A DNA stretch of 49,356 nucleotides from an uncultured Pelagibacteraceae bacterium (GCA_902574725.1 CACGPA010000002.1:1-49356), one strand, 5' to 3'. Positions 1-49,356 are shown, counted from the stretch's first letter. Numbers and translations: made by a program. The notes: a model not told the origin generated them from the letters alone.

Positions 1-566
1 GCACCTGCAATAGCTGGTATAGACAAATAAAAAGATATTTTAGTTGAATCGTATCTACTAAAATTTAAAAATCTTCCAGCAGTAATTACAATACCTGATC
101 TACTTACCCCAGGTATTAAAGCTAATATTTGGAACAGTCCAATTATTAAAATAGATTTTAATTGTAAATCTGTTTCAATTTTTTTTTTATTTTCAAATTT
201 ATCAGCAATATATAAAAGTAATGCAAATATTAGTGTTGTCCATGCTATAACTTCTATATTTCTAAAATAATTAATTAATCCAGTTTTATAAATTATTGCT
301 CCTAAAATTATCAAAGGTAACGAACCAAGGACCATAAGAAAAAGTAAATTTTTATTATTGACTATATCTTTAAGTTCATTTCTAAAATAAAATATTATTG
401 CCAACAATGAACCCAAGTGTAAACCAACATCCACCAGCAGAGATTGGGATTCAAATTTATAAATTTCTGAAACTAAAAACAAATGTGCGGAGGAACTTAC
501 AGGTAGAAACTCAGATATACCCTGCACTATCGATAGTATTAATATTTCAAGAAAATTTGAGATCAT
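1..566 (-). CDS. uppP: Undecaprenyl-diphosphatase (UppP/BacA family), C-terminus truncated by window edge
   Basis: Manual reverse-strand translation from ATG at 566: MISNFLEILILSIVQGISEFLPVSSSAHLFLVSEIYKFESQSLLVDVGLHLGSLLAIIFYF...ALIPGVSRSGIVITAGRF; QG(I)SEFLPVSSSAH and PGVSRSG motifs. Not in the supplied ORF track because it runs off the edge. Confidence 0.9.
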   Translation of the reverse strand, partial: MISNFLEILILSIVQGISEFLPVSSSAHLFLVSEIYKFESQSLLVDVGLHLGSLLAIIFYFRNELKDIVNNKNLLFLMVLGSLPLIILGAIIYKTGLINYFRNIEVIAWTTLIFALLLYIADKFENKKKIETDLQLKSILIIGLFQILALIPGVSRSGIVITAGRFLNFSRYDSTKISFYLSIPAIAG

Positions 567-744
567 TAAAAATTAATTTGGTAAACTAAATATACTTAAA
601 ATAAAGCAATAACATGGAGTAATAGTAGATATGCAAAAAAGGAATTAACCAAGGTTTTATGCAGATTTTATAAAAAATAGGTAACTAATACTGTCCTAAT
701 TTCAGTTTATATGTTGATTTCATTGATATATAAACAATAAAATC

Positions 745-2184
745 ATGTCTGACGTAATGTTGAAATTTGTAAATATAGGTCAAGAAAATCCTCTTAAAAG
801 GGGTACTGAAGATAGAAAAGAGGATTTTAAAGAAATTTATGATGAATTTATTAATGAAAAAGCCAAAGAACAATCTAGCAGATGTTCCCAATGCGGAGTC
901 CCTTTTTGTCAAGTTCACTGTCCTTTAAGTAATAACATACCTGACTGGCTAAAGTTAACTGCTGAAGGACGTTTAGAAGAAGCTTACCATTTAGCACAAA
1001 GCACAAATAACATGCCTGAAATTTGTGGAAGAATATGCCCACAAGACAGGCTTTGTGAGGGTAATTGTGTAATTGAGCAGTCAGGTCATGGAACAGTAAC
1101 AATTGGTTCAGTTGAAAAATTCATCACAGAAAATGCCTGGGCAAACAATTGGGTAAAACCAATTAAAATAAAAAATGAAATTAAACAAAGTGTTGGAATA
1201 ATTGGCGCTGGCCCTGCTGGCCTAGCATGTGCTGAAGAACTAAGAAAATCGGGTTATCAAATAACTATTTATGATCGTTATGATCGTGCAGGAGGTCTTT
1301 TAATTTATGGTATCCCAAATTTTAAGTTAGAAAAATATGTTGTTAATAGAAGAACAAAACTACTTAAAGAAAGTGGAATAAAATTTATTCAAAATTTTGA
1401 AGTAGGCAAAGATGCATCACTTGATAAACTAAGAAAAAAACATGATGCAATTTTAATTTCTACCGGAGTCTATAAAGCTAGAGAAATAAATTTAGAGGGA
1501 AATGATTTAAATAATATTTTTCCAGCCATGGATTTTTTAATTGCATCTAACAAAAAGGGCTTAGGAGATAAAGTTGATTTATTTGATAATGGAATATTAA
1601 ATGCAGAAGGAAAAGATGTTGTCGTAATTGGTGGAGGAGATACTGCAATGGATTGTGTCAGAACAGCTATCAGACAAAATGCTAAATCAGTCAAGTGTCT
1701 CTATAGAAGAGATAAAAAAAATATGCCTGGATCAGCAAGAGAAGTTTCTAACGCAGAAGAAGAAGGTGTAGAATTTATTTGGTTATCAAGCCCAAAAGAA
1801 TTTAATGGAAATGGCAAAATAGAAAATTTAATTGTAGATAGAATTAAATTAGGAGAGCCAGATGAAAGTGGAAGAAGCAAACCTGAAATTAAAGAAAATT
1901 CTCAATTTAATTTAAAGGCAGATATGGTGATAAAGGCGTTAGGGTTTGACCCTGAAAATTTGCCTAAATTATTTGAAAGTGAAAACTTACAAGTTTCAAG
2001 GTGGGGAACAATAAAAACTAATTTTGATACAATGGAAACAAATCTTACAGGGGTTTTTGCTGCGGGCGATATTATTAGAGGAGCGTCTTTGGTGGTATGG
2101 GCGATTAAGGATGGAAGAGATGCAGCGATAAATATTAAAAAATTTTTAGAAGCAAAAGAAATTAATAAAGAAAAAGTAGCATAA
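745..2184 (+). CDS. gltD: Glutamate synthase small subunit (start could be 757)
   Basis: 479 aa; Cys-rich N-terminal Fe-S region (CSQCGVPFCQVHCP, CGRICPQDRLCEGNC) and two dinucleotide-binding motifs (GIIGAGPAGLACAEEL, VVVIGGGDTAMDCVRTA). Confidence 0.93.
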   Translation: MSDVMLKFVNIGQENPLKRGTEDRKEDFKEIYDEFINEKAKEQSSRCSQCGVPFCQVHCPLSNNIPDWLKLTAEGRLEEAYHLAQSTNNMPEICGRICPQDRLCEGNCVIEQSGHGTVTIGSVEKFITENAWANNWVKPIKIKNEIKQSVGIIGAGPAGLACAEELRKSGYQITIYDRYDRAGGLLIYGIPNFKLEKYVVNRRTKLLKESGIKFIQNFEVGKDASLDKLRKKHDAILISTGVYKAREINLEGNDLNNIFPAMDFLIASNKKGLGDKVDLFDNGILNAEGKDVVVIGGGDTAMDCVRTAIRQNAKSVKCLYRRDKKNMPGSAREVSNAEEEGVEFIWLSSPKEFNGNGKIENLIVDRIKLGEPDESGRSKPEIKENSQFNLKADMVIKALGFDPENLPKLFESENLQVSRWGTIKTNFDTMETNLTGVFAAGDIIRGASLVVWAIKDGRDAAINIKKFLEAKEINKEKVA

Positions 2185-3317
2185 TGAATCAATATTTAAA
2201 AAATTTGAAATTACTTGAGAAAAATCATGTTTATTCCAAGAAAATGGAACATGATGCTTGCGGCGTAGGTTTGGTTGCGTCAATTGATGGAAAAAAATCT
2301 AGAAAAGTTATTGAATACGGAATAGAAGCCCTAAAAGCTGTTTGGCATAGAGGAGCAGTAGATGCTGATGGAAAAACAGGTGATGGTGCCGGAATCCACA
2401 TCGAAATTTCCTCAGACTTTTTTATTGAAAAAATAGAAATGTCTGGACACAAATATGACAACTCGGAAATTTGTGTAGGAATGATTTTTCTACCAAGAAA
2501 TAATTATTCAGCTCAAGAAAGTTGCAGAACTTTAGTTGAGAGCGAACTTACGAAAAATAATTTTAGCATTTATGGATGGAGACAAGTTCCTGTAAATACA
2601 GCTGTTTTAGGTGAAAAAGCCGAACAAACTAGACCCGAAATAACTCAAGTTCTATTTAAATATAACGACAAAAATGTAACTGGAAAAAAATTAGAAATAA
2701 AACTTTATGAGTCTAGGAGAAAAATTGAAAATAGGGCTATAGAAAATAATTTGAAGGATTTTTATATTTGTTCATTCAGTTCTAAATCAATTATTTACAA
2801 AGGGATGTTTCTTGCGGAAGCATTATCTGATTTTTATCCCGATCTTCAAGATCAAAGATTAATTTCTAGATATGCAATTTTTCACCAGAGATTTTCAACC
2901 AATACTGCTCCTAGTTGGGATTTAGCGCAACCCTTTAGAGCACTTGCACATAATGGGGAAATAAATACTTTAAAAGGAAATATTAATTGGATGAAAGTTC
3001 ATGAACAAGAAATGTCCAGCCCTTTATTTGAAAATATAGAAAATATAAAACCAGTTATTCCACCTGGAAATTCAGATTCCGCATCTTTGGATAATGTTTT
3101 TGAACTGTTAAATATTTCTGGTCAACCAGCACCTTTAGCTAAACTTATGTTAATTCCAGATGCATGGTCAAAAAAAAGTATGGTTTTACCAAAAGATCAT
3201 CAGCGATTATTTAATTTTTTAAACAGTACAATGGAACCATGGGATGGACCGGCAGCTATAGCAGCTACAGATAATGAGTGGATAATGTCATTTTTCCATC
3301 TTCTATATTGTCTATAG
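2184..3317 (+). pseudogene. gltB: Glutamate synthase large subunit, N-terminal about 370 aa only; abruptly truncated near 3289
   Basis: Class II glutamine amidotransferase N-terminus (HDACGVGLVASIDG, WHRGAVDADGKTGDGAG, YAIFHQRFSTNT, AHNGEINTLKGN, MEPWDGPAAIAATD) followed by unrelated residues SFFHLLYCL; full-length GltB is about 1500 aa. Confidence 0.85.
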
Positions 3318-3768
3318 AACAGTTAAATGATGGAAATTTTTTAAGTGAAGCTGTTACAGCTTTTATAATAAAAGCTAATGGAGTTATTTTTTTATTTTCT
3401 CCTGTATAAATATCTTTAAGAGAATTTCTAAATTTTTCCATTTCAGTTACATCAGCTTCATCATGATTTGTTACATGAGGTATAGTTGTCCAAGAATTTG
3501 TAAGATATTTTGCAGTAAGTCTTTTTATTCTTGGAATATCTTTTACTTCAATTTCACCAAAATCAGAATGTGAAAATTCATTTTTAATATTGCTTTTTTC
3601 TGAAAAGGATTTTTGAAAAGTTTTTTCTTTAACAAATTTTTTAATATCATTTTCAATAACTCTTCCTTCTCTTTTGCTTCCAGTAATTTGGTTTATATCT
3701 AAACCTAATTCTCTTGCAAATTTTCTAACTTTTGGACTTGCCGGAACTCTACTTTTTCTTTCAGACAT
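3265..3768 (-). pseudogene. aceF: Pyruvate dehydrogenase E2 (dihydrolipoamide acetyltransferase) fragment: peripheral-subunit-binding domain plus first half of catalytic domain; no lipoyl domain; C-terminus truncated
   Basis: PSBD motif RVPASPKVRKFARELGLDINQITGSKREGRVIENDIKKFV; catalytic start RIKRLTAKYLTNSWTTIPHVTNHDEADVTEMEKFR...PLAFIIKAVTASLKKFPSFNCSID; ends in TLSTHYL without the HxxxDG active site. Confidence 0.85.
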
Positions 3769-3769
3769 A

Positions 3770-6700
3770 TTATAATTTACTTGGAAACGGTTTTTCAGTT
3801 TCTATGTTATATTTTTTTATCGCCTCTTGTGCATATTTTGATGCTATTAATTGTTCTTTAGAAAGAATACTAAGTGCATAAGTCACGATATATTTTTTAT
3901 CCACTTCAAAAAATTTTCTTAAATTTTCTCTTGTATCACTTCTACCAAATCCATCCGTACCTAATGAATAAAAACTCTTTTTCACATATGGTCTTATTTG
4001 ATCAGAATAACTTCTCATGTAGTCTGACGCGGCTAAAATTGGTCCTTCTGTTTTTCCAAGACATTTGTCAACATATGAAACTTTCTGTTTTTTATCTGGA
4101 TTTAAAAGGTTATATCTTTCAGTTTCCATGCCATCTCTTCCTAATTCGTTGAAACTTGTAACACTCCATACTTCGCTATCTATTTTATATTCATTTTGTA
4201 AAACTTCTGCACCAGCGATAATTTCTCTTAATATAGTTCCGGAACCTATTAATTGTATTTTTGTTTTTTTAAATTTATTAAATTCTTTAATTTTATACAT
4301 ACCTTTTAATATTCCTTCTTCGCAATTTTTATCTTTTGGCATTTCTGGGTGGGAATAATTCTCATTCATTGTTGTTATGTAATAAAAAATATTTTCTTTT
4401 TTTTCATGCATTCTTTTTATTCCATCTCTAAAAATTACTGCTAGCTCGTAAGAAAATGTTGGATCATAAGATACACAATTAGGTATAGTAGAGGCCAACA
4501 TATGACTATGTCCATCCTGATGTTGTAATCCTTCGCCAGCAAGTGTTGTTCTTCCAGAAGTTGCTCCTATCAAAAAACCTCTGGACTGGCTATCCCCTGC
4601 GGCCCAATTAAAATCTCCTGTTCGTTGAAATCCAAACATTGAGTAAAAAAGATATATTGGTATCATTTCAATGTCGTGATTTGAATAAGCTGTGCCCGCT
4701 GCAATCCATGATGACATTGATCCTGCTTCGTTAATTCCTTCTTCTAAAACTTGTCCTTTTTTATCTTCTCTGTAAGAACTTAATTCTTCTGAATCTTCTG
4801 GTTCATATTTTTGACCCTCATGTGCATAAATTCCTATTTTCTTAAAAAAACCTTCCATTCCAAAAGTTCTTGCCTCGTCAGGAATTATTGGGACAAGTCT
4901 TGGAGCAACATTTTTATCTCTTAGCAGATTTGTTAATAATCGAACAAAAACCATTGTTGTAGACATTTCTTTTTTTCCAGTTGATTCTTTCAAAGAATCA
5001 AAAATATCTTTTGGCGGAGACTTAATTGGTTTGGCATATGTTGTTCTTTCTGGAATAAAGCCTCCTAAATTAAGTCTTCTTTCCTTCAAATATTTTATTT
5101 CTGGAGAATTTTCATCTGGCCTAAAATACTGAATTTCTTGAACTTGCTTGTCGGTCAAAGGAACATCAAACCTATCCCTGTAATACATCAAATCATCAGT
5201 ATCCATTTTTTTTTGCTGATGAGTGGTGTTAACGCTCTCTCCAGTTTTACCCATTCCATACCCTTTTATAGTCTTTGCTATAATAACTGTTGGGCTTCCA
5301 ACATTTTTTGAAGCCTGATCATATGCCGCATAAACTTTGTGTGGATCGTGACCACCCCTATTTAACCTCCATATATCTTTATCCGATAAAGCGGATACTA
5401 ATTCTTTTGTTTCAGGATATTTTCCAAAAAATTTTTCTCTTACATATAGGCCATTTCTAGCTTTATAAGCTTGATACTCACCATCAACTGTTTCGTTCAT
5501 TAATTTAACCAAATGACCAGTTTTATCTTTTGCTAATAACTGATCCCAATATGATCCCCAAATTACTTTTATAACATTCCAGCCAGATCCCCTAAAAATC
5601 CCTTCTAGCTCCTGAATAATTTTTCCATTTCCTCTTACAGGTCCATCTAATCTTTGTAAATTACAGTTAACTACAAAAATTAAATTATCTAATTTTTCTC
5701 TAGCTGCTAAACCAATTGCACCTAATGACTCTGGTTCATCGGTCTCGCCATCTCCAATAAAAGCCCAAACTTTTCTATTTTGATCTTTAATTAAACCCCG
5801 ATTAATTAAGTATTTCATAAACCTAGCTTGATAAATAGCTAACATTGGTCCTATGCCCATAGATACAGTTGGAAACTGCCAAAAATTTGGCATTAACCAT
5901 GGGTGAGGATAAGATGACAGACCACCTGGTTTTACTTCCTGCCTAAATTTATCTAACTGTTTCTCACTTAATCTACCTTCTAAAAAAGCTCTAGCATACA
6001 TACCTGGAGCACTATGTCCTTGAAAATAAATAAGGTCTCCTCCAAATTTATTATTCTTTGCTTTCCAAAAATGATTCATTCCTACATCGTAAAGAGTGGC
6101 AGCAGATGCAAATGTTCCTATATGACCTCCTAACTCAGGGAATTTTTTATTTGCTCTAACAACCATTGCTGCAGCATTCCATCTAATCAAAGATCTAATT
6201 TTTCTCTCAATATTTTGATCTCCTGGTGACTTTGCTTCTTTATCTGGAGATATTGTATTTATATATGGAGTATTTCGTGAAAGAACTAAATCAGATCCTT
6301 GTTTATAAGAATGTTCAATTAATTGTTTAATTAAAAATTGTGCCCTTTTACTTCCGTCTGTTTCTAATACTGATGAAAGTGAATCCATCCATTCTTTTGT
6401 CTCACTTACATCAATATCTTCACTATTTTTTGATAAATTATATTTTTCTGAAGCAATCTTTATTGGTGTATCAACTATTTTCTCTTTTTTTTCTATCGAT
6501 TTTTCAGCTTCTCTAATTAAATTTTCTGTATCTTTAGGTATTTTTTCTTTTTTAACTTTTAATTCTTCAGGATTATTTTTTTGTTCAGCATTTACCTCTA
6601 AAATTAAATCACCCTTTGAAACTTTATCACCAACTTTTACATTTATGTTTGAAACAACACCTTCTATTTCTGATGGAACTTCAACACTTGATTTGTCACT

Positions 6701-6817
6701 TTCTAAAGTAACTACTGGATCATTTTTTTTTATTTTTTCTCCTACTTTTACAATTACTTCAACAATTTCCACTTGTTCGAAATCACCAATATCAGGTACA
6801 TTTAATTTATTTGTCAT
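3770..6817 (-). CDS. aceE: Pyruvate dehydrogenase E1 (homodimeric AceE type) with an N-terminal lipoyl domain fusion
   Basis: Likely start at internal ATG 6817 (MTNKLNVPDIGDFEQVEIVEVIVKVGEKIKKNDPVVTLESDKSSVEVPSEIEGVV = lipoyl domain with DKSSVEV), linker, then AceE body (ETKEWMDSLSSVLETDGSKRAQFLIKQL..., GGHIGTFASAATLYDVGMNHFWKA, GDGETDEPESLGAI). ORF track start 6859. Confidence 0.93.
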   Translation of the reverse strand: MTNKLNVPDIGDFEQVEIVEVIVKVGEKIKKNDPVVTLESDKSSVEVPSEIEGVVSNINVKVGDKVSKGDLILEVNAEQKNNPEELKVKKEKIPKDTENLIREAEKSIEKKEKIVDTPIKIASEKYNLSKNSEDIDVSETKEWMDSLSSVLETDGSKRAQFLIKQLIEHSYKQGSDLVLSRNTPYINTISPDKEAKSPGDQNIERKIRSLIRWNAAAMVVRANKKFPELGGHIGTFASAATLYDVGMNHFWKAKNNKFGGDLIYFQGHSAPGMYARAFLEGRLSEKQLDKFRQEVKPGGLSSYPHPWLMPNFWQFPTVSMGIGPMLAIYQARFMKYLINRGLIKDQNRKVWAFIGDGETDEPESLGAIGLAAREKLDNLIFVVNCNLQRLDGPVRGNGKIIQELEGIFRGSGWNVIKVIWGSYWDQLLAKDKTGHLVKLMNETVDGEYQAYKARNGLYVREKFFGKYPETKELVSALSDKDIWRLNRGGHDPHKVYAAYDQASKNVGSPTVIIAKTIKGYGMGKTGESVNTTHQQKKMDTDDLMYYRDRFDVPLTDKQVQEIQYFRPDENSPEIKYLKERRLNLGGFIPERTTYAKPIKSPPKDIFDSLKESTGKKEMSTTMVFVRLLTNLLRDKNVAPRLVPIIPDEARTFGMEGFFKKIGIYAHEGQKYEPEDSEELSSYREDKKGQVLEEGINEAGSMSSWIAAGTAYSNHDIEMIPIYLFYSMFGFQRTGDFNWAAGDSQSRGFLIGATSGRTTLAGEGLQHQDGHSHMLASTIPNCVSYDPTFSYELAVIFRDGIKRMHEKKENIFYYITTMNENYSHPEMPKDKNCEEGILKGMYKIKEFNKFKKTKIQLIGSGTILREIIAGAEVLQNEYKIDSEVWSVTSFNELGRDGMETERYNLLNPDKKQKVSYVDKCLGKTEGPILAASDYMRSYSDQIRPYVKKSFYSLGTDGFGRSDTRENLRKFFEVDKKYIVTYALSILSKEQLIASKYAQEAIKKYNIETEKPFPSKL

Positions 6818-6997
6818 TATTTGTTTAATTTTAACACATTTTAATCCTTTTTTGGACAAGCTTAGATGTTGATATAGATTAATTATGCTTAGTTTATTAC
6901 TTAAAAATTTTAAAAGATCTAAAAATTTAAATGATTTAGATGCAAGGAATTGGATTCAAATGATAATTTTAAATAAAAATTATTTTTTTACAAAAAA

Positions 6998-8119
6998 TTA
7001 AACCCTCTCTAAACACATTGAAATTCCCATTCCTCCACCAATACATAGAGTTGCCAATCCTTTCTTAGCATTTCTTCTTTTCATTTCATGAATTAATGTA
7101 ACAACAATTCTGCAACCAGAAGCTCCTATAGGATGTCCAAGAGCAATTGCCCCACCATTTACATTAACTTTTTCTTTTGGAATTTTTAGTTCTTTTATAA
7201 CAGCTAAACTTTGAGCAGCAAAAGCTTCGTTTGACTCAATTAAATCTAAATTTTTTATTTCCCACCCAGCTTTTTCTAAAGCTTTTTTTGATGCAGGTAT
7301 TGGACCCAATCCCATTAAAGCAGGATTAACTCCACAAGCTGCCCAGGAAACAATTTTTACCAAAGGTATCATGTCTCTTTTTTCAGCTTCCTCTCTGGTC
7401 ATAATTAAAACTGCAGCTGCTCCATCATTTATGCCTGAAGAATTCCCAGCTGTTACTGTTCCATTTTCTTTAAATGCAGGTTTAAGTTTTGATAAACTTT
7501 CAATTGTAACATCTGATCTAGGGTGTTCATCCAAAAAAATTTGGCTAGACTTATCATCTAGTATTTCGTCTTTAAATTTTTTATTTTTTATTGCTTCCTG
7601 TGTTTTTGTTTGAGAAGATAAAGCAAAATTATCCTGCTCTTTTCGAGAAATGCTACACTTCTCTGCTACATTCTCCGCTGTAACTCCCATGTGATAGTTG
7701 TTAAATGCATCTATTAAACCATCTTGAAACATATTGTCTCGATTTGAAAATGACATATTTTCTTGTCCACCAGCTATAATAATTTTTGAATCATTTAGTA
7801 AAATTGATTGATATCCTGAAATAATAGCTCTTAACCCTGAGCCACAGACTTGATTAATAATGTATGCTGTTTTTTCATCTTGTATACCTGCACCTCTAGC
7901 TGCCTGTCTCGCTGGATTTTGCCCTGTTCCTCCTGTTAAAACTTGACCCATTATAACTTCATCAATTGATGATTGATTCACTTTTGATTGAGATAAAATA
8001 TTTTGAATTACAGATTTTCCTAAATTATGGGCCTCAATTTTAGCCCATATACCATTATATTTTCCAATAACTGTTCTTAAAGCAGATACAATAACTACAT
8101 CTTTAGAATTTTTTTGCAT
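6998..8119 (-). CDS. Acetyl-CoA acetyltransferase / thiolase
   Basis: 373 aa; [10 protein letters not shown] nucleophile Cys, [44 protein letters not shown] motifs. Confidence 0.92.
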
Positions 8120-8192
8120 ATAAGTACAATAATTCCTAATTTGAAAAATTACATTAAAAAATATAAGTATATATATTAATAATTAAAAAATA

Positions 8193-8269
8193 GCGCCTGT
8201 AGCTCAATTGGATAGAGCGCTTGGCTACGGACCAGGAGGTTCTGGGTTCAACTCCTAGCAGGCGCACCA
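8193..8269 (+). tRNA. tRNA-Arg (anticodon ACG), CCA encoded
   Basis: gcgcctg...caggcgc acceptor stem, D-arm agctcaattggatagagc, anticodon loop CTACGGA, T-arm with GTTCAAC, discriminator A plus CCA. Confidence 0.95.
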
Positions 8270-8283
8270 AAAGTATAAATTTT

Positions 8284-8367
8284 ATGAAAGTATCTTTACA
8301 AAATGCAGTTATTTATTTCTTTTTGATTGTTTTGCTTATTTTGTTAATATTTACAATAATCATATAG
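8284..8367 (+). CDS. Very small putative membrane peptide (27 aa)
   Basis: ATG...TAG encodes MKVSLQNAVIYFFLIVLLILLIFTIII; single hydrophobic segment immediately after tRNA-Arg. Not in ORF track (too short). Confidence 0.3.
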   Translation: MKVSLQNAVIYFFLIVLLILLIFTIII

Positions 8368-8372
8368 TAGTC

Positions 8373-8771
8373 ATGTCAGAACAATTTGAGCAAATAAGTA
8401 TAAAACCCGGCTTTATGAAACATAATGGTGGTCTTTTATTTAAAACTATTTCAGAAAATGAATATCAATTTAAATCAACAATAAATAAAAATCATTTAAA
8501 TAAAGCAGGTATAACTCATGGTGGGTATATAGCTTCATTAATTGATGCTGGATCAGGTACAGCAGTTCATAGATCTACTAATACTAATTCTTGTGTAACA
8601 GTTTCATTAGATATAAAATTTATAGCTCCAACAAAAGAGAATGATCAAATTTTAGGTTTCACAAAAATTTTAAAAAAAACAAATTCTATGGTATTTGTCA
8701 TCTGTCACTTAGAGTGTAATAATAAAATAATTGCTTCAGCATCTGGGGTTTGGAAAATATTAAAAGCTTAA
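8373..8771 (+). CDS. PaaI-like hotdog-fold thioesterase
   Basis: 132 aa; THGGYIASLIDAGSGTAVH...CVTVSLDIKFIAPTKEND hotdog/PaaI signature. Confidence 0.85.
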   Translation: MSEQFEQISIKPGFMKHNGGLLFKTISENEYQFKSTINKNHLNKAGITHGGYIASLIDAGSGTAVHRSTNTNSCVTVSLDIKFIAPTKENDQILGFTKILKKTNSMVFVICHLECNNKIIASASGVWKILKA

Positions 8772-8961
8772 TTCTATGAGCTTCTGCTCTGGTAGATAAT
8801 TTTTATTAATATGCTACAATTAAATTTAAAAAAAATTAATTAATTAAAATCTTAAAAATGAGAACTTTTTTTGATCTGATTCGGACCTGTTTTAGTCTAT
8901 TTTTGTTCTTGGGCTATAACAATATATAGTGGCTCAAAATATTTAGACACAAAACATTGAA

Positions 8962-11448
8962 ATGAAAAAAAATAAAATTGTAGCTGTTCTTGGACCCACA
9001 AATACAGGAAAAACCTTCTATGCAATAGAAACAATGCTTTCATTTGATAGTGGTATGATTGGTTTTCCATTAAGACTTCTTGCTAGAGAAGTTTACGACA
9101 AAATTATTAAAAAAATTGATCCAAAAAAAGTTGCTCTAATTACTGGAGAAGAAAAAATAATACCTTTAAGTGCAAAATATTATCTTTGCACAGTGGAATC
9201 CATGCCGATTAATAAAAATTTAGAGTTTGTTGCAGTAGATGAGATTCAAATGTGTTCTGATCATGAAAGAGGTCATATTTTTACAAATAGACTTTTAAAT
9301 TTAAGAGGTGAAAAAACAACAATGTTTATGGGTTCAAATTCAATGAAAAATATCATTAATAAATTAGATGGTGATATTGAATATATAAACAAAGAAAGAT
9401 TATCTAAGCTAACTTACTCTGGGTATAAAAAAATTTCTAGAATTAAAAGAAAAACAGCAATTATAGCTTTTTCTGCTGAAGAAGTTTATGCAATCGCTGA
9501 ACTAATTAGAAGACAAAAAGGTGGTGCTACAATAGTTATGGGCTCTTTAAGTCCAAAAACTCGCAATGCTCAAGTTGAACTTTATCAGTCTGGAGACGTA
9601 GATTACTTAGTAGCCACAGATGCAATTGGAATGGGAATAAATATGGATTTAGATAATGTATATTTTTCTAATTTAAAAAAATTTGATGGAAAAAAATTAA
9701 GAAGATTAAATTTAGCTGAAATTGGACAAATTGCTGGACGAGCTGGAAGGTATTTAAATGATGGCACTTTTGGTATTACAGGAGATTGTTCAGAAATTAA
9801 TTCTGAAGAAGTTGAGTTATTAGAAAAACATAAATTTGAAGAGATAAACACTATTTTTTGGAGAAATTCATATCTAAATTTTAATAATGGAGCTGCTTTA
9901 ATTAAATCTTTGGATGAGAAGCCAAAACAAAAATGGCTTAGAAGAATCCATGAATGTGAAGATGAAAAAGTACTTAAGTATCTTTTAAAAGATCTTGAAA
10001 ATTTAATAATTGATAAAAACAAAAATGAACTAGAATTATTATGGGAATGCTGCCAAATTCCTGATTTTGTAAAAAAAACTTATGGTCATCATATTCAAAT
10101 CGTAACAAAAGTTTTTAATTTCTTAAAAAATAAACCTAGAAAAATAACTAGTACATATATGAAGCAACAATTATCTCCTCTTGATAAATTAGATGGAAAC
10201 GTAGACTCTATTTCAAACAGAATAGCAAACGTGAGAACATGGTCTTATGTTTCAAATAAAGTAAATTGGGTTGAAAACCAAGATTATTGGATTGAAAGAA
10301 CAAAAAATCTTGAAGATAAATTATCTGAAAGACTGCATGAAGAATTAACCAAAAGCTTTATCGACAAAAGAGCAAGTGTTTTAGCCAGAGGATTAAAACA
10401 AGATATTTCTTTTGACACAAAAATTTTAAACAATGAAAGAGTTATGATTAATAATCAATTCATAGGTCAGCTAAAAGGATTAAAGTTAGAACTAGACTTA
10501 AAAATAGGAGCGCTTGATACTGACGTTAAATCTTTAAAAAAAGCAGCTAGACAAGCTATTAGTCCGGAAATTTTAAAAAGAATTGAACAAATTAAAAAAA
10601 CTGGACTGATTGATTTAAAAAATGATTTTAAGATTTACTGGAATAATTTTCCTATTGCTATTTTAATACCTGGCAAAAACTATCTTAAACCAGAAATAAA
10701 ATTAATAATTGACGATATGATCGATAATGATGATCAATTAAAACTAATTGAATATTTAAATAGATGGATGGATGAAAAGATTGGTGAAGATTTAAAAAAT
10801 TTAATCGATCTAAAAAATATAAAAGAAACAAATACATCTATTAGAGCTTTAGCTTATCAATTATATGAAAATAATGGAGTAGTAAAAAGAAACGACGTTA
10901 TAGATTTCATTAAATTTTTAAATCAAGATGAAAGAAAAATTTTAAGAACATTAGGTGTTAAATTTGGAAGATATCATATTTTTTTACACAGACTATTTAA
11001 ACCTAACGCAGTATCTCTTAGAGTTTTGCTTTGGAAAAATTTTCATCAAAAATATTTAACTTTGGAACCTCCTAAGTTTGGTCTTAATTTTTTTGAAGAT
11101 AAAAAAAATATTAATCCTAATTTTATGCTTATGTGTGGATTTGAAAATTTTGATAAGTATTATGTAAGAATTGATATTTTAGAAAGGCTTTTTTTAAAAA
11201 TTATGGATTTAAACAAAAATAAAGATATTAAACTAAACTCTGAAATGCTTAATTTACTTGGATGTAATAAAAATGTTTTTACAAAATTAATTCAAAAAAT
11301 GAATTATAAAACTTTTACAAAAGATAATGACTTATATTTCAGATATTTACCTAATAAAAAAATAAAAAAACAATTTTTTTCTAAAAAAAGTAATAAAATA
11401 AATAATGATAATCCATTTAATGTTCTAAAAAAAATAAGTTTTAAATAA
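8962..11448 (+). CDS. SUV3-like DExH RNA helicase
   Basis: GPTNTGKTFYAIE Walker A, LLAREVYDK, AVDEIQMCSD, GSLSPKTRNAQVELYQSGDVDYLVATDAIGMGINMD, QIAGRAGR motifs; Lys-rich C-terminus. Confidence 0.88.
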   Translation: MKKNKIVAVLGPTNTGKTFYAIETMLSFDSGMIGFPLRLLAREVYDKIIKKIDPKKVALITGEEKIIPLSAKYYLCTVESMPINKNLEFVAVDEIQMCSDHERGHIFTNRLLNLRGEKTTMFMGSNSMKNIINKLDGDIEYINKERLSKLTYSGYKKISRIKRKTAIIAFSAEEVYAIAELIRRQKGGATIVMGSLSPKTRNAQVELYQSGDVDYLVATDAIGMGINMDLDNVYFSNLKKFDGKKLRRLNLAEIGQIAGRAGRYLNDGTFGITGDCSEINSEEVELLEKHKFEEINTIFWRNSYLNFNNGAALIKSLDEKPKQKWLRRIHECEDEKVLKYLLKDLENLIIDKNKNELELLWECCQIPDFVKKTYGHHIQIVTKVFNFLKNKPRKITSTYMKQQLSPLDKLDGNVDSISNRIANVRTWSYVSNKVNWVENQDYWIERTKNLEDKLSERLHEELTKSFIDKRASVLARGLKQDISFDTKILNNERVMINNQFIGQLKGLKLELDLKIGALDTDVKSLKKAARQAISPEILKRIEQIKKTGLIDLKNDFKIYWNNFPIAILIPGKNYLKPEIKLIIDDMIDNDDQLKLIEYLNRWMDEKIGEDLKNLIDLKNIKETNTSIRALAYQLYENNGVVKRNDVIDFIKFLNQDERKILRTLGVKFGRYHIFLHRLFKPNAVSLRVLLWKNFHQKYLTLEPPKFGLNFFEDKKNINPNFMLMCGFENFDKYYVRIDILERLFLKIMDLNKNKDIKLNSEMLNLLGCNKNVFTKLIQKMNYKTFTKDNDLYFRYLPNKKIKKQFFSKKSNKINNDNPFNVLKKISFK

Positions 11449-11888
11449 TGTTTAGTTTTTTTTTAAAAAACAAAGATAATGAATCAGATAAAGACAGTTT
11501 ACATATAAAAACTGCTGCACTTTTAATATATGCAGCAAAAATAGATGAAAATTATTCAGATATAGAAAAAAAAATTATAAAAACAGCTTTAGTAAATTTG
11601 GGAGTTAATAAAGAAAATTTAGAAAAAATATTCAAAAAAGCTGAAAATATTGAATCTAATTCGAACCAAATATTAGAATTTACTAAAGAAATAAAAAATA
11701 GTGATAAAAATTTTAAAATAAAAATAATTGAGACATTATGGAGTATAATATATTCAGATAATAACTTGGATATGTACGAATCAAATTTCATGAGACGATT
11801 AACTGGTTTGCTGTACCTTGACAATAAGATTGTGGGAAATATTAAAGAAAAAATAAAAAAAAATTTAACAAATGACATACTTAGTTAA
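11448..11888 (+). CDS. TerB-like family protein
   Basis: 146 aa all-helical acidic/Lys protein ([22 protein letters not shown]...[23 protein letters not shown]), TerB pattern; start overlaps helicase stop. Confidence 0.7.
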
Positions 11889-12198
11889 TGATAAATGTAT
11901 AAAGTGTAAATTAATGGATTGCGTTGAAGTTTGCCCTGTTGATTGTTTTTATGAGGGAAAAAATATGCTTGTAATTAAACCTGATGAGTGTATAGATTGT
12001 GGCGTTTGTGAGCCAGAATGTCCAATAGGTGCTATAGTTCCAGACTCGTTAGAAGAAAGTAATAAGTGGCTAGAGCTAAACACAAAGTACGCGGAAATTT
12101 GGCCAAATATAACTGAAAAAAAAGAACCACCAGAGGATCATAAAAAGTACGAAAATGAAGAAAATAAATTTGAAAAGTATTTTAAAGAAAACCTTTAA
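11872..12198 (+). CDS. fdxA: 7Fe/8Fe ferredoxin FdxA
   Basis: [21 protein letters not shown] and [16 protein letters not shown] cluster ligand motifs. Confidence 0.93.
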
Positions 12199-12988
12199 AA
12201 AAAAAGTTAGTAGCAAAAAAAAAGTAAAAAAAACTTTAAGCAAAGTTAAAAAAATTAAAGATAAAAAGATAAAAAAAATAAAACAAATAACTAAACCAAT
12301 TAAAACTACAAAAGAAAAAACTAATTTATTAAGAATTTCAAAACAAAATGAACAAAAACCTGAAATTAAAAAGATAAAAAAACAAGAAACTGAAAAAAAA
12401 CAATTCAAGCCCAAAGATTATATTGTTTATCCAAAACACGGTGTCGGTCAAATTCTTTCAACAAGTACAAAAATGATTGGTGGTATAGAGGTACAGTGCT
12501 ATGATGTAAAATTTGAAAGAGATAAAGCTGTTGGTCTATTACCAATTAATAAACAATCTCACCTAAGACCTTTGTCAACTATTAACCAAATAAATAAATC
12601 TATTTCTATTCTTAAAACTAAACCAAAAATTAAAAGATCTATGTGGAGTAGAAGAGCTCAAGAATATGAGCAAAAAATTACATCTGGTAAAATCTACGAA
12701 TTAGCAGAAGTGGTTAGAGATTTAAATAAAGGCGATGATATAATGGTTGATCAATCTTATAGCGAAAGACAGTTATTTGAAAAAGCTTATGAAAGAATTT
12801 TAACTGAATTTCAAATAGTTTTAAAAATATCATTAGAAGATACTCAAAAAAAATTAAATAAAGCTTTAAAAAGAAATTTAGAAAATCAAACTAATATAGC
12901 TACTGAAAAAAAAACAATTGATAATCCTGAAAAACAAATAAATCCTGAAAACGAAATAAAAGAAGAAGTTGTAGAAAGAACAGAATAA
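12155..12988 (+). CDS. CarD/CdnL-family transcriptional regulator with long Lys-rich N-terminal extension
   Basis: [47 protein letters not shown] = CarD/TRCF-type RNAP interaction domain; first about 85 aa strongly lysine-rich; overlaps fdxA by 44 nt. Confidence 0.85.
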
Positions 12989-12989
12989 A

Positions 12990-13028
12990 AAAAACGCTTC
13001 TCACACAAAAGTTATGAGAAGCGTTTTT
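12990..13028. terminator. Bidirectional intrinsic terminator between convergent carD-like gene and small basic ORF
   Basis: AAAAACGCTTCTCA-(11 nt)-TGAGAAGCGTTTTT: 14-bp perfect stem with A-tract on one side and T-tract on the other. Confidence 0.9.
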
Positions 13029-13038
13029 AAAAAAGAAA

Positions 13039-13110
13039 CTATCTTCTTCTTCTTCTTTTCTTAGCTTTTTTCTTAGCTTTTTTCTTAGCTTTTTTTCTTC
13101 TTTTAGCCAT
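13039..13110 (-). CDS. 23-aa polycationic peptide MAKRRKKAKKKAKKKAKKRRRRR
   Basis: Manual reverse-strand translation; ATG preceded by GGGAGC SD-like sequence; stop faces a strong bidirectional terminator. Confidence 0.65.
   Translation of the reverse strand: MAKRRKKAKKKAKKKAKKRRRRR
13055..13097. repeat. Short tandem repeat (about 12 bp unit, ttttttcttagc), about 3 copies
   Basis: tcttagcttttttcttagcttttttcttagctttttttc; encodes the KKA(K)KK repeats of the small basic peptide. Confidence 0.75.
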
Positions 13111-13133
13111 CTTTAGCTCCCTGTTTTATTTTA

Positions 13134-13149
13134 CGAATCAAATGATTCG
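13134..13149. promoter_or_regulatory. Perfect inverted repeat CGAATCA-AA-TGATTCG upstream of the small basic ORF
   Basis: 7-bp arms, 2-nt spacer, 24 nt upstream of ATG at 13110 (minus strand). Confidence 0.5.
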
Positions 13150-13301
13150 CTATTAGTTCTATTTTTATTTTTTTTATTAACTTATGTCAAACATTTAATT
13201 AATTACAAATTTTTAAAAAAAAAATTTTTTTTATTTTTTTTTAAAATACTTAAAAAAGTTAGATAAATAGCGATTAATAAACAATATTTAATTAAATTAA
13301 T

Positions 13302-15008
13302 TTAATAAAGTTTTTCAAAAGAATTTTTGTATTTTTGTACAATTTTAAATCTTTTTAACTTTAATGTTGGTGTTAACATTCCATTTTCAATTGAAAATTT
13401 TTCATTAATTGTAAAAAACTTTTTAATATTTTCTATTTTAGATAATTTTTTGTTAACTTTTTCAATTTCTTGTTTAATTTCTTCTTCTGATGAAGATTTT
13501 TTTTCATAATTAAGAACTAACAATGCAACAAGATATGGTTTATTATCTCCATAGACAATTGCTTGATCAATTATTTCAGAATTAATTAATTCATTTTCTA
13601 TTTTTAATGGTGAAATATTATCTCCACCTGGTGTAATCAAAATATCTTTCTTTCTATCAGTTATTTTTAAATAATTATTTTCAAAAACTCCTATATCCCC
13701 TGTATGAAGCCAACCATTCTTTAATACTTTGTCTGTTTCCTCTTTATTGTTCCAATATCCAAGCATAACATTTTCACCTTTAACTAAGATTTCTCCATCC
13801 TCTGCAATTTTTACCTCATTTCCTTTAAATGGAGGTCCAACTGTTTCTACTCTAATGTCATTTATTGGATTACAACTCACTACTGGAGACGTTTCTGTTA
13901 AACCATAGCCCTGTAGGGTAGGTAAACCTATTGCATTTAAGAAAAAACCTACTTCCTTATCAAGAGCTCCTCCTCCTGAAACGAAGGTTTTTAAAGATCC
14001 ACCAAATTGAGCCTTAATTTTTTTCCTTACAATTTTCTCTAAAATTTCATCTTGGATTTTTTCAATGAAATTTAATGAATCTTTTTTAATTTTTTTAAGT
14101 CCAAGATTTAGCATTTTTTGAACCAACACTTTTTTAACTCCTGTTGCTTTGTTAAAGCTTGCATTTATTTTTTGATAAAGGTTTTGATAAAATCTTGGAA
14201 CAGCGGTCATAATTTCTGGTCTACATTCGTTCATATTTTTTATTAACTTCTCAATACTCTCTGCATAAAATATTCTCGCTGCAACAGTAATTTGAACAAA
14301 TTGAACTGTGTGTTCATAAGAATGAGATAAAGGTAGCCAAGTCAAAAATCTAGTTTGATCTTTTTTTATCAATGGTTTTAAAATTTCAATAGCTCCCTCA
14401 CAATTATTCAAAATTCCACCATGACTTAAAACAACTCCTTTTGGATTACCTTGTGTTCCAGATGTATAAATTATACAAGCAGGATCTTTTCGAGTTATTT
14501 CAATTTTATAATTATTATTTTTGTCAGTTGATTTGGAAAATAAATTATTTACATTTATATAATTGTCTTCCTCAATATCTGATAGTTTTTCAAAAGAAAA
14601 AATTTTTTTTATAAATTTTTTATTTTTGATTATATTTTTTAATTTTCTAAATTGTTCGTCGTTTGATATGAAAACAAATGATGGGGAACAATCATTAATA
14701 ATATATTCATAATCTCTCTCTGCATAAGTTGTGTATGCTGGAACAGTTATTGATCCTGATAACATAATAGATAGATCAGAAATAAACCATTCTGGTCTAT
14801 TTTCTGAAACTAATAAGCATCTATCGCCTTTAGTTACATTTTTTCTTATTTCCTCTGATAAAATATTGATTGCTTCATAAGTATTTTCCCAAGTGAAATT
14901 AATGTTTTTATCTTTCAACGATGATAGTAATACTTTTTTTTTATCTTTTTGATTTTCGAACTGTTTAAAAAATAATTCAACTAAATTATTAATATTACTT
15001 AAATCCAT
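13302..15008 (-). CDS. Long-chain acyl-CoA synthetase (AMP-forming)
   Basis: 568 aa; IIYTSGTQGNPKGVVLSHGG, GYGLTETSPVVS, GWLHTGDIG, ITDRKKDILITPGGDNISP motifs. Confidence 0.93.
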   Translation of the reverse strand: MDLSNINNLVELFFKQFENQKDKKKVLLSSLKDKNINFTWENTYEAINILSEEIRKNVTKGDRCLLVSENRPEWFISDLSIMLSGSITVPAYTTYAERDYEYIINDCSPSFVFISNDEQFRKLKNIIKNKKFIKKIFSFEKLSDIEEDNYINVNNLFSKSTDKNNNYKIEITRKDPACIIYTSGTQGNPKGVVLSHGGILNNCEGAIEILKPLIKKDQTRFLTWLPLSHSYEHTVQFVQITVAARIFYAESIEKLIKNMNECRPEIMTAVPRFYQNLYQKINASFNKATGVKKVLVQKMLNLGLKKIKKDSLNFIEKIQDEILEKIVRKKIKAQFGGSLKTFVSGGGALDKEVGFFLNAIGLPTLQGYGLTETSPVVSCNPINDIRVETVGPPFKGNEVKIAEDGEILVKGENVMLGYWNNKEETDKVLKNGWLHTGDIGVFENNYLKITDRKKDILITPGGDNISPLKIENELINSEIIDQAIVYGDNKPYLVALLVLNYEKKSSSEEEIKQEIEKVNKKLSKIENIKKFFTINEKFSIENGMLTPTLKLKRFKIVQKYKNSFEKLY

Positions 15009-15015
15009 AATCTTT

Positions 15016-15100
15016 TGGTGGGCGAAGAGAGAATCGAACTCTCACTTCTTGCGAAACACGATTTTGAGTCGTGCGCGTCTACCAGTTCCGCCATTCGCCC
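15016..15100 (-). tRNA. tRNA-Leu (anticodon CAA), CCA encoded
   Basis: Reverse complement GGGCGAATGGCGGAACTGGTAGACGCGCACGACTCAAAATCGTG...GTTCGATTCTCTCTTCGCCCACCA; loop CTCAAAA; long variable arm. Confidence 0.95.
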
Positions 15101-15168
15101 TTTCTTTGCATAAATTTTTATTATAAATATAAATAGTATAAAAAGTTAAATTGTATTAAAACCAAAAA

Positions 15169-15765
15169 ATGTTCAGCAAATTGTACGATAAATGTTTAAA
15201 ACTTGCATCTCATAAAAGTGCTAATTTATATCTATCTATTGTTTCATTCGTTGAAAGTTCCTTTTTTCCAATACCACCTGATGTAATGATTGTTCCTATG
15301 GCAATAGCAAAAAAGGGCAGTTATTTTAAAATATTTTTAAATGCTACTATATTTTCTGTACTCGGTGGATTACTAGGATATTTAATTGGTTTTGCATTTG
15401 GAGATTTAGCAATGAGTCTTGTAGAATTTTATGGTTATGAGGAAAAAGCCACAAAATTGAAAATAAGTTTATCCCAAGGAAGTGGAATGTATACCTGGCT
15501 GGGTATACTTTTTTTAGCAGGTTTCACGCCTCTGCCATATAAAGTTTTTACTATTACAAGTGGATTAATAAGTTTTAATATTTATATTTTTTTAGTCACT
15601 TCCTTGATAGCGCGTGGTTTAAGATTTTTTATGGTCTCTTTTTTATCTGCTAAATATGGTGAACCATTTTCAAATTTTATCAAAAAAAAAGGAGCAATAT
15701 GGTCATCAGTTTTAGGTTTTTTAATTATAGCTTTTTTTTTAATAATTTATTTAATATTAAAATAA
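15169..15765 (+). CDS. YqaA/DedA-like SNARE-associated membrane protein
   Basis: 198 aa; VESSFFPIPPDVMIVPMAIAKK...GGLLGYLIGFAFG...PLPYKVFTITSGL pattern. Confidence 0.85.
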   Translation: MFSKLYDKCLKLASHKSANLYLSIVSFVESSFFPIPPDVMIVPMAIAKKGSYFKIFLNATIFSVLGGLLGYLIGFAFGDLAMSLVEFYGYEEKATKLKISLSQGSGMYTWLGILFLAGFTPLPYKVFTITSGLISFNIYIFLVTSLIARGLRFFMVSFLSAKYGEPFSNFIKKKGAIWSSVLGFLIIAFFLIIYLILK

Positions 15766-15766
15766 A

Positions 15767-16249
15767 ATGTTTGAATTAAAAAAAAAAACTGAACTAAATA
15801 TTATTTTGTTTTTTAGTATTTTTGCTTTAGCAAGTGCCTTTTTTATTGAATATATTTTAGGTCATAAACCTTGTAATTTATGTTTACTACAAAGAGTTCC
15901 ATATATTCTAGCTATTATATTAGTTGTACTGTTTTTAATTTTCCAAAAGTTTGAAAAAAGTATTTTTCTTTTGCTTGGTTTAACTTTTTTATTTGCAACT
16001 TTTTTGTCATTTTACCATTTTGGAATTGAACAAGGTTTCATTGAAGAATCGGCTGTTTGCGATTTAAAAAAAGAAATCAAAGATTTATCAAAAGAAGACC
16101 TATTAAAACAACTAAAAAGTAACTCAATAAGTTGTAAGAATGTTGATTTTAGATTTTTTGGTCTTTCGCTAGCTACAATAAATATTTTTATTTCTTTAAT
16201 TTTTTCTATTATAACTTTCAGAATATTTTTAAATTATGAAAAAAACTAA
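15767..16249 (+). CDS. dsbB: Disulfide bond formation protein B
   Basis: 160 aa, four TM segments, CNLCLLQRVPY motif. Confidence 0.85.
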   Translation: MFELKKKTELNIILFFSIFALASAFFIEYILGHKPCNLCLLQRVPYILAIILVVLFLIFQKFEKSIFLLLGLTFLFATFLSFYHFGIEQGFIEESAVCDLKKEIKDLSKEDLLKQLKSNSISCKNVDFRFFGLSLATINIFISLIFSIITFRIFLNYEKN

Positions 16250-16769
16250 AAAAAATAAAATTGAAGAATTTATAAGAGTAGATCATGCTGGAGAAAGGGG
16301 AGCTATTAAAATTTATGAAGGACAACTTTTAGCGCTTAATACTGTTATAAAAGATGAAGAGCTTAAAAAAAAAATTGAGGAAATGATAATACATGAAAAA
16401 GAACATGCCGATTACTTTGAAAATGAAATCAAAAAAAGACGAATAAAGCCTACAAAATTTTTACCATTATGGGATTTACTAGGTGTTGGTCTTGGTTTTG
16501 GCTCAACTATATTAGGAAAAAAAGCTGCAATGCTTTGTACCGCTTCTGTAGAAGAAGTAATAGATGAACACTATCAAAATCAAATAAATCAAATTAAATC
16601 AGATGAAAAAGAGCTTAGAAATAAAATAATCAAGTTTAGAGAAGACGAACTAAATCATAAAGACATTGCTTATAATGAAGGTGCTACTAAAGACGGTTTA
16701 TATTCTATTCTAGATAAGATTATCAAAACTGGATCAAAAATAGCAATAAATATATCCGAAAAAATTTAA
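16236..16769 (+). CDS. coq7: Demethoxyubiquinone hydroxylase (COQ7)
   Basis: FIRVDHAGERGAIKIYEGQL, HEKEHADYFE, EEVIDEHY, REDELNHKDIA di-iron motifs. Confidence 0.93.
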   Translation: MKKTKKNKIEEFIRVDHAGERGAIKIYEGQLLALNTVIKDEELKKKIEEMIIHEKEHADYFENEIKKRRIKPTKFLPLWDLLGVGLGFGSTILGKKAAMLCTASVEEVIDEHYQNQINQIKSDEKELRNKIIKFREDELNHKDIAYNEGATKDGLYSILDKIIKTGSKIAINISEKI

Positions 16770-17336
16770 TTAAGGCTCTAACTCTACATCCCAATATAAG
16801 TAGTCAATCCAACTTTTATGTAAAAAGTTTGGTGGGAAGTTTTTTCCATTTTTATGAAGATCTTCTGTTGTAGGTTGATAAGGTTTTTGATTTAAGATCA
16901 TGCCAGATTTTTGCAATAATCTTCCACCTTTTTTAACATTACAACTTGAACATGCAGTTACAACGTTATCCCAATCAGTTTTTCCACCCTTAGACCTTGG
17001 AAGTAAATGATCAAATGTTAATTCTTTTTCGCTTCCACAATACTGACAGCTAAACTTATCTCTTAAAAATACATTAAATCTTGTAAAGTTTGGATTTGAT
17101 AAAGGCTTAATAAAACTTTTTAGCGCAATAACACTAGGTAGTTTCATACTAAACGATGGACTATGAATAATTTTATCATAATAATTTACAATTGAAACTC
17201 TTTCTAAATAAACTGATTTTATTGAATCCTGCCAACTCCATAGTGACAAAGGATAATAACTTAGAGGTCTATAATCAGCATTTAAAACCAATGCAGGACA
17301 CTTTTCTAAAGAAGTATTTTGATCAATTATACTCAT
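16770..17336 (-). CDS. HNH endonuclease family protein
   Basis: CQYCGSEKELTFDHLLPRSKGGKTDWDNVVTACSSCNVKKGGR HNH motif. Confidence 0.92.
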   Translation of the reverse strand: MSIIDQNTSLEKCPALVLNADYRPLSYYPLSLWSWQDSIKSVYLERVSIVNYYDKIIHSPSFSMKLPSVIALKSFIKPLSNPNFTRFNVFLRDKFSCQYCGSEKELTFDHLLPRSKGGKTDWDNVVTACSSCNVKKGGRLLQKSGMILNQKPYQPTTEDLHKNGKNFPPNFLHKSWIDYLYWDVELEP

Positions 17337-17405
17337 AATAAATAATAGATTAGCTTAAAAAATTTTATTTATCAATAATTTCTAAAAAATTAAATTAAAA
17401 TTTTA

Positions 17406-18065
17406 CTATAAAAATAAATTATTTTTTATATAATTTAATGCAAGACTTGAAGCTTCTACTGAAATATGATGACCACAGTTTTTTATCATCCTTGTTTCTA
17501 CTGATACATTATTTCTAATCAAAAAATCTTTTGCTTCTAATAGACTAGAAGGCGATACTATTTCATCTAATTCACCGTGTATAAGTAACATTTTAGTAGT
17601 AGAAATTTTTCTCTTTTCTAAATCTATTTTATCAATAATTTTTCCAGAAAAACCAATAATACAATTATAATTTTCAGAACTTATTAAGCCCAAATTAATA
17701 GACATCATACAGCCTTGGCTAAAACCTGATAAAATAATTTTAGAACTTTTTAAATTATATTTCTTTTTTACTTCTTCTAAAAATTTTAATAAAATTACTT
17801 CAGCCTTTTTAGACTCTTCAAGAATATATTTTGGGTCCTCCTTGCTTAAATCAAACCACTGATATCCTGTTGGATTTACAGCGCAAGATTCTCTAGCATC
17901 AGGACATAAAAAAACTGTATTTTTTAAAAATCTTTTCCAGCCCAATGAAAGCATACTAATATCTTGACCATCTCCACCATATCCATGAAGTAAAATTATA
18001 GCATAATCAATTTGCTCTTTTTTATTATCTGGTTCTATAATTTTAGTATTTAAACAAAATTTCAT
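17406..18065 (-). CDS. Carboxylesterase/phospholipase (YpfH-like alpha/beta hydrolase)
   Basis: LHGYGGDGQD, LSGFSQGCMMSINLG (GFSQG nucleophile), HGELDEIV, NCGHHIS. Confidence 0.85.
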   Translation of the reverse strand: MKFCLNTKIIEPDNKKEQIDYAIILLHGYGGDGQDISMLSLGWKRFLKNTVFLCPDARESCAVNPTGYQWFDLSKEDPKYILEESKKAEVILLKFLEEVKKKYNLKSSKIILSGFSQGCMMSINLGLISSENYNCIIGFSGKIIDKIDLEKRKISTTKMLLIHGELDEIVSPSSLLEAKDFLIRNNVSVETRMIKNCGHHISVEASSLALNYIKNNLFL

Positions 18066-18094
18066 AATATTATAATTATTTTATATTAAAAAAA

Positions 18095-18626
18095 TTAATT
18101 ATATTTGCTTAACCATTCAACAAATTTTTTATCAGTAAAGTCTATTACGCCCATAATTCTTGCAAATTCTTCACCGTTTTTATTTATTATAACTGAAGTT
18201 GGTATGCCTCTTAAAGAAAACAAGTTTGCTAGCTTTACAGTATCATCAAAATATATATCCAAATTTTTAATTTTTAATTCTAAAAAAAATTTTTCTGCCT
18301 TTTCAATTTTTTCTTTTCCAACATTTATTGGAAAAATTTTAAGATTTTCTAGTTTATTAATAGACTGAAGTGTATCTAAATATGGCATTTCTTGTCTGCA
18401 AGGAACACACCAAGTGGCCCAAAAATTTAAAATGACTAATTTACCTCTATAATCACTGAGTTTAATTATTTCATTAAAGTTGTTTTTAAACTCAATATTT
18501 TTTAATTTTTTTAGCTTCAGTATAAACTATTAGATTTTTAAAACTTGGTTGTTCAATTGAGTAAGAAATAACTGTTGATAACAAATAAAAAATAACTAAT
18601 AAAAATTTATGGGTTAATAATTTCAT
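18095..18626 (-). pseudogene. TlpA/ResA-like thioredoxin-fold protein with apparent 1-nt frameshift (secretion-signal N-terminus and catalytic part in different frames)
   Basis: Frame from ATG 18626: MKLLTHKFLLVIFYLLSTVISYSIEQPSFKNLIVYTEAKKIKKY*; other frame: ...KNIEFKNNFNEIIKLSDYRGKLVILNFWATWCVPCRQEMPYLD...; frame switch within A7/A6 runs at 18498-18512. Confidence 0.75.
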
Positions 18627-18649
18627 TCTAAAATGTATAGTTACATATC

Positions 18650-20047
18650 ATGAGTAAAAATAAAAACAATAAACCAGTTTGGAGCTCTAGAATAAGTAGA
18701 GATACTTCTCATATCTTTCAAAAAGTGGGTAGTTCATTAAAAATAGACAGAAGACTTTTTAAAGAAGATTTAAGAGGTTCAATTGCTCATGTTGAAATGC
18801 TTTATAAACAAAAAATTATATCATTATCTATAAAAAATAAAATTGTTTGGGGGCTAAATAAAATATTTAACGAAATTAATAAAAAAAAATTTTTTTTTAA
18901 TGAAAAAAATGAAGACATTCATATGAGTATAGAAAAAAGATTATTTGAAATAATTGGTGAAGATGCAGGGTATATACATACTGCAAGATCTAGAAATGAC
19001 CAAGTCTTAACTGATTTTAAATTATGGCTAAGAGACTCAACTAAAGAAATTATAAAAGAGCTAAACTTAACAATGCAAATTATAATAAAAAATGCAGAAA
19101 AAAATATTAATACTATAATGCCAGGATTTACACATTTAAAAAATGCCCAACCTATTTCATTTGCTCATTATATTTTAGCTTACATTGAAATGTTTGGAAG
19201 AGATAAGAAAAGATTTAAAAATAATTTGGAAAATCTTATGGAAAATCCTTTAGGTGTTGCTGCTTTATCCGGAACATCTTTTAATATTGATAGAAATTAC
19301 ACCACAAAAAAATTGAAATTCAATAAACCTACAAATAATTCGATTGATACTATTTCGGATAGAGATTTTGCTTTAGATTTTTTATATTCTGTATCAGTTT
19401 GTTCAATTCATATATCAAGGTTTTCAGAAGAATTCATAATTTGGAACTCTGATGCATTTAAACTTATAACCCTAAATGATAAAATTGTAACTGGATCATC
19501 TATAATGCCACAAAAAAAAAATCCTGATCCTTTAGAATTTTTGAGAGGCAAAACAGGAAATGCATTTGGTAATTTATTCTCAATGCTAACTATATTAAAA
19601 GGTTTACCACTTTCATATTTTAAAGATTTACAAGATGATAAAGAATTAGTTTTTAATTCATTCGATCAACTAAAATACTCTTTGCAAATTTTAAGAGAAA
19701 TTCTAAAAAATTTTATTACAAATAAAAAAAGGATGCTTGAGCTTGCCGAGAGCGGTTACATAACATCAACTGATTTAGCTGACTATATAGTTAAAGAAAT
19801 GAATTATCCTTTTAGAAAAGCTTATCAGATAACAGCAAAAATAGTTAATCTGGCAGAAAAAAAGAATAAAAGATTGGACGAGTTAACCTTCGAAGAAATA
19901 AGAACTATAGATCGTAAGCTGAATAAAGATGTTTTAAATATTTTTGATTTAAAAAATGCAGTAAATTCAAAAAAATCTTATGGAGGAACTTCTTTTGAGA
20001 ATATAAAGAAAATGATAAAGAAATATAAAAAAGAATTAAATGATTAA
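18650..20047 (+). CDS. argH: Argininosuccinate lyase
   Basis: 465 aa; HTARSRNDQV, GFTHLKNAQPISFAHY, GSSIMPQKKNPDPLEFLRGK. Confidence 0.96.
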   Translation: MSKNKNNKPVWSSRISRDTSHIFQKVGSSLKIDRRLFKEDLRGSIAHVEMLYKQKIISLSIKNKIVWGLNKIFNEINKKKFFFNEKNEDIHMSIEKRLFEIIGEDAGYIHTARSRNDQVLTDFKLWLRDSTKEIIKELNLTMQIIIKNAEKNINTIMPGFTHLKNAQPISFAHYILAYIEMFGRDKKRFKNNLENLMENPLGVAALSGTSFNIDRNYTTKKLKFNKPTNNSIDTISDRDFALDFLYSVSVCSIHISRFSEEFIIWNSDAFKLITLNDKIVTGSSIMPQKKNPDPLEFLRGKTGNAFGNLFSMLTILKGLPLSYFKDLQDDKELVFNSFDQLKYSLQILREILKNFITNKKRMLELAESGYITSTDLADYIVKEMNYPFRKAYQITAKIVNLAEKKNKRLDELTFEEIRTIDRKLNKDVLNIFDLKNAVNSKKSYGGTSFENIKKMIKKYKKELND

Positions 20048-20159
20048 AAAAATAATTATTATTTTATTTTGTTCTATAATAGTTTTTTCATGTGGAAAAA
20101 AAGGTGACCCTGAATACAAAGAATCAATAAAAACTATTAACTCAGTAAAAACTGTGTAA
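20040..20159 (+). CDS. lptM: Small LptM/YifL-like lipoprotein (39 aa)
   Basis: MIKKIIIILFCSIIVFSCGKKGDPEYKESIKTINSVKTV; lipobox-type signal then CGKKGDP; argH-lptM-lysA gene order. Not in ORF track (too short). Confidence 0.8.
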   Translation: MIKKIIIILFCSIIVFSCGKKGDPEYKESIKTINSVKTV

Positions 20160-21373
20160 TGAATTTTAAGAAAAATAAAATATATATAGAAAATATTGAA
20201 GCTAAAAATATAGCTAAAAAATTTGGAACTCCATCATATTGCTATTCGTTCAATAAATTAAAAAAGAATATTCAAAGTTTTAAAAATAATTTTAAATCAA
20301 TTAATCCGTTAATATGTTTTTCTGTAAAATCTAATTCTAATCTTCAAATTTTAAAAGAAATAAGAAAATTTGGAATAGGAGCTGATGTAGTTTCAAAAGG
20401 TGAGCTTTTAATTGCTCTTAAAGCTGGAATAAATCCGAAAAAAATAGTTTTTTCTGGTATTGGTAAAACTTTTGATGAAATTAAATTTGCCATTGAAAAA
20501 AATATTTTACTTATTAATGCTGAATCTGAAAGTGAAATTAATGAAATTGAAAAAATTGCTAAAAACAAAAATAAAAAAATTGATATAGGAATAAGACTTA
20601 ATCCAAATATTAATGCAAAAACACTTAAAAAAATTTCTACTGGTAAAAACGAAGATAAGTTTGGCATAGAAGAATTAAATTTTTTAAAAATATTAAAAAA
20701 ACTTAAAAACTCTAAATATTTAAATATAATATGTTTAAGTGTCCACATTGGTAGTCAAATAACTGATTATCGCCCATATGAAAAAATGATTAGTGTAGTT
20801 GATAAAATAATTAAAAAATCAAAACATAAATTTGATTTTATAGATTTGGGTGGAGGAATGGGAATAAAATATGATAATAAAGCTAAATCCCTTAATTATA
20901 AAAAATACAATTTAATAATTAAAAAATTCTTAAAAAAACATAATGTTAAAATTATTTTTGAACCAGGTAGATCTATTATTGCGGACACGGCAGTTCTTCT
21001 CACAAAGATCATTTATATTAAAAAAACAAACAAGAAAAATTTTATAATTTTAGATGCTGGTATGAATGATTTAATGAGACCAGCCTTATATGGCTCAACA
21101 CACCAAATTATTCCACTGAAAAAAAATAATAAAGTAATAAATAAAATACATGATTTTGTTGGTCCAATATGCGAAAGTACTGATAAGTTTTTATCTTTAA
21201 AAAAATACCAAAAAGTAAATGAAAAAGATATTTTGGCAATTTATGATGTGGGTGCCTATGGAATGGTCTTATCATCAAATTATAATTTAAGAACAAAACC
21301 CCCCGAAATAATGATTAAAAAATCTTCATTAAGGGTAATTTTAAAAAGACAAAAGCTTAATAATATTATTTAG
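20159..21373 (+). CDS. lysA: Diaminopimelate decarboxylase
   Basis: 404 aa; CFSVKSNSN, HIGSQI, DLGGGMGI, FEPGRSI, GPICESTD. Confidence 0.96.
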   Translation: MNFKKNKIYIENIEAKNIAKKFGTPSYCYSFNKLKKNIQSFKNNFKSINPLICFSVKSNSNLQILKEIRKFGIGADVVSKGELLIALKAGINPKKIVFSGIGKTFDEIKFAIEKNILLINAESESEINEIEKIAKNKNKKIDIGIRLNPNINAKTLKKISTGKNEDKFGIEELNFLKILKKLKNSKYLNIICLSVHIGSQITDYRPYEKMISVVDKIIKKSKHKFDFIDLGGGMGIKYDNKAKSLNYKKYNLIIKKFLKKHNVKIIFEPGRSIIADTAVLLTKIIYIKKTNKKNFIILDAGMNDLMRPALYGSTHQIIPLKKNNKVINKIHDFVGPICESTDKFLSLKKYQKVNEKDILAIYDVGAYGMVLSSNYNLRTKPPEIMIKKSSLRVILKRQKLNNII

Positions 21374-21386
21374 TTTTTTATAAACA

Positions 21387-22088
21387 ATGATTAGAAATTT
21401 TTTTTTTTCCATTTTTTTTTATATTGGAATTATTTTAATCTGTATAATATTTTTACCTGCTTTTTTTTTACCTCAAAAAATAGTTTTGTTTGGAGGAAAA
21501 ATAATGGGTCATTGGTCAAGGATCTGTTTAGAATTTTTTTTATCTACTAAAATAGTTATTAAAGGAAGTGAAAATTTAATTAGAAATGAAAAATTTTTTA
21601 TTGCATGTTCACATCAATCGATGTTTGAAACTTTCTATTTGCAGACTATATTTAATTCTCCAATATTTATTTTAAAAAAAGAATTACTTTCAATACCTAT
21701 ATTTGGATGGTACCTAAAAAAAATAAAATCTATATCTATTGATAGAAATAAAATTAATAAAGAAAATCTTGATTTTTATGAAAAAATAAAAATCACGTTA
21801 GAATCAACTGATAGACCAATTATTATTTTTCCTCAAGCAACAAGGGTCGCAGCTAATGACAGATCACCATTTAAGAAAGGTGCTTCAAGAATTTATGAAA
21901 CTTTAAATATTAAATGTCAACCTGTTGCAATAAATTCTGGAAATGTTTGGCCCAAATCAGGAATGTTAATAGCTAATAAAACTTTAACAATTTCAATTTT
22001 AGAGCAAATAGATTCTGGTATAGATTCCAAACAATTCTTAGAGATTTTACAAAATTCTATTTATAAAGAGTTAGATAATATTTCTTAA
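21387..22088 (+). CDS. plsC: 1-acyl-sn-glycerol-3-phosphate acyltransferase
   Basis: CSHQSMFET (HX4D-like/E variant), KKELLSIPIFGWYLK, FPQATRVAANDRSPFKKGA. Confidence 0.88.
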   Translation: MIRNFFFSIFFYIGIILICIIFLPAFFLPQKIVLFGGKIMGHWSRICLEFFLSTKIVIKGSENLIRNEKFFIACSHQSMFETFYLQTIFNSPIFILKKELLSIPIFGWYLKKIKSISIDRNKINKENLDFYEKIKITLESTDRPIIIFPQATRVAANDRSPFKKGASRIYETLNIKCQPVAINSGNVWPKSGMLIANKTLTISILEQIDSGIDSKQFLEILQNSIYKELDNIS

Positions 22089-23197
22089 CCTTTCATAGGC
22101 ATAACAACATATATACTATCGAAATCTGAAGGATCTTTAATTAATGCTGGTGAACCAGTATCATTTAAAAAAATTTCTATTTTATTTCCATCAAGTTGTG
22201 AAGCAATATCAATTAAGTATCTAGAATTAAAACTAATGTCTAATTCATTATCAAATTTTACGTTTAATGTTTCTTTTCCATCACCACTGCTTGTATTATT
22301 AACTGAAAGATTTAATTTATCTTTAACTAAATTAAATTTTACACCATCCTTTTTATCTAATGAAACTGATGCAACTCTATCAACTGAATTTAAAAATAGT
22401 TCTAAATCAACTTCTAATTTTTTTTTATTATTTTTTGGTATTACTTGAATATAATTTGGAAACTTTCCATCAATGAGTTTGGAAATTAAAATACTATTTT
22501 CTAACTCAAATTTTATTTTTGATTTTTGATTAGAAATTTTTACATCTCCATCATAATTTTCTAAAAGAGAGCAAATTTGAAATATAGTTTTTTTTGGCAT
22601 TATTATTGGTTCGAATTGTATTTTTTCATTTAATAAAACTTTTGAAACAGACATCCTATGACTATCGGTAGCAACCGCTGTTAAAAAATATTTATCATCT
22701 ATGTTTGTCTGGTGAAAATAAATACCACTCAAATAATGTCTAGTTTCATCATTAGAAACTGAAAATTTACATTTATTTAATAGTTTTAAAAGCTTTTTAG
22801 ATTTTATAATAAAATCGTTTCCACTAAAATTTTCATCAGTTAAAGGAAATTCTGTAGCAGGAAGGCAATTTAAATTAAATATGGATTTTTCAGACTCAAG
22901 ATGAATTTTACTTTCTCCAGTTAATTCAAAATTTATCTTTTTGCCTGATGAAAATTTTCTAATAATATCATACATAATTGAAGAGGTTGTTGTTGTTTTT
23001 CCTTCTTCTTCTATTTGCACATTTTTAATCTCATTAATAAAAATTAAATCTAGATCTGTTGCTGTTATCTTTAATTTAGAATTACTTGCATCAATTAGAA
23101 CATTCGATAATATTGGTAGAGTACTTCTCTTTTCTATTACACCTTGACAGTAACTCAATGATTGTTGCAAGTCTTTCTGATTAATGCTGAATTTCAT
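22085..23197 (-). CDS. dnaN: DNA polymerase III beta clamp
   Basis: 370 aa; N-terminus MKFSINQKDLQQSLSYCQGVIEKRSTLPILSNVL; C-terminus YVVMPMKG. Confidence 0.96.
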   Translation of the reverse strand: MKFSINQKDLQQSLSYCQGVIEKRSTLPILSNVLIDASNSKLKITATDLDLIFINEIKNVQIEEEGKTTTTSSIMYDIIRKFSSGKKINFELTGESKIHLESEKSIFNLNCLPATEFPLTDENFSGNDFIIKSKKLLKLLNKCKFSVSNDETRHYLSGIYFHQTNIDDKYFLTAVATDSHRMSVSKVLLNEKIQFEPIIMPKKTIFQICSLLENYDGDVKISNQKSKIKFELENSILISKLIDGKFPNYIQVIPKNNKKKLEVDLELFLNSVDRVASVSLDKKDGVKFNLVKDKLNLSVNNTSSGDGKETLNVKFDNELDISFNSRYLIDIASQLDGNKIEIFLNDTGSPALIKDPSDFDSIYVVMPMKG

Positions 23198-24593
23198 CTA
23201 ATTTATTGTACAAAATTTGATTTTTTAAAGTATCGATATTATTACAAAGCTCTGGATCATTTTTTTTTAAATTTTCAATTGTTTTAATTGAATGAATTAC
23301 GGTTGTATGATCCCTATTAGAAAAATCTCTACCTATTTCAGGAAGAGATTTTGAAGTTAATATTTTTGTTAAGTAAATAGCTGTTTGTCTGGGTCTTACT
23401 AAATATCTTGATCTTCTAGAAGACAACATTTCAGTTTTAGAAATTTTATAAAATTTACATACTAAAGATTGTATTAAATCAGTTGTTACCCTATTCTCTG
23501 ATACATTTAACAAATCTTTTAGAACTATTTTCGTTTCTGATAAATTTGGTGTTTTATTATAAATTCTTGCAAACGATACTATTCTATTTAATGCACCAAC
23601 CAACTCTCTTATACTACTTTTTATCTCTCTGCTTAAAAATTTCTGTATTTCTTCAGAAATATTTAGCTGATTAGAATAATATTTTCTTAAATCTTCTGTT
23701 TTGAGTTTAATAATCTTATATCTTAATTCATAATCTGACTGTTGAATATCAATTACCAAGCCTCCAGAAAATCGGGATTTAATTCTTTCTTGCATTCTAG
23801 TAAGTTTATTTGGAGGTCTATCAGCAGAAACAATTATCTGAGAGCCTTTATCTAATAATGCATTAAATGTATGAAAAAACTCTTCTTGCATAGCTTCTTT
23901 TCCATTCATAAATTGAATATCATCGATCAATAATGCATCAGAATTTCTAAAATTCTCTTTAAATTTAACCATATCATTTGATTTTATTGATTTAACAAAT
24001 TGGTACATAAATCTTTCTGCTGAAATAAACATAACTTTATTATTATCTTTTAGTTTTAAACCTATTGAATTTAAAAGATGTGTTTTTCCCATTCCTACAC
24101 CACCATAAATATATAAGGGATTATAATGAGACATATTTTCAGATACTTTTTTTGACGCTTCAAAGGCAAGTTTATTACTTGAGCCAGTTATAAAATTATC
24201 AAAATTTCTGTTGGGGTCTATTCTGTTATACTGAAAAAAAAAATCCTTTATAAATGAAATATTATCTTTTGAAAAATTTGTATTTCTATCATGAGCGTCA
24301 TTTATAATTTCTTCTTTTTTTACATCCAAAGAAAGTTCGATTCTATTTATTTCTGGTTTATAAGATTTAACTATCTGTAAAATTTGATCTAGATATCTTG
24401 AGGTAATCCAGTCTCTTATAAAACGTGTAGAAACAGATAGTAAAATATAATTATCAAACTCCTCAACAAAGCTAATTTTTCTTAACCAGCTTTCAAAAAT
24501 ATCTTTTCCAAATTTTTCTTTCATTTCAATTTGAATTTTTTCCCAAGAAACTTTGGATTGATAATTTTTATTAAGTAAATTTTTATTTTCCAT
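23181..24593 (-). CDS. dnaA: Chromosomal replication initiator DnaA
   Basis: 470 aa; NPLYIYGGVGMGKTHLL, LLIDDIQFMNGKEAMQEEFFHTFN, RPRQTAIYLTKILTSKSLPEIGRDFSNRDHTTVIHS. Confidence 0.97.
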   Translation of the reverse strand: MENKNLLNKNYQSKVSWEKIQIEMKEKFGKDIFESWLRKISFVEEFDNYILLSVSTRFIRDWITSRYLDQILQIVKSYKPEINRIELSLDVKKEEIINDAHDRNTNFSKDNISFIKDFFFQYNRIDPNRNFDNFITGSSNKLAFEASKKVSENMSHYNPLYIYGGVGMGKTHLLNSIGLKLKDNNKVMFISAERFMYQFVKSIKSNDMVKFKENFRNSDALLIDDIQFMNGKEAMQEEFFHTFNALLDKGSQIIVSADRPPNKLTRMQERIKSRFSGGLVIDIQQSDYELRYKIIKLKTEDLRKYYSNQLNISEEIQKFLSREIKSSIRELVGALNRIVSFARIYNKTPNLSETKIVLKDLLNVSENRVTTDLIQSLVCKFYKISKTEMLSSRRSRYLVRPRQTAIYLTKILTSKSLPEIGRDFSNRDHTTVIHSIKTIENLKKNDPELCNNIDTLKNQILYNKLDEIQH

Positions 24594-24875
24594 GAATTTT
24601 TAAAATGAAATTCAATTAAGGCTTTTGAAAAATTTAATCAACAATATTTTTAAAAAATAACAAAAAAAATAAAATCTGCGAGTGTATTTTTTTAAAAAAA
24701 ATTAAATCTATAAGAGAATTAATTTTAAACTCTAAGGGGAAGAAAATAATTCTTTACAAAAAAATTAATCTTATAAAAATTTTAAAAAAAAAAACTATAT
24801 ATAGTAAAAAAAAAAAACTTTATCTTTTATTTAGTGCAAATCTTAAGTTGCAAAATTAATAACACTCTAAAGTTG
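24594..24875. other. A-tract-rich dnaA/rpsT intergenic region (possible but unproven oriC)
   Basis: About 280 bp of extremely AT-rich sequence upstream of dnaA; unusually long for this compact genome; no consensus DnaA box identified by eye. Confidence 0.25.
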
Positions 24876-25136
24876 TTAAAGAGAATTTATTTTTTTAGTT
24901 ATTCTTGACAGGTTTCTTGATGCATTTCTTTTTTTTATTATTCCCGTCTTGGCAATCTTCATTATTTCAGAATTTAGCTTTGGAAGATAAGCCAAAGCAT
25001 CTTTTTTATTTTTTTTCTCAATTAAAAGGTTCATTTTCTTAATTGCATTTTTAAATCTACTTTTTCTAGATTTATTTACCTTGGTCTGTCTTGAAATTCT
25101 TCTTATAGTCTTAATTGCTGATTTTATATTTGCCAT
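24876..25136 (-). CDS. rpsT: 30S ribosomal protein S20
   Basis: MANIKSAIKTIRRISRQTKVNKSRKSRFKNAIKKMN; start corrected to internal ATG 25136 (ORF track 25175). Confidence 0.93.
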   Translation of the reverse strand: MANIKSAIKTIRRISRQTKVNKSRKSRFKNAIKKMNLLIEKKNKKDALAYLPKLNSEIMKIAKTGIIKKRNASRNLSRITKKINSL

Positions 25137-25252
25137 TTTTCGTGGAGGTATAGCTGCAGAATTAAGTATGGTCAACTGATTAATTGATTATTTTTCACAT
25201 ATATTACAATAGAAAGTTGATCTATATTACTCTCTATAAAAAATTAAATAGC

Positions 25253-25957
25253 ATGAAACAAATTTTACAAAATCAAAAAGATAAAGTTAAAAAAGTTTTT
25301 GATAATATTTATGATAAGTATGACTTAATGAATGACTTTATGTCTTTAGGTATTCATAGAGTGTGGAAGAAAGATTTTGTTATGATGATGTCTCCAAGTT
25401 TAAATAAAAAACTAATAGATGTTGGATGTGGAACTGGTGATATAGGAAAACTTTTTTTAGATACAGTTAAATATAAAGGTAACGTTTCTAATGTTGATCC
25501 AAATAGAAAAATGATAGACCAAGGGAAAAAAAGATTTAATGGTATTAAAAATATGTCTTGGCACTTAGAAAATGCTGAAAAGCTTAGTTTTAAAAAAAAT
25601 TCTTTTGATTACTATACAATTAGTTTTGGTTTGAGAAATACTAAAAATATTAATCGATCTTTACGGGAAGCCTACAGAGTACTAAAACCTGGTGGAAGAT
25701 TTCTTTGTTTAGAATTTTCTAAAATTGAAAATTCTAACCTAAATTTTCTTTATAAAAACTATTCAAAACTTATACCAATAATTGGAAGCTTAGTAGTTGG
25801 TAAAAAAGAACCCTACGACTACTTAATTGAAAGTATTAATAAATTTATAAACCAAGATGAATTAATTAATTATATGAAAAGATGTGGTTTTCAAAATTGT
25901 TCGTATCGAAATTTAAGCGGAGGTATAGTTGCGATTCATTCAGGCTGGAAAATATAA
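25253..25957 (+). CDS. ubiE: Ubiquinone biosynthesis C-methyltransferase
   Basis: KKVFDNIYDKYDLMNDFMSLGIHRVWKKDFV, DVGCGTGDIG; start corrected to 25253. Confidence 0.95.
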   Translation: MKQILQNQKDKVKKVFDNIYDKYDLMNDFMSLGIHRVWKKDFVMMMSPSLNKKLIDVGCGTGDIGKLFLDTVKYKGNVSNVDPNRKMIDQGKKRFNGIKNMSWHLENAEKLSFKKNSFDYYTISFGLRNTKNINRSLREAYRVLKPGGRFLCLEFSKIENSNLNFLYKNYSKLIPIIGSLVVGKKEPYDYLIESINKFINQDELINYMKRCGFQNCSYRNLSGGIVAIHSGWKI

Positions 25958-27525
25958 TGATAAAAAAAATTTTCATATTATTTAGAATAGCAAGAAAAAT
26001 AGCGTTATCTGATAGCATTAAAATAGTTTCTAAACTTCATGACCTACCTGTGTTTATAAAAATTTTTTTTGGGATTTTTTCTATATCTTTTTCTACAAAA
26101 AAAAACGAAAACCAAAAATTAAGTGATGAGGAAAAACTATGTAATTCAATCGAAGGCATGGGGACCACATTTATTAAATTAGGACAATTTTTAGCAACAA
26201 GGCCTGATATAATTGGTGAAAAAATTTCTAAACAACTTGAAAGGTTACAAGACAGGCTTCCTCCATTTTCAACTTTCGAAGCAAAGCAAATTTTAAAAGA
26301 AGATTTTGGAGAAAATTTATATAAATCAATAATTAATTTTAGCGAACCAGTCGCAGCAGCATCAATAGCTCAAGTTCATAAGGCTCAAATAAATGATAAT
26401 GGCACAGTTAAGGATATTGCAATTAAAATTTTAAGACCAAATATTAAAAAAACATTTAATGATGAGATAGATGCTTTAATGCTTTTGGCTTATTTTGTTG
26501 AAAATATTATTGTAAAAACAAAAAGGCTTAAATTAGTAGAAGTTGTTTTTCTTTTAAAAGAAATAACAAATCATGAAATGGATTTAAGATTTGAAGCGGC
26601 TGCAGCTAATGAATTCGCAGAAAACACAAAAAATGATTCAGGTTTTTATGTTCCAAAAATTTATTGGAATTATACGACTGAAAAAGTTTTAACACTAGAT
26701 TGGGTTGAGGGAATTTCTATTCGAGAAAAAGAATTAATTGAATCAAAAAAAATAAACTTAAATAAAATTTCATCAGATATTATTCAACATTTTTTGAGAC
26801 ATGCTGTAAGAGATGGTTTCTTTCATGCAGACATGCATCAGGGAAACTTATTTATAGACAATTCTGGGTTAATAGTTCCGATAGACTTTGGAATAATGGG
26901 AAGGTTAGACAAACTAAACAGACGCTACTTAGCAGAAATATTATATGGTTTTGTACAAAGAGATTATAAAAAAGTTGCTGAAGTTCATGTTATAGCAGGA
27001 TTGGTTCCAAAAAATGTTAATGTTCATGAATTAGCTCAAGCATTAAGATCTATAGGAGAACCTATTTTTGGCCAGTCAGTAAAGGATATTTCTGGTGGAA
27101 AACTTCTTAAACAATTATTTGATATAACAGAGAAATTTAATATGCAAACTCAACCTCAACTTCTTCTGTTACAAAAAACAATGGTAGTTGTCGAAGGAGT
27201 GGCAAGAAAACTTAACCCCAATACTAATATTTGGGAAACATCAAAACCTGTATTAGAAAAATGGTTAAAAGAAACCAAAGATCCAGTTTCTAATCTTACT
27301 GAAACTTTAAAAGACTCTGCTGAGGTTTTAAAAAAACTTCCAGAACTTCCAAAAATTATGGATAAAGCAAATCAAGCATTAACTTTTCTAGCAAGTGGCC
27401 AAATACCCGAAAATTCAAATTCTTATTCGGCTTTAAAAGATAAAGAGTTAGAAATGAAATCCTTTAGAAATCAAAGTATTATTGGATTATTATTGCTTGT
27501 ATTTTTAAGCTTCATAGTATTTTAA
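25957..27525 (+). CDS. ubiB: UbiB ubiquinone biosynthesis kinase-like protein
   Basis: GTTFIKLGQFLATRPDIIG, AAASIAQVHKAQ, FFHADMHQGNLFID; start corrected to 25957 (overlaps ubiE stop). Confidence 0.94.
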   Translation: MIKKIFILFRIARKIALSDSIKIVSKLHDLPVFIKIFFGIFSISFSTKKNENQKLSDEEKLCNSIEGMGTTFIKLGQFLATRPDIIGEKISKQLERLQDRLPPFSTFEAKQILKEDFGENLYKSIINFSEPVAAASIAQVHKAQINDNGTVKDIAIKILRPNIKKTFNDEIDALMLLAYFVENIIVKTKRLKLVEVVFLLKEITNHEMDLRFEAAAANEFAENTKNDSGFYVPKIYWNYTTEKVLTLDWVEGISIREKELIESKKINLNKISSDIIQHFLRHAVRDGFFHADMHQGNLFIDNSGLIVPIDFGIMGRLDKLNRRYLAEILYGFVQRDYKKVAEVHVIAGLVPKNVNVHELAQALRSIGEPIFGQSVKDISGGKLLKQLFDITEKFNMQTQPQLLLLQKTMVVVEGVARKLNPNTNIWETSKPVLEKWLKETKDPVSNLTETLKDSAEVLKKLPELPKIMDKANQALTFLASGQIPENSNSYSALKDKELEMKSFRNQSIIGLLLLVFLSFIVF

Positions 27526-27531
27526 TTCCCC

Positions 27532-28731
27532 ATGAATAATTTTGAAAACAAAAAAATATTATTAATTATTTGCGGAGGAATCGCTGCATATAAAAGTTTG
27601 GAAATTATAAGACTTTTAAAAAAAAAAGGTGCTCTAGTTAAGACTATACTTACAAAGAATGCTAATAGATTTGTTACACCTCTATCAGTAACTTCTCTTT
27701 CTAAAGAAAAAGTATACTCAGATCTATTTGATCATAAAAATGAAGCCGAAATGGATCATATATCTCTTTCAAGATGGTCTGATTTAATTTTAATAGCCCC
27801 AGCAACTGCTAATACCATTTCTAAAATTGCTTTTGGAATTGCTGACGATTTAGCATCTACAGTAGTGTTGGCCTCAGATAAAAAAATTTTTTTAGCTCCA
27901 GCTATGAACGTAAGAATGTGGGAACATCCCTCAAGCAAAGACAATGTAAAAAAAATAAGAAATATTGGTTATGAAATTATAGGTCCAGAAATAGGTGATA
28001 TGGCATGTGGTGAATATGGTGAAGGCAAAATGACTGAACCAGAAGCAATAATTGCTTGTATTGAAAATCATTTTAAAAATAAAACAAATAATAAAAAATT
28101 TAAAGCTTTAGTAACTGCTGGACCAACATTAGAGTATATAGACCCAGTAAGATATATAGCTAATAAATCTAGTGGAAAACAAGGTTATGCAATTGCAAAA
28201 TCATTAAAAAATAATGGTTTTGAAACTACATTAATTTCTGGTCCTACAAATTTAGATCTAATTCCAGGAGTAAATACAATTAGAGTAAACTCAGCAAAAG
28301 AAATGTTAGACGCAACTCTTAAAAAGCTTCCTGCCGACGTTGCTATCTTTGCAGCAGCAGTAGCGGATTATAAAGTTAATAAAATAGAGAGTGAAAAAAT
28401 AAAAAAAAAGGATAATTTAACCTTATCTTTAGAAAAAAATGTGGATATTTTAGGACATATTTCTAAACATAATTCTCTTAGACCTAAACTCGTTATTGGT
28501 TTCGCGGCTGAAACAAATGAGTTAGAAAAAAATTCACAAAAAAAACTACTAGAAAAAAATTGCGACTGGATTATAGCAAACGACATTTCTAATGCTGATA
28601 TTGGATTTGATTCTGAATATAACGAAGTTTCCATTTTTTATAAAAATATGAAAAAAGAAAAAATTCAAAAAGTTAAAAAATCAATTGTAGCAGATGAAAT
28701 AGTAAAAAGAGTAATTGAACAAATTAATTAA
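27532..28731 (+). CDS. coaBC: Phosphopantothenoylcysteine decarboxylase/synthetase
   Basis: ICGGIAAYKSLEIIRLLKK, APAMNVRMW, VTAGPTLEYIDPVRYIANKSSGKQGYAIA. Confidence 0.95.
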   Translation: MNNFENKKILLIICGGIAAYKSLEIIRLLKKKGALVKTILTKNANRFVTPLSVTSLSKEKVYSDLFDHKNEAEMDHISLSRWSDLILIAPATANTISKIAFGIADDLASTVVLASDKKIFLAPAMNVRMWEHPSSKDNVKKIRNIGYEIIGPEIGDMACGEYGEGKMTEPEAIIACIENHFKNKTNNKKFKALVTAGPTLEYIDPVRYIANKSSGKQGYAIAKSLKNNGFETTLISGPTNLDLIPGVNTIRVNSAKEMLDATLKKLPADVAIFAAAVADYKVNKIESEKIKKKDNLTLSLEKNVDILGHISKHNSLRPKLVIGFAAETNELEKNSQKKLLEKNCDWIIANDISNADIGFDSEYNEVSIFYKNMKKEKIQKVKKSIVADEIVKRVIEQIN

Positions 28732-28735
28732 TTAA

Positions 28736-29173
28736 ATGGTTAAAGTTTTAATTAAAAAACTTGATCCAAAAGTTGAGTTACCGATTTATAAAACCGAAGG
28801 ATCATCTGGCATGGATTTAATGGCATTCACAGATAAACCAATAAAAATCCCTGCAAATAGCTCTGCATTAATTCCAACTGGGATTTCATTGGCAATACCT
28901 AATGATCTTGAAATTCAAATAAGACCAAGATCTGGACTAGCGGCAAAATCAAGTATTAGCGTATTAAACTCACCTGGAACGATTGATAGCGATTATAGAG
29001 GAGAGCTAAAAATAATTCTTTTCAATCATGGAAATAAAGAATTTATAATTAAAAATAATGATAGAGTCGCTCAAATAATTTTAATGCCTGTTTTAAAAAT
29101 GGATTTTGAAGAAGTAGATGAATTACCAGAAAGTATTAGAGGGTCGGGTGGTTTTGGATCTACAGGAAAATGA
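28736..29173 (+). CDS. dut: dUTP diphosphatase
   Basis: EGSSGMDLMA, RPRSGLAAKS, GTIDSDYRGE, DRVAQIILMP, RGSGGFGSTGK. Confidence 0.97.
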   Translation: MVKVLIKKLDPKVELPIYKTEGSSGMDLMAFTDKPIKIPANSSALIPTGISLAIPNDLEIQIRPRSGLAAKSSISVLNSPGTIDSDYRGELKIILFNHGNKEFIIKNNDRVAQIILMPVLKMDFEEVDELPESIRGSGGFGSTGK

Positions 29174-29925
29174 GTAATATCCTAAGTAAAAAACAGATTG
29201 AAAGATACTCAAGACAAATAGTCCTAAAAAAAATTGGAACATTTGGGCAAAAACTAATTTTAAAATCTAAAGTTTTAATAGTTGGTGCAGGTGGACTTGG
29301 ATGTCCAGTTGCAGACTATCTATGCAGAGCAGGTGTTGGCACTATTGGTATTATTGATGATGATAAAGTTAGTATCTCTAATATTCATAGACAACCTTTT
29401 TTTACTTCTAAAGATGTAGGAAAATTAAAGGTTAAAATTATAAAAAAAAAAATTAAATTAATTAATCCTGAAACAAAAATAGTAATTTATAAAAAAAAAA
29501 TTACAAAATTAAACATAATAAAAATTATTAAAAATTTTGATATAATTGTGGATGGATCAGATAATTTTAAAACAAAATTTTTATTAAATAAATATTCTCT
29601 TCAATATAAGAAAATTTTAATAGTAGGAGCCATAAGTAAATTTGATGGACATATTTTTTCATTTAATTTTAAAAATAAAACACCTTGTTTAAAATGTTTT
29701 TATCAGACAGATATATCAGATGAAATTCTTGACTGTGAATCTGAAGGTGTTTTAGGCCCTCTCGCTGGAATAGTTGGAAACATACAAGCCAGTGAGGTGC
29801 TAAAAAACATTTTAAAATTAAATAATAATTTAAATGGAGAAATATTAATATTAAATTTATTAAGTCTTAACTTTAGAAAGGTAAAATTTAAAAAAAATAA
29901 AAATTGTATATGCAAAAAAAAATAA
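29170..29925 (+). CDS. ThiF/MoeB/HesA family adenylyltransferase
   Basis: ERYSRQIVLKKIGTFGQ, VGAGGLGCPVADYLCRAGVG, IHRQPFF, DGSDNFKTKF, GPLAGIVGNIQASEVLK. Confidence 0.92.
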   Translation: MSNILSKKQIERYSRQIVLKKIGTFGQKLILKSKVLIVGAGGLGCPVADYLCRAGVGTIGIIDDDKVSISNIHRQPFFTSKDVGKLKVKIIKKKIKLINPETKIVIYKKKITKLNIIKIIKNFDIIVDGSDNFKTKFLLNKYSLQYKKILIVGAISKFDGHIFSFNFKNKTPCLKCFYQTDISDEILDCESEGVLGPLAGIVGNIQASEVLKNILKLNNNLNGEILILNLLSLNFRKVKFKKNKNCICKKK

Positions 29926-30359
29926 TTTTTTTTCTTTTATTTTTAAATCTAACATCTACTTCTTTTGCTATTGAAAAAGATTATTTTATGATGCTAAAAT
30001 ATTCTAAAGTAAATGTTAGATTTGGTCCTAGTCGTGATTATCCTGTTAAATTTATCTACAAAAAAGCATTCTTACCAGTTAAAGTAATTGATAAAAAAGA
30101 AAACTTTAGAAAAATAATAGATCATAAAAAGAATAGTGGATGGATACATATTTCACAGCTTAAAAAATCTAACTCCTTTATAATTTTATCTGATAAAATA
30201 CTTTTTAAAAAATCTACAATAAATTCTAAACCACTAGTTAATTTACACAGTGGAAGATTACTACTAGTCAAAAAATGTAAGAAAAAGTGGTGCAAAGTAT
30301 CAACAGATAAATACACGGGATGGATAAAAACAAACGATGTTTTTGGAATTAATAAATAA
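29904..30359 (+). CDS. Exported bacterial SH3-domain protein (start possibly 29910)
   Basis: Signal peptide (M)QKKIIFFLLFLNLTSTSFA followed by two SH3-like repeats (SKVNVRFGPSRDYPVKFIY..., GWIHISQ, WCKVSTDKYTGWIKTNDVFG). Confidence 0.82.
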   Translation: MYMQKKIIFFLLFLNLTSTSFAIEKDYFMMLKYSKVNVRFGPSRDYPVKFIYKKAFLPVKVIDKKENFRKIIDHKKNSGWIHISQLKKSNSFIILSDKILFKKSTINSKPLVNLHSGRLLLVKKCKKKWCKVSTDKYTGWIKTNDVFGINK

Positions 30360-30363
30360 TATT

Positions 30364-32589
<2,226 letters not shown>

Positions 32590-32615
32590 TTATAATTATT
32601 ATAAAAAAGAGTCAA

Positions 32616-32638
32616 TATATTAGAATGATTCTAATATA
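32616..32638. promoter_or_regulatory. Perfect 11-1-11 palindrome TATATTAGAAT-G-ATTCTAATATA upstream of katG (Irr/ICE- or PerR-box-like operator)
   Basis: Contains TTAGAAnnnTTCTAA core; lies 39 nt upstream of katG ATG and just downstream of the Fur-family gene. Confidence 0.65.
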
Positions 32639-32651
32639 CTCTTAGTTGAAA

Positions 32652-33068
32652 TTAATTATTATTTGCAATTTTAATTAAAACTTCAATAGACTTGATTTTC
32701 TTTCCTGGCAAAGTTTTTTTTATTTTAATTTTATCTATATTCTTATCATCTAAATCAATTAACTCATTTGTGCTTTCATTAAAAAAATGATGATGATTGG
32801 ATGTGTTTGTATCAAAATAATTTTTTTCACTATTTATTGAAATTTCTTTTAAATAACCTTTTTTTTTAAATGCTTTGACAGTATTATAAACTGTGGCCTG
32901 TGAAATTTTTTGATTTTTTTTTTTTAGTAAAAGTTCCTTTAATTCATTAATAGTAAAATGAAATGTTTCTTTACGATTAAAGAGCTCCTCGCATATTCTA
33001 ATTCTCTGTTTGGTAGGCCTTAAACCCACAAACCTCAATTTTTCAATAAAAACGCTATTATTATTCAT
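32652..33068 (-). CDS. Fur-family regulator (Irr/PerR-like)
   Basis: GLRPTKQRIRICEELF, ISQATVYNTVKAFKKKGYLKEI, NHHHFF; divergent from fabA and upstream of katG. Confidence 0.88.
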   Translation of the reverse strand: MNNNSVFIEKLRFVGLRPTKQRIRICEELFNRKETFHFTINELKELLLKKKNQKISQATVYNTVKAFKKKGYLKEISINSEKNYFDTNTSNHHHFFNESTNELIDLDDKNIDKIKIKKTLPGKKIKSIEVLIKIANNN

Positions 33069-33149
33069 TTTTTTTTATCAAATTTATAACAATTGAAAGT
33101 AAATTGTATATTGTAATATTAATAAATAAAGTATTAAAGATCTATATTT

Positions 33150-33653
33150 ATGGAAAAAAAATCATCATTCTCCTATGAAGATTTAATTAGTTGCGGAAAT
33201 GGTGAGCTTTTTGGCCCTGGTAATGCAAAACTTCCTTTACCACCTATGCTGATGTTTGACAGAATTAGTGAAATTAGAGAAGATGGAGGAAATTTTAAAA
33301 AAGGATTTTTAAAAGCGGAATTAGATATAAAGGACGATCTTTGGTTTTTTAATTGTCACTTTAAAGAAGATCCTGTTATGCCAGGTTGTCTTGGTTTAGA
33401 TGCCATGTGGCAATTAGTAGGTTTTTATCTTGGATGGCTTGGAAATCCAGGAAGAGGGAGAGCTTTAGGAGTCAGCACTGTAAAATTTACTGGAGAAGTG
33501 TTAAAGAATATTAAATTAGCAACTTACGAAATTGATATGAAAAGAATTTTAATAAAAGAAGGAACAACAGTAGGATTAGCTAATGGCATACTAAAAGCAG
33601 ATGATAAAAAAATTTATTCTGCTGAAAATTTAAAAGTAGGATTATTTAAATAA
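33150..33653 (+). CDS. fabA: 3-hydroxydecanoyl-ACP dehydratase
   Basis: [46 protein letters not shown]. Confidence 0.96.
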
Positions 33654-34864
33654 TGAAAAGAGTAGTTGTAACTGGTATTGGAGTCGTATCTTGTTTAGGA
33701 AATAATCAAGAAGAAGTTTATAAATCATTATTAAATTCAAAATCTGGAATTACATTTTCTGAAGAATATAAAGAATATAACTTAAAAAGTAATATTCATG
33801 GTAAACCAAATATTAAACTTGAGGATCATGTTGATAGAAAATTTATAAGATTTATGGGTCCAGGATCAGCATATAATTATATTTCGATGAATGAAGCTGT
33901 TAAAGACTCAGGTTTAGAAGAAAAAGATGTAAGCAACACTTCAACAGGTATGATTATGGGATCTGGTGGACCTTCAATTCAAAATGTTATTTTAGCAGCT
34001 GACAAAACACGTGAAAAAAATCCAAAAAAAATGGGACCATTTATTGTTCCAAGAACTATGTCTAGCACCGCTTCTGCTACATTAGCAGTACCATTTAAAA
34101 TTAAAGGTGTTAACTATACAATTAGTTCTGCTTGCGCAACCAGCGGACATTGTATTGGAAATGCGATGGAGCTAATCCAACTTGGAAAACAAAATATTGT
34201 TTTTGCTGGTGGAAGTGATGAAGTTCACTTTGCAATGTCAGCAATGTTTGATGCAATGACTGCTTTATCCTCAAAATACAATGATACTCCAGAAAAAGCC
34301 TCTAGGCCATATGACAAAACTAGAGATGGATTTGTAATTTCAGGTGGTGGCGGTGTTTTAGTGCTTGAAGAATATGAGCATGCAAAAGCAAGAGGGGCAA
34401 AAATTTATGCTGAGTTAACTGGTTATGGTGCCACGTCTGATGGTTACGATATGGTAGCTCCATCAGGTGAAGGCGCAGTAAGGTGCATGCAAATGGCTTT
34501 AAGTACAAGTAAAAATAAAATTGATTATTTAAATACGCACGGAACTTCAACTCCAGTAGGTGATATAACTGAACTAAAAGCGGTAGGGGAAGTTTTTAAA
34601 GATAATGTTCCTAAAATAAGTTCTACAAAATCTCTTTCTGGTCACTCGTTAGGAGCAACTTCGGTACATGAAGCAGTTTATAGTTTAATAATGATGAAAA
34701 ATAATTTTATCTCAGCATCTATAAACATAACTGACATGGATGATGAGGCAAAAAAATATCCTATAGTTACAAAGGTTGAAAAAGATGTAACTTTAAATTC
34801 TATCATGTCAAATAGTTTTGGATTTGGAGGAACTAACGCAACTTTAGTTTTTGAAAAGGTTTAA
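33653..34864 (+). CDS. fabB: 3-oxoacyl-ACP synthase I
   Basis: [61 protein letters not shown]. Confidence 0.96.
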
Positions 34865-34867
34865 TTT

Positions 34868-35653
34868 ATGAGTTTAATGAAAGGTAAAAAAGGATTAATC
34901 ATGGGAGTGGCAAATGAAAGATCTATTGCCTGGGGTATTTCTCAAAAATTAGCTGACGCTGGAGCAGAATTAGCATTTACTTATCTAGGTGATGCCTTAA
35001 AAAAAAGAGTAATTCCTCTTGCAGAAAAATTAAATTCAAATGTTACTTTTAGCTGTGATGTTGAGAAAAAAGAGGAAGTAACAAAACTTTTTGAAGATAT
35101 AAAATCTAAATGGGGTCAAATTGATTTTGTTGTTCATGCAGTTGCCTTTTCGGACAAGTCAGAATTATCAGGAGAATATTTAAATACTACTAGAGAAAAT
35201 TTTTTAAGAAGTATGTTAATTTCATGCTTTTCATTTACAGAGGTTGCAAAAGAAGCTTCTAAAATAATGAATAAAGGTGGAAGCATGCTTACTTTAACTT
35301 ACGAGTCTAACAAAGCTATTCCAAATTATAATGTAATGGGTGTTTGTAAATCTGCTCTTGAAGCAAGTGTTAAATACTTAGCAAGAGATTTAGGTCCAAA
35401 AGGTATGAGAGTAAACGCAATAAGTGCAGGACCAATTAAAACTCTAGCTGCATCTGCAATTGGGGATGCAAAATTTCTTTATAAGTGGAATGAAGATCAT
35501 TCTTTCTTAAAGAGAAACGTAGACATCCATGATGTTGGAAACTCAGCTTTATACCTATTAAGTGATCTTGGTGGTGGTGTTACTGGTGAAATTCATTATG
35601 TAGATGCTGGATATAATAAAGTAGGAATGCCAGATCCTAAAAACATCACTTAA
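34868..35653 (+). CDS. fabI: Enoyl-ACP reductase [NADH]
   Basis: KKGLIMGVANERSIAWGIS, YNVMGVCKSALEASVKYLARDLGPKGMRVNAISAGPIKTLAA. Confidence 0.96.
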   Translation: MSLMKGKKGLIMGVANERSIAWGISQKLADAGAELAFTYLGDALKKRVIPLAEKLNSNVTFSCDVEKKEEVTKLFEDIKSKWGQIDFVVHAVAFSDKSELSGEYLNTTRENFLRSMLISCFSFTEVAKEASKIMNKGGSMLTLTYESNKAIPNYNVMGVCKSALEASVKYLARDLGPKGMRVNAISAGPIKTLAASAIGDAKFLYKWNEDHSFLKRNVDIHDVGNSALYLLSDLGGGVTGEIHYVDAGYNKVGMPDPKNIT

Positions 35654-35657
35654 TATT

Positions 35658-35771
35658 ATGTCCAAAAGATATAGTGGAAAATCATTTAAAGACTCGAGTG
35701 TAATGAAAAAATCTAAACTTTCTTTTAAAGAAAAAAGAAAACTTAAAAGAGAAAAGAAGAAGAATAAATAA
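35658..35771 (+). CDS. Small basic peptide (37 aa) downstream of fabI
   Basis: MSKRYSGKSFKDSSVMKKSKLSFKEKRKLKREKKKNK; starts 4 nt after fabI stop. Not in ORF track (too short). Confidence 0.5.
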   Translation: MSKRYSGKSFKDSSVMKKSKLSFKEKRKLKREKKKNK

Positions 35772-35805
35772 AAGGGCTTTTTATTGCCAGGTGCCCTAAA
35801 ATTAA

Positions 35806-37878
35806 TTAAACAGCTGCTTGTTTAATAGATAGTTTTACTTTGCCTCTATCAAAACCGATGACTTTAACTTTAACTTCATCACCTTCTTTTACAACATCAG
35901 TTACTTTAGCAACTCTTTTGTCAGCAAGTTCAGAAATATGAACAAGACCATCTTGTTTTCCTAAAAAATTAACAAATGCTCCAAATTCCATAATTTTCAT
36001 AACTTTACCATTATAAATTTTATTTAATTCAGCTTTAGCAGTTAGGTCTTTAATAAATTGTAGAGCAATATTTCTAGACTCTTCGTCTGGTGCAGCAACT
36101 GTTACAACACCTTCATCATTGACATCAACTTTAGCTCCGGATTTTTCAACTATCTCTCTTATAGTTGCGCCACCCTTTCCAATTACAGTAGCAATATCTT
36201 TTTTATCTACAGTTATTTTTTCCATTTTTGGAGTATGTTTGCCGACATCCGCTCTTGATTTATCTAAAGCTTTATTCATTTCACCTAATATGTGAATTCT
36301 TCCATCTTTAGCTTGATTTAAAGCTTGTTCCATTATTTCAAATGTAATTCCTGTAATTTTAATATCCATTTGAAGTGAAGTTATTCCATTTTTTGTTCCT
36401 GCAACTTTAAAATCCATATCACCAAGATGATCTTCATCTCCTAAAATGTCTGATAAAACACTAAAATCTTTTCCTTCTTTTATTAATCCCATTGCAATAC
36501 CTGCTACTGGTTCTTTTATTGGAACACCCGCATCCATCAATGCTAATGAAGTTCCACAAACCGTTGCCATTGAAGATGATCCATTAGATTCTGTGATTTC
36601 TGATACAATCCTGAATGTATACGGAAAACTTTCTTTTGGAGGTAAAGATGACTTAATAGCTCTCCATGCTAATTTTCCATGTCCTATTTCTCTTCTCCCT
36701 GTTCCTATTCTGCCAGTTTCACCTACAGAAAATGGGGGAAAATTATAATGAAGCATAAATCTTTGTCTAACCAATCCATCTAATGTCTCAATTCTTTGTT
36801 CATCATCTGAAGTCCCAAGCGTTGTAGTAACAATTGCTTGTGTTTCACCTCTAGTAAATAGAGCTGACCCATGAGTTCTTGGTAAAATTCCAACTTCACA
36901 CTCTATGGGTCTTACATCTGCCAAACCTCTACCATCTATTCTTTTTTTATTTTTGAGAATGTCTGTTCTTACAATTTTTTTTTCTAAATTTTTTAACTCA
37001 TGGTTAACATCTAGCTCAGAAATATTTTCATCTTCTTCATAAAGTTTTTTTGCTCTCTCGGTTATATTAGATATAAGGTTAGATCTTTCTTGTTTATCTT
37101 TTATTGAAAAAGCTTTTTTTAGTTCAGCAGTAAATTCTTTATCTAATCTTTTCTTTACCTCTGAGAGATCTTTTTTTTCTATTATCCAGTCAGGTTTTTT
37201 ACAATCTTTTGCAAGATCTTCAATCATTTTAATGATTGGAATAAAATTTTCATGACCAAATTTTACAGCTTTTAACATTTCTTCTTCACTTAAACCAATT
37301 GCTTCAGATTCAACCATTAAAACTGCATCTTTAGTTCCAGCAACAACTAAATCTAATTTGGATTTTTCTAATTCATTTTTTGAAGGATTTAAAACATATT
37401 TCCCATCAATAAAACCAACTCTAGAAGCACCTACAGGACCCATAAATGGCATTCCTGAAATAGCAAGTGCTGCTGAAGATGCAATTATTGATAAAATATC
37501 GGATTCATTTTCTTTATCATAAGAAATAACTGTAGGAAGTAATTGTACTTCATTTCTAAATTCATCAGGAAACAAAGGTCTTATAGGTCTATCAATCAAC
37601 CTTGAGGTAAGTGTTTCGCTCTCTGTTGGTCTTGCTTCTCTTTTAAAATAACCCCCTGGTATTTTTCCTGCAGAATAATATTTTTCTTGGTAATTTACTG
37701 ATAGTGGAAAATAATCCACCTCAGGATTTACCTTTTTGGCTCCGACTACTGTTGCCATCACAACAGTCTCTCCACAACGAGCTATTATCGCACCATCTGC
37801 TTGTCTTGCTATCTTTCCTGTTTCTAAACTAATTTTTTTTCCGTTTAATTCTATTTCTTTTTTATTAACTTTGAACAT
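35806..37878 (-). CDS. pnp: Polynucleotide phosphorylase
   Basis: 690 aa; KH and S1 domains ([50 protein letters not shown]). Confidence 0.97.
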
Positions 37879-38127
37879 TTACTTCCTTATATTTAATTTA
37901 CTTATAACTGCTTTATATGAATCTATTTTTTTCTTTTTTAAATAATCTAATAATTTTTTTCTTTTATTTACTGCTTTTAAAAGACCTAATGAAGAATGTT
38001 TATCTTTTTTAGATTGCTTCATATGTTTTGAAAGATTTTCTATCTTCTCAGTTAGTAATGCAATTTGTACTTCTGAAGAACCTGTGTCTTTTTCATGTAT
38101 TGCAAGCTCCTTCGCTTTTTTTATCAT
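37879..38127 (-). CDS. rpsO: 30S ribosomal protein S15
   Basis: HEKDTGSSEVQIALLTEKIENLSKHMKQSKKDKHSSLGLLKAVNKRKKLLDYLKKK. Confidence 0.93.
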   Translation of the reverse strand: MIKKAKELAIHEKDTGSSEVQIALLTEKIENLSKHMKQSKKDKHSSLGLLKAVNKRKKLLDYLKKKKIDSYKAVISKLNIRK

Positions 38128-38507
38128 ATTTTTTCCTGTTCATTAGTTTGTTTTATTAAATTTTCAATTTTTTCTGCATAGTCAAATGATTCATCTTTTA
38201 CAAATAGCAATTTTGGTAGAAATTTCATTGTAATCTTTTTTGATAAAACTTTTCTAACCATATATGAGAATTCTTTTAAATTATCTATTACTTCAGTAGC
38301 ATTCTTTCCTCCTAATGGCAAAACAAATGCTTTAGCTGTTTTTAAATCTGGACTCATTCTAACTTCTGTTACCGTTATATTATTAGTGTCTAAATTTGGT
38401 AGTTTAGCTTCGTCTCTTACAAAAATTATTCCTAAAGCTTGTTTTATCATTTCGCCAACTCTTAATTGTCTTTGCGTTACAGGTCTACTAGATTTTTTAC
38501 TTCTCAT
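38124..38507 (-). CDS. rbfA: Ribosome-binding factor A
   Basis: RVGEMIKQALGIIFVRDEAKLP...ITVTEVRMSPDLKTAKAFVLPLGG. Confidence 0.92.
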   Translation of the reverse strand: MRSKKSSRPVTQRQLRVGEMIKQALGIIFVRDEAKLPNLDTNNITVTEVRMSPDLKTAKAFVLPLGGKNATEVIDNLKEFSYMVRKVLSKKITMKFLPKLLFVKDESFDYAEKIENLIKQTNEQEKI

Positions 38508-40720
38508 ATCATTCTTTCTGTTATTTTTGAATTATAGGCCTCAATTATATCTTTTTTTTGAAAATCACTGAAATCCCTTAGAGTTATTCCACATTCAAGA
38601 CCTGCACTTACTTGTTTAGCCTGGTTTTTTTCTCTAAAAATTGAACCAATTTTTCCATTATAAATTATTGCACCATCTCTAATTAATCTTACATTGGAAT
38701 CATTAGAAATTTCACCTTCCATAACTTTTGAACCTGCTACTTTTCCGACCTTTGAAACTTTAAAAATTTCTAATATTTCAGCTGAACCAATAACCTTTTC
38801 TTCAACATCTGGTGCTAACTTCCCTGACATTTTATTTTTTATAAAATCTATAACTTCATAAATAATATTATATGCTGATATAGAAATTTTTTCTTTCTCA
38901 GCAAGTTTTTTTGCTTCTTTTGTAGGCTTAACATTAAATGCTATTAAAACAGCATCTGAGGCTTTAGCTAAAGAAATATCTGTTTCTGTTACCATCCCAA
39001 TATCTGATAAAATTATTTTAGGCTTTATCTCATCATGTTTAATTTGAATAATTGCACTTTTAATTGCCTCTGTTGATCCATGCACATCTGATTTTATTAT
39101 TATATTTAATTCCTGTGAAACCTTATCTTTAAAAGCTGACTCTTGAGTTGCAAATATTAATGGATTTTTTCCATCTTTAGACTCTTCAAATCTAGCTTCA
39201 CTAAGAGATTTGGCATCTTTTTCACTATCTAAAACTAAAAAATCATCTCCAGATTTTGCGGCACCATTTATTCCTAATACTTCTACGGGTAAAGATGGTA
39301 ACGCTTCGTCAATATTTTTACCTAAATCATTTATTATTGCTCTTACTTTTCCCCATTTTAACCCACTAACAAAATAATCTCCCTTTTTTAAAGTTCCGCT
39401 AGTTACAATTATGTTAGCAATTGGCCCTCTTCCTATATCAATCTTAGATTCTAAAACTATTGCTGTAGCTTTTGTTTTAAAATCAGTTTTTAAATCTAAA
39501 AGTTCTGCTTGTAAAATAATAGATTCTATTAATTTATCTAAATTTTTTTTTGTTTTTGTAGATATTTCTACTATTAATGTGTCTCCAGATAATTCTTCAG
39601 CTATAAGTTCATATTCTAATAATTGATTTTTAACTTTTTGTGGATCTGCATCGGGTAAATCACATTTATTAATTGCAACAACTATAGGAACTTTTGCTGC
39701 TTTAGCATGTTTTATTGATTCAATTGTTTGAGGTTTTACACCATCATTTGCTGCAACTACTAAAACTACTATATCTGTTAATTTAGAACCTCTTGCTCTC
39801 ATTTCCGTAAAAGCTGCATGACCAGGCGTATCAATAAAAGTTATTTTGTTCGAATTACTACTTATTTGATAAGCTCCAATATGTTGTGTGATTCCTCCAA
39901 ATTCCCCTGAAACTACGTTTGTACTTCTTAAACTGTCTAGTACAGAAGTTTTTCCATGGTCAACATGACCCATTACAGTTACAATTGGTGGTCTATTTTT
40001 TAAATTTTCTGATTTAACTTCTTTAATTTTTTTTATTATTTCTTCTGTCTTTTCCTCTTTAATAGGATTATGTCCAAATTCTTTAACTAAATATTCCGCA
40101 GTATCTGAATCTATTGAATGATTAATAGTTGCTGTTACACCCATGCCCAATAAATGTTTTATAATATTGCTAGATTGTTCTGCCATTCTATTTGCAAGCT
40201 CTCTAATAGTTATTGTTTCTGGTATATTAACATCTCTCTTGATTGGTTTTAGGTTTTCTCTAGACTGATCTTTTTGCACTATTCTATTTTCTTTTTGCTT
40301 TGCACGTTTTAATGCTGCTAAACTTCTTGATCTTCCTTCTTCATCACCACTCAAAGCTCTAGAAATAGTAAGTTTTAACTCTCTTCTTTTAGAACCAATC
40401 TTTCCTTTATTATCTCTTTTTTCAGGATCATCTTTTAATCTTTTAGTTGCTCTTTGTTCGGCAAGTTTTCTTTTTTCATAATCACTAGAAGGGGCTATGG
40501 GTTTCGTTAATGATAGTGGTTTAGATTTATAGCCACTACGATCTATTTTGAAGTTTGATGAATTTTTTGAAAAAGTATTAAAAGTTCTTTTATTAGAAAA
40601 TTTATTATTTTTTTTTTCAATTACTACTGCATTTTTCCCATGCGACTTTGCACGTTCAATATTACTTATGGATTTCTTTAAATTTCCAGATAATGTTAAT
40701 TTCGTTTTTTTCTTTTCCAT
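38504..40720 (-). CDS. infB: Translation initiation factor IF-2
   Basis: RPPIVTVMGHVDHGKTSVLDSLR, ITFIDTPGHAAFTEMRARG, AINKCDLPDAD. Confidence 0.97.
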   Translation of the reverse strand: MEKKKTKLTLSGNLKKSISNIERAKSHGKNAVVIEKKNNKFSNKRTFNTFSKNSSNFKIDRSGYKSKPLSLTKPIAPSSDYEKRKLAEQRATKRLKDDPEKRDNKGKIGSKRRELKLTISRALSGDEEGRSRSLAALKRAKQKENRIVQKDQSRENLKPIKRDVNIPETITIRELANRMAEQSSNIIKHLLGMGVTATINHSIDSDTAEYLVKEFGHNPIKEEKTEEIIKKIKEVKSENLKNRPPIVTVMGHVDHGKTSVLDSLRSTNVVSGEFGGITQHIGAYQISSNSNKITFIDTPGHAAFTEMRARGSKLTDIVVLVVAANDGVKPQTIESIKHAKAAKVPIVVAINKCDLPDADPQKVKNQLLEYELIAEELSGDTLIVEISTKTKKNLDKLIESIILQAELLDLKTDFKTKATAIVLESKIDIGRGPIANIIVTSGTLKKGDYFVSGLKWGKVRAIINDLGKNIDEALPSLPVEVLGINGAAKSGDDFLVLDSEKDAKSLSEARFEESKDGKNPLIFATQESAFKDKVSQELNIIIKSDVHGSTEAIKSAIIQIKHDEIKPKIILSDIGMVTETDISLAKASDAVLIAFNVKPTKEAKKLAEKEKISISAYNIIYEVIDFIKNKMSGKLAPDVEEKVIGSAEILEIFKVSKVGKVAGSKVMEGEISNDSNVRLIRDGAIIYNGKIGSIFREKNQAKQVSAGLECGITLRDFSDFQKKDIIEAYNSKITERMI

Positions 40721-40730
40721 AATTCATCTT

Positions 40731-42284
40731 TCAATCTTTATAGACTTTATTTCTTGCAGACATTATTAGTTCATCTGCCTCATTTTTAGATAGTGCAAAG
40801 TCTTCAAGATATCCTTTAATTTTTATTCTTTCACCTTTTACCACATCATATCCACCTGTTAGCTCATCTGATGCAAGATCGGCAAAGTCAGTAAGTGATA
40901 AAATTTTTTGTTCACCCAAGGTAACTAACATGCCAGGTGTTAAACCTTCATGTTTTATAAGATTATTATCTAACCCTAGCTCTTTTATTTTATTTGAAAT
41001 TTCTTCTTGATCTTTTTGATAAAATTCTTTTGCTCTTTCTATTAATTCTTTAGCTGTATTTTCTTCAATACCCTCTATTTTAGTTAATGCTTCAGTTTTG
41101 GAATCTTTAATATCATCTATTGATGAAAATCCTTCTGCAACAAGTAACTGGCCTAAAGTTTCATCAAGTTCTAAATTTTTAACAAAATTTTCAGTTTTTT
41201 CTTTAAATTCAGTTTGTCTTCTTTCAGAGTCTTCCTGATCAGTCATTATATTAATTTCATAATTCATTAATTTTGTAGCTAATCGAACATTTTGACCTCT
41301 TCTACCTATGGCTTTACTTAAATTATCCTCTGTTAATATTACATCCAATTTTTTATTATCTACATCAACATTAACTCTTTGAACTTCCGCTGGCGATAAC
41401 GCATTTGATACAACAACTGCTGGGTCTTCAGACCAATTTACAATATCAATCTTTTCTCCTTGTAGTTCATTTACAACGGCTTGAACTCTACTTCCTCTCA
41501 TTCCAACACATGCACCAACAGGATCTAAAGAAGTATCAATTGCCTTAACACAAATTTTTGCTCTACTTCCAGGATCTCTAGCTGATGAAACAATCTCTAT
41601 TAATCCATCATAAATTTCTGGGACTTCTTGTATGAATAATTTTTCCATAAATTTAGGATGTCCTCTTGATAAAAAAATTTGTTGACCTCTTGGCTCTCTT
41701 CTTACATCATAACAGTATGCTTTAATTCTATCTCCTGCTTTAATATTTTCTCTTGGAATTACTTCATTTTTTTGAATTATTGCTTCTGTTCTTCCAAGAT
41801 CTACAATTACATTTCCAAATTCTAGTCTTTTAACAATTCCACTTAAAACACTATCTTTTTTGTCTATAAAATCATTATATTGTCTTTCTCTCTCAGCCTC
41901 TCTAACATTAAAACTAATTACTTGTTTGGCAGTTTGAGCTGCAATTCTTCCAAAATCAAATGATGGTAATGGTTGAAGAATTATATCTCCAATATTCTTG
42001 CCTTTATTTTCTTCATTTAAAGTTGTGGCTTCTTTTAAGCTAATTTCAGTATTTATATTTTCAGGTTTTTCAACTATTAAAAGTTTTCTAAATATTCCTA
42101 TATCTCCATTATCTCTATTTATTTTAACTTCAATTTCATTCTCCTGCCCAAATTTAGATTTTGCTGCTTTTGCTATTCCAGTTTCCATTGAATTTATAAT
42201 AAGTTCTTTATCTATAGATTTTTCAAGGGCAACAGCCTCAGCTATCCTCAATAATTCTAATTTATCTGCTCTTCTATTTAACAT
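40731..42284 (-). CDS. nusA: Transcription termination/antitermination factor NusA
   Basis: MLNRRADKLELLRIAEAVALEKSIDKELI; S1/KH domains (VGACVGMRGSRVQAVVNELQGEKIDIV); start at 42284 preferred over 42332 because the upstream in-frame extension lies in a terminator hairpin. Confidence 0.95.
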   Translation of the reverse strand: MLNRRADKLELLRIAEAVALEKSIDKELIINSMETGIAKAAKSKFGQENEIEVKINRDNGDIGIFRKLLIVEKPENINTEISLKEATTLNEENKGKNIGDIILQPLPSFDFGRIAAQTAKQVISFNVREAERERQYNDFIDKKDSVLSGIVKRLEFGNVIVDLGRTEAIIQKNEVIPRENIKAGDRIKAYCYDVRREPRGQQIFLSRGHPKFMEKLFIQEVPEIYDGLIEIVSSARDPGSRAKICVKAIDTSLDPVGACVGMRGSRVQAVVNELQGEKIDIVNWSEDPAVVVSNALSPAEVQRVNVDVDNKKLDVILTEDNLSKAIGRRGQNVRLATKLMNYEINIMTDQEDSERRQTEFKEKTENFVKNLELDETLGQLLVAEGFSSIDDIKDSKTEALTKIEGIEENTAKELIERAKEFYQKDQEEISNKIKELGLDNNLIKHEGLTPGMLVTLGEQKILSLTDFADLASDELTGGYDVVKGERIKIKGYLEDFALSKNEADELIMSARNKVYKD

Positions 42285-42295
42285 TTGTTCTTTCC

Positions 42296-42322
42296 AAAAA
42301 AAAATGGGCCGAAGCCCATTTT
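42296..42322 (-). terminator. Intrinsic terminator/attenuator with UUCG tetraloop between metK and nusA
   Basis: Minus strand: AAAATGGGC-TTCG-GCCCATTTT followed by further T residues (9 T total); ends about 11 nt before the nusA ATG. Confidence 0.88.
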
Positions 42323-42378
42323 GAAATTTCAATAATGTAAGGTGAATATATGTATTTTTTTTATATTTTCAACTTTAT

Positions 42379-43542
42379 TTACTTATTAAATACTGAAGCT
42401 TTATCAGTTTTTTCCCATGAAAATGCACCATTTGACTCTGGATCCCTTCCAAAATGGCCGTATGCAGCTGATTTTTCATAAATAGGTTTATTTAAACCAA
42501 GCATTTCTCTTATACCTCTGGGACTTAAATCAAAGTTTTCATTTATCAATTTTTCAACATATTTATTTTTTTCCTCATCATTAGAAAACAAATCAACATA
42601 AATTGATAATGGTTTGGATACGCCGATTGCATAAGCTAATTGTATTAGACATTTATCAGCAATTTTTGATGCCACTATATTTTTAGCTAAATACCTTGAT
42701 GCATATGCTGCTGATCTATCAACTTTTGTTGGATCTTTACCAGAAAATGCACCACCACCATGAGGTGCAGCACCACCATACGTGTCAACAATTATTTTTC
42801 TTCCAGTTAATCCACTATCTCCATCCGGTCCGCCAATTACAAAATTTCCCGTTGGATTAATATATATTTCTTTTTCGTCAAGATTTCCTAATAAATTTTT
42901 TGGTATAGATCTTTCAATATATGGCATACAAAGTTCTTTTACTTGAGCTAAGTTAACATCTTTGGAATGTTGTGTAGAAATCACTACTGATTTTACAGCT
43001 TTTGGTGCACCATCTTTGTACTCTATAGTAATTTGACTTTTAGAGTCTGGCTCTATCCCTTTAAGCTTTCCAGATTTTCTATCTTCAGCCATTAATCTTA
43101 AGATTCTATGTGAGAAATGAATTGGAGCTGGCATAAGTACATCAGTCTCGTTACATGCATAACCAAACATTATTCCTTGATCCCCAGCACCTTCATCTTT
43201 GTTTCCAGAAGAGTCAACTCCCATTGCTATATCGGCTGACTGAGAGTGTAAATGACATTCAATTTTAGTTGCTTCCTTGTAAGTAAAGCCCTCCTGATCA
43301 TAACCAATATCTTTAATACAATCTCTAACTTTTGATATTAATTCATCTTTCTTAATTTCAGGTCCTCTGGTTTCACCGGCCAGTACAACCTTGTTTGTAG
43401 TTGTTAAAGTTTCACAGGCTACTCTTGATTGAGGCTCTAAACCTAAATAAGTATCAACTACCATATCTGAAATTCTATCACATACTTTATCTGGATGGCC
43501 TTCTGAAACTGATTCACTTGTAAACAAATAATCTTTTTTCAT
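42379..43542 (-). CDS. metK: S-adenosylmethionine synthase
   Basis: [57 protein letters not shown]. Confidence 0.97.
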
Positions 43543-45092
43543 TTAATCTCCCTATTTATTTTTAAAAAAAAAACCAAAGTAATATAAAATAATAAAAAAT
43601 AAAAGAATATATTGTTCCCATTTTTTGAAAAAAAAGTTTCTTTATTGTTTTTAAAGTTTCTAATTTCTAAAACACCACTCTGAGTTGACTCAGTTTTATC
43701 AATAATATTACCTTTTGGACCGATAAAAGCAGAAATTCCATTGTTTGTTGATCTAATTATACTTTTACCTTCTTCTACTGCTCTAAAAATAGAATGAGCA
43801 AAATGCTGGTGTGGTCCAATAGAATTTCCAAACCAACCATCCTCGGAAATATTAATTATAAAATCAAAATTATTTATTTTTTTTAGTTTACCTGAATAAA
43901 TAATTTCATAACAAATTAAAGGTAAAAAACTCAAATCAAAGTTTTGATTTTTTATACTTATAATTTTTCTCTCTTTTCCTTTTGAGAAAGATTGATAGTT
44001 GTTAGTAATAGTTTTTAATCCAATTTTACTTAAAAAATTCTCCATTGGTAAAAATTCACCAAACGGAACAAGATTATTTTTTTGATAATAATTTAGTACG
44101 TTAAGATTATTATCAACTATGGCTAATGAATTATAAATTTTTAAATTACTATCTTTTTTTACATCATTGATACCTAAAACGATTAAATGTTTATTACTAA
44201 AATTTAATTGAAAAAGATCTTTATAATAATGAATATCTTTTAAATTGGTTGATGTTAACATTCCCTCTGGCCAAATAAATATTGTTGGAATCGACTTATT
44301 TGGTTTACTTAGATGTATTAAATCATTTACTATTTCGTATTCACTATCAATGTTATAAAATCTATTAATATCAACTTTTGGTGAAATTACTTTTATTAAA
44401 TATTTTTTATCTTTAACTAATTGATTATCTTCAGAATTTAATCTTTTTTCTCCAGATAATATAATACCAAAAATTAAAAAGATAAAAATTATACAAAAAA
44501 AAATATCATATTTAGATTTTCTTAAAATAAATACAGCTGGAACAAGAAAAAAACTTATACATATTAAATTAAAACTATAAGTACCAATTGAAGACAAAAT
44601 TTGTATAAAAGCTAAATTTTGTGAAAAAGAAAATGCAAAAAGATTCCACGGGAATCCAGTTAATATACTGCCCCTAATAAATTCAAAAAAGCTGAAAAGA
44701 ACAGAAAAAATTAGCACCAAACTTATATTATTGAAATTTTTAAAGTAAGAAAAAAAATACAAAGGCAATCCATAAAATATAGCAATAAAACTTGGTACTA
44801 AAATTAATGCTATAGGAATTAATAAATTAAAATTTTGATCAAAAGTTAAAGATATAACAATCCAGTAAAGACTTAAAATAAAATAACCAAATCCAAAAAG
44901 CCAACCATATTTAAAATAATCAATTTTTTTTTTTAAATGTTTTTTATAATTTATAATAAATACATAAAATAATGATAAAGTGAAAAAATTAATTGTAAAA
45001 TGATTGTAAGGTGGCAAACTAAAGGAAGTTATACCTCCCAACATGGCAACATATAAATAGCTAAAATATTTATTTTTAAGTAAAGTTTTCAA
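43539..45092 (-). CDS. lnt: Apolipoprotein N-acyltransferase
   Basis: 517 aa; N-terminal TM segments, [74 protein letters not shown]. Confidence 0.94.
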
Positions 45093-45543
45093 ATTTTTTT
45101 TTAACCAAATTATAAATTTTTAATTCTTCTTTGTTCATTTTTTTAAATTCTGAATCTTTTATATGATCAAATCCTACTAGATGAAGAAACCCATGTATAA
45201 AAATTTTAGCTAATTTATCTTTAAATTGAAAAATATTTAGTGACTTTGGTTTGTTTATAAAATCATAACTTATAATAATATCTCCTAAATAAACTACGCT
45301 TTTCGAAATTTTTTTTCCAAAGGGAAAAGACAAAATATCCGTTGGTTTATCCTTTTTTCTAAATTTTTTATTTAGTTGCTTAATTTTTTTATTGTTTGAA
45401 AGCAAAACTGTCAGAATTACTTTTTTTCTATTAAACTGATATTTTTTTGGAAAACTTTTTAATATTTTATTAAAAAATAAATCAGTATTTTTTAATTTTT
45501 TTTTCCAATTGACCGAGTCAATTAAAATTTCAGCATTAATCAT
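45076..45543 (-). CDS. ybeY: Endoribonuclease YbeY
   Basis: NKKFRKKDKPTDILSFPF, IFIHGFLHLVGFDH metal-binding motif. Confidence 0.93.
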   Translation of the reverse strand: MINAEILIDSVNWKKKLKNTDLFFNKILKSFPKKYQFNRKKVILTVLLSNNKKIKQLNKKFRKKDKPTDILSFPFGKKISKSVVYLGDIIISYDFINKPKSLNIFQFKDKLAKIFIHGFLHLVGFDHIKDSEFKKMNKEELKIYNLVKKKFENFT

Positions 45544-46537
45544 CTTCTTGATCTGAATAAGCCTTTACTATCTTGGAAACCAAAGGGTGTCTGACTACGT
45601 CAGAATGATCAAAATCAACAACTGAAATTTCTTTTAAGTGACCTAATAATTTTTTTGATCTATTAAGACCAGATAAAGATTTGTTAGGTAAATCTATTTG
45701 CGAAGGGTCTCCATTAACTACTATTTTTGAATTTTCTCCTATTCTTGTTAAAAACATTTTTATTTGAGTATCCGTTGCATTTTGTGCTTCATCTAAAATG
45801 GCAAATGAATTTTTTAAAGTTCTTCCCCTCATAAATGCTAGTGGGGCAATTTCTATATCCCCAATTTCAATTTTTTTTTGTATTTTTTCATAATCCAATA
45901 AATCGTACAGGGAGTCATATAAAGGTCTTAAATATGGATCTACCTTCTCTCTCATGTCGCCAGGTAAAAAACCAAGTCTTTCACCAGCTTCAACAGCTGG
46001 TCTTGATAGTATTATTCTTTCAATTTTTTTTTCTAAAAGCATAGTTAGTGCAACAGCTACTGCTAAAAAAGTTTTTCCAGTTCCAGCTGGACCCGTAGAA
46101 ATAATAATTTCACTTTCTTTTAAAGCTCTTACATAATTCTTTTGTTTTTCTGACCTTGGGATTACAGATTTTTTTGGAGTTTTTATTATGTACTCAATAT
46201 TCTGACTAGAACTATTATTTTCATCGATCATAAATTTATTTATCGATGAGATTATATCTTTTTTTTCTATAGATCCATTGTTTATAAATTGATCAGATAA
46301 AAACTGAATTGCATTTTTAACAATTTCATTTTTTTTAGGTACGCTTTTAATAATAATAGAATTTCCTCTAAAATATAAGTTTGTTTCAGTTAATTTTTCT
46401 AATTCTTTAAGATTCTTATTAAATTCCCCAAGAACCCCCATTAGTAAATCGTTATTTTGAAATATTACACTTATAGTATTGTTATCTGAATATACAAATT
46501 TTAAATTGGAATTAATTTTACTTTGAATTTTATTCAA
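45536..46537 (-). CDS. ybeZ: PhoH-like ATPase YbeZ
   Basis: STGPAGTGKTFLAVAVAL, RPAVEAGERLGFLPGD, LDEAQNATDTQIKMFLTRIGENSK. Confidence 0.95.
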   Translation of the reverse strand: MNKIQSKINSNLKFVYSDNNTISVIFQNNDLLMGVLGEFNKNLKELEKLTETNLYFRGNSIIIKSVPKKNEIVKNAIQFLSDQFINNGSIEKKDIISSINKFMIDENNSSSQNIEYIIKTPKKSVIPRSEKQKNYVRALKESEIIISTGPAGTGKTFLAVAVALTMLLEKKIERIILSRPAVEAGERLGFLPGDMREKVDPYLRPLYDSLYDLLDYEKIQKKIEIGDIEIAPLAFMRGRTLKNSFAILDEAQNATDTQIKMFLTRIGENSKIVVNGDPSQIDLPNKSLSGLNRSKKLLGHLKEISVVDFDHSDVVRHPLVSKIVKAYSDQEDD

Positions 46538-46539
46538 TT

Positions 46540-47880
46540 TTACGCTGCTATAAATTTATTGTTCAAATCAGTTTCTCCAAATAAACTATTTTGATTACTA
46601 TTTTTTATCTTAACTGGAACTATTTTTCCAATTAAATTTTTACTTCCATCAAATATTACTGAAGTCATATAATCATTTCTGGCAAATAATTTATTTCGGT
46701 CCTTCATTTCATTTTCTACTAAAACATCTATATACTTACTTTCTAAACTTTTATTTTTTTCTCTTTGATATTGGAATAGCTTTTCTTGAATTATCTTTAA
46801 CCTTTCCTTAGCTATTTTTTCATCTATCATTTCTAAATTTGCAGCTGTTGTTCCAGGTCTAGGGCTAAAAATAAAAGAATAAGAATTTATAAATTTAATT
46901 TTTTTTATTAATTCAAAAGTATCTTTAAAATCATCATCATTTTCTCCCGGATAACCAATAATAAAATCACTAGAAAATTCTATATTCGAATTTATTTTTT
47001 TTAGCTTCTCATAAACTAAAATATAATCTTCTACTCTGTGTTTTCTGTTCATTAATTTAAGAATTTTATTTGAGCCAGACTGAATTGGTAAATGCACAAA
47101 TGGCATTAATTTTTTTGATTTTGAATAACATTCAATTAAATCATCTGTCATATCTCTTGGATGAGAAGTTGTGTATCGTATTCTGTCTAACCCACTAATT
47201 TTTTCTAAAGACATAATTAAATTAGACAATCTAAATTCTTTATTTTTATCAAAATATGAATAAGCATTTACATTTTGACCTAACAAAATAATTTCTTTTG
47301 CACCTTTTTTTACTAAAATTTCTGCTTCCTCTAATATTTGATAAAATGGTCTAGAATATTCTGGTCCTCTTGTGTATGGAACAACACAAAAATGACAAAA
47401 CTTATCACAACCTTCTTGAATAGTTAAAAAAGATGAAACTTTACTTTTTTTATTCTCAATCTTACTTAAATAATCAAACTTGGATATTGAGTCAAAATCT
47501 GTAATTTCATTTCTCGATTTATTTTCTATAAAATTTAAAATTGTATTATTTATTTTATGATACGATTGAGGGCCAATGACAAGATCAATGTAAGGTTCTC
47601 TGTTCAACATTTCTTTATTTTCAGCTTGTGCAACACAACCTGCAACTATCACAATAGGTTTTTTTTTTTTCTTAAATTTTTTCTTTACTCTTCCTATTTC
47701 GTGATAAACTTTTTCTTTAGCTTTATCTCTAATGTGACATGTATTTAAAATAAAACAATTACTATCCTCAATTACATTTGTTTTTTCAAATCCAATTTTT
47801 TTAACCACATCTAAAATACGATTTGAATCGTATTCATTCATTTGACAGCCAAAGGTTTTAATAAAGATTTTTTTTGACAT
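46540..47880 (-). CDS. miaB: tRNA-2-methylthio-N6-dimethylallyladenosine synthase
   Basis: IKTFGCQMNEYDS, EGCDKFCHFCVVPYTRGPEYSR, LLGQNVNAY, FVHLPIQSGSNKILKLMNR. Confidence 0.96.
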   Translation of the reverse strand: MSKKIFIKTFGCQMNEYDSNRILDVVKKIGFEKTNVIEDSNCFILNTCHIRDKAKEKVYHEIGRVKKKFKKKKKPIVIVAGCVAQAENKEMLNREPYIDLVIGPQSYHKINNTILNFIENKSRNEITDFDSISKFDYLSKIENKKSKVSSFLTIQEGCDKFCHFCVVPYTRGPEYSRPFYQILEEAEILVKKGAKEIILLGQNVNAYSYFDKNKEFRLSNLIMSLEKISGLDRIRYTTSHPRDMTDDLIECYSKSKKLMPFVHLPIQSGSNKILKLMNRKHRVEDYILVYEKLKKINSNIEFSSDFIIGYPGENDDDFKDTFELIKKIKFINSYSFIFSPRPGTTAANLEMIDEKIAKERLKIIQEKLFQYQREKNKSLESKYIDVLVENEMKDRNKLFARNDYMTSVIFDGSKNLIGKIVPVKIKNSNQNSLFGETDLNNKFIAA

Positions 47881-47883
47881 TAA

Positions 47884-48291
47884 TTAAGTTTTTTTTTTAA
47901 TTCCATAAAGTTCAAGTTTATGATCAACTAAATCATAGCCATATTTATCTGCAACTTTTTTTTGAAGTTTTTCAATTTCATCATCTACAAATTCAATTAT
48001 TTCACCGCTCTTAATATCAATTAAATGATCATGGTGACTTTCACTTATCTCTTCATATCTAGCTTTACCACCTTTAAAATCATGTTTTGCTAAAATTCCT
48101 GCTTCCTCAAAAAGTTTTACAGTTCTATAAACTGTTGCAATACTTATTTTTGGATCTATTTTTGTTACTCTGTTATATAATACATCCACATCTGGATGAT
48201 CTTCTGCTTCAGACATAACGCGTGCTATTATTTTCCTCTGTCCAGTAAGTTTTACTCCTTTTGAAATACATTTTTCTTCTATATCTGTCAT
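47884..48291 (-). CDS. fur: Ferric uptake regulator family protein
   Basis: GVKLTGQRKIIARVM, ISIATVYRTVKLFEEAGI, ESHHDHLIDIKSGEIIEF. Confidence 0.9.
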   Translation of the reverse strand: MTDIEEKCISKGVKLTGQRKIIARVMSEAEDHPDVDVLYNRVTKIDPKISIATVYRTVKLFEEAGILAKHDFKGGKARYEEISESHHDHLIDIKSGEIIEFVDDEIEKLQKKVADKYGYDLVDHKLELYGIKKKT

Positions 48292-48299
48292 AATATATT

Positions 48300-48728
48300 T
48301 TAGCTTACATAAAGTGGTTTTATCAAATTTTTTTTAATTTTATATTTATTACATAAATTTGGTATTTCTATCCATTTTGGCGTTTTAATTATATTTTTTT
48401 TAAATAAATCTTTAATATTTTTAGGTTTTTTGTCTAAAAAATCAAAATAACTAAAACAAAAATAATCAATATTTCTACTCAAATGAATACCTTTAACTAT
48501 TGATAATGAATTTCTAATACCTGCAAAACTTCCCGGTCCTCTGTTTACATAAATTTGATCAATTTTATTAATTGAAATTTCATTATTTTTTAGAAAATCA
48601 TTAATGAATATGGTTAATTTATCAAAATTACTTTTACTATTTTCGTGTGTACTAGTATAAATATTTTTACTATTTATGATCACTAAAAAAATTTTACTAC
48701 TTGTGGCATCAATAACTAAACTATTCAT
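48300..48728 (-). CDS. tsaB: TsaB-like t6A biosynthesis protein (short, about 142 aa)
   Basis: MNSLVIDATSSKIFLVII N-terminus and VNRGPGSFAGIRNSLSIVKGIHL motif; start at internal ATG 48728. Confidence 0.82.
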   Translation of the reverse strand: MNSLVIDATSSKIFLVIINSKNIYTSTHENSKSNFDKLTIFINDFLKNNEISINKIDQIYVNRGPGSFAGIRNSLSIVKGIHLSRNIDYFCFSYFDFLDKKPKNIKDLFKKNIIKTPKWIEIPNLCNKYKIKKNLIKPLYVS

Positions 48729-49356
48729 AATATTAGTATTTTTTTCTACCAATTCTAATGCAGAGCAAAATGATAGTAAATATTATTCTCATGATTTAGG
48801 AACTATTTCATTAATGTATCATAGATTTAATGAAGATAAATATCCCTCTACAAATATAAAAATGGATATATTTAAAAAACAAATCAATATAATTAAAGAT
48901 AAAAAATATAGTTTTGAAAATCCAAAAGATTTTGATTTAAATTTTAATAATCCAAAAAATAAAAAAAAAGTTTTAATTACTATTGATGATGGATTTAGTT
49001 CTTTTTACAATCATGCTTGGCCTTACTTAAAAGAAAACAAAATTCCATTTATACTATTTATTTCAACTGAACCTGTGGGAAAAAATGGATATATGTCGTG
49101 GGAACAAATTAAAGAAATTGAAAAAGAAAAATTTGCCTTTATTGGAAACCATTCCCACAGTCATGATTATTTGTTAGATTTAACCTTTGAAAATTTCAAA
49201 AAAGATATAAATAAATCAATAAAAATATTTAAAAAAGAACTTGGTTATAATCCTATATTTTTTTCTTATCCTTTCGGAGAGTACAGTTTAGAACAAATAA
49301 ACTATATAAAAAAAAAATTTAAATATGGATTTGGTCAACACTCAGGTGTAATTGAT
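48676..49356 (+). CDS. Exported polysaccharide deacetylase (NodB-like), truncated by window edge
   Basis: Manual translation MITKKILLLVASITKLFIILVFFSTNSNAEQNDSKYYSHDLGTISLMYHRFN...KKVLITIDDGFSSFYNHAWPYLKENKIPFILFIST...FIGNHSHSHDYLLDL...FFSYPFGEYS. Confidence 0.88.
   Translation, partial: MITKKILLLVASITKLFIILVFFSTNSNAEQNDSKYYSHDLGTISLMYHRFNEDKYPSTNIKMDIFKKQINIIKDKKYSFENPKDFDLNFNNPKNKKKVLITIDDGFSSFYNHAWPYLKENKIPFILFISTEPVGKNGYMSWEQIKEIEKEKFAFIGNHSHSHDYLLDLTFENFKKDINKSIKIFKKELGYNPIFFSYPFGEYSLEQINYIKKKFKYGFGQHSGVID

Follow-up and report, generated by a model that had tools for sequence, protein, structure and literature searches.

Which subunit carries the swinging lipoyl arm of the pyruvate dehydrogenase (PDH) complex? 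In the textbook complex, the arms belong to the E2 core. The question arises anew from a locus found in a stretch of 49,356 nucleotides, which we call the window, from an uncultured member of the Pelagibacteraceae (SAR11); SAR11 are the commonest bacteria of the ocean and are among the most abundant cells on Earth. The original prediction, made from this DNA, was that the lipoyl domain had been relocated from E2 to the N-terminus of E1. We consider it very probable that the window encodes an AceE-type PDH whose E1 carries the swinging arm and is here its sole carrier, and that this state was reached by the copying of an E2 domain onto E1, followed by later losses from E2.

The E1 and E2 genes both lie on the minus strand. 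The aceE-type gene occupies positions 3770..6817: its reading frame opens with the ATG at 6817, ends with the stop codon at 3770-3772, and encodes 1015 amino acids. Pfam places a Biotin_lipoyl domain (PF00364) at amino acids 4-74 (E 2.3e-18, 66 bits against a cut-off of 22), followed by the domains expected of a homodimeric E1 of the AceE type: Transketolase_N, PDH_E1_M (E 1.5e-104) and the TK C-terminal domain (PF00456, PF17831, PF22613). The top PDB relative is the E. coli E1p, 1l8a, which spans amino acids 133-1012; together with Pfam and the alignment of E1 sequences, this match delimits an AceE body at amino acids 134-1012 (3782..6418). The order that had been predicted, a complete lipoyl domain, a charged linker and an AceE body in one reading frame, is thus what the domain search recovers. 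The departure from the usual AceE architecture, which is free of lipoyl domains, lies in the PF00364 match, a feature that does not define the catalytic type.

The lipoyl domain itself extends over amino acids 4-76 (6590..6808), and is all-beta in an AlphaFold model of E1, with a pLDDT of about 71-85. This model has a mean pLDDT of 56 and is poor beyond the lipoyl domain, the alignment being too shallow for the body; for the same reason, a fold search with the whole model adds little. The domain has at its hairpin the DK motif of lipoyl domains: D41 and K42 are invariant across 42 aligned E1 sequences, and the surrounding motif ESDKSS occurs in 84/84 Pelagibacteraceae E1s with an intact start. 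The lysine K42, whose codon is at 6692..6694, is the predicted lipoylation site and is most likely lipoylated.

Between the lipoyl domain and the body lies a charged linker, amino acids 79-133 (6419..6583), predicted with low pLDDT on both sides of a single helix; in the linkers of the family, no residues are as frequent as E and K. The helix, amino acids 95-107 (6497..6535), contains the motif TENLIREAE, which a pattern search recovers in 70 of 84 E1s, two more having a variant form. In the pattern TE[NK][IL]I..AE, the motif is kept in most of the window's genus, and is missing from the clade around loci L070-L092. We also considered whether a longer linker in E1 offsets the absence of a lipoyl domain in E2: by one measure the means are 77 residues when E2 lacks the domain versus 68, a difference that is not significant with only 4 independent pairs.

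The E2 gene begins one nucleotide (3769) after E1, with an ATG at 3766-3768. In its open reading frame, 3265-3768, Pfam finds no lipoyl match; the first domain is the peripheral-subunit-binding domain (PF02817, E3_binding, E 2e-11) at amino acids 8-42 (3643..3747). Coordinates and Pfam therefore agree with the prediction that E2 starts directly at the subunit-binding domain, with no lipoyl domain before it. We will call such an E2 bare. Of the features of an AceF-type E2, the N-terminal lipoyl domain or domains are absent from the E2 of the window and from its bare relatives, and the subunit-binding domain is present. The acyltransferase core follows as an N-terminal fragment (3283..3552) that covers only positions 4-91 of the 232 of the 2-oxoacid_dh profile (PF00198), so that the motif HxxxDG falls in the truncated part. 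Intact bare E2s of relatives retain both the subunit-binding domain and, in most cases, the active-site motif, as HRIIDG or HRVIDG. Two bare clades have HRVVNG or HRIING at this place: L027, L028, L088, L235 and L237 in one, and L239, L248 and L249 in the other.

The truncation has its own explanation. The sequence that derives from aceF is limited to 3283..3768, as shown by the reading frame, Pfam, alignment to relatives and blastn, and the last codons of the frame, down to 3265, come from the other side of an inverted junction with gltB at 3281..3287. Compared by blastn with the related locus L079, window positions 2514-3281 correspond to 13585-14352 in direct orientation, and positions 3283-4300 to 9544-8527: the points joined in the window are 4.8 kb apart, and inverted, in L079. 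In relatives, the genes are arranged as thiolase, aceE, aceF, an EamA transporter, a uppP-like gene, gltD and gltB (neighbours named by eye), with aceE, aceF, gltD and gltB on one strand, and gltB is an intact open frame of about 1500 amino acids. The window has gltD and the 5' part of gltB (the large subunit of glutamate synthase, PF00310, 2184..3281, plus strand) in the opposite orientation, meeting aceF at about 3281-3287. The source genome, which is 54.6% complete, yielded neither the remaining, C-terminal part of E2 nor another copy of the large gltB gene. In more than 85% of the chimeras produced by multiple displacement amplification (MDA), the sequence is inverted and the stretch in between is deleted (PMC1855051). 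The junction has this usual form and is thus very likely an MDA chimera from whole-genome amplification; that a single junction breaks two housekeeping genes is also typical of such chimeras. Many close relatives are single-cell amplified genomes (isolate names of the AG- series), from which we infer that the source genome is one too. The original prediction merely alluded to another assembly error, and did not describe this truncation of E2.

With a chimeric junction inside the E2 gene, one may ask whether the bare E2 is an artefact of assembly or annotation, the true E2 being lipoyl-bearing. The junction is on the 3' side of E2, however, and the gap of one nucleotide between E1 and E2 leaves no space for a lipoyl domain; by blastn to L079, only the 3' truncation is artefactual. 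The junction leaves the E1 fusion and the E2 N-terminus untouched. Moreover, about 40 further loci, drawn from many assemblies, have intact bare E2s, and no stray lipoyl-bearing E2 turns up elsewhere in near-complete genomes. An artefact is thus refuted by the relatives, and we give it next to no credence. An assembly error within E1, at 6400-6817, had been named as another way in which the prediction could fail: it is ruled out by the same continuous frame in every Pelagibacteraceae E1 examined, these being 71-87% identical to that of the window over their full length.

How widespread is the lipoyl-bearing E1? The comparison took in two sets of loci, 80 with names and 30 without, which overlap in part (L028 and L088, for example), so that its counts are not all independent; in it, 84/84 Pelagibacteraceae E1s with an intact start have the N-terminal lipoyl domain, which is absent from the gamma- and betaproteobacterial AceE outgroups. 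At the level of genomes, the lipoyl-bearing E1 used as query matched 271 of 298 Pelagibacteraceae genomes, across all 10 genera, and among the E1 matches listed the alignments start at query residues 1-5. Some genomes of 92-97% completeness have no such match (G009, G875, G906 and G930). A wide spread of the architecture can be rejected: in 385 alphaproteobacterial genomes it is confined to the Pelagibacteraceae, the other AceE matches beginning beyond the lipoyl region. Across the phylum (399 genomes), no listed match outside the family starts before query residue 101, and 18 of these loci, mostly with long open frames, were fetched and have no lipoyl domain in E1. The sister genus g5, represented by two genomes that are complete or nearly so, carries a pair of lipoyl domains on E1 and a single one on E2; its two-lipoyl E1s are at L201:3663-7001 and L202:3303-6635.

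The bare E2 has a narrower distribution. In the family E2s that adjoin E1, again with partly overlapping loci, the lipoyl domain is kept in 67/87 and missing in 20/87; bare E2s appear in at least five Pelagibacteraceae lineages, and most relatives have the domain on both E1 and E2, among them the cultured Pelagibacter HTCC9565 (L045). By a hand count from the table of matches, the window's genus has about 48 genomes with a single match only. Twenty of them, picked for this reason, were fetched: a lipoyl-bearing E1 beside a bare E2 of about 300 amino acids was found in 20/20.

If E2 is bare, its arm might be supplied by another protein. A lipoyl-bearing PDH E2 elsewhere in the same genome would have spoken against the original prediction; in near-complete relatives with a bare E2, none was found. 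The inventory was drawn from G850 (99% complete), G867 (98%), G873 (97%), G879 (97%), G004 (96%) and G918 (95%); for G004, G850, G867 and G873 the sequence itself shows the bare E2, which for G879 and G918 is deduced from their having a single match. In these near-complete genomes, PF00364, a family distinct from that of GcvH, matches exactly three proteins: E1, one of about 440 amino acids, and one of 119-145 amino acids that is AccB-like by its length. The protein of about 440 amino acids is taken to be SucB; in the source genome of the window, it adjoins a sucA-type gene. The PF00364 search found no second lipoyl-bearing E2, and no lipoyl-bearing E3, elsewhere in them. Genomes reached through named loci, some of them incomplete, give an agreeing inventory. 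In G889 there is a fourth PF00364 match, a marginal one (E 1.6e-4). With just E1, SucB and an AccB-like protein at hand, E1 seems to be the only plausible carrier of the PDH arm in bare-E2 genomes.

The bare E2 could nevertheless borrow lipoyl domains in trans, from the SucB of 2-oxoglutarate dehydrogenase or from GcvH, the domain on E1 being accessory. E1p enzymes are selective for their own lipoyl domains, which speaks against such borrowing, as does the conservation of E1: its lipoyl lysine is invariant, and no intact E1 of the family has lost the domain, as expected of a working arm. On the other side, a lipoyl-bearing SucB is present in most bare-E2 genomes, and there is a precedent in the OdhA of Corynebacterium, which relies on AceF, another subunit, for its lipoyl domains (PMC7568260). 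On balance we hold borrowing in trans to be very unlikely.

A related observation concerns the lipoylation machinery. LipB (TIGR00214) was not found in the bare-E2 genomes G004, G005, G023, G031 and G035, and is present in G012, G016, G025, G034 and G158. Three of those without it, G004, G005 and G031, are related; the lack of a match in them may reflect a different route of lipoylation or gaps in the genomes.

By what path did E2 become bare? All lipoyl domains of the family, those of E1 and those of E2, form one clade apart from the outgroups (support 99/95), which fits the copying of an E2 domain onto E1, and a single origin of the E1 copy is compatible with the lipoyl tree (p 0.38); this tree, with only 73 columns, does not suffice to prove in which direction the duplication went. 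The bare state requires at least five changes on the E1 tree and at least six on the tree of E2 cores, and the E1 tree rejects a single bare clade (p-AU 4e-82). Recombination in SAR11 may spread bare E2s among lineages, and inflate the number of losses. Parsimony counts by themselves do not separate gain from loss, and in the E1 tree bare lineages branch off close to the base, so that the bare E2 might be ancestral in the family, with the domain regained on E2 several times. However, the outgroups and the sister genus have the domain on E2, the lipoyl domains of E2 are not nested within those of E1, and the bare loci L076 and L081 stand beside a relative, L078, whose E2 has the domain and whose sequence is otherwise very similar. 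An ancestral bare E2 thus appears very improbable. The history that these sequences point to is a gain on E1 that the whole family shares, and after it repeated losses from E2, about five or more. Of the predicted relocation, the position of the domain stands, present on E1 and absent from E2; the single step does not, the copy on E1 being family-wide and the loss from E2 secondary.

We can now outline how such a complex might work; its lipoylation, the movement of its arm and its geometry are inferred. The E1 homodimer would dock onto the subunit-binding domain of E2. The lipoyl domain of E1, on its flexible linker of about 55 residues, would undergo reductive acetylation in one of the active sites of E1, swing to the catalytic core of E2 to pass the acetyl group to CoA, and be reoxidised by an E3 that is docked on an adjacent E2. 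In evolutionary terms, the E2 lipoyl domain of the family would have been copied onto E1 in an ancestor of the Pelagibacteraceae; this copy would have made the domain of E2 dispensable, and several lineages would then have deleted it. That the arm of E1 does the work of the E2 arm is the economical reading of an invariant DK lysine, a predicted all-beta fold, a docking domain and an active-site motif that are kept, and no other carrier. More speculatively, E1 in bare-E2 lineages might load itself, the number of working arms depending on how much E1 is bound and not on E2, with a size, a stoichiometry and an active-site coupling unlike those of every PDH of known structure, and with the linker helix taking part; we offer this as a tentative idea, rather less likely to be right than wrong.

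How does this architecture compare with known ones? The classical AceE/AceF/Lpd complex of E. coli (E1p, 1l8a; E2 core, 7b9k) has, like SAR11, a homodimeric AceE-type E1, the gene order aceE-aceF, and an E2 with subunit-binding and catalytic domains; it differs in that SAR11 has a lipoyl domain on E1, and the window's lineage has none on E2. In Zymomonas mobilis there is also a lipoyl domain on an E1 subunit, probably the beta subunit, but E1 is heterotetrameric and of a different family, and E2 probably keeps a lipoyl domain; the E1 of Mycoplasma hyopneumoniae is heterotetrameric too. For Zymomonas mobilis, PMC7873978 cites subunit alpha as the E1 subunit with the domain. In Mycoplasma hyopneumoniae the arm is, as in SAR11, on a subunit other than E2, but this is E3 (PdhD), where K42 is lipoylated according to LC-MS/MS (PMC7873978). 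In the actinobacterial PDH-ODH hybrid (OdhA/AceF; PMC7568260, PMC10415282), a catalytic domain without lipoyl domain likewise uses the arm of another subunit, which is E2 (AceF) there and E1 in SAR11. None of the PDB matches has a chain that unites AceE with a lipoyl domain. A search of the open-access journal literature found nothing on a lipoyl-bearing E1 in SAR11, and a SAR11 paper reports aceEF and extra copies of aceE, in passages that make no mention of domain architecture (PMC10030771). Precedents for an arm off E2 are thus known, and for the SAR11 architecture itself we found no description.

SAR11 offers a natural series: the arm on both subunits, two domains on E1 with one on E2, and an arm confined to E1, a state that arose several times. 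With it, one can test directly on which subunit the arm has to sit, and why the change is so rare. Given the abundance of SAR11, the textbook form of a central carbon enzyme may not apply to a large share of the bacteria in the ocean. Some of these genomes also have another AceE-like protein, a paralogue with about 51% identity and no lipoyl domain (L032:1492-4143 and L160:1-2418); that of L032 adjoins genes that, named by eye, are histone-deacetylase-like, msrB-like and 2-hydroxyacid-dehydrogenase-like.
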